From Candidatus Saccharimonadota bacterium (GTDB taxonomy: Bacteria; Patescibacteriota; Saccharimonadia; Saccharimonadales; UBA10212), in the NCBI GenBank assembly GCA_016176605.1, contig JACOWW010000002.1:250846-314845 (forward strand): DNA of 64,000 bases, given 5' to 3'. The first letter of the stretch is position 1. Every line of letters begins with the position of its first letter. The position numbers and the translations under genes are program-made. The notes beneath the pieces were generated by a model. The model was not told the DNA's origin. It worked only from the letters and a program-made list of their open reading frames with translations, and did not search any database. Below, in pieces: positions 1 through 64,000 of this stretch.

Positions 1-279
1 ATCCATCTCGCCCAATGTGCGCTTATACAGCCCTCCAGGAAAGCCGCTGTGTCGATAGTAAGTCTTTTTAGCTGCCTTATTGCCCGACACGATTAAAGAG
101 TCGGCGTTGATAACAATTACGTAATCACCGGCGTCAATATGGTGGGTAAAGCTTGGTTTATCCTTACCTAGCAGCAGTCTAGCAGCCACGGTTGAAAGAC
201 GGCCTAGTGGTGTTTTGGAGGCATCTAAAACATGCCAAATACGAGTTATATCAGTTGGTTTAGCACTATAAGTCCTCAC
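1..279 (-). CDS. rplM: 50S ribosomal protein L13 (partial, runs off window start)
   Basis: Reverse translation VRTYSAKPTDITRIWHVLDASKTPLGRLSTVAARLLLGKDKPSFTHHIDAGDYVIVINADSLIVSGNKAAKKTYYRHSGFPGGLYKRTLGEMD; GTG start at 279. Confidence 0.93.
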   Translation of the reverse strand, partial: MRTYSAKPTDITRIWHVLDASKTPLGRLSTVAARLLLGKDKPSFTHHIDAGDYVIVINADSLIVSGNKAAKKTYYRHSGFPGGLYKRTLGEMD

Positions 280-377
280 AAGCTCCCTCCAGTCGCAGAA
301 ACTAGAAAGTAGGAATTAGGGACTAGTATTCTTGCTAATTTCTGATTGCTAATTACTAATTTCTTAATGCGTAGCAT
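276..377 (-). CDS. bridging small ORF rplQ->rplM, MLRIKKLVISNQKLARILVPNSYFLVSATGGSL
   Basis: TAATG junction with rplQ stop; TGA overlaps rplM GTG (GTGA); family I paralog. Confidence 0.55.
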   Translation of the reverse strand: MLRIKKLVISNQKLARILVPNSYFLVSATGGSL

Positions 378-922
378 TAGCGGTTGCCTCTCCTGCCTGT
401 GCGGCGGATAGCTCGGGTGATGGCCGTCTTAGCACTAATCTTCTGCTTGCCTTCACCGAGCGTTTTAACGGGTTTATCGGTAGTTTCTGGTTCTTTGGCT
501 TCAGCTGCCGATTTTTCAGCCTTTTTGACGGTCTTAGCTGCCTGTTTTGTAGCCTTTTTAGCTAAGTCGTCGACAAAGCTGACCTTAGCCATCTGGGCGT
601 TGTCACCACGGCGGGTAGTTGTACGAACAACCCGGAAATAACCGCTACTGCGGCTCCCGAGCTTTGGCGAAATTTCATCGACTAATTTATGGGCGGCTTC
701 CTTAGTGGAAAGAGCGCTGATAACCATGCGGCGGTTGTGCAGATCGCCTTTTTTAGCCTTTGTTATAAGTTTTTCAGTATACCTTGCCACTTCTTTAGCT
801 TTCGGCAAAGTTGTTTCGATCGATTCTCGCAAGACCAATGAATCTGCCAATGACTTTAGCAAGGCGCGGCGTTGGTCGCGCTCCCTACCGAATTTAGTTC
901 CTTTGTAGCCATGCCTATGCAT
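377..922 (-). CDS. rplQ: 50S ribosomal protein L17 with long Lys/Ala-rich C-terminal extension
   Basis: MHRHGYKGTKFGRERDQRRALLKSLADSL... Confidence 0.95.
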   Translation of the reverse strand: MHRHGYKGTKFGRERDQRRALLKSLADSLVLRESIETTLPKAKEVARYTEKLITKAKKGDLHNRRMVISALSTKEAAHKLVDEISPKLGSRSSGYFRVVRTTTRRGDNAQMAKVSFVDDLAKKATKQAAKTVKKAEKSAAEAKEPETTDKPVKTLGEGKQKISAKTAITRAIRRTGRRGNR

Positions 923-1020
923 CAGCGAACTCCGTTCGCAGAAACTAGAAAATAGAAACTAGGAACTAGCATTTTTGCTAATTTCTGATTGCTAATTACT
1001 AATTGCTTAATGCGCAGCAT
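922..1020 (-). CDS. bridging small ORF rpoA->rplQ, MLRIKQLVISNQKLAKMLVPSFYFLVSANGVR
   Basis: ATG 1 nt after rpoA TAA; TGATG junction with rplQ. Confidence 0.55.
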   Translation of the reverse strand: MLRIKQLVISNQKLAKMLVPSFYFLVSANGVR

Positions 1021-1021
1021 T

Positions 1022-1969
1022 TTAGAGTTCCAGTTCGGCCATTTTTTCTTTAACTTCGTCTAGTGCCTTGTTGCCAAAACCCTTTAGGTCGCGCAGTTCG
1101 GCTTCGCTAAGGCTTAGCAGATCCTTGATGGTCTGTATGTCATTGTTGATCAAAGCGTTGGTGGTGCGGGCGCTGAGATTCAAGTCTTCGATAGAGGTCA
1201 TGAGTTCAGCCGGTTCCTCGACTTCTTCGGCGCCTTCTGGTACAGATTCTGGTGTGCCAAGCGAGGCGCCGGCTTCGACTCTGGTCTGGCCAGCCAAAGC
1301 AGTGTATTGGTTAACCAAAATTGCCGCGGCTTCTTCAAAAGCTTCACGCGGCGTGATAGATCCGTCCGTTTCGACTGTGATCAAGAGTTTGTCGAGGTCG
1401 GTCATCTGGCCAACGCGGGTATTTTCGACCTTGTAACGAACGCGCAGCACTGGCGTGAACAGCGCATCAAGCATTATCATATCAGTTGATTTTTTACCTG
1501 TGGCTTGCTCCTCCAGAGCCCGGTAGCCACGGCCGGTTTCTACTAGCAGTTCAGCTTCAACCGAGTTTTTGGCGTCATCAATCGTGCAGATAACGTGGTT
1601 TGGATTAACGACTTCGACGTCGGCGCTAAGCTTCAAGTCTTTGGCTTTAACAAGACCTTTACCTTTTTTACTAAGACGGACGAATTGCGGTTCTTCACTA
1701 AAAACTTTAAAGCGAATACCCTTTAGATTTAACATAATAGTTACAACATCTTCTTTAACTCCCGGAATGGTAGTGAATTCGTGACTGACGCCTTCAATCC
1801 TAAAACCGGTAACGGCCGCCCCGGCGATACTAGAAAGCAACACCCGGCGCAGGCTGTTACCTAAAGTCATACCATAACCGGTGTGCAGCGGTTCAATAGC
1901 AAAAGTAGCACTAGTAGGGCTATGGTCAGTGATGGCGGCTAGCGTTGGGGCGTGGATTAGTTTACTCAT
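1022..1969 (-). CDS. rpoA: RNA polymerase alpha subunit
   Basis: Full-length NTD and alpha-CTD motifs. Confidence 0.97.
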   Translation of the reverse strand: MSKLIHAPTLAAITDHSPTSATFAIEPLHTGYGMTLGNSLRRVLLSSIAGAAVTGFRIEGVSHEFTTIPGVKEDVVTIMLNLKGIRFKVFSEEPQFVRLSKKGKGLVKAKDLKLSADVEVVNPNHVICTIDDAKNSVEAELLVETGRGYRALEEQATGKKSTDMIMLDALFTPVLRVRYKVENTRVGQMTDLDKLLITVETDGSITPREAFEEAAAILVNQYTALAGQTRVEAGASLGTPESVPEGAEEVEEPAELMTSIEDLNLSARTTNALINNDIQTIKDLLSLSEAELRDLKGFGNKALDEVKEKMAELEL

Positions 1970-1993
1970 ATCTTAACCTTTCTCGTCGCATCC

Positions 1994-2611
1994 TTAGCGT
2001 GAGTAATACTCGACGATTAGTTGTTCTTTAATATCCGGCTCTGCGTCATCACGCGTCGGCAGACCGGTTACTTTAACTTGGAACTTCTTACGATTAACTT
2101 TTATCCAGGCCGGGGTAGACGTCGGGGCTGGACTTAGTTCATCAATCTGCTTGAAATATTCGGTATTCTTACCGTGGTCTCGCAGGGAGATTTCATCGCC
2201 AATACCAACGCGAATTGAGGGAATATCTGTGCGGCGACCATTGAGCTTAAAATGGCCATGAGTTACCAACTGGCGAGAGCCCTTGCGGGACACCGCAAAA
2301 CCGCTGCGGTAGATAACATTATCCAGACGTCTTTCCAGAAATTGCAGCAAAGTAGCCCCGGATTGGCCGCGGGTTCGGGTGGCCTCACTCATTAGTTTAG
2401 AAAACTGGCGCTCCAGCAGACCATACAGACGCTTAACTTTCTGTTTTTCGCGCAGCTGCAAAGCATATTGACTGGTTTTAGTACGCCGCCTATCGCTAGC
2501 TCCCTGGCCTGGTGGGGTAGTGCGTTTAACCAAAGCCTTATGGGCTTTGGGGTGCAGCGCATAACCTTCCCGGCGCGACCGTTTGACTATTGACTCAAGA
2601 TCCCGTGCCAC
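1994..2611 (-). CDS. rpsD: 30S ribosomal protein S4
   Basis: S4 sequence; ORF is open to 2635, but the first 8 codons (MERPKGAS) are the shared leader/SD module, so GTG at 2611 is the likelier start. Confidence 0.93.
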   Translation of the reverse strand: MARDLESIVKRSRREGYALHPKAHKALVKRTTPPGQGASDRRRTKTSQYALQLREKQKVKRLYGLLERQFSKLMSEATRTRGQSGATLLQFLERRLDNVIYRSGFAVSRKGSRQLVTHGHFKLNGRRTDIPSIRVGIGDEISLRDHGKNTEYFKQIDELSPAPTSTPAWIKVNRKKFQVKVTGLPTRDDAEPDIKEQLIVEYYSR

Positions 2612-2777
2612 AGACGCTCCCTTCGGTCGCTCCATTAGCTATTAACCATTGATCACAGATAACGGTAAACCCAGCACTTAGCTTAAGTATCTTAGAGACT
2701 CGAGCTAAGTGCTGGGTAAACAGATAACGCACGGTTAACGGTGAACGGATAACTGTAAACGGGAATGACGTAGTCAT
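2595..2777 (-). CDS. bridging small ORF rpsK->rpsD ([18 protein letters not shown]...)
   Basis: Starts 2 nt after rpsK stop; overlaps the rpsD GTG by 17 nt; family II paralog. Confidence 0.5.
   Translation of the reverse strand: MTTSFPFTVIRSPLTVRYLFTQHLARVSKILKLSAGFTVICDQWLIANGATEGSVCGTGS
2669..2717. repeat. 15-bp perfect inverted repeat ACCCAGCACTTAGCT...AGCTAAGTGCTGGGT
   Basis: Arms 2669-2683 and 2703-2717. Confidence 0.8.
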
Positions 2778-2779
2778 GT

Positions 2780-3259
2780 TTAGTTTCTCTTGGCTTTTCG
2801 TGGACGGGCACCGCCATGGGCTACGGCGGTTTTATCCTTAATGCTATCGACATTGATCCGCTGGGCCATCAAGGTCCTAATTGCCGCTTCGCGACCTAGC
2901 CCAACACCTTTTACGAAGACCTCGACTTTAGATAGCCCAAAAGTTTTCGCCATTTCGATAGCCTTCTCGGCTGCTACCTGGGCCGCATAGGCCGTCCCTT
3001 TTTTAGAGCCCCGAAAACCAGTACTTCCAGCGCTAGCTGTCGACAAGGTGTTCCCCTTTTCGTCTGTTACAGTCACGATTGTATTGTTAAAGGTTGCCAA
3101 AAGATGTACTTGGCCACGGCTAATATTGCGCTTGGCCTTTTTTCGCTTTGATGGTTTTGGCTTAGCTGCAAGTTCCGGATGCGAATCAACAGCCACCTCA
3201 TCCGTTTGCTTGGTCGCAACCTCTTTTTTGTCCGATGTTAATACTTTTTCTTCAGCCAT
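2780..3259 (-). CDS. rpsK: 30S ribosomal protein S11 (extended N-terminus)
   Basis: RNISRGQVHLLATFNNTIVTVTDEKGNTLS... Confidence 0.96.
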   Translation of the reverse strand: MAEEKVLTSDKKEVATKQTDEVAVDSHPELAAKPKPSKRKKAKRNISRGQVHLLATFNNTIVTVTDEKGNTLSTASAGSTGFRGSKKGTAYAAQVAAEKAIEMAKTFGLSKVEVFVKGVGLGREAAIRTLMAQRINVDSIKDKTAVAHGGARPRKAKRN

Positions 3260-3369
3260 TAAGCGAACTCCGTTCGCAGAGTTATGAGATATGAGTTATG
3301 AGATATGAGAAGATACTCTTGTCTCTTAACTCTTAACTCGTGTCTCTTAAAAATGTAAGCATTTTTCAT
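3259..3369 (-). CDS. bridging small ORF rpsM->rpsK, MKNAYIFKRHELRVKRQEYLLISHNSYLITLRTEFA
   Basis: ATGA junction with rpsM stop; TAATG junction with rpsK. Confidence 0.5.
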   Translation of the reverse strand: MKNAYIFKRHELRVKRQEYLLISHNSYLITLRTEFA

Positions 3370-3752
3370 GTTTTGGCCGCTACCTTCTTAGCCGTACCGC
3401 CCACAGTTACTTTTTTGCCGCGCTTGGTGCGGGCATTGGTTCGCGTACGTTGGCCTCGGACCGGCAAATTAGCCTTGTGGCGCAGGCCGCGATAGGCGTT
3501 TATATCTTTCAAGCGTTTGATATTGCCAGTTACGACTCTTTGCAGCTCACCCTCGATGACATAATTGTTGGTAATAATATCCTGCAAGCGTGATATTTCG
3601 GCGTCAGTCAAGTCTTTGACTCTTACGGTGGGCTCAACTTTCGCGTCGTTGATAATATTGTTACTAATTTTAGGACCGATCCCATAAATGTAAGTCAGAG
3701 CTACATGGACCTGCTTATTATCCGGGATATTTACACCAGATAACCTAGCCAC
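3366..3752 (-). CDS. rpsM: 30S ribosomal protein S13
   Basis: VARLSGVNIPDNKQ...; GTG at 3752 matches canonical S13 N-terminus; ORF is open to 3788. Confidence 0.93.
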   Translation of the reverse strand: MARLSGVNIPDNKQVHVALTYIYGIGPKISNNIINDAKVEPTVRVKDLTDAEISRLQDIITNNYVIEGELQRVVTGNIKRLKDINAYRGLRHKANLPVRGQRTRTNARTKRGKKVTVGGTAKKVAAKT

Positions 3753-3858
3753 AGCGACCTCTCTTCGAGTCTGAGCCTGAGGGCTCATCCCTCAGAGTCG
3801 AATGACCGGTCGCAGTTAACTGATAACTGATAACTGATAACTGGAGTGGCTTTGTCAC
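3745..3858 (-). CDS. bridging small ORF rpmJ->rpsM (GTG start), MTKPLQLSVISYQLTATGHSTLRDEPSGSDSKRGRCG
   Basis: Starts 4 nt after rpmJ stop; overlaps rpsM start by 8 nt; contains the 39-bp hairpin in frame. Confidence 0.42.
   Translation of the reverse strand: MTKPLQLSVISYQLTATGHSTLRDEPSGSDSKRGRCG
3764..3802. repeat. 39-bp hairpin repeat, copy 1 (exact reverse complement of 22712..22750)
   Basis: ttcgagtctgagcctgagggctcatccctcagagtcgaa. Confidence 0.9.
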
Positions 3859-3862
3859 GACC

Positions 3863-3979
3863 CTAGCCTTGCCTCTGCTTGTGCTTAGGTTTTTTTTTGT
3901 TAATAACATAAACCCGGCCTTTACGGCGGACTATCTTATCGTCAGGACTAATTTTTTTGACGCTAGCACGCACTTTCAT
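3863..3979 (-). CDS. rpmJ: 50S ribosomal protein L36, cysteine-free form
   Basis: [38 protein letters not shown]; absent from ORF track (too short). Confidence 0.95.
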
Positions 3980-4014
3980 GCGGATCATCCTCCTTGCAAG
4001 AGTGGTGACACACT

Positions 4015-4036
4015 GCCTGCCTGCCGGCAGGCAGGC
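4015..4036. repeat. 22-bp perfect palindrome GCCTGCCTGCCGGCAGGCAGGC
   Basis: Self-complementary, in infA-rpmJ spacer. Confidence 0.9.
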
Positions 4037-4041
4037 TTAAT

Positions 4042-4263
4042 TTAATTTTCGCGGTAGGTTATCCGACCCTTCGTCAGATCGTAAGGTGTCAATTCAACCT
4101 TGACGCGGTCGCCCGGAACGAGGCGAATATAATTCTTGCGCATCTTTCCGGCAACGTGAGCTATAATTATATGGCCGTTTTCGAGCTCGACTCGAAACTG
4201 CGTCCCCGGCAGAGCCTCAACGACTGTGCCGACGAGTTCGATTACCTCTTTTTCACGAGCCAT
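4042..4263 (-). CDS. infA: translation initiation factor IF-1
   Basis: [73 protein letters not shown]. Confidence 0.97.
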
Positions 4264-4310
4264 AAATATAACTTGGGCATCTTAGCAAACTTTACACCGT
4301 CTGTAAACAG

Positions 4311-5840
4311 TTATTTTTTCCGTAGCCTTGGCCTTGGGATAAACCGCAGTCGGCTGGCCCCCATTGCCGCCGTTCCAGCCGGCCCAGGTTCATAAAAATA
4401 TTCGGGTTGTTCGTACTGGTCATAGGTAATCATCATGGCCCGTGATTCAACCTTGCGCAGTGTTTCCAAAGACACCGAGACCAAGATTAAAATACTGGTG
4501 CCGCCGATACCCAGGGCAATATTGGGGTCAATCCATCTGGAAGCCACTATCGGCAAAACAGCCAGCAGACCAAGGGCTATAGCGCCGAAAAATGTCAGCC
4601 GGTTCACAGTCTTGCTTAAGTACTTTTCAGTCTGCTTACCGGATCTTATGTTAGCTAAAAAGCCGCCTTGTTTTTGCAGATTTTCGGCGATCTCTTTGGA
4701 GTTAAAGGTTACGCTGGTATAAAAAAACGTAAAAATGAAAACCAAGAAGAAATAGGTCGCGGGATAAATCCAGGGCTTCCAGCCGCCGGCAGCGAAAGAA
4801 GCAGCAGAGGGGTTTTGGAATAGCTCAGAAAGCAGGACGCCAAACCTATCCCAGCCGCTTTGAGCTAAATAGGCAACCCCCTGGCCGTGGGTTATAAGCT
4901 GGCCGGCGAAACTAGGTACGGACAAGAACGCCACGGCAAAGATGATTGGGATAACTCCGGCGGTAATCAGCTTGACGGGTAATGTCGTCGTTACACCACC
5001 GTAAGTACGATTTCCCTGAACCCGTTTAGCATAATTTACCGTTAGCTTACGCGAGGCCTCATTGAGCTTGACAACAGCCCAAGTAACAAAAATGGCAGAC
5101 AGCGCAATCGCGCCAAAAATAATCAAACCATGCTTGCTAAAATCACGGCCCGCTAGATGCAGTTTGTCGCTTTGGGCAATCGTCGTGTTCCACGCCGCGC
5201 TGTGCCACAGTTGGGACAATATAGCCGGTAAACTAGCTACGATACCTACTGTTATAAGCAGTGAGATACCATTGCCCACAGACCGTTCGGTGATCAGTTC
5301 GCCAAGCCACATTAATATCATCGAACCAGCCGTCAAGGCTGAAATCATTAAGAACCATTCACCAGACGAAGTATTAGCCGTTATATCACCCAGGCCCCCG
5401 ATGCTCCTGGCCTGCTCACGGATAAGGTATATCAGGCCAATTGATTGGATTATGGCCAGAGGGAAGGTCAGCAGGCGGGTGTATTGGTTTATTTTTTTGC
5501 GGCCAAACTCGCCTTCCTTATTCATCGCTTCAAACTTCGGTATGGCTTTGGTCATTAGCTGCATGATGATAGAAGCATTAATGTACGGACCCAGTCCAAC
5601 CAGCATGACGGAAAAATTAGCCAGCGCTCCGCCGGATATGACATTCAAAAAACCAAGTAATTGGTTATTACCAGTTTGGGTATAAAGGTTTTCAAGTATT
5701 TGCCTTAGTGTTTGCGGGTCGCCTAACGGCACAGGGATGTGGGCCAGTATACGAAACACTAAAAGCATGCCAAGAACAGCCAAGATGCGCTTTCGCATCT
5801 CGCTATGTCCAAGTGATTTGACGATTATTCCCCAGTTCAT
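4311..5840 (-). CDS. secY: preprotein translocase subunit SecY
   Basis: 10-TM SecY sequence; extended loops and C-terminus. Confidence 0.96.
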   Translation of the reverse strand: MNWGIIVKSLGHSEMRKRILAVLGMLLVFRILAHIPVPLGDPQTLRQILENLYTQTGNNQLLGFLNVISGGALANFSVMLVGLGPYINASIIMQLMTKAIPKFEAMNKEGEFGRKKINQYTRLLTFPLAIIQSIGLIYLIREQARSIGGLGDITANTSSGEWFLMISALTAGSMILMWLGELITERSVGNGISLLITVGIVASLPAILSQLWHSAAWNTTIAQSDKLHLAGRDFSKHGLIIFGAIALSAIFVTWAVVKLNEASRKLTVNYAKRVQGNRTYGGVTTTLPVKLITAGVIPIIFAVAFLSVPSFAGQLITHGQGVAYLAQSGWDRFGVLLSELFQNPSAASFAAGGWKPWIYPATYFFLVFIFTFFYTSVTFNSKEIAENLQKQGGFLANIRSGKQTEKYLSKTVNRLTFFGAIALGLLAVLPIVASRWIDPNIALGIGGTSILILVSVSLETLRKVESRAMMITYDQYEQPEYFYEPGPAGTAAMGASRLRFIPRPRLRKK

Positions 5841-5947
5841 GCTGCTCCGCCGTATAAGACACCCCGCATCGCGGGTTTCCTATCGCGCCGGGCGCGGAAT
5901 GAATCCGACGCTCGGGCTACCTTCCCGAGGAATGTACCTAGTCTCAT
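5837..5947 (-). CDS. bridging small ORF rplO->secY, MRLGTFLGKVARASDSFRARRDRKPAMRGVLYGGAA
   Basis: ATGA junctions with rplO stop and secY start. Confidence 0.55.
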   Translation of the reverse strand: MRLGTFLGKVARASDSFRARRDRKPAMRGVLYGGAA

Positions 5948-6423
5948 GTATTTATTTTATCATCCGTTTTTTTGGCGCTGCGCCTAAGCCGCTCAACCCT
6001 GACAAAGCTACCCCCGGCTTTTTCAACGGCAGCAATTGCCGATGAGCTGGCGGCCTGAAGTTTAACCTGCTTTTTAGCAGTTATTTCACCTCTTAAGATG
6101 AGTTTAACGAAATTATGTGGGCTACTTATGAGGCCGGCTTCAAACAAAGCGACAGTGTCTATGGCGACCTTTTTAATCTGATTAAGCTGTCCAGTGTAGA
6201 CCAATTCACTTTTGGGGCGGTGGCTCTTGAAGCCGCGGGCTTTGGGCAAGCGCATATAAAGGGGCATCTGGCCGCCTTCAAAACCCGGCCGAACACCGCC
6301 GCTCTTGCGCGAACCTTGGCCTTTGGTGCCCCGGCCGGCGGTCTTTCCCCGGCCAGCAGCAATACCCCGCCCCTTACGTGTAGGCCTGGTTTGTCTGGCC
6401 ACCTTTAGTCCGTTAAATTTCAT
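5944..6423 (-). CDS. rplO: 50S ribosomal protein L15
   Basis: GRGIAAGRGKTAGRGTKGQGSRKSGGVRPGFEGGQMPLYMRLPKARGF. Confidence 0.96.
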   Translation of the reverse strand: MKFNGLKVARQTRPTRKGRGIAAGRGKTAGRGTKGQGSRKSGGVRPGFEGGQMPLYMRLPKARGFKSHRPKSELVYTGQLNQIKKVAIDTVALFEAGLISSPHNFVKLILRGEITAKKQVKLQAASSSAIAAVEKAGGSFVRVERLRRSAKKTDDKINT

Positions 6424-7097
6424 TTCTGGCCTCCGGCCCTAGCTGATAGCTTAGAGTCCTCAGCTGTTAGCTTCTTCGTAATTTTCTTTTTTGCTCTTAG
6501 CTCCCCGCTCTCAGCTCTTAGCTTTGTTGTGACCCATTGGCTGGCGGGAGCCATGCTCATAAGAGCATCTAGCGTGGCGTAGGCCATATTCAGGCGGTTA
6601 GACGAACCGTGTGATTTAGATAGGGCGTTTTCAATGCCGGCTACTTCTAAAACTGTACGGACTACACCGCCAGCGATCAAACCGGTACCCGGTGCGGCCG
6701 GCAGAATCACTATCCGAGCACCGCTGACTTTAGCTACCACTTCGTGCGTTAATGTACCCTTGTGGATCGGCAGTTTAATAAGGTGTTTTTTAGCGACTTC
6801 AGTGGCTTTTGTGACGGCGGCCGTGACGTCAGCGCCCTTGCTAACACCAACGCCTACCTGTCCTTTATGGTCACCAACTATAACCAGCGCTTGGAAGCGG
6901 AAGCGGCGGCCGCCTTTAACAACACGAGCCACACGGTTAACGAATACTACCCGCTCGTCAAACTCCTTAGGCTCCATAGGACCTCGGTCGTCTCTTGGAC
7001 GACGGCCATAGCCTTGCCCGCTAGGTCGGCCAGGTTGAACCGACCGTGGTGGCGCAGTCTTAGTTGATGGGGTAACTACATTTTCATCTGCCATCAC
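6420..7097 (-). CDS. rpsE: 30S ribosomal protein S5
   Basis: S5 sequence; ATGA overlap with rplO, no rpmD between; start GTG 7097 or ATG 7094. Confidence 0.95.
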   Translation of the reverse strand: MMADENVVTPSTKTAPPRSVQPGRPSGQGYGRRPRDDRGPMEPKEFDERVVFVNRVARVVKGGRRFRFQALVIVGDHKGQVGVGVSKGADVTAAVTKATEVAKKHLIKLPIHKGTLTHEVVAKVSGARIVILPAAPGTGLIAGGVVRTVLEVAGIENALSKSHGSSNRLNMAYATLDALMSMAPASQWVTTKLRAESGELRAKKKITKKLTAEDSKLSARAGGQK

Positions 7098-7195
7098 ACG
7101 CTCCCTTCGGTCGCTCCAGAAACTAGAAAATAGGAACTAGAAAATAGTATTGCTAATTCCTGATTGCTAATTCCTGATCGCTTAATGCGTAGCAT
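7094..7195 (-). CDS. bridging small ORF rplR->rps[34 protein letters not shown]
   Basis: ATG 1 nt after rplR stop; TGATG junction with rpsE; family I. Confidence 0.55.
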   Translation of the reverse strand: MLRIKRSGISNQELAILFSSSYFLVSGATEGSV

Positions 7196-7196
7196 T

Positions 7197-7553
7197 TTAG
7201 AACTTCAATCCGCCAGCGCGTGCAGTGTCCGCTAGGCTCTTAATTCGCCCGTGATACTTTTTAGGCCCCCTATCAAATACGACTTCGCTGACTTTAGCCT
7301 GCTTGGCTTTTTTAGCTATATCCTCGCCTACTAATGAAGCCTTGGTCGTCATATTACCATCAGCTCCTTTACCTACGCTCGAGGCATAGGAGAGCGTCTG
7401 GCCAGTGCTGTCATCGATAATCTGAGCCGTGACATGCATATTAGAGATATGCACCGTTAACCGAGGCCGCTGCTTTGTACCACTTAGCCTAGCGCGAACA
7501 CGGTGGGCGCGGCGCTTGGAACTTTGGGTCTTGTGAATTAATCTATCCATCAC
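7197..7553 (-). CDS. rplR: 50S ribosomal protein L18
   Basis: KRRAHRVRARLSGTKQRPRLTVHISNMHVTAQIIDD... Confidence 0.95.
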   Translation of the reverse strand: MMDRLIHKTQSSKRRAHRVRARLSGTKQRPRLTVHISNMHVTAQIIDDSTGQTLSYASSVGKGADGNMTTKASLVGEDIAKKAKQAKVSEVVFDRGPKKYHGRIKSLADTARAGGLKF

Positions 7554-7629
7554 ACAATCTCCGGTTGCAGCAAAATGTAAAAAGTAAATGGCAAAATGGT
7601 ATGACTTTGTTGCAGCCGCTTATGCTCAT
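7543..7629 (-). CDS. bridging small ORF rplF->rplR, MSISGCNKVIPFCHLLFTFCCNRRLCDG
   Basis: ATGA junction with rplF stop; runs into rplR start. Confidence 0.42.
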   Translation of the reverse strand: MSISGCNKVIPFCHLLFTFCCNRRLCDG

Positions 7630-8171
7630 TGTTGGACTTCCTTAGCACTTTTTCCGCTCTTGCGGATAATGCGCTCTTCGACATATTTAATACCTTTACC
7701 TTTGTACGGTTCCGGTTTTTTAAGAGCCCGGATCTCGGCGGCCACTTGGCCCACTTGCTGCTTATCGATGCCGCCAACGGTGATAATGTTCTGCTCGACA
7801 GCGACAGTTATACCAGCCGGTACTTTATACACCACCTCATGGGAAAATCCAAGATTAAATTTCAAGTTAGAGCCAGCGAGGGCTGCTCGGTAACCAACGC
7901 CATTAATTTCTAACTTGCGCTCAAAGCCCTCGCTTACCCCCGTAACCATGTTATTGATCAAAGTGCGCATCAGGCCGTGACGGGCACGGTTAAAGCGTTC
8001 GTCGTTTTCGCGCTCAACAAACACTTGGTTATCTTTAGACGAAACCTTTAGGCCGGGCATGTTAAATTGGCTCAGCGAGCCTTTCGGCCCATTGACAATA
8101 ATATGGTCTTTATCGACAGCAATTGTCACACCGCTAGGCACGTCAATTGGCAATTTTCCTATCCGACTCAC
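7626..8171 (-). CDS. rplF: 50S ribosomal protein L6
   Basis: SRIGKLPIDVPSGVTIAVDKDHIIVNGPKGSL...; GTG start. Confidence 0.96.
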   Translation of the reverse strand: MSRIGKLPIDVPSGVTIAVDKDHIIVNGPKGSLSQFNMPGLKVSSKDNQVFVERENDERFNRARHGLMRTLINNMVTGVSEGFERKLEINGVGYRAALAGSNLKFNLGFSHEVVYKVPAGITVAVEQNIITVGGIDKQQVGQVAAEIRALKKPEPYKGKGIKYVEERIIRKSGKSAKEVQQ

Positions 8172-8326
8172 AAAACGCTCCTTCCACTCGCGCCATTAAC
8201 CATTAGCCATTTTCCATTTACCATACATTTACCATTAGCCTTTAACCATGGAGAACGGGTAACGGTCAACGGATAACGTATGGATAACGGTGAACGGTTA
8301 ATAGATAACGGGAATGACGTAGTCAT
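8168..8326 (-). CDS. bridging small ORF rpsH->rpl[53 protein letters not shown]
   Basis: Starts 2 nt after rpsH stop; GTGA junction with rplF; family II; not in ORF track. Confidence 0.58.
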   Translation of the reverse strand: MTTSFPLSINRSPLSIRYPLTVTRSPWLKANGKCMVNGKWLMVNGASGRSVL

Positions 8327-8328
8327 GA

Positions 8329-8718
8329 CTAGTAGACCTCACAGATTAGCTCACCGCCTAATTTTTTGGCCTTGGCTGCTTCCCCGGTCATTACTCCTTG
8401 ACTAGTAGAAACAACTACCAAGCCGCGGCCGCGCTTTACCTTTGGCATGTCCTTAGCCTTCACATATTCCCGGCGGCCTGGACGACTAAGGCGTGTAATT
8501 TCAGTAATGTTAGCTGAAGACTCTTCGTCGTTAATGGTGATAATCAGAACCTTACGACCATTTTCGTCGCCAGTTTTGACCTCTTTTAAGAAACGATTCT
8601 GGGCCAAAATACGCGCTACATTTTCTTTGGCGCTAGAATGCGGCAACGATACCTCCGCCTTATTGACGGCAATGGCATTACGGATACGGCTCAGCATATC
8701 AGCTATTGGATCAGTCAT
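8329..8718 (-). CDS. rpsH: 30S ribosomal protein S8
   Basis: MTDPIADMLSRIRNAIAV... Confidence 0.96.
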   Translation of the reverse strand: MTDPIADMLSRIRNAIAVNKAEVSLPHSSAKENVARILAQNRFLKEVKTGDENGRKVLIITINDEESSANITEITRLSRPGRREYVKAKDMPKVKRGRGLVVVSTSQGVMTGEAAKAKKLGGELICEVY

Positions 8719-8810
8719 AGACGCCTCCTGTCGGTCGCTCTAGCAACTAGAAAATAGCAATTAGGAAATAGGGGTTTTGCTAATTTCTGATTGCTAATTA
8801 CTAATTTCAT
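8715..8810 (-). CDS. bridging small ORF rpsN->rpsH, MKLVISNQKLAKPLFPNCYFLVARATDRRRL
   Basis: Starts 3 nt after rpsN stop; ATGA junction with rpsH; family I. Confidence 0.55.
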   Translation of the reverse strand: MKLVISNQKLAKPLFPNCYFLVARATDRRRL

Positions 8811-8813
8811 TTT

Positions 8814-9083
8814 TTACCAGCTACTCTTAGTTACACCCGGAATTTCACCCCGGCTGGCGTGTTCACGAAAAGCAATGCGCGATAGGCCAAATTGGCGCAT
8901 ATAGCCCCTGGGGCGACCGGTTTCCGTGCAGCGGTTTTTCTGCCGTGAAGGACTGCTATTTTTAGGTAGCCTTGCCAGGCCTTCAAGATCGCCGGCAGCT
9001 TTAAGTTCGGCTCTTTTGATAGCGTACTTTTCAATCATCTTCTGACGTTTGGCGTCGCGCGCCAACATTGATTTCTTAGCCAC
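8814..9083 (-). CDS. rpsN: 30S ribosomal protein S14 (zinc-independent type)
   Basis: [43 protein letters not shown] start. Confidence 0.95.
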
Positions 9084-9184
9084 TAGACGCTCCTTTCAGT
9101 CGCTCTAGAAACCAGAAAATAGGAACTAGAAAATAGTATTGCTAATTCCTGATTGCTAATTCCTGATTGCTTAATGCGTAGCAT
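9083..9184 (-). CDS. bridging small ORF rplE->rps[34 protein letters not shown]
   Basis: TAATG junction with rplE stop; TAGTG junction with rpsN; family I. Confidence 0.55.
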
Positions 9185-9792
9185 TATTGGTTCTCCTTTT
9201 CGAAGGGTACACCAAATTTCTCCAGTAGTGCCCGGGCGTGCTGCTGATTTTTAGCTTTAATCGCAAAGATTACCTGTAGGCCATGTGGTGAGGCTGTATC
9301 TTCGTAGGTCAGCTCTGGAAAAACCGACTGGTCAACCAAACCGATGGAGTAATTACCCTGCTTATCAAAAGCCTTTGATTTAACTCCATGAAAGTCGCGC
9401 AGACGGGGGAGCACCAGGTTGATGAACCGATCGGCAAACTCGTACATTCGGACGTCACGCAGGGTGACCTTGAGGCCAATCTTGCTCCCCTCGCGTAGCT
9501 TGAAACTGGCGATTGATTGTTTAGCAATTGTCTGCAAAGGTTTTTGGCCGCTAATTTTCAATAAAGTGTTCTCGGCGACTTCTAAAAGTCGTTTGTCATC
9601 TTTAGCGCGTCCCAACCCGACGTTTAAGACTATCTTTTCCAGTTTTGGTGCCTCGTGGGTATTGCTTAGCTTAAGCTCTTCTTTCAATTCCTTGGCCCAA
9701 CTGTGTAAATATTGACTCTTCAAACGAGGCATATAAGCCTGTTTTTCTGTTCTGCGTTCTTGGCTCTTTGTTCTCTGGAGTGACGTAGTCAT
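9184..9792 (-). CDS. rplE: 50S ribosomal protein L5 (possible 20-aa leader-derived N-terminal extension)
   Basis: L5 sequence from MPRLKSQYLHSW (start 9732); ORF open to 9792 with [20 protein letters not shown]. Confidence 0.94.
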   Translation of the reverse strand: MTTSLQRTKSQERRTEKQAYMPRLKSQYLHSWAKELKEELKLSNTHEAPKLEKIVLNVGLGRAKDDKRLLEVAENTLLKISGQKPLQTIAKQSIASFKLREGSKIGLKVTLRDVRMYEFADRFINLVLPRLRDFHGVKSKAFDKQGNYSIGLVDQSVFPELTYEDTASPHGLQVIFAIKAKNQQHARALLEKFGVPFEKENQ

Positions 9793-10157
9793 TATTTTAC
9801 TTCCTTCCCAGAAGTTTTCAAGACACGAACCTTCGAGCCGTCTTTGTTTAGTTTGTAGCCGATACGCGAGGGTTTTTGGGCTGAGCTGTCTAACAGACCG
9901 ACTTTGCTAACCCAGATCGGTTTGGTCAATTCAACAATGCCTCCCTGGGGTTTTATACGAGTTGGCTTCTGATGCTTTTTGACTATATTTATTCCCTCAA
10001 CAGTCACTTTATTGAGCGTAGGGTGGACCTGCAGAACTTTACCCGTGTGACCTTTGTATTTGCCGGAACGGACCATAACTGTGTCGCCCTTCCTCAAGCG
10101 AATTTTATAAATTCGCTTGGCTCTTTGCTGAGTGCTCATAGCTGTTAGCTTGTTCAT
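9792..10157 (-). CDS. rplX: 50S ribosomal protein L24
   Basis: [47 protein letters not shown]. Confidence 0.95.
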
Positions 10158-10525
10158 AGTACCTCCGGCGCTAGTGAAATGATGCGGCTATAGCCTTTTT
10201 TGCGCAGTTCGCGCGGTACTGGGCCAAAAATACGGGTGCCGCGCGGCGTGCGGTTGTCTTCCGCCAAAACTACGGCAGCGTTGTCGTCAAATCTAATGGT
10301 CGAGCCATCTTTGCGCCTAATTGGATTACGGGTACGAACCACTACAGCCCTGACAAGGCTTTTACGCTTGACCGTTCCAGCTGGGTTAGCCGTTTTAACA
10401 CTGGCCACTATCATATCACCGACGCGGGCATAACGACGGCCGCTGCCGCCGAGCACGCGGATACAAAGCAGCTGGCGGGCTCCGCTGTTATCGCAGGCAA
10501 TCAGACGTGACTCTTGCTGAATCAT
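10154..10525 (-). CDS. rplN: 50S ribosomal protein L14
   Basis: [27 protein letters not shown]...; ORF open to 10531. Confidence 0.96.
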
Positions 10526-10632
10526 AGACAACCTCTGGTAGTAGTAGACAGTAGACAGTAATCAGTAGTCAGTCTATGGACTGGCAACTGGCAACTAGTT
10601 ACTGACGACTGACAAAGAGCGTGGTATTTCAT
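10522..10632 (-). CDS. bridging small ORF rpsQ->rpl[37 protein letters not shown]
   Basis: ATGA junctions with rpsQ stop and rplN ATG. Confidence 0.52.
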
Positions 10633-10964
10633 TTCTTCTTCTCCACCTTAGGCGTTTTTATTTGTTTAACCTGCTCTTCATCTTGGGGGATGTCGGCTGT
10701 AGCGTCCGCCTCCTCAAAACCGATATGAGCTTTTTCGATGATCCTATCCAATTCAAAACGTTTGCGGGCAGATAACGGGCGTGATTCGCGGATAACCACC
10801 AAATCACCTGTCTTGGCCTGGTTATCTTTATCATGAGCCATAAATTTTTCGTTAATCATGTACTGCTTCTTATAAATCGGGTGTGTTTTACGGGTAGCCA
10901 CAGTAATGACAATTGTCTTGTCGTTTTTGTCGCTAGAAACCCGGCCGGTCAATGTCCTGCTCAT
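10629..10964 (-). CDS. rpsQ: 30S ribosomal protein S17
   Basis: MSRTLTGRVSSDKNDKTIVITVATRKTHPIYKKQ... Confidence 0.95.
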   Translation of the reverse strand: MSRTLTGRVSSDKNDKTIVITVATRKTHPIYKKQYMINEKFMAHDKDNQAKTGDLVVIRESRPLSARKRFELDRIIEKAHIGFEEADATADIPQDEEQVKQIKTPKVEKKK

Positions 10965-11068
10965 CGCTTTGCTCCTTCGCAGGCCACAGAAACTAGAAAA
11001 CAGGAATTAGGAACTAGCATTTCTATTATTTGCTTATTGCTACTTGCTAATTGCTTGATGCGCAGCAT
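10961..11068 (-). CDS. bridging small ORF rpmC->rps[36 protein letters not shown]
   Basis: TAATG junction with rpmC stop; ATGA junction with rpsQ; family I. Confidence 0.55.
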   Translation of the reverse strand: MLRIKQLASSNKQIIEMLVPNSCFLVSVACEGAKR

Positions 11069-11268
11069 TAGATGGTCTCCTTGCTCAACTGCTCGCCTAG
11101 TACCGTCATCACCCGCGCCAAATCTTTGCGCTTGCTACGGATGGCCCGAACATTTGTGACTTCGCCGCTGTAAAGCCGGCGGCGCATCTGGGCAATTTCA
11201 TCACGCAGCTCAGTACTCTCACGAGTGAGGTCTTGGGTACTTTTTTTACGAATGTCAGCGATCTTCAC
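11068..11268 (-). CDS. rpmC: 50S ribosomal protein L29
   Basis: MKIADIRKKSTQDLTRESTELRDEIAQMRRRLYSGEVTN... Confidence 0.93.
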   Translation of the reverse strand: MKIADIRKKSTQDLTRESTELRDEIAQMRRRLYSGEVTNVRAIRSKRKDLARVMTVLGEQLSKETI

Positions 11269-11372
11269 AGTTCGCCTCCTTGTGTCGGCTCAGAAACTAG
11301 AAAACAGGAATTAGGAACTAGTATTTCTACTATTTGCTGATTGCTATTTGCTAATTGCTTGATGCGAAGCAT
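11265..11372 (-). CDS. bridging small ORF rplP->rpm[36 protein letters not shown]
   Basis: TAATG junction with rplP stop; GTGA junction with rpmC; family I. Confidence 0.55.
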   Translation of the reverse strand: MLRIKQLANSNQQIVEILVPNSCFLVSEPTQGGEL

Positions 11373-11788
11373 TAGAGTTCCTCCTTGACGTAAAACAAGG
11401 TTTTTACGGGCAGTTTGTGGCCGGCCAGGCGCATAGCTTCGCGGGCAGTCTCTTCCGCTACACCGTCCATTTCGAACATGATTGTACCGGGTTTAACTTT
11501 AGCTACGAAGAACTCAGGGTTACCTTTACCGCTGCCCATTTTTGCCCCTAACGGCTTTTGGCTGACAGGAATGTGCGGAAAGATGCGGATCCAGATTTGA
11601 CCGCCACGTTTGACATAGCGGGTCATTGCTTGGCGGGCGGCTTCAATCTGGCGGCTGCTGATGCGGCCGGTTTCTTGACTAACAAGGCCATAGCGGCCAT
11701 AAGCCAGCTCGTTGAGACTGGTAGCACTACCGCCGTGGATCTTTCCCTTGCGGACTTTTCGGTACTTGGTGCGTGAGGGCATCAACAT
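11372..11788 (-). CDS. rplP: 50S ribosomal protein L16
   Basis: [21 protein letters not shown]... Confidence 0.96.
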
Positions 11789-12012
11789 GCTTTACCTCTG
11801 GTAAAGCCATTAACCATTAGCCATTTACCATTTACCCCGACACTAAATCTTGAAGCTCCATAATCTGATTGCAGACTACTGCGCTCAGGATTTAGTGCGG
11901 GGCAGGCCATACATTTACCATTAACCATTAACCATTGATCACGGATAACGGTTAACGAATAACGCACGGTGAAAGGTGAACGGTGAACGGTGAACGGAAA
12001 TGACGTAGTCAT
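11782..12012 (-). CDS. bridging small ORF rpsC->rplP (76 aa, family II interrupted in frame by the 68-bp element)
   Basis: ATGA junction with rpsC stop; overlaps rplP start by 7 nt; [69 protein letters not shown]... Confidence 0.55.
11835..11902. repeat. 68-bp dispersed hairpin element, copy A
   Basis: CCCCGACACTAAATC...GATTTAGTGCGGGG arms; core nearly identical to 47096 and 51632 copies. Confidence 0.88.
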
Positions 12013-12641
12013 GTTGTTTCTCCCCTGTAAACCCAGACTTTAACACCTATAATACCGGCGCCGGGATACTGGGCGCGGGCACTAGCAAAATCAATGTCGG
12101 CCCGAATGGTATGAAGCGGTACGCTGCCTTGAACTTCTTTTTCGCGTCTAGACATTTCATTACCGCCCAAGCGTCCGGCCAATTCAATGCGTACACCCTT
12201 GGCTCCAGCGCGCATAGTGGTACCGGCGGCTGATTTCATGGCCCGGCGAAAGGCTATACGGCGCTCCAGTTGATGTGCAATATTTTCAGCTACTAGCTTA
12301 GCTTGTAATTCCGGCCGCTTGATTTCTTCGATGTTAACACGGACTGGAACCCCGTAAAGCTTCTCGATCTGATCCTTCAGCTCGCTGGCGCCTGTGCCGC
12401 CGCGGCCGATGACCACGCCAGCCTTTGCAGTCTGTACAGTAACAGTCACCAAGTTCGGCGAACGTTCGATATCCACTTTGGAGACGGCCGCGCGTGAACC
12501 AAGCTTATCGATAATCAAGCGGCGCGCTGCCAAGTCTTGTTTAAGGTAGTTGGCATATTCCTTCTTGTTGGCGAACCATTTACTGCGCCAATCCTTGTTG
12601 ACCTGGAGCCGCATACTTATCGGATTAATCTTCTGACCCAT
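12009..12641 (-). CDS. rpsC: 30S ribosomal protein S3
   Basis: MGQKINPISMRLQVNKDWRSKWFANKKEYANYL... Confidence 0.96.
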   Translation of the reverse strand: MGQKINPISMRLQVNKDWRSKWFANKKEYANYLKQDLAARRLIIDKLGSRAAVSKVDIERSPNLVTVTVQTAKAGVVIGRGGTGASELKDQIEKLYGVPVRVNIEEIKRPELQAKLVAENIAHQLERRIAFRRAMKSAAGTTMRAGAKGVRIELAGRLGGNEMSRREKEVQGSVPLHTIRADIDFASARAQYPGAGIIGVKVWVYRGETT

Positions 12642-12760
12642 TACACGCTCCTTTCAGTCGCTTCAGCTGACAGGTTGTAGGTGACAGGTGACAGTTCGAA
12701 CAGAGCTACTGTAACCCGTAACCTGTAACCAGTAACCTGGTATGGCGTTGAGTAAATCAT
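12641..12760 (-). CDS. bridging small ORF rplV->rpsC, MIYSTPYQVTGYRLRVTVALFELSPVTYNLSAEATERSV
   Basis: ATGA junction with rplV stop; TAATG junction with rpsC. Confidence 0.53.
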   Translation of the reverse strand: MIYSTPYQVTGYRLRVTVALFELSPVTYNLSAEATERSV

Positions 12761-13146
12761 TCTTTAATCTCCGAAGGCTCTTTTTTTGTGACAGGCTTCT
12801 TCTTCAATTCGCGTTGCTGGCCGTCAACTAGTACTCTTATTTGGCTAGTACTGCGGGCAAAACGCAGCGCTCGGCCACGAGCAGCTGCCCGGTAACGACG
12901 GTAGCGGATACCAGGCGTCACACTGATTTCCGATATAAACAGGCTGTCAGGCTTATAGTTATGGTTGTGCTCGGCGTTGGCACCAGCACTGACAACGGCT
13001 TTTTTAACAGCAGCGGCAGCCCTTCGAGGCGTGTGATCAAGAATAACTACGGCGTCGGCTAGGCTGCGGCCGCGTACTAAAGCCGCGACTACGCCAACCT
13101 TACGTGGGCTCATTCTGACACCTTTATAGACTGCCTGGACTGCCAT
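12757..13146 (-). CDS. rplV: 50S ribosomal protein L22
   Basis: VYKGVRMSPRKVGVVAALVRGRSLADAV... Confidence 0.95.
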   Translation of the reverse strand: MAVQAVYKGVRMSPRKVGVVAALVRGRSLADAVVILDHTPRRAAAAVKKAVVSAGANAEHNHNYKPDSLFISEISVTPGIRYRRYRAAARGRALRFARSTSQIRVLVDGQQRELKKKPVTKKEPSEIKE

Positions 13147-13256
13147 CAGATTTTTCCTCTGGAAAAATCAGTGATCAGTGAACGGTGAACAGTAAAAAGT
13201 TCTAAATTAGCTGAACCCTGAACTCTGAATCCTGACCGCTTAAAAATGCTACACAT
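13146..13256 (-). CDS. bridging small ORF rpsS->rpl[37 protein letters not shown]
   Basis: Overlaps rpsS stop by 8 nt; TGATG junction with rplV. Confidence 0.5.
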
Positions 13257-13539
13257 TTTTGGTCTCCTCCTGGCTTTTAGCCAGCTTGCCACCATGACCA
13301 CGGAACTTACGGGTTGGGGAGAATTCACCTAGCTTATGGCCAACCATATTTTCAGTAATAAACACCGGCACATGGACTTTACCGTTGTGTACAGCAATAG
13401 TGCGGCCGACAAATTCTGGCGCAATGGTACAAGCCCGCGCCCAGGTCTTAATAACGGTGCGGTCTTCCGGACCCAGCGCGGCAACTTTTTTAGCCAGCTT
13501 GGGATCCACAAACGGCCCCTTCTTCAACGACCTACTCAT
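13249..13539 (-). CDS. rpsS: 30S ribosomal protein S19
   Basis: [22 protein letters not shown]... Confidence 0.96.
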
Positions 13540-13825
13540 TAGCTACTCCTACTGGCTTTTGCTCAACTCCTTCTGGCAAAATAGTGGCAGCTAAACTCAT
13601 TGCAAAATCCGCGCTATTTAAATTAACATCGCCATACATGCCACCTGGATGGTCAGTTCTCAATCTGTCAATTTCATCAGCCACAGCTCTTAAGGCGATA
13701 GCAGTGTCACTTAAATCTAGGCCTAGTCGCTCGGCTTTTTTCCTAAGTTGAAATATCCCCCATAGAGTACCACCGTGCACATCATCAGGATCTCCATCCC
13801 AAACTTTAAACTTTATTTCATTCAT
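13532..13825 (-). CDS. hypothetical protein inserted between rplB and rpsS
   Basis: 97-aa ORF, 8-nt overlap with rpsS start; no family recognised. Confidence 0.7.
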
Positions 13826-13905
13826 TGGACTACTCCATTGGTAAATGTTAATTGATCATTAATTGTGAATTGATAATTGAAAATTGATAATTGGAGCGAT
13901 TTCAT
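13822..13905 (-). CDS. bridging small ORF rplB->hypothetical, [27 protein letters not shown]
   Basis: Starts 6 nt after rplB stop; ATGA junction with 13825 start. Confidence 0.47.
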   Translation of the reverse strand: MKSLQLSIFNYQFTINDQLTFTNGVVQ

Positions 13906-13911
13906 CGCGAC

Positions 13912-14748
13912 CTATCTCCTCTTGCCTTGATGTCGGCTTCTGACAATAAATTTATTAGTCGTCTTGCGGCGGCGGGTTTTATAGCCTAAAGTCTTTTGCC
14001 CCCAAGGCGTTGTTGGCGGGCGGGCCATTTTATGTCTACCGCCATCTCCACCGCCGTGCGGGTGGTCGGCAGCAGCCATTACCACACCGCGCACAGTCGG
14101 GCGGATACCCATGTGGCGTTTACGGCCGGCTTTACCTATCTGGACGTTCTGATGCTGTTCATTGCCAATAGGCCCAATTGAGGCCATACAGTCAATGCTG
14201 ACCATGCGAACCTCGCCGCTTGGCAGACGAACCTGGGCCCACGGCTCTTCTTTGGCGACCAGTTGGGCACTGGTACCAGCTGTTCTGGCTAGCTGGGCGC
14301 CTTTGCCGGGCTGCAGCTCAACCCCGTGGATAACCGTGCCGCTAGGTATATTCTTCAAAGGTAAGCGATTACCGCGCTCAATGGCCGTCTCTTCTTCAAC
14401 TACTAGTTTCTTCCCCGGCTTCATGCCTTTGGCGGCTAGGATGTAATGGTACCTACCGTCTTGGTCTTTAATCCGCGCAATACGGGCGCTACGGTTGGGG
14501 TCGTACTCAATCTGTTCAACAACGGCAGAGGTGCCTGGCTTTAATTTGAAATTAAGCAGACGGTAATAACGGTGCGCTCCGCCGCCGCGGTGGCGAGTGG
14601 TGATGCGGCCTTGATTATTGCGACCAACCGCGCCCTTTTTAATCTCGATCAAGCCCTTCAACGGCTTTTTAGCGGTAACAGCGTCAAAGTCCTGTGTGCT
14701 CATGCCGCGCCGGGCCGGAGTGGTTGGATTGTATGCTTTAACAGGCAT
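13912..14748 (-). CDS. rplB: 50S ribosomal protein L2
   Basis: GRNNQGRITTRHRGGGAHRYYR...DHPHGGGDGGRH. Confidence 0.97.
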   Translation of the reverse strand: MPVKAYNPTTPARRGMSTQDFDAVTAKKPLKGLIEIKKGAVGRNNQGRITTRHRGGGAHRYYRLLNFKLKPGTSAVVEQIEYDPNRSARIARIKDQDGRYHYILAAKGMKPGKKLVVEEETAIERGNRLPLKNIPSGTVIHGVELQPGKGAQLARTAGTSAQLVAKEEPWAQVRLPSGEVRMVSIDCMASIGPIGNEQHQNVQIGKAGRKRHMGIRPTVRGVVMAAADHPHGGGDGGRHKMARPPTTPWGQKTLGYKTRRRKTTNKFIVRSRHQGKRR

Positions 14749-14837
14749 TATAAGCTCCTTTCAGCTGCAGGAATTAGAAAATAGGAACTAGGAACTAGTA
14801 TTTTTGCTAACTTCTGATTGCTAATTACTAATTTCAT
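14748..14837 (-). CDS. bridging small ORF rplW->rplB, MKLVISNQKLAKILVPSSYFLIPAAERSL
   Basis: ATGA junction with rplW stop; TAATG junction with rplB; family I. Confidence 0.55.
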   Translation of the reverse strand: MKLVISNQKLAKILVPSSYFLIPAAERSL

Positions 14838-15157
14838 TTTTTCGCCCCCTCTTTATCTTCTACAGATGAAAAAATGGGGATTTTATCGCCTTCCTTCAAG
14901 GTTACATATGCTTTGCGAACACCGGCTCGCCGGCCAGCGATATTGCGACCGCGCTTCTTATAAGCCCGCAGCGGTTTTGGGGCAGTATTAGCAATTTTCA
15001 CAGAAGCTACACCAACCTCGTACTGGCTGGCCACAGCATTAGCCACTGTGTGACGGTTGGCACTTACCGGAACGTCAAAGACGTAAGTATTGTCTTTTTC
15101 GCTCAAGGCAAAGGCCTTTTCCGACAGACGAGGTTTAAGAGTTAAACTTTTACTCAT
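14834..15157 (-). CDS. rplW: 50S ribosomal protein L23
   Basis: LKPRLSEKAFALSEKDNTYVFDVPVSANRHTVANAV. Confidence 0.94.
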   Translation of the reverse strand: MSKSLTLKPRLSEKAFALSEKDNTYVFDVPVSANRHTVANAVASQYEVGVASVKIANTAPKPLRAYKKRGRNIAGRRAGVRKAYVTLKEGDKIPIFSSVEDKEGAKK

Positions 15158-15825
15158 TATTTATCTCCCTTGTCTCTCGTAGCTTTATTTGAGGGGGATA
15201 GCCACTCATGGACGATGTCTAGCGCCTTTTTGCTAATAACAATATGGTCGGCATTTAACACCTCATAAACGCTTAAGTACTTAGCGCTTATAGCTTTTAC
15301 GTTCCCTAAATTGCCAGTAGCACGCTTGACTAAATCATCTTTTTCGCTAACAACAAGCAAAACACTACCCGTCGTGCCAATCTTATTCAGAAAAGCAATC
15401 GTGGGTTTGACTTTTCCCTCAGGGCAGGCAAAAGTTTCAATGACAATAACCTTGTCGTCATCTGCAGCCAAGCTCAAAGCTTGGCGGACAGCCAAACGCT
15501 TAGCTTGGGTACTAATTTTACGAGTGTAATTTTCGTTGCCGGTCGGGCCAAAAGCCACGCCGCCGCCGGTCCAGATCGGGTTGCGGGATGAGCCGAAGCG
15601 GGCCCGCCCGGTGCCTTTCTGGCGCCATGGTTTACGGCCGCCGCCGCGGACTTCACCGCGTTTCTTGGTCTTGGCAAAATTACCACGAGCGTTAGCTAAA
15701 TAGGCCAAGTACGCGTCTTTGAGCAATTGGTGGTTCACGGTCTTCACGCCAAAGACAGCCTTGTCCAACTTGGCTGGTGTAGAAGCCTTAGAACCACTCT
15801 TGGTATAGGTTGCAACAGCCATCAC
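15157..15825 (-). CDS. rplD: 50S ribosomal protein L4
   Basis: [42 protein letters not shown]. Confidence 0.96.
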
Positions 15826-15932
15826 ACGCCTCCTTCGGAGGCAATTTTCAATTTACAATTTTCAATTTTCAAAGTTTCTTCATTGATAATTGAATATTGG
15901 TCATTGATTGATAATTGAAAAAGGCATCTCAT
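15822..15932 (-). CDS. bridging small ORF rplC->rpl[37 protein letters not shown]
   Basis: ATGA junction with rplC stop; TGATG junction with rplD. Confidence 0.53.
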   Translation of the reverse strand: MRCLFQLSINDQYSIINEETLKIENCKLKIASEGGV

Positions 15933-16546
15933 GATTTTGTTCCTTTTATCAACACGATGCCTTTTCGCGGACCTGGTACTGCGCCTTTGACGCCAATGAC
16001 CTGAAGATCTGTGTCGATAATGGCAACGCTGAGGTTCTTGGTCGTGACTTGCTCATGCCCCATCTGGCCGGCCATTTTTTTACCCGGGAAAATACGCTGC
16101 GGGAACATCGATCCAATTGAGCCGGGACGGCGGTAGCTGCGGCCACCGTGAGTCTTGCGGCCGCGGTGGAAGTTATGGCGCTTGATTGTCCCAGCAAAAC
16201 CTTTGCCTTTACTAACGCCGGTAACACTAACTATGTCACCTACTTCAAAAGAATCGGCGGCCAATTGGTCGCCGACGTCTTTTTCAATTTCTTCGTCACC
16301 TGTAATGCGGAATTCGCGGACAATCTTCGGCGACTGCTTTGAGGCTTTAAAATGACCAGCTTGGGGTTTAGCTGGTCGTTTGTTGGTCTCGAAACCAAGT
16401 TGGAGGGCGCGGTAACCGTCTGTGTCTGTATTCTTAAGCTGGGTGACTACATTGGGGCTGGCAGAGAGTAAAGTCACAGGCGTAGCCGCACCCTTTTCGT
16501 CCAGAATGCTGGTCATGCCTAATTTTCGCGTGATTAGTGCTTTCAC
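15929..16546 (-). CDS. rplC: 50S ribosomal protein L3
   Basis: MKALITRKLGMTSILDEKGAATPVTLL... Confidence 0.96.
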   Translation of the reverse strand: MKALITRKLGMTSILDEKGAATPVTLLSASPNVVTQLKNTDTDGYRALQLGFETNKRPAKPQAGHFKASKQSPKIVREFRITGDEEIEKDVGDQLAADSFEVGDIVSVTGVSKGKGFAGTIKRHNFHRGRKTHGGRSYRRPGSIGSMFPQRIFPGKKMAGQMGHEQVTTKNLSVAIIDTDLQVIGVKGAVPGPRKGIVLIKGTKS

Positions 16547-16755
16547 TAACGGATAGCCCCTTATAGTTATTGATGGTTAATACTAGCTTCATATTTACGC
16601 TGAAATACGCCTCGGCGGTTTTGATTTCAGCTCGCAAACCAAACCAAAACCCAGCTCCGTATGCTGTATCCGTAACAGATTATCACAAAACGAATTCCCC
16701 AGTCAAGGTGTAGACGATTCTACAATAAAGGGGATTTGCAAAATAAGTTGTGTCA

Positions 16756-16916
16756 ACCCGGAAGTAGACTTTCGAGTCAGCTCGCCACCTTCATGAGCGA
16801 TTTATTCGACATTATTGCTCATATAACTATCTACGATTTTACAGATTGCGCTAGACATTCTGACGAGCTGAAGGTTTCATGCTAAGTCGAATAATCTCGA
16901 AAGCTCACTTCCGGGT
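16756..16916 (-). ncRNA. candidate structured leader RNA upstream of rplC (strand inferred)
   Basis: 21-nt inverted repeat (18/21 paired) 16756-16776 / 16896-16916; inner 9-bp pair 16802-16810 / 16886-16894; further possible pairings. Confidence 0.5.
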
Positions 16917-17026
16917 CAATCCGCTGTAAATATTACAAACTATATTGTGAACTAGCCGTTTCTATATTATCATTTTTCACAGATTTTCACGCATCTGTAA
17001 AAAGTCTTTTCACATACCTTTTCATG

Positions 17027-17068
17027 AATACCACGCTTTTGGTCCGATCGGACATATATCATGGTATT
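17027..17068. promoter_or_regulatory. palindromic element AATACCACG-GTCCGATCGGAC-CATGGTATT, copy 1
   Basis: 37/39 identity to 38021..38059; internal 12-bp perfect palindrome. Confidence 0.6.
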
Positions 17069-17109
17069 AGGGTCTATAAACCTATAACCCTCTCGCCCTA
17101 TACCCTGTT

Positions 17110-18330
17110 CTATATGGTGAATTGGCCGTTTTGGTAAATTACCTGCTTTTTGCCACCCGCTAAGGTGGCGGTCACGGTTCGGTCAGTCGTCGAAATCATG
17201 TCGACGTGGATAGCCGACTCATTGTAGCCCAGCCTTCGGAATGTCGATTTAGGCACTCCCCTAGTGCCGGGTGTATATGTGTCAGTGTACGATTTGCCAA
17301 CTGCCAGGTGGGTGTTGCCATACGGCCCGCCCATATTTTCGTCGAACAGCGTGTCGGCCATAAATTTTGTAATACGGCTTAGACGTTTATCTGTTAAGGA
17401 GAATTCACCTATCTGTGAAGCGCCCTTATCGGTAGTCAGCATTTCTATCAAAAATTTTTCATTCTTAGTTGCCGATGACTTTACAACTCGTCCATTCTTG
17501 AAGTGCAGTTTTATTCCTTTAACTTTTGGTCCGTAGTAATAAAGTGGCTGGTTAAAACGGATCCAGCCTTCGGTACCGCGCCAATCTGGAGAAGTGTAGA
17601 TCTCGAAGCTAGGGATGTTGCGTCCGCCACCGCCCAACCAGCGACGATTTTCACCGAGTGTCATGAGAAGATCAACATCTTCTCCCCGTATGTGTAAATC
17701 CTTTACTTTAAGCTCGGTTAACTTCTTGGCAACCCTCTCGACCTCTTTGCTAATTTTTCGCCACTCGGCGATAGGGTTCGGCTTATCTAAATAACAAGCA
17801 TTTATAATCTGTCCCCAGTATTCCTCTAAGCTGAGGTCAGCTTCTTTAGCCATAGACGGTGTACCGTATAGTCCTAGTGTCCAAGTGTATTGGCCTTCAT
17901 TTTCTTTTTTGTCGAGCCACTCGGAGAGTTTTTTACGGCTTTTTTGGGCCAGCATAATCTTCTTGGGATCGACCTTGTCAAGCTCATGAATATCGTAATC
18001 AGCTATAACCGCAATCCGGTGATCTACTACTTTTACCAAACCTCGATAGTAAGGCGCCGGAAAATGAGTTAATTGCTTGTCCGAAGCATGGTCGTAAAAG
18101 TAGCGGCCAAAGCCGTCCATATCATCGCCAAGCGAACTGATTATATGGCCACCGCAGTCAAATATTTCTTTCTTAAGTGCTCGATAAAAAGGTAGAGCTG
18201 AGAGTGGTGTCTGCAGATAGACAAGCTCACCTTTTTTAAGGCCTGTTCCGCCGCCTAGCGCATAATTAACCAAAAGGTCGGCATACTTGTCAAGAATCTC
18301 CTGTGGTGGCCTATAGCTCATTCTAATCAA
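17110..18330 (-). CDS. M29 family (thermophilic) aminopeptidase
   Basis: M29-like sequence; GENRRWLGGGGRNIPSFEIYTSPDW...GTEGWIRF...GGPYGNTHLAVGKSY. Confidence 0.85.
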   Translation of the reverse strand: MIRMSYRPPQEILDKYADLLVNYALGGGTGLKKGELVYLQTPLSALPFYRALKKEIFDCGGHIISSLGDDMDGFGRYFYDHASDKQLTHFPAPYYRGLVKVVDHRIAVIADYDIHELDKVDPKKIMLAQKSRKKLSEWLDKKENEGQYTWTLGLYGTPSMAKEADLSLEEYWGQIINACYLDKPNPIAEWRKISKEVERVAKKLTELKVKDLHIRGEDVDLLMTLGENRRWLGGGGRNIPSFEIYTSPDWRGTEGWIRFNQPLYYYGPKVKGIKLHFKNGRVVKSSATKNEKFLIEMLTTDKGASQIGEFSLTDKRLSRITKFMADTLFDENMGGPYGNTHLAVGKSYTDTYTPGTRGVPKSTFRRLGYNESAIHVDMISTTDRTVTATLAGGKKQVIYQNGQFTI

Positions 18331-18400
18331 TGATTATAAATCAGACTATCCGATTATTGACGTTAATTACAAATAATAAACCTAGAAGTGTCCCCAATAT

Positions 18401-18414
18401 TCGACGATCGTCGA
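18401..18414. repeat. palindrome TCGACGATCGTCGA in rpsJ-M29 spacer
   Basis: 14-bp self-complementary, flanked by CCCAA/TTGGG arms. Confidence 0.7.
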
Positions 18415-18517
18415 TTTTTGGGTATGTTTTGTGGTTATTACATCTATTCTTTTTGATTATTATTACCCCTCTGTACTTAGTTTCCATAGAGGATCGAGCT
18501 TAGATTAGTGCAGACTG

Positions 18518-18853
18518 CTACATTTTTATTTCGGCATCACACCCTGCGGGTAGGCTGAGATTCATAAGGGAGTCGACTGTCTTGGGCGTGGGGTCACTAA
18601 TATCGATCAGGCGTTTGTGGACACGCATTTCAAACTGTTCCCGGCCTTTTTTGTAAACATGCGGGCTTTTTACAACTGTAAATGTACTTCTACGCGTCGG
18701 CAGAGGGATAGGTCCGGCGATAGTAGCGCCAGTACGCAGAGCCGTCTCCACGATTTGCTTAGCTGATTGGTCAATGACTTTATGATCATAAGCCTTTAGA
18801 CGGATCCTAATCCGCTGCTTTACTTCCGGCTCTTTTTTAGCTTCAGATGGCAT
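18518..18853 (-). CDS. rpsJ: 30S ribosomal protein S10
   Basis: [73 protein letters not shown]. Confidence 0.96.
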
Positions 18854-19184
18854 AACCCCTCGTTATCTCTAACCCTGAACCCTCAGCCGACATTCCGACA
18901 AGCTTTCTAAGATCGATAACACCTTCTAGGGCAGCTGTCTTAGCTTGACCGTCTATCTCTATAGCATTAAGTCCTGCCGTGTAATTACGACAGTGAACAT
19001 TTAAAAAAGATTGGGGTACTAGACCGTCAGCAAGTGAAGTTTCGACCATTATAATAGGTTTAGCTCGTAGTAACGCCAGCCTGCCGACAAATTCTGGCGC
19101 CTCAGCTGACGGCTCCCAAAAACTACGCTCAATACCCACCTTTCGCAGCCGGCGCTTAATTGGTTTTGTCGGGCCTAATTCCAT
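18843..19184 (-). CDS. hypothetical protein between tuf and rpsJ
   Basis: 113-aa ORF, 11-nt overlap with rpsJ start. Confidence 0.7.
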
Positions 19185-19188
19185 CTGT

Positions 19189-20370
19189 TTACTTTACGAT
19201 TTTGGTGACCACGCCGGCGCCAACCGTCCGTCCGCCTTCGCGGATAGCAAAACGCAGGCCGTTTTCCATGGCGATCGGTGACTGCAGCTTAACTTTAAAG
19301 GTCACGGTGTCACCAGGCATAACCATTTCTTTGTCGGCTGGCAGTTCGACTTCACCAGTTACGTCAGTTGTCCGGAAGTAAAACTGGGGTTTATAGCCCT
19401 TGAAAAATGGTGTGTGGCGGCCACCTTCCTCCTTGGTTAGAATGTAGACTTCACTGTCAAATTCAGTGTGAGGAGTTATGGTCCCCGGCTTGGCCAGAAC
19501 CTGGCCGCGCTCGATGTCGTCGCGTTCAATACCGCGCAGCAAAATTCCGACGTTGTCGCCAGCTTGACCCTGATCCAGATTTTTCTTAAACATCTCCACG
19601 CCAGTTACAACACTCTTCTTAGTTGGGCGAATGCCGACGATTTCGATTTCTTCGTTAACTTTGACTACTCCAGTTTCAACCCGTCCCGTAGCAACGGTGC
19701 CGCGGCCCTTGATGGAGAAAACGTCCTCAATGGCCAGCATGAACGGCTTGTCCAGATCGCGCTTGGGCTCTGGGATGTAGTCGTCCATAGCTTTCAAAAG
19801 CTCCATAATGGTGTCTTCGCTAGGCCCATCGCCTTCCAAAGCTTTGGTAGCCGAACCTTTGACAATCGGTGCATTTTCATCGAACTCGTATTTTTTGAGC
19901 AGTTCGCGAACATCGGCCTCAACCAGCTCAACCAGCTCAGGATCAGCCAAGTCCATTTTGTTAAGGTAGACCAGGATTGACGGCACGCCAACCTGCTTGG
20001 CCAGCAGGACGTGCTCGCGGGTTTGGGGCATGGGGCCGTCGGCGGCTGATACAACCAATATCGCACCATCAATCTGGGCGGCGCCAGTAATCATGTTCTT
20101 AATGTAGTCAGCGTGGCCCGGCATGTCGACGTGGGCGTAGTGGCGCTTCTGCGTTTCGTACTCTTGGTGTGAAGTCGCAATTGTAATACCGCGGGCTTTT
20201 TCCTCTGGAGCATTGTCAATTTGGTCGTAGCTAATCGGTTTATTGATGTCACTAGGCAACTTTTTTGCCAGTACATGCGTGATAGCTGCCGTAAGAGTAG
20301 TTTTCCCATGGTCAACATGTCCCATAGTCCCGACGTTTAGGTGCGGCTTGCTGCGATCAAAATCTGCCAT
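19189..20370 (-). CDS. tuf: elongation factor Tu
   Basis: [19 protein letters not shown], full-length EF-Tu. Confidence 0.98.
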
Positions 20371-20477
20371 AAAAGGTTAACTCCTTATATATTAGTTGTC
20401 ATTTTAGCATGGTAAGCAATAGCCACCTATGCGATTACCGGCACATTATAGAGGAATACTAGTTATATTGTAAAGAG

Positions 20478-21470
20478 TTAACTTTCCTGCTTTTCGGGCA
20501 TCGCACTGATAACCTTTATTATTTTGACCATGCCATCAAAATCTTCAAGAACAAGATCTGATAATACCGGTCTTGGCCCAACCTGTATGAAATTAGTTAC
20601 CCCATCATTGATAAGTCTTTCGGTCCCTTTGGAGAAAAGCACTTTGCCGATGAGTTGGCCAGTTAAATAATCCGATAAATTATCTACCCCGAGTTCGTCT
20701 AAATATAGCCCGTTATTTAGCATAATGTCGAACCGAGGGGCTCCGTACTCTAATGAGTTAGCCACTTTTTTAAACCTACGCTTCGCCGGGACCATATGAT
20801 AAGGTGAATGAAATGCCCCCGCTATGCGACTTCGACTAATCCGAGCATCCTTCAGGTCCGCGACAAGTCGAGCTCTATCACTGATATGTTTTTTGGCAAG
20901 CATTATTAAATCCTCATCTCCTGACAACATGTGTTGAAGCTTCGTATTAAAATTCGTTATATATAATCTGCCAGTTTTCAATAGTTCAGCTAGCTCTTTT
21001 TCTAACTGTTCTATATTCATCCCTTGCGCTCTGGCCATCATGCCGGGTCTATTAGAGTTGGCTTTCGCAGTCGCAGCGCCGCGAGCCTTAATTAACTTGA
21101 ACATTCCTTCTACTGTTATTACTTCCGCCATAGCCAGGAGTGGGATTTCGCCCATGCTATGACCTTCGCCTGCATCAAACTGTATTCCGAGTTCTTGAAG
21201 GTAAATGAAATCTGCCAGATAAGCCGCCGATAGCACCGGTTGCGCGACTTCGGTTTTTCCTAATTCCTGACTAAGATCCCCGAAGCATACAGCAACAAGG
21301 TCAATTTTCGTAATCTTACTACCCACTTCGAATACCCTTCGGGCTCTATCTGAGTTTTCGTAGGCTTCCTGGGCCATACCCTTTTCGCCGCTCCCTTGGC
21401 CGGGAACGAGTAGCCCTAGCCCATTATTCCTAAACCGAATCGTACCTTCTGAATGTGCCCTGTTTATCAC
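20478..21470 (-). CDS. malonyl-CoA:ACP transacylase (FabD)-like acyltransferase
   Basis: LLVPGQGS, GHSMGE nucleophile motif, GAFHSPYH, VGPRPVLSDL. Confidence 0.8.
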   Translation of the reverse strand: MINRAHSEGTIRFRNNGLGLLVPGQGSGEKGMAQEAYENSDRARRVFEVGSKITKIDLVAVCFGDLSQELGKTEVAQPVLSAAYLADFIYLQELGIQFDAGEGHSMGEIPLLAMAEVITVEGMFKLIKARGAATAKANSNRPGMMARAQGMNIEQLEKELAELLKTGRLYITNFNTKLQHMLSGDEDLIMLAKKHISDRARLVADLKDARISRSRIAGAFHSPYHMVPAKRRFKKVANSLEYGAPRFDIMLNNGLYLDELGVDNLSDYLTGQLIGKVLFSKGTERLINDGVTNFIQVGPRPVLSDLVLEDFDGMVKIIKVISAMPEKQES

Positions 21471-21548
21471 TTCCGATATACTATAACACCTTTTTTAGTG
21501 TTGTCTATGATACTAAAGCCCCACCCCAGAACTTGGGGATAAAATATT

Positions 21549-22589
21549 TCAGTGTTTGTCAAATTCGCGGAGGACTTTACGGTAGGCCCGAAGATATTGA
21601 CGGGTCATTCGTTTGTAGTTAAAGAGTTTCCGCGCCCGTTTAGTAACGTAAGCTCGGTCGATATTAAAAACCTCATCTATCTTGTGATAACCTTCCACGA
21701 AATCTTCGACAAGCAAACCAGATTTTCCATGCTCGATTAACTCGGGCATAGAGGCTCGATTAATAGCCATAGTCGGCGTGCCGCAATAGGCAGCTTCGAT
21801 TACTGTTAGCCCAAAGGGCTCACGACGACCCAGTAGTGGGTGCAAATTACAGCGGGCATTACTTGCCAGGTCTATTTTTTCGGCCATGCCTATTTCACCA
21901 AGGAATTCAACTAGTGGGTGTTTGAGGTATGGTTTGATCTGATTTTTGAAATAATCATAACCGGAGAGATCAACTTTTCCAGCTAGCTTTATTCTCATGC
22001 CCAATGCCAATGCTAGCTGAATGGCTAGATGCGGTGATTTATCCATATCAAACCGTCCGAAAAAACATAGGTAATTTTCCGGTGCCCCAACAAATGGAAA
22101 TTCATTTGGATCTAAGCCATTGTAGACAACGCCAGCATACTTTAAGCTGGGGAAAGCGGCTTGTTGGTTTTTAGAAATGCTTATAAAAAACTGGTCTTGT
22201 CTCTCTTGAAAGTAAGCCATATTTTCAAAACCAATATGGCCATGAATAGTTGTGACGCCTGGGAAAAGTGAAAAATCTTTTAGATCAAGGTCGTGGGAAT
22301 GGATGATATCGACCAAGGGTGCTAGTTTCTCAAGCTCTTGCTTGGTTTTGCGCAGGGCTTGTCTAACCGCTAAGCGATAGCCGGATGTTAGTTTTTTGGG
22401 AAACGATAATGACCTTTCGCAAATAGGGACTAGTTCGCAGTCAATTTTCGAATCAGCCGCTGCCAGTAAAACTGGTTCGTGGCCTAACTCTTTAAGACCT
22501 TTAATCTGATAGTAAATAACTCTTTCGGTGCCCCCGTATTTGCTAGGTGGAACCGGGTAATAAGGATTCCCGACGATGGCTACTTTCAT
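21549..22589 (-). CDS. glycosyltransferase family 4
   Basis: PPSKYGGTERVIYYQIKGLKELGHEPVL...; GRREPFGLTVIEAAYCGTPTMAI. Confidence 0.88.
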   Translation of the reverse strand: MKVAIVGNPYYPVPPSKYGGTERVIYYQIKGLKELGHEPVLLAAADSKIDCELVPICERSLSFPKKLTSGYRLAVRQALRKTKQELEKLAPLVDIIHSHDLDLKDFSLFPGVTTIHGHIGFENMAYFQERQDQFFISISKNQQAAFPSLKYAGVVYNGLDPNEFPFVGAPENYLCFFGRFDMDKSPHLAIQLALALGMRIKLAGKVDLSGYDYFKNQIKPYLKHPLVEFLGEIGMAEKIDLASNARCNLHPLLGRREPFGLTVIEAAYCGTPTMAINRASMPELIEHGKSGLLVEDFVEGYHKIDEVFNIDRAYVTKRARKLFNYKRMTRQYLRAYRKVLREFDKH

Positions 22590-22801
22590 CTAACGCCTCC
22601 TTCGGAGGCAAAATTCAAAAACCAAACATCGAACACCAAAGATGCATCAAACACCAAGCACCAAAATTTGAACTTTGTGGCTTGAATTTTATTTGAACTT
22701 TGAATTTTGTCTTCGACTCTGAGGGATGAGCCCTCAGGCTCAGACTCGAATGAGAAGTTTGAAGTTTGAACCTCACCTTTTTGGGTTCTAACGGGATTCA
22801 T
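22586..22801 (-). CDS. bridging small ORF (71 aa) between GH-like gene and GT4
   Basis: ATGA junctions at both ends; 39-bp hairpin in frame (FESEPEGSSLRVED). Confidence 0.5.
   Translation of the reverse strand: MNPVRTQKGEVQTSNFSFESEPEGSSLRVEDKIQSSNKIQATKFKFWCLVFDASLVFDVWFLNFASEGGVR
22712..22750. repeat. 39-bp hairpin repeat, copy 2
   Basis: ttcgactctgagggatgagccctcaggctcagactcgaa, exact reverse complement of 3764..3802. Confidence 0.9.
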
Positions 22802-24330
22802 TTTGATCCCATTTTTAGTTCATAAGGGTAGTCCGGGTAGCGGGCGCTCAAGGCTTTAGCCCGAAGCCGCGCGACTTTAGGGATATGGATCAATACCTCA
22901 TCTTCTAACTCTGATTGCCACGGTTCTGGCCTTATGCGGCCAAGACGGATACCCGGTCGGCGGTCGGCCAATATTGCCAAAATAGCCGACACCGTCCAAG
23001 CTTGGATGCTTTCTGGTACATTAGTGCTTTTGACTAGTAGTGAATGGGTGTGGCGATGGGCATTAGAAGAGGCCCCAAGTACCCGGCCTCTGGGGTCGAC
23101 ATACAAAAATTCCGGATAGCCGCGGCTTTTACGCACTACATTCAGCAGGCGGTTTTCCAGCTGTTTAGCTAACTGGAGGAAGCCGTGCCGCCGCAGGCCC
23201 TTGCTAACATCGAATGTTTCTTTCGGCCAACTGACAAAGCTGCCGTGGTAATCCCAAAACGGAATGAGGTTAGCCTCGCTAAGCGCCCGGCTGCGTACAC
23301 CGGCGTCAGTCAAAAATTCAGTGCCCATGATATTCCGAATGACACCACTCACGTACATTTCTTTGACATCTTTAGCCAGGCCGTCAAAAAAGCCGCTGTT
23401 GAGCAGTGATGCCGGGTTGGCAGTCTGGGTTTCGATAATCCGTAAGTCGCCCTCCTGATCATAATCGACTCCAAGCGCAAAGTAGTTTCTGTCCGGCAGC
23501 CATAGCAGCTCAATTGTCCGGTCTCGAAGTTTCTGAGCTTTATTCTTGAATTCTTGTGAGCGTTGTGGAAACAACTCCGCTGATTCGATCAGGGCATCAT
23601 AGGCCAGGCCCTGGACTTCTATCGATGCCACCGGCCGCGAATGGTTAACGTAACGGCCGTTTTCATGGATGTAAAACTCATTTGAATCCTTCCAGACTTG
23701 GTTTTTTATACCTTCATCATTGTGAGCGTGGTATTCAATTAAACCGCTTTTTGAATGGGCCAGCTTATTCTCTAGCCAATCAAGGGCATCGACTAATATC
23801 TGCAGTAGCGGAGCTTCGCTGCCGTCATGGCGGGTAACTTTTCGAGTTAGAATTCTGGGCCCATAGAAGCTTACGTATTCATCCAGCGCCCGAATAAAAT
23901 GCGGGGTTGAATCGACGGAGCCGTAGTAGATAAGTTCTGATGTGTTGCCTCCCCACCTTTTACATAAGTCGTTAAATATTTGCAAGGGCATCCCGCTTAA
24001 ATGTCTGCCGTCAACAATTTTGCTGCGATATTCGTGAATTATTTTGCCAGGCTCTTCTTCGTTAGCGCTATGGTGCTTAGTCCCCTGTAAGGCGGCCAAA
24101 GTCAGTAAAATCCGCTTGACTAATTGCGGACGCAGAGTCATTAGATCTTCGGCAACTACTAGCGAATCGCGGCCGAATACTGCGCCTTTAAATAGCCTAT
24201 CGGAACTGGCATATACGCCTTTGTCGCTTTTAGATATAACAGTCCGCAGCGCTAAAACTGGTGGCAGCAGGATTTTTGGCTTGCGAATTAACTGCTCGAT
24301 TGCCCTATGAGCTATACCTTTAACCATCAA
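22798..24330 (-). CDS. amylo-alpha-1,6-glucosidase / glycogen-debranching-like glycoside hydrolase
   Basis: GRDSLVVAEDLMTLRPQLVKRILLTLAALQGTKHH...EEEPGKIIHEYR. Confidence 0.78.
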   Translation of the reverse strand: MMVKGIAHRAIEQLIRKPKILLPPVLALRTVISKSDKGVYASSDRLFKGAVFGRDSLVVAEDLMTLRPQLVKRILLTLAALQGTKHHSANEEEPGKIIHEYRSKIVDGRHLSGMPLQIFNDLCKRWGGNTSELIYYGSVDSTPHFIRALDEYVSFYGPRILTRKVTRHDGSEAPLLQILVDALDWLENKLAHSKSGLIEYHAHNDEGIKNQVWKDSNEFYIHENGRYVNHSRPVASIEVQGLAYDALIESAELFPQRSQEFKNKAQKLRDRTIELLWLPDRNYFALGVDYDQEGDLRIIETQTANPASLLNSGFFDGLAKDVKEMYVSGVIRNIMGTEFLTDAGVRSRALSEANLIPFWDYHGSFVSWPKETFDVSKGLRRHGFLQLAKQLENRLLNVVRKSRGYPEFLYVDPRGRVLGASSNAHRHTHSLLVKSTNVPESIQAWTVSAILAILADRRPGIRLGRIRPEPWQSELEDEVLIHIPKVARLRAKALSARYPDYPYELKMGSK

Positions 24331-24474
24331 TGTCTAATTTACCACTTTGCATTATCTTTTTACCATTTTCCGTTTACCATACTTTTACCGTGATCCATTT
24401 CCCATGATCCGTGTGAATGGATAACGGTTAATGATTAACGTACGGTGAAAGGCAAATGGTGAACGGTGAACGAA

Positions 24475-24525
24475 ATTACTTGACCTGCCTATCCGCTGAA
24501 GCTTTAGCGTAGGAGGGTTAAGTAA
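24475..24525 (-). terminator. candidate terminator/large hairpin after fusA
   Basis: Inverted arms ATTACTTGACC..CCTATCCGCT / AGCGTAGGaGGgTTAAGTAAT. Confidence 0.5.
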
Positions 24526-24527
24526 TT

Positions 24528-26615
24528 TTATTTGCTGGATTTGGCAATGATGCCCTCGGCAACATTAGGCGGCACATCGGCGTAATGGTCAAGTTCCATG
24601 CTACTTGACGCCCGGCCTTGGGTCATACTACGCAGGTTGGTGGTGTAGCCAAACATTTCACCCAGCGGCACATAGGCCGTTATCTCCTTAATGCCTGGCG
24701 AAAGGTCTTCCATGGATTCTACACGTCCACGCTTACTATTTAGATCACCAATGACGTCGCCCATCGAAGCTTCTGGTGTTATGACGACAGCTTTCATGAT
24801 TGGTTCAAGCAGTACCGGCGCGGCTTTTTTAACAGCGTCCTGAAGCGCCATGGAACCGGCAATTTTAAAAGCTACTTCGCTGGAATCTACATCGTGATAG
24901 CTGCCGTCATAGAGTTCAACCTTAATATCTACCAGCGGATAGCCGGCAATCACGCCGTTAGCCATGGCCTCTTCGACACCGGCTTTGACGGCTGGAATAA
25001 ATTCGCTGGGGATGGCGCCTCCCTTGATGTTATTGATAAATTCAAAGCCGCTGCCAGCCTCGTTTTGGTCCAGGCGCAGCCAAGCATGGCCGTATTGGCC
25101 GCGGCCGCCAGTTTGGCGGATATACTTACCTTCGGCTTCGACACCGTCCTTGCGGATAGTTTCACGATAAGCCACTTGAGGCTGGCCGACGTTAGCTTCG
25201 ACGGCAAATTCGCGTTTCATGCGGTCAACAATAATTTCCAAGTGCAGTTCACCCATACCAGAGATAATTGTTTGGCCGGTCTCGTGGTCAACTTTGATTC
25301 GGAAGGTCGGGTCTTCTTCAGCCAAGCGTTGAAGGGCTACGCTCATTTTTTCCTGATCGGCTTTAGTTTTCGGCTCAATAGCAATGCTGACCGGTGGTTC
25401 AGGGAAGGTTATGCTCTCTAAAACGATCGGGTGAGCCGGATCACACAAAGTGTTGCCAGTCGTAGTGCCCTTAAGGCCGACAATCGCGGCGATATCCCCG
25501 GCCTCGACTTCTGCCACGTCTTCACGTTTATTGGCGTGCATACGCACTATACGGCCGATACGTTCCTTTTCGCCAGTTGAGCTATTTAATATGTAGCTGC
25601 CGGCGACAATTTTACCTGAATAGACGCGGAAAAAGGCCAGTTTGCCGACAAATGGATCGGTAGCAATCTTAAAGGCCAGAGCGGTAAATGGTTCGCTGGC
25701 ATCGGGTTTACGCTCGATTTCTTCGCCATTTTTAGGATTGATACCCCAAGTTGAGCCGCGGTCTAGCGGACTCGGCAAGAAATCAGTAATAGAGTCAAGC
25801 AGTTTTTCAACAATTACGCCGCGGCCATCGCCGCCCGTGACGGCGAAAAATTTGCCGGTTAGTACAGCTGTACGAATGGCTTGCTTGATTTCATCTTCGT
25901 TCAAGCCTTCTTCGCCGACCTCGAAATACTTTTCCAGCATTTTTTCGTCTTCGGCGACGGCGTTCTCGACTAGCAACGAACGATACTTCTTGACTTGGTC
26001 TACCATTGCGGCCGGAATTTCTTCTTCAGTCAGATTCTTGTCAGCGTAATCTTTATATGTGTAAGCCTTCATGGTGATTAGGTCCACGATACCGGACACC
26101 GATTGCTCGAAGCCAATCGGCAAATGGATTGGGAAGGCTCGTTTGGAAAGACGGTGATGGATACTGTCGAGGCTTTTATAAAAGTCACCACCGGTCTGGT
26201 TGATTTTGTTAATAAAACAAATACGCGGCACGTGGTATTTGTCGGCTTGGCGCCAAACTGTTTCAGATTGGCTTTCGACGCCCATCTTGCCGTCAAAGAC
26301 TACGACAGCGCCGTCCAAAACCCGCAAGCTGCGTTCTACTTCAACCGTGAAATCAATATGCCCGGGCGTATCGATGATGTTAATTTTGCGGTTTTTCCAA
26401 AAACAGGTTACGGCCGCGGCGGTGATGGTGATGCCGCGTTCTTTTTCCTGGGCCATCCAGTCGGTTGTGGTGTCGCCAGCGTGGACTTCACCAATTTTAT
26501 GCTTAAGACCGGTGCGGTAGAGAATGCCCTCCGTAACAGTAGTTTTACCGGCGTCAATATGAGCAATAATCCCGATGTTTCTGACTTGTTTTAGATCGTA
26601 TTTTTTATCTGCCAT
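24528..26615 (-). CDS. fusA: elongation factor G
   Basis: [24 protein letters not shown]..., full length. Confidence 0.98.
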
Positions 26616-26874
26616 TGCTTCTCCCGGCTGCCGTTATTTCTTCATCCCTGTAGTAAGCTCTGATGATGGCTCCGCCTACAGCTTGATGAGTCGGGCTCAA
26701 ATCCTTCAATACTTCTCTGCCGTCCTTGAGCAAAGTAAGAGCTAGCAGCGACACGTTCTCCACATACTCAGGTTTGTCGACAGCCCATTGCTCCCATGTA
26801 GTCTCAGTATCTTCTACGTTCTCAAGGATATCGTATAGCCCATCTCTGACGAGTTCACTCAGTCCGTAGGTCAC
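26605..26874 (-). CDS. hypothetical protein between rpsG and fusA
   Basis: 89-aa ORF, 11-nt overlap with fusA start. Confidence 0.68.
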
Positions 26875-26876
26875 CT

Positions 26877-27356
26877 TTAGCTCCGGGCGAAGTGCGCGAA
26901 GGCGCGATTAGCTTCGGCCATCTTGTGGACGTCTTCTTTTTTCTTAACGGCCTCACCGGTGTTGTTATAAGCATCAATGAGTTCCTGGGCTATACGGTCT
27001 TCCATACTCATACCTTTGCGGCCCCTAGCGGCATTAACGAACCACAAGATTGTTAAATGCTGTTGTCTTTGACCCTTAACTTCGAACGGGATCTGGTAGT
27101 TGGCGCCGCCCACTCGGCGGGAGCGGGTTTCCAGATGCGGCTGGATGTTTTTGAAGGCCTGTTCAAGGACTTCCAGCGGATTTTTGACCTTTAGCTTGTC
27201 GGCCGCTTTTTGCATGCCGCCATAAACCAAACGTTCCGCCAGCTGGTTTTTACCATCCAGCATGACACGGTTAATCAGCTTGGCAACTTGCTGGCTGTTA
27301 TAAAGCCTATCCGGCTCCACATCCCTAACCAGCGACTTGGTAGTCTTACGCGGCAT
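26877..27356 (-). CDS. rpsG: 30S ribosomal protein S7
   Basis: MPRKTTKSLVRDVEPDRLYNSQQVAKLINRVMLDGKN... Confidence 0.96.
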   Translation of the reverse strand: MPRKTTKSLVRDVEPDRLYNSQQVAKLINRVMLDGKNQLAERLVYGGMQKAADKLKVKNPLEVLEQAFKNIQPHLETRSRRVGGANYQIPFEVKGQRQQHLTILWFVNAARGRKGMSMEDRIAQELIDAYNNTGEAVKKKEDVHKMAEANRAFAHFARS

Positions 27357-27600
27357 CTACAAATCCGCTTTCTTTAAGAGCTCGATAGAACTTAATCGCC
27401 CCAATTGGATCTTCCTGTAGTGCAACTAGTAGATCTATATCGTGCGGAGCTAGCTCACCGCCCCTAAGATTTTGTAGGCCCATACTAACCCCGGCAAGAA
27501 CTGCCTCGCGACCTTCGGTGTCTGACTTTAAACGCTCGACGGTCGCTGATACCTCATCAAGTACGCCTTGAATATGCGGGAATTGCTTTACCTCTTCCAT
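27346..27600 (-). CDS. hypothetical protein between rpsL and rpsG
   Basis: 84-aa ORF, 11-nt overlap with rpsG start. Confidence 0.68.
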   Translation of the reverse strand: MEEVKQFPHIQGVLDEVSATVERLKSDTEGREAVLAGVSMGLQNLRGGELAPHDIDLLVALQEDPIGAIKFYRALKESGFVDAA

Positions 27601-27683
27601 AATCGTTTCTCCTTATTGAAAATTGGTAATTGATAATTCATTGAAAATTGATAACTGTTAATTGAAAATTGAGTATGGGCCAT
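27588..27683 (-). CDS. bridging small ORF rpsL->hypothetical, MAHTQFSINSYQFSMNYQLPIFNKEKRLWKR
   Basis: Starts 1 nt after rpsL stop; overlaps next start by 13 nt. Confidence 0.43.
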   Translation of the reverse strand: MAHTQFSINSYQFSMNYQLPIFNKEKRLWKR

Positions 27684-27684
27684 C

Positions 27685-28095
27685 TTATTTTCCTTTTTTA
27701 GTCCCATACTTAGAGCGGCCTTGTTTGCGGTCATTGACTCCTTGTAAGTCCAAATTGCCACGGACAATATGGTAGCGCACGCCAGGTAGATCTTTTACGC
27801 GGCCGCCTCGCACCAATACAACGGCGTGCTCCTGCAAGTTATGTCCCTCGCCGCCAATGTAGGCCCAAACTTCATGGCCATTAGTTAAGCGGACGCGGGC
27901 AACTTTTCTAAGGGCGGAGTTAGGTTTTTTAGGAGTTTTGGTAGTTACACGGATACAGACACCGCGCTTAAACGGTGTTGGTTTGTCATAGCTTTTAGTC
28001 TTTAGGTTATTAACCACCCGCTGCAAAGCCGGTGACTTGGTCTTAGTCTCCGGCATCTTACGCGGTTTTCTAACTAATTGGTTAACTGTTGGCAC
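27685..28095 (-). CDS. rpsL: 30S ribosomal protein S12
   Basis: [13 protein letters not shown]...[32 protein letters not shown] start. Confidence 0.97.
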
Positions 28096-28210
28096 AAGCG
28101 ACCTCCGGTCGCGAAATTAGAAAATAGAAATTAGTAAATAGCTCAGGAGTCTGGTCGTTGCTAATTCCTAATTGCTGATTACTGGTTGCTAATCTGAAGG
28201 AGTTTATCAT
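28082..28210 (-). CDS. bridging small ORF rpoC->rps[43 protein letters not shown]
   Basis: ATGA junction with rpoC stop; overlaps rpsL GTG by 14 nt; family I-like. Confidence 0.48.
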
Positions 28211-31200
28211 TCTCTGGCCTCTGTAGCAAGACTCTCGGCGGCAGTATCTTCTTCGGTTTGTAGCCTTCGGGCGCCGGTGCCGACAGGTATCAGGCGACCC
28301 AAGATAACGTTTTCCTTCAATCCGTACAAGTGATCGACTTTGCCGCTGGTAGCAGCGGCGATCAGAACTCTCGTAGTGTCTTGGAACGAAGCGGCACTCA
28401 AAAACGAATCGGTGCTCAAGCTGGCTTTAGTGATACCCAGCAGCAACTGGTTATACTTGATCAGTTTATTCTTTTTTTTGGCTAAGCGTTCATTAGCTTC
28501 CACGACTGCCAGCTTGCTGACTATATCGCCGGTGATGAACTCGCTGCCGCCAGAATCTTCAATCTGTACGCGGCTGAACATCTGGCGGACAATAACTTCC
28601 AAGTGTTTGTCGGCGATGGTCTGGCCCTGGCTGGAGAAGATGTAAAGAATTTCGTTCATGATGTAGCGCTGTGTCGCTTCTATGCTCTGCAGCCGCATTA
28701 GTTCGTGTAGATTAATCGATCCGTTAGTTAGTCGCTGGCCGGCTTCGACTATGTCGCCATCTTTGACTAGTAGCTGTTTGAAGCCGGGTATTTCGTAGCG
28801 AACAGCACTTTTCGCGGTCGCAGTGATAGTAACCAGACCTTTGCTAACAGTGACTTTGCCTACCATAGTTGCCGCCAGCGGTTCGCTGCCGTCTTCGTTA
28901 GCGGCGATTGTATCCCCGATGTTGACTTCGTCGCCAGTTTTAACTTTTACTTGCCGCTCACCGATAGAAATCTCGACCGGTTTTTGCCTCTTAGCCGTCA
29001 CCTGGACTATATAATGGTCGTCCTCTTCCCAGGCATTGACTGTGCCGGTGATATCGGTAAGGTAGGCTTGGCCCTTCGGTATACGGACCTCCAAAAGCTC
29101 TTCTACACGGGTTAGGCCTTGGGTAACGTCATCACTGGCGGTTACGGCGCCGGCGCGGTGCTTAGAGTCCAACGAAAGCTGGGTGCCTGGCTCACCAATA
29201 CTTTGGGCGGCGATGACGCCGACCGGGTAGTCATTGGCGACAATTTCTCCGGTGGCAAGATCGATACCATAAGATTTTTGACTAACACCACGCAGGCTGG
29301 TACAAGACAACACGCTCATGATTCGAACGGCCTCGATTGATTCGTCCGCCTCAATAGCATTGGCGATTTCCGGTGTGATTAATTGGCCGGCCTTAACATG
29401 CCTTTTGACGTTCGCGGCAGTAAAGCGGCCGGTTAAACGGGCGCCAAAGCTAACGTTGACGATTTCGGAATCAGCCCGATAAACAGGAAAGCCGGGGTCC
29501 TGCGCGTCGTGCTCGACCGTAAATACATCTTGGGCAACATCTACCAAACGGCGAGTTAAATAGCCGGAGTCGGCCGTGCGCAAGGCAATGTCAATCAATG
29601 ACTTACGTGTCCCGCGGGTGGCTGTAAAGTACTCCAATGGCGACAGGCCATATTTATAATTTGACCGAACCGGCAGCTCAATGGCCCGGCCGGTAGCGTC
29701 AGCAAACATGCCAAGCATACCGACACTTTTTTTCATTTGCGAGATATTACCGCGGGCGCCGGAAGCGACGGCAATGGACATAGTGTTGTCTTCGGTGGCA
29801 AACTGTTCAGCCAGCGCTTCTTCCACTTTAGCGTCAACATCTGTCCAGGTGTCGACCGTTAAGCGATAGCGTTCATCATCCGTAATAAAACCAGCCCCGT
29901 ATTGCTTGGAGATTTCGGTCGCGCGTTTTTCGCCTTCATCAACGATGCCCGGCAGTTTGGTCAGGTCTGAAAAATCATCCATACCGATAGACAGGCCGGA
30001 GTAGGTGGCGTAATGGAACCCCAGGTCTTTGAGTTCATCGGCAATGATGGCTGTGGCGTCTTGGCCATAGCGCTGGTAAGTCGTGGTCATAACCCTATCC
30101 AGCTGCTTGTTGGTCATGGCCTGGTTTTGGTAGGGAAAATCTTCCGGGAAAACTTCATTGAACAATAATCGGCCAATGGTGGTGTCACGGACTTCGCCAC
30201 GAAACGGTACCAATACTTTTGACTGGACTTTGACAACCCCTTCACCGAGGGCTAGCAGCGCCTCGTCCAAGCTACTAAACGAACGAGCTTTTTCATCTTC
30301 GGTGCCCGGCCGCCGATAGGTCAGGTAATAACAGCCTAAAACGATATCTTGCTCAACATGTAAGATTGGCGAACCGTCGGCCGGTTTAAGCAGGTTTTTA
30401 TTGCTGGCCATGATTTCGCGGGCTTCGGCTTGAGCCGCCGCGCCAAGTGGCAGGTGGACGGCCATTTGGTCACCGTCAAAGTCAGCGTTAAAGCCTTTGC
30501 AAACCAAGGGGTGCAGTTGGATCGCCTTACCTTCTATTAATACCGGCTGGAAGGCCTGGATGCTTAAACGGTGTAAGCTGGGGGCGCGATTAAGCAGGAC
30601 ATATTTCCCTTTGATAACTTCATCGAGTGCGTCCCAAACGGCTGGCTCGCCAGTTTCCAACATACGGGTGGCGCTGCGAATATTGTGGGCCAGCTCTTGG
30701 TCGATCAAGCGGCCGATGACGAACGGCTTGAACAGTTCCAGCGCCATGGTTTTGGGCAAACCGCACTGGTGCATCTGAAGTTCCGGACCGGAGACAATCA
30801 CGCTGCGGCCGGAATAATCTACGCGCTTGCCCAGCAGGTTCTGGCGGAAGCGGCCCTGTTTGCCTTTTAGCATGTCGGATAGCGATTTTAAGCGCCGACG
30901 TTGGCCGGTAGCGGCTACGGCTCGCCCGGAACGGGCATTGTTATTATCGATCAGCGCATCAACCGCTTCTTGCAACATGCGCTGCTCGTTCCGGCGAATG
31001 ACTTCGGGTGCATTTAGCTCCATTAGTTTCTTTAAGCGATTATTACGATTAATAACACGGCGGTATAAGTCGTTTAAGTCACTGGTGGCAAAACGGCCAC
31101 CGGTCAGTTGGACCATTGGCCGTAGATCCGGTGGAATGACCGGTAATATCGATACGCACATGCTAGATGGCTTAATCCCGGCGCGCTGCATACTTTCTAG

Positions 31201-32097
31201 CAGTCGCAGGCGCTTCATGACTTTCTTCTTGCGCTGTCCTTTAGACACTTCGGCTTCTTTGGTCAGGTCAGTGATTAGCTTATTTAGATCGACCTCGTCG
31301 AGGAGTTCCTTCAGAGTCGCTCCCCCCATGCCGACATCGATGAACGATCGCAGCTCGTCAGGCAGGTTACGATAGTCAGTCTCGGACAAAAGGTTCAATT
31401 TACCAATTGCCGATACTTGGCTTTTAAACTGCTCGGCTTGACCGGCCAATTCTTCGAGTTCCTTATTTTGGGCCTCAGCCAGCAACCGGACATCCGCGAC
31501 TTTCCCGACGTTCGCTTTTGCGGAGTCGGGACCCCGTACCTTGCCTTTGGCGAGCGTCGGGGTTCTTTTGGCGTCGGCACCGTAGCGGGCTTTGATGGCC
31601 GCTTCGGCGGCTGTAAATCCAGCTTCACGATCGGCCACAAACTTGTCAAATTTTTCTTTTTCAACACTCTTAATAATATAGCTGGCAAAATAGGCCACGC
31701 GCTCCAGGTTTTTGACCGTCATACCCAGCAGCAGCCCTATAGCACTTGGTGTACCGCGCAAAAACCAGATGTGGGCGACCGGGCAAGCCAAAGATATGTG
31801 TCCCATGCGTTCGCGCCGTACAATAGAGCGCGTTACCAGTTCGCCATTCTTATCAACGGCCGCTTCGCGGCTCCTGACGCCTTTATATTTAGCGTCGTGC
31901 GGGTTGATATCTTTGACCGGGCCGAAAATGCGCTCGCAAAACAGGCCGTCGCGTTCTGGTTTCTGGGTACGGTAGTTAATAGTTTCCGGCTTGGTGACCT
32001 CGCCATAACTCCACTCGGCAATATCATCAGGGCTGGCTATAGCCAGTCGCACAGCGTCAAAATCGGCGATATTGGTCCCCTGGGTGTAACGCCTCAC
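28207..32097 (-). CDS. rpoC: RNA polymerase beta' subunit (zinc-site cysteines and trigger loop diverged)
   Basis: NADFDGDQMAVHLPL catalytic motif; GTG start. Confidence 0.97.
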   Translation of the reverse strand: MRRYTQGTNIADFDAVRLAIASPDDIAEWSYGEVTKPETINYRTQKPERDGLFCERIFGPVKDINPHDAKYKGVRSREAAVDKNGELVTRSIVRRERMGHISLACPVAHIWFLRGTPSAIGLLLGMTVKNLERVAYFASYIIKSVEKEKFDKFVADREAGFTAAEAAIKARYGADAKRTPTLAKGKVRGPDSAKANVGKVADVRLLAEAQNKELEELAGQAEQFKSQVSAIGKLNLLSETDYRNLPDELRSFIDVGMGGATLKELLDEVDLNKLITDLTKEAEVSKGQRKKKVMKRLRLLESMQRAGIKPSSMCVSILPVIPPDLRPMVQLTGGRFATSDLNDLYRRVINRNNRLKKLMELNAPEVIRRNEQRMLQEAVDALIDNNNARSGRAVAATGQRRRLKSLSDMLKGKQGRFRQNLLGKRVDYSGRSVIVSGPELQMHQCGLPKTMALELFKPFVIGRLIDQELAHNIRSATRMLETGEPAVWDALDEVIKGKYVLLNRAPSLHRLSIQAFQPVLIEGKAIQLHPLVCKGFNADFDGDQMAVHLPLGAAAQAEAREIMASNKNLLKPADGSPILHVEQDIVLGCYYLTYRRPGTEDEKARSFSSLDEALLALGEGVVKVQSKVLVPFRGEVRDTTIGRLLFNEVFPEDFPYQNQAMTNKQLDRVMTTTYQRYGQDATAIIADELKDLGFHYATYSGLSIGMDDFSDLTKLPGIVDEGEKRATEISKQYGAGFITDDERYRLTVDTWTDVDAKVEEALAEQFATEDNTMSIAVASGARGNISQMKKSVGMLGMFADATGRAIELPVRSNYKYGLSPLEYFTATRGTRKSLIDIALRTADSGYLTRRLVDVAQDVFTVEHDAQDPGFPVYRADSEIVNVSFGARLTGRFTAANVKRHVKAGQLITPEIANAIEADESIEAVRIMSVLSCTSLRGVSQKSYGIDLATGEIVANDYPVGVIAAQSIGEPGTQLSLDSKHRAGAVTASDDVTQGLTRVEELLEVRIPKGQAYLTDITGTVNAWEEDDHYIVQVTAKRQKPVEISIGERQVKVKTGDEVNIGDTIAANEDGSEPLAATMVGKVTVSKGLVTITATAKSAVRYEIPGFKQLLVKDGDIVEAGQRLTNGSINLHELMRLQSIEATQRYIMNEILYIFSSQGQTIADKHLEVIVRQMFSRVQIEDSGGSEFITGDIVSKLAVVEANERLAKKKNKLIKYNQLLLGITKASLSTDSFLSAASFQDTTRVLIAAATSGKVDHLYGLKENVILGRLIPVGTGARRLQTEEDTAAESLATEARE

Positions 32098-32255
32098 AAC
32101 GCGCTCCTTCCTGTCGCTTCATCTACCATTGGCCATTGACCATTTACCATACATTTACCATTGGCCATTAACCATTGTTGGTCATGGATAACGGTAAACG
32201 GATAACGCACGGTTAACGGTAAACGGTGAACGGTAAACAGGAATGACAAAGTCAT
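32094..32255 (-). CDS. bridging small ORF rpoB->rpoC, MTLSFLFTVHRLPLTVRYPFTVIHDQQWLMANGKCMVNGQWPMVDEATGRSAL
   Basis: ATGA junction with rpoB stop; GTGA junction with rpoC; family II; not in ORF track. Confidence 0.58.
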   Translation of the reverse strand: MTLSFLFTVHRLPLTVRYPFTVIHDQQWLMANGKCMVNGQWPMVDEATGRSAL

Positions 32256-35200
32256 GATGTTTTTCCTTCTATGCCAGCTATCGAAATCATGTCGGCTTCG
32301 TTTTCAATCTCCACGCCGCCTTCGGCCAGTGCCAACTCATCAGCGACAGGATTCTCCAGGGCATCGGCATCCTGCAAGCTTTGATCTGGGTTAATCGTCG
32401 TTGGTATGTGCTTGGCTTCATCTTTGATGTTACGCGCCAAAATCTCTTCGGCGTCAATAACCTTGTTATCAGCAGTCAAAAGGTCAACTTTAAGCCCCAG
32501 GCCCTGTAATTCTTTGACTAAGACATTAAAACTTTCTGGCACTTTAGGACCCTGGATAGTTGTGCCCTTAATAATCGATTCATAGGCCTTAGCGCGGCCA
32601 TAAACATCATCAGACTTTATGGTCAGCATTTCCTGCAATGTATGGGCAGCCCCGTAAGCTTCCAGCGCCCAGACTTCCATTTCGCCAAAGCGCTGGCCGC
32701 CGTTTTGAGCCTTACCACCCAGCGGCTGTTGGGTAACCATAGTATAAGGACCGGTGGAACGGGCATGGATTTTATCGGAAACCATGTGATTGAGTTTAAT
32801 TATGTACATGCTGCCCACGGTGATGCGTTCCCTAAAAGCCTCGCCAGTTCGGCCATCAAAGAGTTGCTGCTTGCCATCTTGCGGCAGGCCGGATTGCTTC
32901 AAAAGAGCTTGTATTTTATCGATTGGTACTCCCCTAAAGGCCGGACTGGCAACTTTAATACCTAGGGCGTGAGCAGCCATGCCGAGGTGCGTTTCGAACA
33001 GCTGGCCGATGTTCATGCGCGATGGTACGCCAAGCGGGTTTAAGATGATATCAACTGGTATCCCGTCTTGGTTAAACGGCATGTCCTCTACCGGCAAAAT
33101 ACGGGCGATGACTCCCTTATTGCCGTGGCGGCCGCCAAGCTTGTCGCCAACGCTAATTTTGCGCATTTGAGCCACGAAAACCTGGATTTGCATGATAACA
33201 CCGGCTTTTAGCTCATAGCCGGAAGCTCGGGAAAAAACTTTAACGCCCACAACCTTGCCGTGGCGGCCGGTGCTCATACGCTGTGAAGTGTCGCGGACCT
33301 CTTTAGCTTTTTCGCCGAAAATGGCGCGCAGTAGACGTTCTTCGCTAGATAACTCTTGCTCGCCTTTTGGTGTAATCTTGCCTACTAAAATATCGCCCGG
33401 GTGGACTTCGGCCCCAATTCTGACAATACCATCTTCATCCAGATGGCGCAGAGATTCTTCACTGACGTTTGGTATGTCGCCAGTCACGATTTCCGGCCCC
33501 AACTTTGTCTCACGGACTTCAGTCATGTAATCAACGATGTGGATAGAGGTCAGGCTGTCGTCTTCGACTAGTTTTCTAGAAATAATAATAGCGTCTTCAA
33601 AGTTGTATCCAGCCCAAGGCATGAAGGCAACCAACAAGTCCTTGCCCAGCGCCAACTCGCCGCCCTCAATACTCATGCCTTCAATCAACGGCTGGCCAGC
33701 CTTGACCTTGTCGCCACTGTTGACTACTACCACCTGGTTGATCGAGCTGCCTTCGTTGCTGCGCATAAAATGTACTGGATTATAGGTGGCTTTTTTACCT
33801 TTCTTATATTTAACGATTAACTCGTCGGCTGTCGCCCGAATCACTTCGCCATCAGTTTCAGCAGTAATCAGCTGGCCGGTGTTGTCGGCCACAATGGACT
33901 CCAAACCAGTACCAACAATCGGGCTCTGGGGTTTAATTAAAGGCACGGCTTGGCGTTGCTGGTTAGCGCCCATGAGCGAACGAAGAACGTAATTTTTTTC
34001 GACGAAGGGGATAAGTCCGGTGCTAGAGCCGATACTTTGGGCCCGGCTGGCGTCCATATGGGTAACTTCGCCGGTATCAACTTCGCCTGGCTCCAGACGA
34101 TTGCGCACACTGACGCGGCTTTCCAAAAAGTAACCACCTGCGTCAACCGGCACACCGGCACCGGCAATGACCGCTTGTTTTTCTTCAGCCGCATCAAGAT
34201 AAATAATCTGGCCACTAACACGAGCTTTAACCGGCCAAGTAGCGCGAGTTTTAACAGCCGCCAACCTTTTGGCGGCGGCAGGAGTAATTACGGCGCCTTT
34301 CTTGACGATAACTTTGCCTTTGCCATCTTCGAGATTAACTGCAGCAACGTGGCCGGGAGCTTCCTTGGGCGTAACAGCGTTTATTACTTTGCGGTAAGGA
34401 GTTTCAATAAAGCCGTATTCATTAATCCGGGCATAGCTGGCCAGATTCAGCACCAGGCCGATGTTAGCGCCCTCGGGAGTTTCTACCGGGCAAATGCGGC
34501 CGTAGTGCGTAGCGTGGGCGTCTCTAACCTCAAAGCCGGCTCGTTCGCGCGACAAACCGCCCGGGCCCATAGATGACAGCCGGCGCTTATGGGCCAGTTC
34601 GCTCAGCGGGTTAATCTGATCCATGAACTGCGACAACTGCGAGCTGGCAAAGAATTCGCGAACGGCCGCAACTACCGGGCGGGCATTGATTAGCTGGGCC
34701 GGTGTCACAGTCTCAATTTCGCTCATACTCATACGGTCTTTGGCGTTACGCTCCATTCTAAGCAGTCCGATGCGGAACTGCCGCTGTACCAGCTCGCCGA
34801 CCAATTTAACGCGGCGATTGGCCAAGCTATCAATTTCGTCGGCTGGATCCTGGGTGTTATTTAAGCGAATAATTTCACTGATAATGGCCACTAGGTCCTC
34901 GACCCGCATAACGCGGTTTTTGGGGGTATTGGGCACCTCAAGGTCCAAACGCTTATTCAGTTTGTAGCGGCCAACCTTGCCAAAATCAAAGCGTTTAAAG
35001 TTATAAAGCATGTTTTCAATCAGCGAGCGGGCGTTTTCGACTGTTGCCAGATCACCGGGTCGCAAACGTCTGTAAACCTCGATCAAAGCCTCGCTAGTAC
35101 CTTTGGCTGGGTCTTTTTCCAATGTCGCTTCGATGTAGTTAAGCTCGCCCTGGTCGACGTGCTTAAAGGTATTTTTAATCTTCTCTTCGGTCATGCCCAG

Positions 35201-35791
35201 AGCTCGCAGCAGGGTTGTGACCGCGATTTTGCGCTTGCGGTCAATCTTGACATATAGTGCGCCGGCGGCCGCCGTTTCAAACTCCAGCCAGGCGCCGCGC
35301 ACCGGAATAACCTTAGCGCCATAGATATTTTTAGTGCCGTGCGGATCGGCCGTAAAGAACACGCCGGAACTCCTAATCAGCTGGCTAACTACCACGCGCT
35401 CCGCGCCGTTAATTACAAAAGTGCCGCGGCTGGTCATCCACGGATAATCGCCAAGATAAATCTCTTGCTCCTTGATTTCGCCGGTGACTTTGTTGGTCAA
35501 CTCAATGACGGCTTTGAGCGGCGCTTCAAAACTGACGTTATTCTCTCGCGCCTGCGCTTCGGTCATTTTAGGCGCTTCAAAATGATATTTCTTGAAACGC
35601 AAAGACAGCTTGGTACCGGTGTAGTCCTCGATCGGACTCACTTCCTCAAGCAATTCGCCCAACCCCTCCTTGACAAACCAAGAAAACGAAGAGTTCTGGT
35701 GGTCTACAAGGTTAGGCGGGCTTATAATGTCATCAAGTTGTGTAAAGTACTGGCGCCCAGTTAAAACGCCGGCTTTTTTGGCTCCTATAGC
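32252..35791 (-). CDS. rpoB: RNA polymerase beta subunit (5' end unresolved)
   Basis: ORF track starts at an internal TTG (35662); homologous residues ...GRQYFTQLDDIISPPNLVDHQNSSFSWFVKEGL continue upstream to a TGA at 35794-35792. Confidence 0.95.
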   Translation of the reverse strand, partial: AIGAKKAGVLTGRQYFTQLDDIISPPNLVDHQNSSFSWFVKEGLGELLEEVSPIEDYTGTKLSLRFKKYHFEAPKMTEAQARENNVSFEAPLKAVIELTNKVTGEIKEQEIYLGDYPWMTSRGTFVINGAERVVVSQLIRSSGVFFTADPHGTKNIYGAKVIPVRGAWLEFETAAAGALYVKIDRKRKIAVTTLLRALGMTEEKIKNTFKHVDQGELNYIEATLEKDPAKGTSEALIEVYRRLRPGDLATVENARSLIENMLYNFKRFDFGKVGRYKLNKRLDLEVPNTPKNRVMRVEDLVAIISEIIRLNNTQDPADEIDSLANRRVKLVGELVQRQFRIGLLRMERNAKDRMSMSEIETVTPAQLINARPVVAAVREFFASSQLSQFMDQINPLSELAHKRRLSSMGPGGLSRERAGFEVRDAHATHYGRICPVETPEGANIGLVLNLASYARINEYGFIETPYRKVINAVTPKEAPGHVAAVNLEDGKGKVIVKKGAVITPAAAKRLAAVKTRATWPVKARVSGQIIYLDAAEEKQAVIAGAGVPVDAGGYFLESRVSVRNRLEPGEVDTGEVTHMDASRAQSIGSSTGLIPFVEKNYVLRSLMGANQQRQAVPLIKPQSPIVGTGLESIVADNTGQLITAETDGEVIRATADELIVKYKKGKKATYNPVHFMRSNEGSSINQVVVVNSGDKVKAGQPLIEGMSIEGGELALGKDLLVAFMPWAGYNFEDAIIISRKLVEDDSLTSIHIVDYMTEVRETKLGPEIVTGDIPNVSEESLRHLDEDGIVRIGAEVHPGDILVGKITPKGEQELSSEERLLRAIFGEKAKEVRDTSQRMSTGRHGKVVGVKVFSRASGYELKAGVIMQIQVFVAQMRKISVGDKLGGRHGNKGVIARILPVEDMPFNQDGIPVDIILNPLGVPSRMNIGQLFETHLGMAAHALGIKVASPAFRGVPIDKIQALLKQSGLPQDGKQQLFDGRTGEAFRERITVGSMYIIKLNHMVSDKIHARSTGPYTMVTQQPLGGKAQNGGQRFGEMEVWALEAYGAAHTLQEMLTIKSDDVYGRAKAYESIIKGTTIQGPKVPESFNVLVKELQGLGLKVDLLTADNKVIDAEEILARNIKDEAKHIPTTINPDQSLQDADALENPVADELALAEGGVEIENEADMISIAGIEGKTS

Positions 35792-35959
35792 TCATGCTCC
35801 CCTAGAATAAATTTAGTTTGCCGCGCGCGAAGCCCACTACGTCAGGCGTGCAAAAATGTTTTTTACATACAGCAACGCCAAAGTACACTACTTCTTACAT
35901 ACTAGAATACAGAGTCAAGAGTTATGAGTCAAGAGTATCCGTAGTTTTATTGACAATAC

Positions 35960-36658
35960 TTAAACCAACCAGGCATTCCCTGGTGTCCGTACGGCCCTTT
36001 TAACGGCGAGTTTTGCTACTTCAGGGACACATAGAAGTCTTCTTTCAACTTCAGCGACCGTGGACGCGAACCTAACTTGTTCGGCTGGATTATTTGTCCG
36101 GCCAAAAACATTCACTGTTTTCGAACCGGTTTCTTCTAAGCCCATAGCTTCTACGAAAGATATAGCGGCCTCGTTTTCGCGCCAGACATACGCTGAGATG
36201 CTCTGTGCTGGGTGGCGATCCTGGAGCGCTAAGTAGCCAAGCATATTACCGATATGCTGCCGGCGGTAGTCTGGGTGAACCGCGATTTCACGCAGCCAAA
36301 CGTATTTTTTTTGTATCAAATGGGGTATGTACATTTTCATCAGGCGCCTAGCTATGTTCCCCGAGGTATTATCAGCAGCATATAAATACCCGACTAGGTC
36401 TTCTTTATCAAAGGCTCTTATAACCCGCGGCCTGGCGAATGATTGGCCTGGACTAAAATCGCCTGCATATGGATCAATCCGGCTGCGTCGGAAACTTGCC
36501 GGGTCTTCCCAGTGAACAAAAAAGTCTATTTCACTCTGTGTACGCGGTATATCAACAGATGAAAACGCTTCTCGCATTAGCATCTGAACCTGATGCCATT
36601 CGTCATAACCTAAAGCCCCGGGTTTATTCTTATCGAGACTTATGCTTTCCAACGACAT
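35960..36658 (-). CDS. GNAT-family acetyltransferase
   Basis: VWLREIAVHPDYRRQHIGNMLGYLAL...RENEAAISFVEAMGLEETG. Confidence 0.8.
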   Translation of the reverse strand: MSLESISLDKNKPGALGYDEWHQVQMLMREAFSSVDIPRTQSEIDFFVHWEDPASFRRSRIDPYAGDFSPGQSFARPRVIRAFDKEDLVGYLYAADNTSGNIARRLMKMYIPHLIQKKYVWLREIAVHPDYRRQHIGNMLGYLALQDRHPAQSISAYVWRENEAAISFVEAMGLEETGSKTVNVFGRTNNPAEQVRFASTVAEVERRLLCVPEVAKLAVKRAVRTPGNAWLV

Positions 36659-37260
36659 TAGCGATGTGTTATGACTTTGTCGACCAAGCCGTATTTCTTA
36701 GCATCATCGGCCGTCATCCAGTAGTCGCGGTCAACATCTTTTTCGATCTTAGACACCGGCTGGCCGGTATTTTTAGCTAAAACTTCGTTTAAAAGCTTTT
36801 TAATCCTGATGCCTTCGCGCAGGTCAATCTCCAGGTCGGTAATCTTGGCTCGCTCGGCGGCCGCACTCGGTTGGTGGATCATAACAGTGGCGTGCGGCAG
36901 AAGTAGTCGTTTGCCCTTAGTGCCGGAACTCAGCAAAAAAGCTGCGGCGCTGGCGTTAACGCCAATCCCCACTGTCTGGATATCGCATTTTACATATTGC
37001 ATGGTGTCGTAGATGGCAAAGGCGTTATAAACGCTGCCGCCGGGGCTATTGATATAAAAAATTATGTCCTTATGTTGGTCTTGATTTTCTAAAAATAACA
37101 TCTGGGCCACGATTAAATTAGCGGTGTGTTCGTTAACATCGTCACCTAGAAAGATGACCCGGTCTTTTAGCAGGCGGCTGTAGATATCATAGGCCCGCTC
37201 GTACCGGCCCTCTTGCTCAATAACCGTCGGCACCAAAATCTGGCTCTGTGATTTACTCAT
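36658..37260 (-). CDS. clpP: ATP-dependent Clp protease proteolytic subunit
   Basis: [54 protein letters not shown]. Confidence 0.97.
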
Positions 37261-37270
37261 ATGAGTCTAA

Positions 37271-37310
37271 ATTATAGCATAAATTAGCACTCGCAGGTCA
37301 AGACTGCTAA
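37271..37310 (-). promoter_or_regulatory. clpP promoter with CIRCE (HrcA operator)
   Basis: CIRCE TTAGCACTC-N9-GACTGCTAA at 37284-37310; -35 TTGACC (37296-37301), -10 TATAAT (37271-37276), 19-nt spacer. Confidence 0.87.
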
Positions 37311-37324
37311 GTCTTGACCGATTG

Positions 37325-37391
37325 CCCCTTACTAAAACCTGAGCGAAGTAGTCGGTAATCGGATTACGGAGCATCAAGTTTTAGTGTGGGG
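37325..37391. repeat. 67-bp dispersed hairpin element, copy D (diverged, inverted)
   Basis: CCCCTTACTAAAACCTGAGCGAAGTAGTC...CAAGTTTTAGTGTGGGG. Confidence 0.72.
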
Positions 37392-37869
37392 TCAAGCCCG
37401 AGTGCCAATTATTTGATTTTGGCTTTTGGAGTTCATTTTTGGCCTTCTTCAAAACAGAGGTTACGCTAAACAGTGACATCGTATTCTTTTGCCCCTTGCC
37501 AGTCGTGAAAGTTAGCTCTTCTCCATATAAGTAACCATGGTGATTGGAATCATGTTCAGTGCCTTTTACAGATGTGATTTTTAGGCAATCCTCATCGAAT
37601 CCAATTTTTACTACACTATAGTGGCTGTCGTCGGGATCGTTGACTGTCTCATGGGTAACAACATATGTGCCGTCATCCTTAAATCCAGCCGATAAGTATT
37701 CGTAGATTCCGATTTCGCTAAATTCAATCTCGCCACCTACAGACAATAAATCTTTGGCGGCTCCAATAGCACGGCGATCACGCATCCAAGTTACAGGACT
37801 ACGCAATAAATCAATAACTCCTGCCGATGGTTCAGCTTCAGCGGAGACTCTTGTTTCTACACCAGTCAT
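37381..37869 (-). CDS. hypothetical protein
   Basis: ORF open to 37905 (TTG); ATG at 37869 (MTGVETRVSAEAEPSAG...) likelier. Confidence 0.7.
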   Translation of the reverse strand: MTGVETRVSAEAEPSAGVIDLLRSPVTWMRDRRAIGAAKDLLSVGGEIEFSEIGIYEYLSAGFKDDGTYVVTHETVNDPDDSHYSVVKIGFDEDCLKITSVKGTEHDSNHHGYLYGEELTFTTGKGQKNTMSLFSVTSVLKKAKNELQKPKSNNWHSGLTPH

Positions 37870-37942
37870 AGAGCTAAGATTAATTAATTGAAGAGTGTAT
37901 TGCAAGCATAGACGGAATGAAAATTTCTATGTAATAATCTCC

Positions 37943-37993
37943 TACTAAAATTAACGATCGTTAATTTTAGTATTGCTTAACTTGTTAAGCAAT
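37943..37993. promoter_or_regulatory. 30-bp perfect palindrome plus adjacent hairpin, copy 1
   Basis: TACTAAAATTAACGATCGTTAATTTTAGTA then ATTGCTTAACTTGTTAAGCAAT; paralogous to 52734..52782. Confidence 0.75.
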
Positions 37994-38019
37994 TTTGAAG
38001 GCATGCAAGTCAAGCATTT

Positions 38020-38059
38020 TACCACGTTTTTGGTCCGATCGGACATATTTCATGGTATT
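38020..38059. promoter_or_regulatory. palindromic element with GTCCGATCGGAC core, copy 2
   Basis: 37/39 identity to 17030..17068. Confidence 0.6.
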
Positions 38060-38116
38060 TTCCAGATAACAATAAAACTTACTTTTTGCTTATTGCTTGT
38101 TACTCCCTACTAGCTA

Positions 38117-39403
38117 CTATCTACTGCGTGACGAGTATTCAACGAGTCGCTCGATGGTTTTTTCGGTCATTAGGCGAGCGGCAATGTCGCGTTGATTTTC
38201 CGGTTTATCCAGCTCGGCCTGCATTTGCAGATCTTGGTATTGGCCTTTTAGTATCTTGATACGGGTTTCCAGTTCTTCGGGCGTTACAAAAATATCTTCT
38301 TTTCCGGCAACTTCGCTCAAAACTAAGCCTGCTTTTACCCTTTGCTTAGCCTCCGGTCGTTTGCGTTCAAAGTGTTCCTCAGCCGTGACGCCTTCGGCGT
38401 CTAGGTGTTCCTGCCAAGTTTGTCCGCGGTTCATAAGGTCACGCTTCTCGTCTTCTTCGCCGCGGGCTATTTGCTCATCAACCAGGCTTTTTGGCACCTC
38501 AACCTCGGACTTTTCGGTAATTTTCCTAACCAGCTCGTTTTCGTATTCACGATCAGCCTGAAGCTGCTTCTCGGTTTTAAGCTGCTTCTTAATGTCAGCT
38601 TTTAAATCTGCGACTGTCTTGAATGGCCCTGTTTTGCCAGCAAATTCATCATCAACCTTCGGTTTCACCACTTCGTTGACTTTTTTAACTTCTACCGCAA
38701 ACGTAACTGGTTTGGCGGCTAGGCCTTTGGCGCCGTAATCTCTGGGGAATGTAATAGTGAAGTCTTTTTTTTCACCAGCTTTGGCGTCAACCAGGTTATC
38801 TTCGAAACCGGGAATAAAAGTGCCGCTGCCCAGCATCAAAGGATAATCTCTGCCGTCAGCCCCAGCTAGCGGCCGACCTTCTTTGCTGGTACCCCGAAAA
38901 TCAATAGTCACTTCGTCACCTGCCTTAGCCGCACGGTCAACTTCATTGCGCGCTGCAACTCGCAGCTGTAATGATTTGATAACGCCATTTACGTCCTTGG
39001 CAGTAACTTCGACCAACTTTTTGCTCAGCTTTATCTTTTTATAATCAGGCAGTTTTATCGGGCCAATAATGTCAAACAGGACTTCAAATTCCAGGTCCGT
39101 GAATGGCACAAATTTCTTAAGCTGGACTTCCGGCTTAGAAGCTGGACGCAGCTTTTCCTGATCGATTGCCCGGCCGTAAAGACTGTTAAGGGCGCGATCG
39201 ATAAATTTGTCGGCCAGCACCCGCTGGTCAACATGCTTTTCAACCAGCGCGACCGGCGCCGTACCGGCCCTAAAGCCCGGCACTTTAACTTCACTGGCAA
39301 AATGTCTAAGCACGTGATCTTTAATCGGCGTCAAATCATGCTGGTCAGCAGTAACTATTAAGCTAACCTGTGTTGGCGACTTATCCGTCCTCTCAACCTT
39401 CAT
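38117..39403 (-). CDS. tig: trigger factor
   Basis: VPGFRAGTAPVALVEKHVD; FKBP-type domain DEVTIDFRG... Confidence 0.92.
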   Translation of the reverse strand: MKVERTDKSPTQVSLIVTADQHDLTPIKDHVLRHFASEVKVPGFRAGTAPVALVEKHVDQRVLADKFIDRALNSLYGRAIDQEKLRPASKPEVQLKKFVPFTDLEFEVLFDIIGPIKLPDYKKIKLSKKLVEVTAKDVNGVIKSLQLRVAARNEVDRAAKAGDEVTIDFRGTSKEGRPLAGADGRDYPLMLGSGTFIPGFEDNLVDAKAGEKKDFTITFPRDYGAKGLAAKPVTFAVEVKKVNEVVKPKVDDEFAGKTGPFKTVADLKADIKKQLKTEKQLQADREYENELVRKITEKSEVEVPKSLVDEQIARGEEDEKRDLMNRGQTWQEHLDAEGVTAEEHFERKRPEAKQRVKAGLVLSEVAGKEDIFVTPEELETRIKILKGQYQDLQMQAELDKPENQRDIAARLMTEKTIERLVEYSSRSR

Positions 39404-39444
39404 TCGTAATGATTATACCTAAAATAAATGTCATTGCTTGTTAA

Positions 39445-39470
39445 GACAATACACCGATCGGGGTATTGTC
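39445..39470. repeat. near-perfect palindrome GACAATACACCGATCGGGGTATTGTC upstream of tig
   Basis: One mismatched pair in 13. Confidence 0.75.
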
Positions 39471-39493
39471 GTGTATTTCTTATCTGTTAATTT

Positions 39494-40771
39494 CTAGATT
39501 AGACTTGAAATGATTTCTTTAGTTGATAGTTCTTTTTCATCACCGGAGTCGAGGTTTTTAAGCTTGAATTTGCCTGAACTTAGTTCTTGCTCGCCAATGA
39601 AAATGGCATATTTTACGCCCGATTTGGCAACATTTTTAATTTTGGCGTCGAGTTTGCGGTCCGTACTATCGACAGATATGTTCAGGTCTTTGGCTCTGAG
39701 TTCAGATAGAACTTTCTGGGCTTGTTGGTATACATCCCCGACCAAAATAACGGCCGCATCAGTTTCGGGTGCCAGCCTTGGCAGTAAATTATGCAATTCT
39801 AAAAAGTTTTGCAGGGTCACATCGCCCATGCCAAAACCGACCGTCGGCACCGCTTCGACGCCGAACAAACTGACTAGGTCATTGTAGCGGCCGCCGCCAA
39901 ACATCGAGCGGTTATTTTCCGGACTGCTATCGAAGACTTCAAAGATAATGTCATCGTAGTAATCCATGCCGCGGATAACCGAAAAATCGAAAGCGGCTGC
40001 TTCCGCGCCGGTTTTTTTAAGCAGGCTCATCAGTTTTTTTAGCTCCGTAACCGAACTGTGTTTTTTCACCTCGGTCGGCAAATCATCAAGTCTCCTTGTG
40101 CCAATAAGCTCTAGGAGTCTTTTTTGGCCGTGACCGTCAACGATTGCCTTTAGCTGGGTCTCAAAATCAGGTATTTCAATCTTGTGCCAGCGATCTATGA
40201 GCTTGCTGGCGTCATGGAACTGCTGGGTATTAAGTTTTAATATTTCCCGAAAGAAATAGTCCACCAATTTACGGCTGCTGATTCTGATTTCGTAGCTTCC
40301 CAAAGGCGCCTTAAAGGCCTTGAGGAGTGAATCGGCGATGAGGATGATTTCGTGGTCGGCGCTAATGTCGGCCACTCCAAAAATATCGACATTCAACTGC
40401 CAGTGTTCGCGCAGGCGTCCGCGCTGCGGCCGCTCATAGCGCCAAAGGTTGGGGATGGAGTACCAACGCAGCGGATAGGCCAGCTCTTGGCGGCGGGCGG
40501 CCACCATGCGGCTGACGCTGGGCGTCATTTCCGGCCGGATGGCGACTTTGCGGCTGCCGCGGTCCTCAAACGAGTAAAGCTGATCATTAATTATTTCTTC
40601 GCCGGTTTTAGCCAGGTAGATATCCATTGGCTCTAAAATTGGCGCGTCGTACTCCTGGTAGCCGAAGCTTTCTACAATTTCGCGAAGTTTAGCGAACATC
40701 CACTTCTGTAAACGCTTATCTTCAGGGTAGAAATCCCTCGCGCCCCTATAGGGTTGGGTAGACAGTGCCAT
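39494..40771 (-). CDS. hisS: histidyl-tRNA synthetase
   Basis: Class II motifs, GGGRYNDLVSLFG, RPEMTPSVSRMV. Confidence 0.95.
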   Translation of the reverse strand: MALSTQPYRGARDFYPEDKRLQKWMFAKLREIVESFGYQEYDAPILEPMDIYLAKTGEEIINDQLYSFEDRGSRKVAIRPEMTPSVSRMVAARRQELAYPLRWYSIPNLWRYERPQRGRLREHWQLNVDIFGVADISADHEIILIADSLLKAFKAPLGSYEIRISSRKLVDYFFREILKLNTQQFHDASKLIDRWHKIEIPDFETQLKAIVDGHGQKRLLELIGTRRLDDLPTEVKKHSSVTELKKLMSLLKKTGAEAAAFDFSVIRGMDYYDDIIFEVFDSSPENNRSMFGGGRYNDLVSLFGVEAVPTVGFGMGDVTLQNFLELHNLLPRLAPETDAAVILVGDVYQQAQKVLSELRAKDLNISVDSTDRKLDAKIKNVAKSGVKYAIFIGEQELSSGKFKLKNLDSGDEKELSTKEIISSLI

Positions 40772-40936
40772 AACTTCGCTTATTATAGACGCTGACGCTT
40801 TTGAATGACAACCTGCGGTTTTCCTTCAACGACATTTTTGGAATAAATCCAAATTCGCCTACGGCGAACCATGTCTACTACCTTTCCCTACTTTGACCAA
40901 CTTGCTAGATCAATAAGAGCGTGAGATATTTACTCC

Positions 40937-41656
40937 ATGACGAAAATTAAATCAGACAAACGGCTGACAAATGCCTTTGACCTGTTCGGCAAAAGCTACG
41001 CCATTGTCAGGCGTAATCTTAATGTTTACGCGTTAGTCTATGCCATTCCAGCGGCGATGATGATTGCCGGGACAATACAGTTGATTGATAATAGTCAGCG
41101 CGACGGCTGGAATTGGGAGAATACCTTTAGCTCTTCGGTGTGGGGACCGAACGTTGGGTCCGATTCATCTTTCGAAACAGCCAGCACTATTTTGGCTATC
41201 GTCTTATTTTTTGGTGCGATTATTAGCTATTTTCTGGCGATTATCCTTAACCTGCGCGCCGCTCAGGGAAAGGCAGTAACCCTTTCCGGCGTTTGGAATG
41301 AACTATGGCGTGGCGGCCTCTGGTTTAAGCTGATTGGTTTGGGTTTAATGACGATTCTCATATTGATAGTCGGTTTTATCTTGCTTATTATCCCCGGCGT
41401 AATTTTGCTGTGGCGGTTATATCTCGCTCCTTATATTTTAGTGGATAAACAAACAACGTCTATGGATGCCCTGAGCATCAGCTGGAATATGACCAAAGGC
41501 TACGCTTGGCCCATTTACAGTATTATCCTCTTTAGCGTCGTTTTGTCTTTGCCAAGTATCACACCAATTGTCGGCGGACTGATCTCCTTCGTTTTGGGCG
41601 TTGCCTACGCCGCCGCCCCAGCTCTGCGCTACCAGGAAGTTAAAAAACAGTTATAA
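40937..41656 (+). CDS. multi-pass integral membrane protein, function unknown
   Basis: Several hydrophobic segments; MTKIKSDKRLTNAFDLFGKSYAIVRRNL. Confidence 0.8.
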   Translation: MTKIKSDKRLTNAFDLFGKSYAIVRRNLNVYALVYAIPAAMMIAGTIQLIDNSQRDGWNWENTFSSSVWGPNVGSDSSFETASTILAIVLFFGAIISYFLAIILNLRAAQGKAVTLSGVWNELWRGGLWFKLIGLGLMTILILIVGFILLIIPGVILLWRLYLAPYILVDKQTTSMDALSISWNMTKGYAWPIYSIILFSVVLSLPSITPIVGGLISFVLGVAYAAAPALRYQEVKKQL

Positions 41657-41659
41657 GCT

Positions 41660-41744
41660 TGGTGCCGAGGAGAGGATTTGAACCTCCATGGATTGCTCCG
41701 CTAGCTCCTAAAGCTAGTGCGTCTACCAGTTTCGCCACCTCGGC
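41660..41744 (-). tRNA. tRNA-Leu (anticodon UAG), CCA encoded
   Basis: gccgaggtggcgaaactggtagacgcactagctttaggagctagcgg...ggttcaaatcctctcctcggcacca; loop ttTAGga. Confidence 0.93.
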
Positions 41745-41815
41745 TCGTCGAAGCCTATGCTATTGGCTCGTCCACCTTAGGCAGAATTTCGCTCTGTAGC
41801 TAGAGCTACTCCACT

Positions 41816-41854
41816 CAATTTTGTAAAACCTGCCCTGCGTGTTTTACAAAATTG
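41816..41854. terminator. perfect 14-bp inverted repeat between tRNA-Leu and GT2 gene, candidate terminator
   Basis: CAATTTTGTAAAAC-N11-GTTTTACAAAATTG. Confidence 0.55.
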
Positions 41855-41877
41855 CGGATAGAGCAGATGTATTTTAC

Positions 41878-42660
41878 TTAATTCGGAATTAAAAGACTAG
41901 GCAACGCCGAAATATTGTTGGCAGTCAGCTCGCGGATAGCATTTTTGCGAGCCCTGGCATGAATAATGTCGCCATAGACTTCCCCGGCAACATTTACAAT
42001 GCCCGCCCAACCATCAAGATACGCCTGCTCAATGGGTATTCGTGCAAGATGTCTCACGATTTTGACAGGTAAAGGCCTTTGAGACTTTTCGGCAAGCATC
42101 CTACCTTCAATCTCACTATAACGTTTCCATTTCGAAAATAGCTCTTTTGTATCAAGATGCCAGTAATGCTCGATTTGTCCTGGCAGACGGATAGTTTCCC
42201 CTTCAACCAAATCGGGAAGCTCGTGGACCGGTCGTGTAGGCATATACCTTACATTACTATGTAGAGCTCTGAATTGAGGATCTCCCTTATATCGGAAATG
42301 ATTTAGTGGCCTGCCGTTAAAATGGCTTCGTCGTATAAAGCTAGCAGCACGGACGCCATTGATTGGGTTAAATTCTGTTAACGATTTATGAGCAAGTGAA
42401 TCAAAACGCTCATCGGCATCAACCATAAGCACCCAAGGTGATGCGGTTATTTCCATTCCAAAATCACGCTGCTCGGCCCAATTATTGTTGAGCGGTCGTT
42501 GAAAAACTATAGCGCCTAAATCGGCAGCAATATTTGGTGTATCGTCGGCACTATAATCATCAACAACTATTACCTCATTGGCAAGTGGTTGGAGATTCCC
42601 AATACATTCAGCGATATTGTGCTGCTCATTGCGAGTAAGAATAACCGCTGAATACTTCAT
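41878..42660 (-). CDS. glycosyltransferase family 2
   Basis: MKYSAVILTRNEQHNIAECIGNLQPLANEVIVVDDYSADDT...MVDADERF. Confidence 0.9.
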   Translation of the reverse strand: MKYSAVILTRNEQHNIAECIGNLQPLANEVIVVDDYSADDTPNIAADLGAIVFQRPLNNNWAEQRDFGMEITASPWVLMVDADERFDSLAHKSLTEFNPINGVRAASFIRRSHFNGRPLNHFRYKGDPQFRALHSNVRYMPTRPVHELPDLVEGETIRLPGQIEHYWHLDTKELFSKWKRYSEIEGRMLAEKSQRPLPVKIVRHLARIPIEQAYLDGWAGIVNVAGEVYGDIIHARARKNAIRELTANNISALPSLLIPN

Positions 42661-42812
42661 TTGTTTAGTTTATCATATTTCCTATAAAAAATCAACTGGA
42701 TGTCACTGTAATTTTTATCGGCGGCGACTGCCGTTTGGTCAAATTCAAGAATTTTGGCATGGCCAGGATTAGAAAGCACCGCCAGCCCGCCTTTTTTAAC
42801 GTGGCGGTTCAT
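42657..42812 (-). pseudogene. remnant of a methyltransferase C-terminus (possibly RsmD) bridging recG->GT2
   Basis: RGAYILQKLMNRHVKKGGLAVLSNPGHAKILEF...KNYSDIQLIFYRK; ATGA junction with GT2 start. Confidence 0.45.
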
Positions 42813-42837
42813 GAGCTTTTGCAGTATATAAGCACCT

Positions 42838-44874
42838 CTAATTAAGGTTGGTGATGGCGCGTAGAGCGGAGACTTTTTCGGCGAGGTGGGGGTATTTTGC
42901 GATTTTTTCACGTTTTTCGATGAACATTTGGGCGGCGTTTCGGGCAGTGGCAATCAGTTTTGTATCCGTTAGTTTGGCAACACGCAAATCGAGCGCGCCG
43001 TGCTGCATGGTGCCGTAAATAGCGCCCGGACCACGCAGCTGCAGGTCCAGTTCGGCCAGCTTGAAACCGTCAGTGGTATTTTCCAGCGCCCGCAGGCGCT
43101 GGCTTGGCGCTCTGCTGTCACTGAGCATTAAAAATGCGTAGCTTTGGTGTTCGCCGCGGCCGACCCGGCCGCGTAGCTGATGGATTTGAGCTAAACCAAA
43201 GCGTTCGGCGCCCTCAACCAGCATAATCGTGGCATTTGGTATATCTACACCCACCTCAATGACCGTCGTGCTAACCAAAATGTCATATTTACAGTCAAGG
43301 AACTTTCGCACAACTTCTTCTTTTTCGGCTGATTTCATCTTGCCGTGCAGCAAGCCCACGTGCCTGTGCTTAAAATCTTTTTTTGACAACCTTTCATAAA
43401 CCTCTTCAACTGATAGGCCGACACTGATTTCGCTATCGGTTATTAACGGGCAAACAACAAACATCTGCCGGCCCCGTTCCAGCTCTTTATCAATTTGAGC
43501 GTAAAGCTGGGCCCGGGAATTGGGCGAGCAGATTTTGGTTTTGATCTGCCGGCGTCCGGGCGGCATTTGCTCAAGAATCGAAATGTCTAACTCGCCATAA
43601 AGTGTCAGCGCGATACTGCGCGGAATTGGTGTGGCGCTCATATGCAAAACGTGAGGCATGTGACCGGCTTTGGCCTGTAGCTTTTTGCGCTGCTGCACGC
43701 CAAAACGGTGCTGTTCGTCTATGATAACTAATCCCAGTTTGTGCATATCGACACGTTCGGATATTAGAGCGTGCGTCCCTACGATTAACCGAACATCGCC
43801 GCTTTTTATTTTTTTGTGCATTAAGCTTTTAGCTTTTGGCTTTAAGCTGCCTATGAGCAGGCCGACATGGCCGCCATACCCAACATTGTCGAGCAATTTA
43901 TAAAGGGTATCAGCGTGTTGACGGGCCAAAATTTCGGTGGGCGCCATAAGGGCTACTTGATAATTTTGTTCAATTGCCATCAGAGAAGCCATAGCCGCGA
44001 CGACTGTCTTGCCGGAACCGACATCACCTTCCAGCAGCCTATTCATTGGCTGGGTTCTGTCAATGTCTTGGTAAATTTTCCAGACCGCTTTGCGTTGGGC
44101 ATCAGTTAATTTAAAAGGCAACTTCGCTACAAAATCTTTGGCTAGTTTCTCTTTGAACGGAATAGCGATAGATTTATCTTTGTACAATTCGTATTTATTG
44201 AGCAATGCCGCCAGTGTTAACTGGAAAACTTCTTCAAATCCCAGTCGCCGCTGGGCTTTAGCCAGCATTTCCGGCCCAGAGGGAAAATGCATCTCTAAAG
44301 CCGCGGTAGTGTAATCATCCAACTTTTGCTCGTCTAACAGCCACTGCGGCAAGTGCTCTGGCATGTCTTTGACGATGTCGGCCGCTTCGCGAACCAGTTT
44401 CCTAATTTGGAACGACTTAAGTCCTTTGGTCTCGCGATAGATAGGGATAATACGAGCCGTATTAACCGGAAAGTCACCCACCAACTCAACTGAGGGGTTA
44501 GTGATGCTAAATCGGCCGCGACGCAGCGCGAATTCACCGGCGACATAATAAGCTTGGCTGGGCTTAATCGCGCCGGCACGATACGGCTGATTAAACCACA
44601 CCAAGCGAACACTGCCAGTTTCATCTGTGGCGATGGCCTCAGTAATATGCATACCGCGCCGCACGTAACGCCCGGTCACTTGGCTGATAGTCGCTTCCAG
44701 CGTAACGATACCTGGATGTAACTCGCGGACAGGGATGACATTCGAATAATCTTCATAGCGGCGCGGAAAATTGGTAATAAGATCACCGACAGTCTTAACG
44801 CCAAGTACCGCCAGCTTCTTGGCCAGCTCCTCCCCCACGCCCTTGAGTTCAGTAATCGGCAATGATAATGCCAC
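42838..44874 (-). CDS. recG: ATP-dependent DNA helicase RecG
   Basis: LLEGDVGSGKTVVA, IIDEQHRFGVQQR, VGRGEHQSYAFL. Confidence 0.96.
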   Translation of the reverse strand: MALSLPITELKGVGEELAKKLAVLGVKTVGDLITNFPRRYEDYSNVIPVRELHPGIVTLEATISQVTGRYVRRGMHITEAIATDETGSVRLVWFNQPYRAGAIKPSQAYYVAGEFALRRGRFSITNPSVELVGDFPVNTARIIPIYRETKGLKSFQIRKLVREAADIVKDMPEHLPQWLLDEQKLDDYTTAALEMHFPSGPEMLAKAQRRLGFEEVFQLTLAALLNKYELYKDKSIAIPFKEKLAKDFVAKLPFKLTDAQRKAVWKIYQDIDRTQPMNRLLEGDVGSGKTVVAAMASLMAIEQNYQVALMAPTEILARQHADTLYKLLDNVGYGGHVGLLIGSLKPKAKSLMHKKIKSGDVRLIVGTHALISERVDMHKLGLVIIDEQHRFGVQQRKKLQAKAGHMPHVLHMSATPIPRSIALTLYGELDISILEQMPPGRRQIKTKICSPNSRAQLYAQIDKELERGRQMFVVCPLITDSEISVGLSVEEVYERLSKKDFKHRHVGLLHGKMKSAEKEEVVRKFLDCKYDILVSTTVIEVGVDIPNATIMLVEGAERFGLAQIHQLRGRVGRGEHQSYAFLMLSDSRAPSQRLRALENTTDGFKLAELDLQLRGPGAIYGTMQHGALDLRVAKLTDTKLIATARNAAQMFIEKREKIAKYPHLAEKVSALRAITNLN

Positions 44875-44940
44875 TGTAACAGTTTAACAATCACACAGTG
44901 AGACCGCCACTACCCGCCAACCAAAGTACCCCCTTAAGTC

Positions 44941-44950
44941 TACGATCGTA
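44941..44950. repeat. palindrome TACGATCGTA upstream of recG
   Basis: 10-bp self-complementary. Confidence 0.45.
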
Positions 44951-45016
44951 TTTTTAATGGGTTGTTTTACCATCTTTATGAGCCGCTTGAAATGTGTTTT
45001 TCGATAATTTGTTATT

Positions 45017-45793
45017 TTATTTTTTGCGCAGGCGCAACCAGACGCTGGGACCAAAATAAAGTGAAGCGAACATCGGCTGCAGAACCTTTTCTAAATTTAT
45101 CAAAATATTTTTACCGAAAATTCGTTTCAGCGTTGGCGAACGCAAGTTCGAGCCGGACAGTACCGCCTCGACTTCAAAGCCGGCGTCTTGCAGCATTTTT
45201 ACGATGGTCTTAGGGTGATGATTAACAAAGGGAATTTCACCTGCTTTTATGTTGGCCTTTGAACGTATATCAACTGGCATTTTCGGAACTTTTTTGCCTT
45301 TAACGGCGTAGCGTACCCGATTTAAGAAGTGGGCGTCGTTGGCGAACTCTAAAATAAAGGTCCCACCCGGCTTCAACACTCGCGCGATTTCAGTGAATTC
45401 CGGTTTGGGGTTGGGCAGATGATGCAAAACACGTACCACTAAAACCAGATCAATCGACCCGTTTTTCATTTTTAAGTCCGCGGCCTGCAGTAGTTTTTGT
45501 TCGACCTTCGATGTGTCCTTGAGGTAAATTTTAGCGATATCCAGCTGCTGCTGGCTAGGTTCGGCCAAGGTCACTTTTTGTGCGTATTTCGTAAGTAATT
45601 TACTCAATCGGCCGTAGCCGCCGCCAACATCAACAGCATGCTCGAATTTCCTACCCCGCAACAAACGCTTGATAGCTATTTCTTCGGCGGCGTGTTCATA
45701 CTCACGACCTGCCCAATAATCCTGATAATTGTATTTAGGATCATCATACTGGTCCGCCATTCGCACGGTTTTTTTAGCCTTCGTTTCTGCCAT
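45017..45793 (-). CDS. class I SAM-dependent methyltransferase
   Basis: HAVDVGGGYGRLSKLL...LVLVVRVLHHLPNPKPEFTEIARVLKPGGTFI. Confidence 0.85.
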   Translation of the reverse strand: MAETKAKKTVRMADQYDDPKYNYQDYWAGREYEHAAEEIAIKRLLRGRKFEHAVDVGGGYGRLSKLLTKYAQKVTLAEPSQQQLDIAKIYLKDTSKVEQKLLQAADLKMKNGSIDLVLVVRVLHHLPNPKPEFTEIARVLKPGGTFILEFANDAHFLNRVRYAVKGKKVPKMPVDIRSKANIKAGEIPFVNHHPKTIVKMLQDAGFEVEAVLSGSNLRSPTLKRIFGKNILINLEKVLQPMFASLYFGPSVWLRLRKK

Positions 45794-47052
45794 TATTCTA
45801 ATTCTATCAGGGCGGAATCTTTGTAGGCTTTGCCGCGGCGCAGCAGCAACCGTCCGTTTTTAAAGTCTGATTCCTCAAATTTATCTTTACTGGTTTGTTG
45901 GCCGTTAATATAAACTGCTCCGCTTTCAAGTAGACGCCGTGCGTCACTATTAGATGATGCTAACCTTGAAGTTACCAAAGCACCCACCACAGAAGGATCC
46001 CAACCACCACTTCTATTACCAATATTGACTACCGGTACTTCTTTCCTGATCATTTCCATATCTTCATCAGTGGCATCAGTGATAGATACTTGACCTGTTA
46101 AGTATTTTGTAACTCCGGTTGCCGAGCCACTTTGTGCTTCGCCGTGGACCAATTTGGTTACTTCTTCGGCTAGTATTTTTTGGGCATTACGTTTAGCAGA
46201 ATCTACTTTATGGTCGGCCATAATCTGGTCTATTTTCTCTTTTGGCAGCAAAGTAAATATTTTCAGGTAATCTTCAACATCAGCGTCATCAATGTTTATC
46301 CAAAACTGGTAAAATTGCGTGGGGCTGGTTTTGGCTGGATCGAGCCAGATTGCGCCGGTTTCCGACTTACCGAATTTGGCACCAGTTGTCTTATTAACCA
46401 CCAGCGGCATGCTAAGGGCATGAACCTCCTTACCCTCTTTTTTTCGTATCAAAGAGACACCTGAAAGCATATTGCCCCATTGGTCCGAGCCGCCAATCTG
46501 CAGCTCTGTTTTGTGCATCTTGTACAATTGCCAATAATCGTAACCCTGCACCAGCGAGTAGCTAAATTCGGCGTAACTAATGCCGCTGCCGCTCTCGCCC
46601 ATGCGTTCGACCACGAAATCGCGCTGCATTAGCTCTGTCATAGAAAAGCTTTTGCCAACTTCGCGCAAAAAGTCCAAATAGCGGACGTTTTTAAACCAAT
46701 CGTAATTGTCAACTGGGATAAATTCTTTACCAGAAAATAACCTATTAATTTGCCGCTTGATAGCCTTGATATTTTTCTGGATTTCTTCACGCGGCGCTAA
46801 ATCACGTTCCTCGGTTTTGCCGCCCGGGTCGCCTATTAAGCTTGTGGCACCACCAGCCAAAAGAACGGCTTGCCAGCCGCCGTCTATTAACCGGCGGGCC
46901 AAGATCATAGCGGCCAGATTGCCAATCGTCATACTGTCGGTTGAGGCATCTATGCCATGATAGAAGGTCTTAGGCTCATCCAGCCAGCTGTTATCGGTGA
47001 AGGTTTTGTCTTTAATTAAACCCCGCCAGGCCAAATCCTTACTTAACCTCAT
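45793..47052 (-). CDS. tyrS: tyrosyl-tRNA synthetase
   Basis: YHGIDASTDSMTIGNLAAM; KFGKSETGAIWLD; C-terminal S4 domain. Confidence 0.96.
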   Translation of the reverse strand: MRLSKDLAWRGLIKDKTFTDNSWLDEPKTFYHGIDASTDSMTIGNLAAMILARRLIDGGWQAVLLAGGATSLIGDPGGKTEERDLAPREEIQKNIKAIKRQINRLFSGKEFIPVDNYDWFKNVRYLDFLREVGKSFSMTELMQRDFVVERMGESGSGISYAEFSYSLVQGYDYWQLYKMHKTELQIGGSDQWGNMLSGVSLIRKKEGKEVHALSMPLVVNKTTGAKFGKSETGAIWLDPAKTSPTQFYQFWINIDDADVEDYLKIFTLLPKEKIDQIMADHKVDSAKRNAQKILAEEVTKLVHGEAQSGSATGVTKYLTGQVSITDATDEDMEMIRKEVPVVNIGNRSGGWDPSVVGALVTSRLASSNSDARRLLESGAVYINGQQTSKDKFEESDFKNGRLLLRRGKAYKDSALIELE

Positions 47053-47171
47053 CCTGCACCTCCGGCGCCATTAACAATTTTCGCTTTACCATTTACCCCA
47101 GCACTAAATCTTGAAGCTCTATAATCTGATTGCAGACTACTGCGCTCAGGCTTTAGTGCGGGGCAGGCCAT
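47049..47171 (-). CDS. coupled leader ORF of tyr[41 protein letters not shown]
   Basis: ATGA junction with tyrS start; contains copy B of 68-bp element in the same frame as at rplP. Confidence 0.45.
   Translation of the reverse strand: MACPALKPERSSLQSDYRASRFSAGVNGKAKIVNGAGGAG
47096..47163. repeat. 68-bp dispersed hairpin element, copy B
   Basis: CCCCAGCACTAAATC...CTTTAGTGCGGGG. Confidence 0.88.
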
Positions 47172-47219
47172 ACATTTACCATTTGGACGATCTTTGATAT
47201 AATACTTAAGAAGAAAATT

Positions 47220-50200
47220 ATGGCTATTGGAAATTTGGGTGGACGCGGCCGCAAAAGACGCAGGTACGCCGGAAAATATGTCACGACCAGGAGCGGCCGG
47301 GTACTAAAAGTACACCGCAGCTTAGGTGAGCGCTGGTCTTCTAGGCGCGAAGGCAAATCACTGCGCAAGGTAAACCGCCTACGCGGCCTACCTAAATCCC
47401 GATTTAAGAGGTTAATGTGGCACATTGACCCTCGGCATTTAGCGGAGTACTGGTTCAGCCGTGACGGAGCCATCACCGGACTGAAAATCCTGGGGATTGC
47501 TATTGTGGCAGTTTTTGTCCTAACACTCGGTGTCTTCGCTTACTTCCGCAAAGACCTGCCGGATATCAGTGTCAATGGCAAGAATCTTGGCGGCAGTATT
47601 AGTTACTATGACCGGACCGGGCAGACATTACTCTGGCAGGATTATGACGCCATTAAGCGCGTGCCAGTTGCCGGTACCGAGATATCGCAATTCGTCAAAG
47701 ATGCCACGGTAGCCATCGAAGACCGCGATTTTTATAAGCACCGAGGGTTCGATATCAAGGGCATTGTTCGCGCCGCTTTTAACGATATTTTTAAAAAAGG
47801 CGGCACCCAAGGCGGTTCAACCATTACCCAGCAGTTAGTAAAACTTAACCAGGATTGGACCAACCAAAGAAGCATCGGCCGTAAAATTAAAGAGGTAATA
47901 CTGGCCGTAGAGTTAGAACGTACCTATAAAAAGGAAGAGATTCTGACTGGCTACCTCAACGCTGCGCCCTACGGCGGCATTGACTATGGGGTCCAGGCTG
48001 CGGCTTCAGATTACTTTCATAAGTCGGCCAAGGACCTAAATTTGGCAGAATCTGCGATGTTGGCCGCCATCCCTAAATCGCCAGCCATATATTCGCCCTA
48101 CAACAAAGATTTTTTTGAGCGCGAATCCTTTATAGGTCGCTATAATTACGTGCTTGATTCGATGGTCGAAATAGGCAAACTCAGCAAAGACAAAGCTGAA
48201 GAAGCCAAAAAGGTCGACATCTTAGCCACTGTCCAGCCGCAGCAGACAAAGTACGCCGGCATTCGTAACCCTTATTTCTTGCTGGCCGCCAAAAATGAGC
48301 TGACCCGCAAATTCGTGCCTCAGGGAGGCGCCGGGTCGAGTAAGATTGGCGGCTGGAAGGTTATAACCACTATGGACCTGAAAATGCAAGAACTGGCTGA
48401 ACAGCAGATCAATAAAGGGCTGGCTCAAGTTAAGCGACAGGGTGGTGATACTGCCGCTTTGGCCGCCGAAGATGTCAAGACTGGCCAGATGGTTGCCCTA
48501 GTTGGCGGTGTGGACTTTACCAATCCGGAGTTTGGCCAAATTAATTACGCCCAAACGCTGATACCGCCGGGTTCTAGCTTTAAACCGTATGATTACACCG
48601 CGTTAATAGAAAACAGCACTAACGCCGGCGCTGGTTCAGTTCTTTATGATGTCGAACAGGCCTTGCCGGGCTATCCCTGCACCAATAAGGCCCATCCCAG
48701 ACAAGGTGGTAACTGTCTGAAAAACTACGATTTTCGCCAACCTGGCCCGATGACTCTGCGCTACGCCTTGGGTGGCTCGCGCAATATACCAGCTGTTAAG
48801 ACCATCTTAACGACTGGCGTAGATAAAACTATAAAGACGGCTGAAGCGATGGGACTGCGGAGCGGCTATAAATGCTATGCCAACACTGAACTAACCCAAA
48901 CCACCCAGTGCTATGGCGCAGCGGGTATAGGCGACGGCGCCTTTTTGCGCCTAGACGAACATGTCCACGGCCTGGCTACGCTTTCGCGTATGGGTAACTA
49001 TATTCCGCAGGAATACATTTTAAAAATTGAAGACGCCGCCAATAAAACCATATACGAGTGGAAGCAGCCGAAAGCCGAGCAGGTGGTCAGGCCGGATACA
49101 GCTTACATAGTCACCGATATGCTGGCTGATCCTAACGCCAGCTACTTCCCGGGCGGCCAGAAAATTCACCGCTACAAAGGCTGGAACTTTGCCTTAAAAA
49201 CCGGTACCACCAACGATGCCAAAGATGGGCTGCTGATGGGTTTCTCGACTAAGTACGCCGTGGGCGTTTGGGTCGGCTATCACAGCCGCCAAAAGGCCAT
49301 GAGCGGCTTTATGGAAAACATGACCAGGCCGATTTGGACAGGCTGGATGAATGAGGCTCACAGTAATCTAAAGCCAGAGAACTGGACCCAGCCTAGCGGC
49401 GTGCAAGTATTGCCGGCCTACGTTGTGACCACGCACGTCGGCATTGGCTCGGTTGAACCCAGCCGGTCAACCGATCTTTATCCTTCATGGTACAAGCCAA
49501 AAAATGCTCCCAGCTCCCAAAGTTCGACGCTGGATAAAGTTTCCAACAAAATCGCCACTAACTGCACCCCCGAGCTGGCGAAACAAACGGTTTCCGGCAA
49601 CGCCAACGCCGACCGGTTTTCTATTGACATTTTCTTCGGCGCTAATGCTGTCGCCAGCGGCAGTACGTCCGCATCCGATGATATTCATAACTGCAGCGAT
49701 CAAAAACCGGCCGTCACGCTTACCACAACCGACAATAACGACGGAACTTTTACCTTGACGGCAACAGCTACGGCCGGCACCCATCCCTTCAGCGAGGCCA
49801 GCCGTTCACAGTTTCCCGGAACCTTGAACTTTAATGTTGATGGCCAACAGGTTAAAAGTTTTACCGATCTTTCAGAATCCCCGTCTACCCGCTCGTTTAC
49901 ATACACGGCCTCGGCTGGCAGCCATACAGTAACGGCACAGGTGATTGACAGCGTGCTTTATGATTCTGCAAGTGATTCAACTATCATTACCTCCTCGGGC
50001 TCAAATAACGACGATGACGAATTGGAGTTTGATTCGGCTAAGGCAACGGGACTTAACACAACGGTTAAGTGGAAAGGCGGCTCCGGCCCGTTTACAGTCA
50101 AAAACGGAGCCACGACAGTCTGCCAGGCGTCAGCCGGCGACTCTAGCTGCACTGGTTCGTCTGTCTCGGCGCCTAAAAATTCGACGGTTACCGTCACCGA

Positions 50201-50237
50201 TAATGCCGGCAGTTCCGTCAGCGGAACTGTCAACTAG
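47220..50237 (+). CDS. class A penicillin-binding protein (transglycosylase/transpeptidase) with Ig-like C-terminus
   Basis: AIEDRDFYKHRGFDIKGIVRA, GGSTITQQLVK, PPGSSFKPYDYTA, KTGTTNDAKDG. Confidence 0.95.
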   Translation: MAIGNLGGRGRKRRRYAGKYVTTRSGRVLKVHRSLGERWSSRREGKSLRKVNRLRGLPKSRFKRLMWHIDPRHLAEYWFSRDGAITGLKILGIAIVAVFVLTLGVFAYFRKDLPDISVNGKNLGGSISYYDRTGQTLLWQDYDAIKRVPVAGTEISQFVKDATVAIEDRDFYKHRGFDIKGIVRAAFNDIFKKGGTQGGSTITQQLVKLNQDWTNQRSIGRKIKEVILAVELERTYKKEEILTGYLNAAPYGGIDYGVQAAASDYFHKSAKDLNLAESAMLAAIPKSPAIYSPYNKDFFERESFIGRYNYVLDSMVEIGKLSKDKAEEAKKVDILATVQPQQTKYAGIRNPYFLLAAKNELTRKFVPQGGAGSSKIGGWKVITTMDLKMQELAEQQINKGLAQVKRQGGDTAALAAEDVKTGQMVALVGGVDFTNPEFGQINYAQTLIPPGSSFKPYDYTALIENSTNAGAGSVLYDVEQALPGYPCTNKAHPRQGGNCLKNYDFRQPGPMTLRYALGGSRNIPAVKTILTTGVDKTIKTAEAMGLRSGYKCYANTELTQTTQCYGAAGIGDGAFLRLDEHVHGLATLSRMGNYIPQEYILKIEDAANKTIYEWKQPKAEQVVRPDTAYIVTDMLADPNASYFPGGQKIHRYKGWNFALKTGTTNDAKDGLLMGFSTKYAVGVWVGYHSRQKAMSGFMENMTRPIWTGWMNEAHSNLKPENWTQPSGVQVLPAYVVTTHVGIGSVEPSRSTDLYPSWYKPKNAPSSQSSTLDKVSNKIATNCTPELAKQTVSGNANADRFSIDIFFGANAVASGSTSASDDIHNCSDQKPAVTLTTTDNNDGTFTLTATATAGTHPFSEASRSQFPGTLNFNVDGQQVKSFTDLSESPSTRSFTYTASAGSHTVTAQVIDSVLYDSASDSTIITSSGSNNDDDELEFDSAKATGLNTTVKWKGGSGPFTVKNGATTVCQASAGDSSCTGSSVSAPKNSTVTVTDNAGSSVSGTVN

Positions 50238-51598
50238 TCTTTTTCAAGAAATGTATTTAGTGCGGCTCGAATATTGCTTACCGACAGTAAAAAAGCAGGC
50301 TTTCGCCCTGTCCTAACAATCGGCCCGATGGCGGCTTCGAAGCCTAATTTTTCGGCTTCAGCCAGACGTTTTTCTACATATGGAACGTGGCGGATCTCGC
50401 CGCTCAAACCGACTTCGCCAAAGACTACGGCGTTTTTCTTTAGCTGCATCCCTTTGGCCGCGCTGGCAATGGCCATGCAGATAGCCAAATCGGCCGCCGG
50501 TTCGCTCAGCCGGATACCGCCGACGATGTTCACGTAAATGTCGCGGTCAGCCAGTTTTAATTTTGTGCGGCGTTCTAACATAGCGATTAATAAATTAACG
50601 CGGTTAAGGTCAATACCGCTGGCCGTGCGCTTAGGATAGCCATAGCTTGTGGGGTTGACTAGCGCCTGGACTTCCACCAGCAGCGGCCGGCTGCCTTCCA
50701 TGGTAGCGTGCACAATCGAGCCATCGCTGAGCTGGCGCTCGGCCAGCAATGCCTCAGACGGGTTATCAACTGGTTGCATGCCGCTTTCGGTCATTTCAAA
50801 AATGCCGGCCTCAGTGGTAGCGCCATAACGGTTTTTGCTGGCCCGCAGAATTTTAAAACCCCCATAACGGTCGCCTTCCAGCTGCAGCACTACATCAACG
50901 ATATGCTCTAAAACTTTGGGCCCAGCGATCGAGCCTTCTTTAGTAACATGGCCAACTAAAATTAAAGCAGTGTTGGTGGTTTTGGCGGCGGCGCTCAACA
51001 ACTGCGTAGCGCCGGTTATTTGGCTGACGCTGCCGGCCGCCGAAGGTAGTTCGTTGACCGCTATCGCTTGCACCGAATCGACTATAACGACCTCAAAATC
51101 TCCGGCCGATATCGTCGAAGCTATATCATTAGCGACACCGGAAACGGCTAACTGCAGTGATTTATGCTGGGCGCCCAGGCGCTGGGCCCGCAGGCCGATT
51201 TGACGGGCCGACTCTTCGCCGCTAACATACAAAACCTTGTGGGCTTTAGCCGCGTTGTAGGCAACTTGAAGCAAGATAGTGCTTTTACCGATCCCGGGCT
51301 GGCCGGCCAGCAAATTTACACTACCAGCCACTAACCCGCCGCCGAGAACTTCGTCGACATCGGCCAGACCGGTTTTAATCCGGGGCAGACTAGAACGGGC
51401 AGCGCTAATCACGGATTCTATTTTGAGCTGGCGGCCGCTGGATTTAGCGCTGAGTGTGCTGATATCCACTTCTTCGGTGAGCGTATTCCACTCCCCGCAG
51501 GCCTGGCAGCGCCCGGTCCAGGTCGAACTAGCCGCTCCGCAACTTGAACAAACATATCTCACACTCGCCCTCTTTGCCATATGTACGCATATTATCAC
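50234..51598 (-). CDS. radA: DNA repair protein RadA (start probably 51580)
   Basis: YVCSSCG...CQACGEWNTL, GQPGIGKSTILLQ, KNRYGATTEAGIF. Confidence 0.95.
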   Translation of the reverse strand: MIICVHMAKRASVRYVCSSCGAASSTWTGRCQACGEWNTLTEEVDISTLSAKSSGRQLKIESVISAARSSLPRIKTGLADVDEVLGGGLVAGSVNLLAGQPGIGKSTILLQVAYNAAKAHKVLYVSGEESARQIGLRAQRLGAQHKSLQLAVSGVANDIASTISAGDFEVVIVDSVQAIAVNELPSAAGSVSQITGATQLLSAAAKTTNTALILVGHVTKEGSIAGPKVLEHIVDVVLQLEGDRYGGFKILRASKNRYGATTEAGIFEMTESGMQPVDNPSEALLAERQLSDGSIVHATMEGSRPLLVEVQALVNPTSYGYPKRTASGIDLNRVNLLIAMLERRTKLKLADRDIYVNIVGGIRLSEPAADLAICMAIASAAKGMQLKKNAVVFGEVGLSGEIRHVPYVEKRLAEAEKLGFEAAIGPIVRTGRKPAFLLSVSNIRAALNTFLEKD

Positions 51599-51631
51599 GG
51601 ATAATATGCGTAATGTTCAATGGACAATGTT

Positions 51632-51699
51632 CCCCAGCACTAAATCTTGAAGCTCCATAATCTGATTGCAGACTACTACGCTCAGGATTTAGTGCGGGG
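51632..51699. repeat. 68-bp dispersed hairpin element, copy C
   Basis: CCCCAGCACTAAATCTTGAAGCTCCATAATC...GGATTTAGTGCGGGG. Confidence 0.88.
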
Positions 51700-51772
51700 C
51701 AAGCAATGCTCAATAAATGGTCAATAAACAATGAACCAATGCTTGACCGATTAAGTACTTACAACAGCTACT

Positions 51773-52657
51773 TTATTCTTGTGTGGCAAGAAAGTCTCTA
51801 ACGATAACTTCAGCTTTAGGACCCAAAAACTTAATATCTCTTAATCGGCCTGTTTTTAGCATTTTTTCAAGGGTTTCCAGATTCATGCTAAGTTCCGCGG
51901 TTTGCTCTAGCATTATAGGCCGCCACCGCGACTCTGGATTATAATCTTCGTCTATACGGATAGTTTCTAGCACCTCGTCACCAATAGTTATTTTTCCCTG
52001 TTCTTCTAAAGGCACTTCTTCATCACCAACTTTGGTCTCAGACATTATCCTCGCCCATAGGTGCCCAAGTGCATAAACACTATACTCAGGATTTGTATGC
52101 ACAAAGCGCTGCATATCCCCAAAAACTGCGTATCTCGGCTCATCTACTGCTTCGCTGTTTTCTGAAATTATTTCAGGTACCTGCGAGTGTCCGATTAAGA
52201 ACGTTGCGCAGGCATAAAGACGCCTATCACCTGTACGCAAGTACAGTGTATCTACTTCCGAATCATTAGTAATACTATAAAAACCAATACCGTCGAGCTC
52301 ATCGTGATCCAGTCGGTGCCGTTCACCTACCCTGTCTTGTAGCTCTGGGATTTCCGACTCCAACTTAACAAAGACTTGGTTGAAGGCCTCGAGCGCTTCT
52401 TTTGCCCCCTCCCTACTATCGTTAGGATCAGGTGACATAAATTCTACTTTGCCCTCCACCGGGATCAGTCGGACAACTCCCAATAGTGCGTCAGCTGACG
52501 ATCTGCCGCGGTAATCTACTGTTTCTGCCCAGCGAGGGATGGGATAGCTGGTATCAACTATCGCCATTCTTCTACCATGGCCAGATTCCTCAAGCGCTCT
52601 CAGGGCTTTGCCAGGAAGACCCCGATCAACACGTCTCTCTTCTCTGAATGGGGGCAT
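51773..52657 (-). CDS. hypothetical protein (294 aa)
   Basis: Long ORF with SD AAAAGGAGCG upstream. Confidence 0.75.
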   Translation of the reverse strand: MPPFREERRVDRGLPGKALRALEESGHGRRMAIVDTSYPIPRWAETVDYRGRSSADALLGVVRLIPVEGKVEFMSPDPNDSREGAKEALEAFNQVFVKLESEIPELQDRVGERHRLDHDELDGIGFYSITNDSEVDTLYLRTGDRRLYACATFLIGHSQVPEIISENSEAVDEPRYAVFGDMQRFVHTNPEYSVYALGHLWARIMSETKVGDEEVPLEEQGKITIGDEVLETIRIDEDYNPESRWRPIMLEQTAELSMNLETLEKMLKTGRLRDIKFLGPKAEVIVRDFLATQE

Positions 52658-52733
52658 TTTACGCTCCTTTTAATTATATAAATAATATATTAAAGTAAGC
52701 TTTTTGCAAGCATAACCAGAATGTTTCTATTCC

Positions 52734-52782
52734 TACTAAATTTAACGATCGTTAAATTTAGTATTACTTAACTTGTTAAGTA
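52734..52782. promoter_or_regulatory. 30-bp perfect palindrome plus adjacent hairpin, copy 2
   Basis: TACTAAATTTAACGATCGTTAAATTTAGTA then TACTTAACTTGTTAAGTA. Confidence 0.75.
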
Positions 52783-52794
52783 CTCGCGATACTT

Positions 52795-53409
52795 TTATTC
52801 TTCTGAAGGCGGTAGCTTTAAGCCACCCAAAAATAGCTGCAATGCATCCATACCTTGAGGCGATAGTACTCTGCGGCCACCAACACGATAATCCGGGTTA
52901 ACTTTAAGAAAATCTCTTAGCTCATAGAGTGAGCCAGGTTCAAATCCCAGCACATCTGTATCTCTTACATATTTAAGAGATGCGAATTGTCTATAATATC
53001 CCACTAAAGGACAACCGCAAATTACTTTAGCCAATGGTTTAGATTTATCAAGCCGATGTACATGACCATGTATATAATGCGATGTTAAGCCTGACCATCC
53101 CCTAGCAACCTGCGACGTGCTTTTATCCGTTTCGTTTTTCTTAAAATATTTTCTGAAGCTAGATCCCGTGACTACTGTCACTTCCTCGTTTGATTCCGGT
53201 AAATATACCTGTTCTAGATATTCTGAGCGGTATAGCTCCGCAGTCTCTACAGAGGCAATTAACTCAGAGAGTGGGAGTACTTCTACGTGTTCGCCGACTT
53301 TCGCAAGATCAGCTAAAAATCTAGAAAGATATGCAAATCTTTCCGGATTTAGTTTCCCAGTTATTTGAAATTCAATAAGTCGATCACGTGGCACATCAAT
53401 ATTATACAA
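52795..53409 (-). CDS. hypothetical protein (204 aa)
   Basis: Intact ORF, no family recognised. Confidence 0.7.
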   Translation of the reverse strand: MYNIDVPRDRLIEFQITGKLNPERFAYLSRFLADLAKVGEHVEVLPLSELIASVETAELYRSEYLEQVYLPESNEEVTVVTGSSFRKYFKKNETDKSTSQVARGWSGLTSHYIHGHVHRLDKSKPLAKVICGCPLVGYYRQFASLKYVRDTDVLGFEPGSLYELRDFLKVNPDYRVGGRRVLSPQGMDALQLFLGGLKLPPSEE

Positions 53410-53434
53410 TGCGCTATCTTATTGGTCAATTTTA

Positions 53435-54415
53435 TTAGCGGGTGGTTTGGGTTTGCAGGCGCGTGTCGATGGCACCGTAGAGCTGTCTTAGCTCGCCGGC
53501 GATGTCGTTATACTGGGCAATTAAGCTATTGTACCTATCTACGTCGCGCTTATATCGCGCAATACCATTGTTGTAAGCCTGAACTTGGGCATTGTAGCCC
53601 GCTACGCCGCCGTTATAGGCCTCAAATTGGTCTGAGTCACGAAAACTATCAAGACGAGCTTGTTCGGCTTCGATGCCTGCCAGCTGAGTTTTAAGGTTGG
53701 CTTCTTCGGCCTCTATTTTCCGCTGGAGTTCGTTTATCTGTGTTTCGTATTGCTTGGCCCGCTCCGCACGGCTAGTGAACTCGCTTTCGTAACGCTGCGA
53801 AAAAGCCACCACAGCCGCCCGGTTATTGAAGTAGCGTTTATAATAATTTTCTAGTGGTGCCGGCAAGGATGCGATTTCCGTTCCAAAGATGGAGTGCATC
53901 TCGTTTAGCAGTTCGTTGGGCTCAGTTTTTTTATAGGAGTCTATCGTATTCTTGACACGCTCATCGCTCAAACCATTATCGTAAAAATCTTGGATCAAGC
54001 CGTCGACGTAGTCTTTGTCTTGGGAACCCAGCCGGTCATAAGCCGCATGCAACATTTCATGGGCGGCAGTGACTTCTTCTATGCCGCCCAAGCGCTCGTC
54101 TGTCACGTCAAAAATATAAATCCCGTTCTGGCCGGACTGATAGCAGCCAAGGACAATTGTCTGTTCGTTAGAAGAGCAGTTTTTACGAAAATTAGCCGTG
54201 TCCGCAATCATCTCTGGGCGGTTTACATAAAAGATGCGCCGGGCCTTGTCGTTCATCGAGTCAGCTTCGGCAAGGCTGGCGATAGCCGGTGGCGGTGTGT
54301 AGTCGCGCAGCCGCGTCCAGTCAAAGATGTTTTGCCACTGCCACAGCCCAACCACCGGAACGGCGATCAGACTAACCCCCAAAACCAACTTGACTACCCT
54401 CCTTCGGCTTATCAT
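53435..54415 (-). CDS. membrane-anchored coiled-coil protein with HExxH motif (putative zincin)
   Basis: N-terminal TM (VVKLVLGVSLIAVPVVGLW); TAAHEMLHAAYDRL; NELLNEMHSIFGTE; long coiled coil. Confidence 0.72.
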   Translation of the reverse strand: MISRRRVVKLVLGVSLIAVPVVGLWQWQNIFDWTRLRDYTPPPAIASLAEADSMNDKARRIFYVNRPEMIADTANFRKNCSSNEQTIVLGCYQSGQNGIYIFDVTDERLGGIEEVTAAHEMLHAAYDRLGSQDKDYVDGLIQDFYDNGLSDERVKNTIDSYKKTEPNELLNEMHSIFGTEIASLPAPLENYYKRYFNNRAAVVAFSQRYESEFTSRAERAKQYETQINELQRKIEAEEANLKTQLAGIEAEQARLDSFRDSDQFEAYNGGVAGYNAQVQAYNNGIARYKRDVDRYNSLIAQYNDIAGELRQLYGAIDTRLQTQTTR

Positions 54416-54489
54416 CTTAGGAATAGTATATCAGCCCAACCGGGGCTCTACCCCTCTCCTCCTCTGCTTATGCTTGCATTCTCTAGCTC

Positions 54490-54708
54490 ATGTACACAAA
54501 ATCAATACTAATGGAACCAATGAGAAACGACCCAAGACGATATGATGAGGCTCGTAAAAATCTCCAGCTTCACAGCGATGAGGGTCTGGCTAGGATTTGG
54601 AAACTTTCCTGTATTGCAGCAGCCAAAATTCGAGCATGGCAAGATGTAATCCAAGAAGAAAGGGCCAGACGTAGACATCTCGAGCAGCAGTCAGAATCAG
54701 AGCCATAG
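54490..54708 (+). CDS. small hypothetical protein
   Basis: 72-aa ORF. Confidence 0.5.
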   Translation: MYTKSILMEPMRNDPRRYDEARKNLQLHSDEGLARIWKLSCIAAAKIRAWQDVIQEERARRRHLEQQSESEP

Positions 54709-54757
54709 TCTTAACATAAAAAATGTCTGTCCCAGACCCCATTCCCTTTCCCCGCTC

Positions 54758-55108
54758 CTAAACCTCTCTAGGGAGTCTGCTGATTGAAGCCGTTAGAGTG
54801 GTAGGCTTGGGTGAGGTAGGTAAATCTACTTTTACCAAACCAGCTTTATCATTTCTGTTAGTTATGTGGCAGGCTAGTCTGCCCAGTCCGAGGCCCTTTT
54901 CAATGAGTTTGTGAGCTTCGCGTGGCATTCCTTCTGGCAGTTGAGGCATATTGATTACCTGTAAAGCAGCCGAGGGAATTTCAACGACCACTACATTGCC
55001 TTCGGCGTCCACTATTTCTATTTCAGTTTTATCGGGATCTAAAACAGGCATAGCTTTACAGTTAATTCGGTCGGGGTAAGCCAACGGATCAAATTCAATG
55101 GGAGTCAC
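54758..55108 (-). CDS. hypothetical protein
   Basis: 116-aa ORF. Confidence 0.6.
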   Translation of the reverse strand: MTPIEFDPLAYPDRINCKAMPVLDPDKTEIEIVDAEGNVVVVEIPSAALQVINMPQLPEGMPREAHKLIEKGLGLGRLACHITNRNDKAGLVKVDLPTSPKPTTLTASISRLPREV

Positions 55109-55240
55109 GTCAAAATCTTAGCACAAACCCGCGTTAAAAAATCACGGCCCCTATCCCCCTAGCCCTAATTGCTTGATGACTCGAAATAAGGATATTCTCC
55201 CTCTTCGTGCTCGGGCATTAGAGCTGGGCAGGCCTTTCCA

Positions 55241-55600
55241 TTATGCAACTTGAGGATATTCGAACTTGTGCTTAACTTTTGTTGTTTTGAAGCGCTGGCC
55301 GCCCTCAGTTTCGAGAACTACCTTATCTCCAAGCTCAATTTCCGAAGGTGTTACTCCTGCAAAATGTCTTAAAAGTCTCGTACGGCGCATTACAACTGTC
55401 ATCCTTAAGCCCCTTACCATTTGGGGCTCCACGCCAAAATATGGGAATTCTAATCTGGCAATTTCCGCATTGCCGCCAGGATCGATACCAGTAAGCTGCA
55501 CTTCGCCAAAACGGCCGCCCTGTACCGCCACACCGCCGGCTCTCACAGTGTCAGTAAATGAATGTAAAAGTTCTGTTCTAATCATACCTAAATTAAACAA
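55241..55600 (-). CDS. hypothetical protein
   Basis: 119-aa ORF. Confidence 0.6.
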   Translation of the reverse strand: MFNLGMIRTELLHSFTDTVRAGGVAVQGGRFGEVQLTGIDPGGNAEIARLEFPYFGVEPQMVRGLRMTVVMRRTRLLRHFAGVTPSEIELGDKVVLETEGGQRFKTTKVKHKFEYPQVA

Positions 55601-55744
55601 CGAACATCTTGTAAAGTCAATATTTTTTGTCGGGCTTCGGCCTTCGTCTGTGAGAAACGGATTACGGACGGACAGGCTATTCGCTCCGTTTACCCAGCAC
55701 CAACGTGATGGTGCTGCGGCCCCTCCCCGCGTATAATTCGTGCT

Positions 55745-55855
55745 ATGAGTAAACTACCCTGTTCCGAGTGCGGTGAAGAATTTGAAATGCACCCTGGCTC
55801 GAACGTCTGTCCCAATTGCGGTGAACGAACCTTCGTTCCCGCGCCTGAACAATAA
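55745..55855 (+). CDS. 36-aa zinc-ribbon miniprotein MSKLPCSECGEEFEMHPGSNVCPNCGERTFVPAPEQ
   Basis: CxxC...CxxC zinc-knuckle pair; absent from ORF track. Confidence 0.72.
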   Translation: MSKLPCSECGEEFEMHPGSNVCPNCGERTFVPAPEQ

Positions 55856-55998
55856 AATGTGTATGTGAAAAACACATCAAAAAAAGCTTGTGCTCTTACA
55901 AGGCTGGGTGCTATTTTACAGATGGTACCTCTTTTGGAAGGTTCCATTGGACGGGAAGGAGTCATAATGACCCAATTTTTGTCCATTTTTGCCGGCTA

Positions 55999-56029
55999 GA
56001 TAGGGCCCTTCGAGAGGAGGGCTCTATCC
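55999..56029 (+). terminator. candidate intrinsic terminator hairpin
   Basis: GATAGgGCCCT..AGGGCtCTATCC, with a short T-run ~6 nt downstream. Confidence 0.45.
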
Positions 56030-56080
56030 AATTCGTTTTTAGAAATCTCCCTGTGTATTTTTGGTCTATAATTCCTAAAC

Positions 56081-56860
56081 ATGGATGACGAGATACTAAT
56101 AAATAATAGGGTGCGTACTGAATATGTTGCAAGGCAACTCCGAGAACAGTTAACAGAAAGATATAGGGAGTCACCCTTTGAAGAAGTCATCTTAAACAAC
56201 CTAGCAATGCTTTTTATACTAAGAAAATCTTTCTTTTCATATATGGAATTCCTAAAAAATATCCACACTAGACAACAAGAATATGATGAGAGAATTGACC
56301 AACCTGGTTCCCCCCAAAGTTTTATACATGGAACTGTAACAAGCTCTGCTTTACTCTACTGCTGTTTAATCACAGGCAAAAAAAGTGGCAGAGACTTCGG
56401 TTCCATAAATAAATTTGCAAAAAAGAACTGGTCGTCAGACGATATTTGGAGAGAGTCTCTTAAGCCAAGCGAGTCGCAAAAACGTTTTTCGGAACGCGCG
56501 TTTCATCTTCGGAATAAGTTAATAGCCCACATAGACCTGAATCTCGAACAAGTAATTAAAGAGGACGACATACTAAAATTAATATCCTTTTTTGATGATT
56601 ACATTGTCCCGACAGTACAAAAAATTTTTGAAGAGTTTCTAGGACACAACCAGGATGGTAGCTTAGATTTTGAGGATTTAAGTATTCAAACCTATCGACT
56701 CCTCTACCCATTTCATCCTGAGATTCCCAGACAGAAAATATCTTGGAGTCGAGAAAACAGAGGCGTTGAAAACCTAACCAGTTATCTTATATTTTTCAAA
56801 GTACTCTTTTACTACCCATTTCTTGGGCCCATTCATACTGACTTCAATGCCTGTTACTAG
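56081..56860 (+). CDS. hypothetical protein with possible HEPN-like motif
   Basis: 259-aa ORF; FHLRNKLIAHIDL (Rx5H). Confidence 0.68.
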   Translation: MDDEILINNRVRTEYVARQLREQLTERYRESPFEEVILNNLAMLFILRKSFFSYMEFLKNIHTRQQEYDERIDQPGSPQSFIHGTVTSSALLYCCLITGKKSGRDFGSINKFAKKNWSSDDIWRESLKPSESQKRFSERAFHLRNKLIAHIDLNLEQVIKEDDILKLISFFDDYIVPTVQKIFEEFLGHNQDGSLDFEDLSIQTYRLLYPFHPEIPRQKISWSRENRGVENLTSYLIFFKVLFYYPFLGPIHTDFNACY

Positions 56861-57265
56861 AAATGGGTCCTTGATAAGTTCGTTCCAACCCAGCTTTTTC
56901 ATTAACCATTTCGTGGGAGAAACTGGATATTGCGGCGAGTAAGATTCCTTGAAGTCTTCAAAAAGTTCTCGCACTATTCCTCCAACATGCTCTAGTGCGT
57001 AGCCTGACAATTTTGAATACTCAAGCACTACACTTGAGACAACTTTTCTGGCAGTTGTTTGATCCGGGCTATTGTTCACCGGGATAAGAACCTGAGCTAG
57101 CTGCCAAATCTCGACTATTTTCCTCTGATTCTCATCTAAAATATAGGAGGGATATTTTGCGTGTACTATTTTTTTGAAACCAGATAGACTTTCTTTGCGT
57201 GTTTGGTAGATTATAGAAGCGATTTCTTGCGACAGGTTAGCAACACTCATGCTTTTCTTAAACAT
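56774..57265 (-). CDS. hypothetical protein, convergent 87-nt overlap with preceding gene
   Basis: 163-aa ORF. Confidence 0.65.
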   Translation of the reverse strand: MFKKSMSVANLSQEIASIIYQTRKESLSGFKKIVHAKYPSYILDENQRKIVEIWQLAQVLIPVNNSPDQTTARKVVSSVVLEYSKLSGYALEHVGGIVRELFEDFKESYSPQYPVSPTKWLMKKLGWNELIKDPFLVTGIEVSMNGPKKWVVKEYFEKYKITG

Positions 57266-57375
57266 AGATTAATTATAACTATGTTTTGAGTTCTGGAAAC
57301 AACTAGAGCCTGCAGAAAGTTTGGTCGAGGTGGGTGCTCGGTAGTCCGGGCATGCGGAGCGAACCTGAAACAGAT

Positions 57376-57696
57376 TTAGAAAGCCAAAGCCTTGAATAGC
57401 CGCACAGTGATATATCCAACTAAAACTGTAAACCCCATGAGAGGTATAAGTAGCAAAGCCATTGTCTTATTGAATTTGTCTTCGCTTACCCTTGACCTAT
57501 ATATAGGAATAGCTAGGTAAGCTGGCGATAGCAGTGCTCCTCCCACAAAAAATTCAAATAAGATGAAAAGAAGGAACTTTATATTCAGAAAAGGTAGATG
57601 CTCAAGATAATAAAAGACTAGAGAAGAGACGAATGCGATCTTAGCTGCTTTTTCAAATTCTCGCCTGCCGTGTGCAACTGCTACTTCCTTGTCCAT
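57376..57696 (-). CDS. small membrane protein
   Basis: 106 aa with hydrophobic segments. Confidence 0.6.
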   Translation of the reverse strand: MDKEVAVAHGRREFEKAAKIAFVSSLVFYYLEHLPFLNIKFLLFILFEFFVGGALLSPAYLAIPIYRSRVSEDKFNKTMALLLIPLMGFTVLVGYITVRLFKALAF

Positions 57697-58130
57697 AAAA
57701 GATACTATACCTCATTCAAGTGTGTTCGGGCGTCTGTCGAGACCCAGAAGTAAGCTAAAGCTACTACCGGGCAGGCCTGATTTGATGTTGTCAAAATATT
57801 TAACCCTCCTCGCTACCAATTCCGCTACCAACTTCGCCAAGGCTTCGCTGGTCAAGAAAGCTATGGAGGCCAAGAAAGCTTCGGCGGGCAGGCTAGTCAA
57901 GTATCTACTACGTGGCTGTCAAGCAAGCCCCGTCTTTTTGAAGATATGTAAGTTGAACCTGAGCAGACACGTCAAAGGTACAACTAGTAAGCTGAGGGCT
58001 CAGTCGAGCGACTCCACGAAAGTTAGTAAAGAGCGAGACCGACCGAAGGGAGTCGTCCGAAGCTGTTGTACTCTTTGACAAGTGGCTGCGTCAAGTGAGA
58101 CTTGCGTCTGAAAAAAGATGGGGCGAGCAT

Positions 58131-60617
58131 TTACTCGGGTGATGCGGCGTAGGTTAACTCGGGCTTTGGCGTCTTTTTGGCGCTGACGTTCACGACATCG
58201 CCTTTTTGGTAGCTCTCTTCCAGCATCCCAGCCGCAATGGCGTCTTCCAGCGTTTCTTGCAGCAGGCGCCGCATTGGACGGGCACCATTTTGGACGTCAT
58301 AACCCTGCTCCAACAAATGTTCTTTGGCGGCTTTAGTGACCTGCAAGCCAATACCCTTCTTGACTAAGCGGGCGCGCAGGTCATCAAGCTGTAAGTCTAA
58401 AATCTGCAGGGCGTCTTTTTTGGTCAGCGCCCTAAAGACAATTACTTTATCGATGCGGTTCAGCAGTTCCGGCCGCATTATTTTCTTCAAATCATCTAAC
58501 ACCTTGCTCTTGTTGACATCATGCAGGTCATTGAGGTTATTTAAATCCGAGCCGGCCGCCGAAAAGCCAAAACTGCCTTCTTTTTGCAGCTTTTCGGCAC
58601 CGATGTTACTGGTCATGATGACAATAGTATTGGTAAAGTCAATCTTGCGGCCTTTGGCATCAGATAAAACACCGTCTTCCAGTATCTGCAGCAGCATATT
58701 AAACACATCCGGATGGGCTTTTTCAATCTCGTCAAACAGCACTACGCTGTAGGGCTGGCGGCGGATTTTATCGGTCAGTTGGCCGCCGTCATCATAACCG
58801 ACATAGCCGGCCGGCGCGCCGACTAAGCGGGCCACGGTGTGATGTTCGCCAAATTCGGACATATCAATTTTTACTAGCGCTTCCTGGCTGCCAAAAAATT
58901 CGCGGGCCAAAACTCTGGCTAGCTCCGTTTTGCCGACACCGGTTGGGCCCAAGAAGAAGAACGATCCGATAGGCCGTTTCTCGCTGGAGATGCCGGAGCG
59001 GCTGCGCCGCACGGCGCGGGCCACAGTTTCCACGGCCTCATCTTGGCCAATAACGTATTTGCTGAGATTCTTTTCTAAATTAACCAGGTACTTGGCCTCG
59101 GAACGGATAACTTTCGTTACCGGCACGCCGGTCATACGGGCGACTGTCTCGGCAACATCGTCACTGGTGAGAGTTATTGGCTTGCCGGTTTTATGGGTCG
59201 TTTCTAGTTCTTTGATATTGTCATTGATCTGGCTGGCTTTTTGCTTCTCGCGAGCGGCTTTTTCGTAATCTTCGCTGTCAACAGCGTCATCAATGCGGGT
59301 ATTGACAAGCTTTAATTCTTTCTGCAGCTGGCGCAGCTGCGGCGGTGTTTTACCCTTGTTGACGCGCAAGTAGGCGGAGGTTTCGTCCAGCAGGTCGATG
59401 GCTTTATCGGGCATATAACGGTCATTGATATAGCGGCGGGCAAAGCCCACAGTGTCGGCCAGTACTTCGTCGTTGACTTTGACGCCGTGGAATTCTTCGT
59501 AGTACTTACGCAGACCTTTCAAAATAGCCAGCGTTTCAGCCGAAGTTGCTTCTGGCACTTTCACCGGCTGCAAACGGCGCTCCAGCGCGGCGTCTTTTTC
59601 GATATAGCGGGTGTATTCGTCAGTCGTCGTAGCGCCGACCATATGGATTTTACCGCGCGCCAGGCTGGGTTTTAAAATATTGCCGGCATCCATACTGCCC
59701 TCGGCCGCGCCGGCACCGACAATCAGGTGCAGCTCATCAATAAAGATGATGGTGCTTTTATCGCCTTCCAGTTCGGCAATAACCTTTTTTAGCCGGTCTT
59801 CAAACTCGCCGCGGTATTTGGTACCGGCGATCATGCCAGCCAGGTCCAAAGTGATGATGCGCTTATCCAGCAAACTATCGGGTACTTCTTCGTTGACAAT
59901 GCGCTGAGCGATACCTTCGACAATAGCCGTTTTACCAACGCCCGGCTCGCCAATTAGCACTGGATTATTTTTGGTACGCCGGTTTAAGATAGTGATGACG
60001 CGTTTGATCTGGGCTTCGCGGCCGACCACCGGATCCAGCTTGCCTTGACGGGCCAGCTCGGTCATATTGGTGCCAAAAAATTCCAACGTTGACTTTTTGC
60101 CATTCCTGCCACGGCGGCGGCTGGTACCAATGGCGCGGTCCTCTTCCTCGAATTGCTGCCGGTTTAAAAACTGTTCAACTTCGGCGCTTAGTCGGTCAAC
60201 ATCAACGCTCATATCGCGCAGCAGCGTGGTAGCGCGGGCGTTCTTTTGGCCCAAAATACTGTACAGGATATGCTCTGTGCCGCAGTAATCTTGGTTAAAG
60301 TCCTGGGCGATTTCCCAAGCCATTTTAAGGGTCAGTTTGGCCGTTTCGGATAGTCCCTTGCCGCCCATACTGATAACTAAAGTCTTAGGCGTCAGGTTCA
60401 AGGCCAGGCGGGCTCTGTCCAGTGTTATTCCCGCGCCTTCTAAAATCTTCGAACCCATTGAACCTTCTTGGGCCAAAACTCCCAACATCAAGTGCTCGGT
60501 GCCAATGTAGGCGCTGCCAGAAGCTCGGGCGATAGCGTCGGCGTGCTTTAAACTATGCAGCGCATTGCTAGTTAATCTACTCAAAAAATCTTGAAAGTCT
60601 GGCGAATTTGGAATCAT
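58131..60617 (-). CDS. clpC: ATP-dependent Clp protease ATPase subunit ClpC
   Basis: N-domain repeats, [33 protein letters not shown]-like linker. Confidence 0.96.
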
Positions 60618-60770
60618 AAAAATTTTTAACCCCTTAAAAATTTTTAGCTATTAGCCTTTGACCATTAGCTCTTAGCTTATTATTTACTCTTTTTTCGAAA
60701 ATAAACTGTAAGATATTTAATTGTCGGCAGCCGGCTATCGGCTATGTGCTAACGGCTAACTACTGTTATG

Positions 60771-60810
60771 ATTATAGCACAAATTAGCACTCTCGGGTCA
60801 AGAGTGCTAG
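60771..60810 (-). promoter_or_regulatory. clpC promoter with CIRCE (HrcA operator)
   Basis: CIRCE TTAGCACTC-N9-GAGTGCTAG at 60784-60810; -35 TTGACC, -10 TATAAT, 19-nt spacer. Confidence 0.9.
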
Positions 60811-60996
60811 ACTATATTATTGCTAGGCCTGTTTCCGAATCCTATCTCGCCGCTTTTTGCTGCAGTCCAACTCAGAGTACTAACAAGTACGCTTCGCTCA
60901 GGGCTTCACAAAAATCGACAAGCTAGATATCCGCAAGCCAGCCCTATCAACAACATCGCTAACACTCTTGATCCGAATCCCGAGTGCCAATTCTAG

Positions 60997-61635
60997 CTAG
61001 GCCTTATTTCCATCCACAGTTCTTTTAACTATTGGGAGATGGTTGCGCAAGGCATCGCATATTCTGGCAACCCGACTTGTAGTGAGCGGACCCTCAGCTA
61101 AGACCGTATCCATTACTGGTTCGTGGGTCTGAATGTCGACAAAATACCTTTGGCTCACTCTGTCTGACTTCTCTTGCTTGGAAATTTTCCTATCCTCAAT
61201 ACTACCTTTGGGAACGATTCTAGGCATGAATACTAGGGTCATAACTTCAGGTGATCCCACCTCCGGACCATTCAATGGGCCCCAGTCATGTTTATACCGC
61301 GGATCGTGAGTAGAAAACACAAAAAAGCTTCGCTTCTCACCATTTATATCTACTTTGCCAATACCGGGATTTAACGTAACCGTTATACCACCAGCGACAT
61401 TACCCCAAGCTACGCAGGAGCCGAGAAGGATTTCGGGAGCCTTGTGCTGGAACAGCACGCGATTTCTAAAACTATTCAAGGACTCGATCATCAATTGAGT
61501 AGGATCAGGTGCTTGTTCCTCTGTAGTGGCTGTAGACCTGGTCGCCTCTTGCGACGCAGAATTATGATTACCTCCGCAGCCGGCCGCCAATAACATGCTA
61601 GCAGATGTGATAGCTAGTGCTTCTTTGGGTCTCAC
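60997..61635 (-). CDS. putative lipoprotein, function unknown
   Basis: Signal ITSASMLLAAGCGGN lipobox; ATGA overlap with nusA. Confidence 0.72.
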   Translation of the reverse strand: MRPKEALAITSASMLLAAGCGGNHNSASQEATRSTATTEEQAPDPTQLMIESLNSFRNRVLFQHKAPEILLGSCVAWGNVAGGITVTLNPGIGKVDINGEKRSFFVFSTHDPRYKHDWGPLNGPEVGSPEVMTLVFMPRIVPKGSIEDRKISKQEKSDRVSQRYFVDIQTHEPVMDTVLAEGPLTTSRVARICDALRNHLPIVKRTVDGNKA

Positions 61636-62864
61636 TTTTTAGACTCCGTTTCGTCAGTTCCATGCTCTTCGATGGCTTTGAGCAGACTATCTTCCAGATC
61701 GGACTTTTTCTTCAGCTTCTGCACTACTGGTTTTCCGCCAGCCGGCGGACTAACTTTTTCCCCTGCTCGTCCGGCAGGCAGGTCGGCTGCTGGTTTTTTT
61801 GTCTCTTTTTCTATCTCTACTTTGCCTTTGGCAGCCTCGACATCAAGTTCATGGCCGGTTAGTTTACCGGCCAGGCGGACATTCTGTCCGGCCTTGCCAA
61901 TGGCGATGCTCAACTGATCCTCGGGCACAATAACAGTGGCTTTGCCGCCGGTTTTAGCAATGTTAACTTTAGTAACGTTGGCCGGCTTCATAGCGTTGGC
62001 AATGTAAGTCGCGATGTCTTCATTCCAAACCACGATGTCAATCATTTCCTGGCTGCCGATTTCGTCGCGCACCGCATTGATGCGCGTACCGTGGCCGCCG
62101 ACGAAAGTGCCGACAGGATCTACGCCTTGGACATTGCTAGCCACAGCGATTTTAGAACGCACACCGGCTTCGCGGGCAATTTCCTTAATCTCGACGGCGC
62201 CTGAGCTCATTTCCGGCACTTCGCCCCGAAACAGCTGCTCGACAAACTCCTTAGCGCCGCGGCTGATAATCAGCTGGGGACCACGGAAACTCTTTTCAAC
62301 ATCCTTTAGAAAAAACTTTAGCCGCTGGCCCGGGTAGTAACGCTCCGCCTGGATTTGTTCGCTGATTGGCATAATGCCTTGGGCGCGGCCCAGTTCGACG
62401 CGCACTACACGCCCTTCTACTCGGCTGATAATGCCATTAACTAAAGTGCCGACTTTATCTTCGTATTCAGCCAGCACGATTTCACGCTCGGCCTCACGCA
62501 GGCGCTGTAAGATAACCTGTTTGGCGGTCTGGGCGGCCACTCGGCCAAAATCCTCAACTTTTTGAATCAGCTCAACCGTTTCGCCAACTTTGGCATTTTT
62601 GCGAATTACTTGGGCATCACCAAGACCTATTTGCATATGATCGTCTTCAACCTTATCCACCACTTCTTTTGTTACATAAGCCGTAACTTCGCCGGTGTTT
62701 AGGTTCATTGTTACGCGCACTTCTTGTTCGCGATCGCCGTAATCACGGCGCCAAGCGGCCGCCAAAGCTTGTTGGACGATGTCCTGCACCTGGTCTTCGG
62801 ACAGGTTTTTTTCTTCAGCAATAGTCCTAATCGCTATCGCTAGTTGTTTGAAATCCATTTCCAT
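61632..62864 (-). CDS. nusA: transcription termination/antitermination factor NusA
   Basis: S1/KH domains; ORF open to 62891; SD AAAGGAG supports start at 62864; C-term DLPAGRAG insert. Confidence 0.94.
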   Translation of the reverse strand: MEMDFKQLAIAIRTIAEEKNLSEDQVQDIVQQALAAAWRRDYGDREQEVRVTMNLNTGEVTAYVTKEVVDKVEDDHMQIGLGDAQVIRKNAKVGETVELIQKVEDFGRVAAQTAKQVILQRLREAEREIVLAEYEDKVGTLVNGIISRVEGRVVRVELGRAQGIMPISEQIQAERYYPGQRLKFFLKDVEKSFRGPQLIISRGAKEFVEQLFRGEVPEMSSGAVEIKEIAREAGVRSKIAVASNVQGVDPVGTFVGGHGTRINAVRDEIGSQEMIDIVVWNEDIATYIANAMKPANVTKVNIAKTGGKATVIVPEDQLSIAIGKAGQNVRLAGKLTGHELDVEAAKGKVEIEKETKKPAADLPAGRAGEKVSPPAGGKPVVQKLKKKSDLEDSLLKAIEEHGTDETESKK

Positions 62865-63033
62865 AGGTTTTCTCCTTTCAGTCGAAAACAATGATCAATG
62901 CTCAATGTTCAATGCTCAATGAATGAACTAATTTACAATGTCATAAAATTTAAAAATCCGACCACGTCGGCCGGATGCTTCATTTAAAATTGTAGCATAA
63001 TCAAATTTATAATCAAGCTGGATTCTAAACACA

Positions 63034-63783
63034 GTGTTATATAATTCAAAATTGAACATGGCAAATATTCTTGAGTCTTATAGATACAAGGACGCAGGGC
63101 ACCCTCTACTTTATGGTGTCGCCCACTTCGCAGTAGGTCAGTTTTTAAAGTATAACTATGATCTTGAAATTTTTGGCGCCCAATACCTCACCCGCCGCGG
63201 CCCGCGAGTCTATGCAGGTACACATACCAGAGCGTTGGATCCGGGAGTTAAGGGTGTGGTGACCCAAGAGCCTATACCAACAATGGCTAAAAGTGAACTG
63301 TGGACAGAAGATCGTTACAGAAAATATGGAGTTCATGTTGGTCAAATTATATCTCTAGTCGATGCGTTCCCGGTTAGGCGTGGAGAGGTTGATCGAGACG
63401 CTATTCGCACTGGCAATGAACACTTAGAAAATGGTACTTCAATTGGTATATTCTCCCAAGGAACAAGGAGTTTGGATTTCGAAAACCTGCTTGATGGAGC
63501 TGCCATGTTCGCATGCAGCCACAGTGTTGATGTACAACCGTTGGTGATTGCCACTCATCTGGACGAAGAATCAAATAGCGAGCGCGAACTAATAAGAGTC
63601 ATTGCTTCTTCACCTATTGGCCCAGACAGAACGAAAAGAACTAAAGATGCTAGAAAATATCTAACGCAACAATTAAGCACACGATTCATCCGCGATTATC
63701 CTAGAGCGGTTGCATGGTCTGCCCATGATGCAAAATATAAAAACCAGATTAAATCGCCCGGCATAATCAAAAGATATAAGTAA
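63034..63783 (+). CDS. PlsC-like lysophospholipid acyltransferase
   Basis: AGTHTRALDPGV (HX4D), GIFSQGTRSLD. Confidence 0.78.
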   Translation: MLYNSKLNMANILESYRYKDAGHPLLYGVAHFAVGQFLKYNYDLEIFGAQYLTRRGPRVYAGTHTRALDPGVKGVVTQEPIPTMAKSELWTEDRYRKYGVHVGQIISLVDAFPVRRGEVDRDAIRTGNEHLENGTSIGIFSQGTRSLDFENLLDGAAMFACSHSVDVQPLVIATHLDEESNSERELIRVIASSPIGPDRTKRTKDARKYLTQQLSTRFIRDYPRAVAWSAHDAKYKNQIKSPGIIKRYK

Positions 63784-63836
63784 AATTTTTTAAATCTTAG
63801 CAGCCACAATTGATTCTGCTTTGCTAATATACACTC

Positions 63837-64000
63837 ATGAAGCGTAGTGAATCACTGGCAAGGCTATTTGTCCCGGGCAGCTATGTGCTGACATTGATTC
63901 AAGCTAAGGCTGACACGGGTGCTGAGGGGTTAGTGACTATTACCGGCCAAAAAATGCCGCCGCCCAGCAAACGCATTACATTGCATCAAAAAGGCCTAAA
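63837..64000 (+). CDS. M1-family aminopeptidase N-terminus (partial)
   Basis: MKRSESLARLFVPGSYVLTLIQAKADTGAEGLVTITGQKMPPPSKRITLHQKGL. Confidence 0.6.
   Translation, partial: MKRSESLARLFVPGSYVLTLIQAKADTGAEGLVTITGQKMPPPSKRITLHQKGL

Follow-up and report, generated by a model that had tools for sequence, protein, structure and literature searches.

The DNA stretch analyzed here (the window; 64,000 nucleotides) belongs to G000, a 728-kb genome in 7 contigs, and carries a long inverted repeat between the M29 gene and rplC. This locus raises the question of whether the repeat is involved in the expression of the ribosomal protein genes or is a mobile element that happens to reside there. The two arms of the repeat (positions 16756–16776 and 16896–16916) pair at 18 of 21 positions and enclose 119 nt. 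The earlier note, in which a 21-nt inverted repeat was described, was correct with regard to the positions and the enclosed length, but the pairing is imperfect, whereby all three mismatches form a single block, AGA in one arm vs GAG in the other. Folding of the element as RNA yields −62.5 kcal/mol compared to −41.2 kcal/mol for dinucleotide shuffles (z = −5.1), and folding as DNA yields z = −5.4; none of the shuffles equaled the element in either analysis, so that the fold is non-random by this comparison. All the inner complementarities listed in that note are present in the sequence, and two of these, TTATTCGAC/GTCGAATAA and CAGCTCG/CGAGCTG, are arranged in crossing (pseudoknot) order; the other two, ATGAGC/GCTCAT and ACCTTC/GAAGGT, are confined to the window copy in the alignment of copies.

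The element itself (positions 16757–16915, no strand assigned) is 159 bp long and non-coding, with imperfect 20-bp terminal repeats of the form CCCGGAAGT-AGA/GAG-CTTTCGAG and TCAA on either side. The AGA end, CCCGGAAGTAGACTTTCGAG, occupies positions 16757–16776 on the plus strand, and the GAG end, CCCGGAAGTGAGCTTTCGAG as read on the minus strand, occupies positions 16896–16915. The flanking TCAA tetranucleotides (16753–16756 and 16916–16919, no strand) are identified as a target-site duplication from the empty sites in both same-genus genomes, G001 and G002, where a single copy is present, and from the family-wide statistics given below. In G002, the empty site upstream of rplC reads ACAGCGGATTGACAC, compared to ACAGCGGATTGA-element-TTGACAC in the window.

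The interpretation favored in the earlier note was an S10-operon autoregulatory leader or an sRNA. The strong fold, the crossing helices that are kept among the copies and the location of the element next to rplC are all in line with such a role. However, a conserved rplC promoter (positions 16677–16706, minus strand), with the −35 box TTGACT at 16706–16701 and the −10 box TAATCT at 16682–16677, is located on the rplC side, downstream of the element, and follows the pattern TTGAC, ~18 nt, TAATCT that is observed in 14 family genomes. The element is thus located upstream of the promoter and so, by position, outside the rplC leader. Furthermore, the element is missing before rplC in 13 other genomes for which the rplC upstream sequence is available, whereas the same sequence is found at unrelated loci. 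A scan of the window against Rfam at the gathering score detected one tRNA only, with no family matching the element and no intron family. Given these observations, a leader or sRNA function is hardly credible. The earlier note had named in advance, as a result that would contradict a leader, the presence of the element at unrelated loci together with target duplications; this is precisely what was found, and its alternative reading, a small MITE with ~21-bp terminal repeats, turned out to be the right one.

The genuine rplC leader is probably the region between the promoter and the start codon (positions 16547–16672, minus strand), which is separate from the element. In 11 family genomes outside the genus (L099–L109), this region contains a conserved motif, CTTGG ... 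AAGTCTGCC ... AACAGAGGTAGAAACTG ... CCAAG, with a T-rich sequence often coming next. The motif comprises two helices, with double changes in four pairs and a covariation term of about zero, and has diverged in the genus of the window; neither the region 16547–16672 nor the motif of the relatives has an Rfam match at the gathering score. For the window, the outcome is that a false ribosomal leader is removed and a probable real one is indicated.

Two additional observations pertain to the intergenic regions around rplC. At the equivalent place before rplC, G005 carries a different miniature element that belongs to another family (L214, G005:C1:204851–204919, ends CCCAGCACCTAG). Both this element and that in the window precede a ~45-bp segment of similar sequence, which G001 and G002 lack; either the two insertions occurred independently at a favored site, or they have an older history in common. 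In the intergenic DNA at ~15830–15930 and in the flanks of L194–L203, runs of short degenerate direct repeats are accompanied by a run of inverted partners, for example, TTTACCATT... and ...GGTGAACGGT, or CAATTTTCAATTT...ATTGATAATTGAA between rplC and rplD.

The ends of the window element recur at six further places in its own genome (seven copies in total) and in 13 of the 16 family genomes, and elements with an interior 72–75% similar to that of the window copy are present both in the same genome and in relatives. All copies start with CC-N-(A/G)-G-N-AGT, and each combines an AGA-type with a GAG-type end; the copies are not tied to a particular gene context. Exact 4-bp duplications were identified for 26 of the 45 distinct elements, compared to a mean of 2.0 and a maximum of 8 when the right flanks were permuted (2000 trials). 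The duplicated sequences roughly fit YNNR (TCAA, CTTA, CTTG, TATA, CAAG and others), and a second empty site was detected in G002 for the copy on contig C4 of G000. The copies fall into length classes of 71–92, 117–131, 154–174 and 309–314 bp, where saccharibacterial copies are combined with copies found in G061, in G064 and at single survey loci, possibly along with one or two members of the sister family described below. The exact end pattern is almost restricted to the family (13 of the 149 genomes of the order match, nine of these 13 within the family), and the exact sequence CCCGGTAGTAGACTTTCG was not found in viral contigs. Bacterial MITEs, such as the Correia elements, are short and non-coding, with terminal inverted repeats, target duplications, many intergenic copies and empty sites; the family of the window element shares with these its size, non-coding nature, terminal repeats, duplications, dispersal and empty sites in relatives. 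The segment 16757–16915 is, therefore, almost certainly a non-autonomous mobile element that has moved in the past.

What enzyme could have moved such elements? The coding elements with these ends that were detected in the family are all of the same length, 312 bp, and each consists of a single gene for a GIY-YIG protein of ~80 residues (PF01541, E = 4 × 10−15 in Pfam), in which the expected active-site residues Y14, G16, R24, H28 and E48 are invariant in 16 relatives. One such element, with TATG on either side, is located at G011:C48:10908–11219, in a genome where the same ends also bound several non-coding elements; a worn copy is found at G001:C2:109096–109407. In the genome of the window, no GIY-YIG gene was detected between ends of exactly the type of the window copy; the copies in this genome might, therefore, be fossils. 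A tblastn comparison of the interior of the 159-bp class with GIY-YIG proteins and genes gave no match. A search of PDB sequences returned a sole match, to a designed repeat protein, which was taken as chance. Adjacent to a 70-bp element on contig C6 of G000, locus L195 contains a palindrome of a third kind, CCCAGCCCTAAAATTT...AAATTTTAGGGCTGGG, with ends resembling the ends CCCAGCCCTAGTTTTGGGCT of the GIY-YIG element that is present in this genome (G000:C7:351–661).

The main competing explanation is that these are ordinary MITEs that depend, in trans, on a classical DDE transposase generating 4-bp duplications (e.g. an IS5-like one), with the GIY-YIG gene being a passenger in some copies. Terminal repeats combined with 4-bp duplications are typical of DDE enzymes, 4-bp YTAR-like duplications are known in the IS5 group, and the family genomes are, in part, incomplete drafts. 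However, in the 16 family genomes, end pairs of this pattern enclose solely non-coding DNA or a GIY-YIG gene, and the single larger candidate, a 1.6-kb transposon at G001:C2:109096–110739, was resolved into a 312-bp GIY-YIG element and unrelated genes. An autonomous relative with these ends and a DDE transposase was not found in these 16 genomes, which are drafts, most of them in pieces, and the assignment of the group therefore stops at MITE-like in form, with an unusual partner.

The association with GIY-YIG genes extends beyond the AGA/GAG group. A sister family with the ends CCCAGCACYTAG includes non-coding elements of 47–132 bp along with GIY-YIG elements of 296 and 301 bp; exact duplications were observed in 21 of 38 cases, and no reversed-control matches were obtained in 16 genomes. 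One member of this family is the second miniature element in the window (positions 2670–2716, no strand; 47 bp, CCCAGCACTTAG...CTAAGTGCTGGG, target-site duplication TAAA). Six near-identical copies of the latter in the same genome also have the flanks GATAACGG and CGGATAAC in common, which would fit nesting within another repeat.

In a wider survey, we analyzed 108 GIY-YIG loci, 29 from the family and 79 from other genomes, mostly of candidate phyla, that were collected with a consensus protein as the query (the 16-protein alignment is too diverse). Inverted repeats with a score of at least 13 in a de novo scan flank 51 of the 108 loci compared to 6 of the 393 shifted controls, where the value of 51 is approximate and probably includes some other hairpins (e.g. 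L145–L148). About half of the loci have no detectable inverted repeats, and most of the repeat-flanked loci show no visible duplication; nevertheless, 4-bp duplications were identified in 16 of the 51 repeat-flanked loci vs 2.7 (maximum 7) after permutation. The repeat type tracks the nuclease tree, with 6 changes among the five types (minimum 4, shuffled mean 20.1), although, because a repeat type and its nuclease are inherited together within one 300-bp element, this agreement alone is no proof of recognition. The tree includes the proteins of L121 and L140, worn copies with an in-frame stop. The AGA class forms one clade (support 93/93) with members from several candidate phyla. The presence of several distinct repeat types, each with a GIY-YIG gene and each tracking its phylogeny, also argues against a DDE transposase as the mobilizing enzyme, and we consider that explanation to be unlikely.

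The pairing of coding and non-coding elements is independently repeated in G061, an unrelated patescibacterial genome (the source of L116). It contains one 309-bp GIY-YIG element and several non-coding elements of 122–131 bp with the same ends; the latter show the AGA/GAA asymmetry of the coding element, and three of these have exact 4- or 5-bp duplications. Two survey loci are of separate note. In L163, a GIY-YIG gene lies between ATCCCTCACCC repeats with TGAA duplications on a contig whose title is Nanoarchaeota archaeon; the range of such elements might thus extend to archaea, unless this contig is misbinned. In L087, the GIY-YIG gene is flanked by GCACCATCCTTCGACAGGCT repeats that contain a palindrome of the CCTTCGACAGGCTCAGG type, which we take to be widespread in bacterial genomes.

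Thus, the explanation that we regard as probable is that the window copy is a non-autonomous member of a hairpin-forming group with GIY-YIG coding relatives, whose movement is driven by the nuclease. The group consists of saccharibacterial elements of ~70–175 bp, with the ~312-bp GIY-YIG elements as the only coding relatives. With modest confidence, we favor the GIY-YIG nuclease as the mobilizer of these elements, its role as well as the cutting and joining steps being inferred. Under this scheme, the nuclease would recognize the end sequence together with the imperfect stem, perhaps in the form of an extruded hairpin or cruciform, and would act both on its own element and, in trans, on the short non-coding ones. 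Cleavage would occur at the stem base and, with a 4-nt stagger, at a target resembling YNNR, and host repair and ligation would finish the insertion, yielding the duplication. At the locus in question, the element was inserted at TTGA (TCAA on the plus strand) just upstream of the rplC promoter, doubling these 4 bp. Among the GIY-YIG enzymes are nucleases that cut branched DNA, such as SLX1, so that cleavage of an extruded hairpin at its base is plausible; given that GIY-YIG enzymes are hydrolases, the joining step would need host help. That the asymmetric block is so deeply conserved suggests discrimination between the two ends or between the strands of an extruded hairpin.

Comparison of the copies is also informative with regard to the interior. 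The 82–92-bp elements mostly fold into the terminal stem and two hairpins, the stem sequences of which diverge strongly while the pairing is kept. The long class, which includes the window copy, has two extra helices in crossing order that are conserved across genera. Across 36 pairs in 12 long copies that represent several genera, pairing is kept in 95.8% of the cells, with 12 double changes compared to 3.7 in shuffles; double changes are found in one crossing helix (columns 25–34 with 111–120), and the other (columns 51–59 with 136–144) varies to G-U only. The crossing order is real at the sequence level, the helices themselves being predicted. The pseudoknot-like arrangement noticed earlier is thus conserved, but it belongs to the mobile element rather than to rplC.

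The conservation of the crossing inner helices across genera could indicate that the long class has been retained because it serves the host, for instance, as a structured RNA or an insulator, and that its mobility has become secondary. A long copy also adjoins the same gene in G000 (C7:349949) and G001 (C4:29907), and so this copy has persisted. However, both same-genus genomes lack the copy at rplC, the gene context is not fixed, and a recent common origin of the copies could account for the conserved interior, so that we consider a host role to be very improbable.

Several known systems resemble these elements in part. In contrast to MITEs, the coding relatives encode a GIY-YIG nuclease only and no DDE transposase, and nearly the entire element forms a hairpin, the two ends of which differ by a conserved 3-nt block. 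REP/BIME sequences with RAYT (Y1) transposases and IS200/IS605 elements share dispersed palindromes, a conserved stem imperfection and a single small nuclease-type partner gene, but these systems employ a Y1 tyrosine enzyme and produce no target duplication, in contrast to the GIY-YIG enzyme and 4-bp duplications observed here. GIY-YIG homing endonuclease genes are likewise mobile DNA carrying a GIY-YIG gene; homing, however, involves one allelic site and no duplication, whereas the elements described here occupy many sites and have terminal repeats and 4-bp duplications. Accordingly, a homing element residing at one conserved site in an intron or intein was rejected, given the many unrelated sites and the lack of an intron family match in the window. 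In Penelope-like retroelements, a GIY-YIG endonuclease serves mobility, but those elements require a reverse transcriptase, and none is encoded here.

To our knowledge, the established roles of GIY-YIG enzymes are in homing, repair and restriction, and the movement of terminal-repeat transposons is not among these; a literature search excluding bioRxiv and most subscription journals found no published description of terminal-repeat GIY-YIG elements in prokaryotes or of MITEs of this kind in Saccharibacteria or Patescibacteria. The broader proposition, for which we see the case as evenly balanced, is that these elements represent a new minimal class of DNA transposons in candidate-phyla bacteria. 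Members of such a class would be ~300 bp long, would rely for mobility on a single enzyme, an ~80-residue GIY-YIG nuclease, would have terminal repeats matched to the nuclease lineage and 4-bp duplications, and would mobilize non-coding hairpin elements of ~50–175 bp in trans.

In rRNA genes of CPR bacteria, GIY-YIG genes have been reported in non-intron insertions at poorly conserved sites, along with many short ORF-less insertions of unknown type; of the 66 saccharibacterial rRNA insertions, 64 are short, without an intron or homing gene (PMC11270868). The short saccharibacterial insertions could be elements of the same kind. If the proposed mechanism is correct, the enzyme would differ from the known DDE, Y1/HUH, tyrosine and serine transposases, and, with a single 80-residue nuclease domain moving DNA, these would be among the smallest autonomous mobile elements. 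Such elements could then account for the many small GIY-YIG genes and short palindromes in the reduced genomes of CPR bacteria and, perhaps, also for the origin of the short rRNA insertions.
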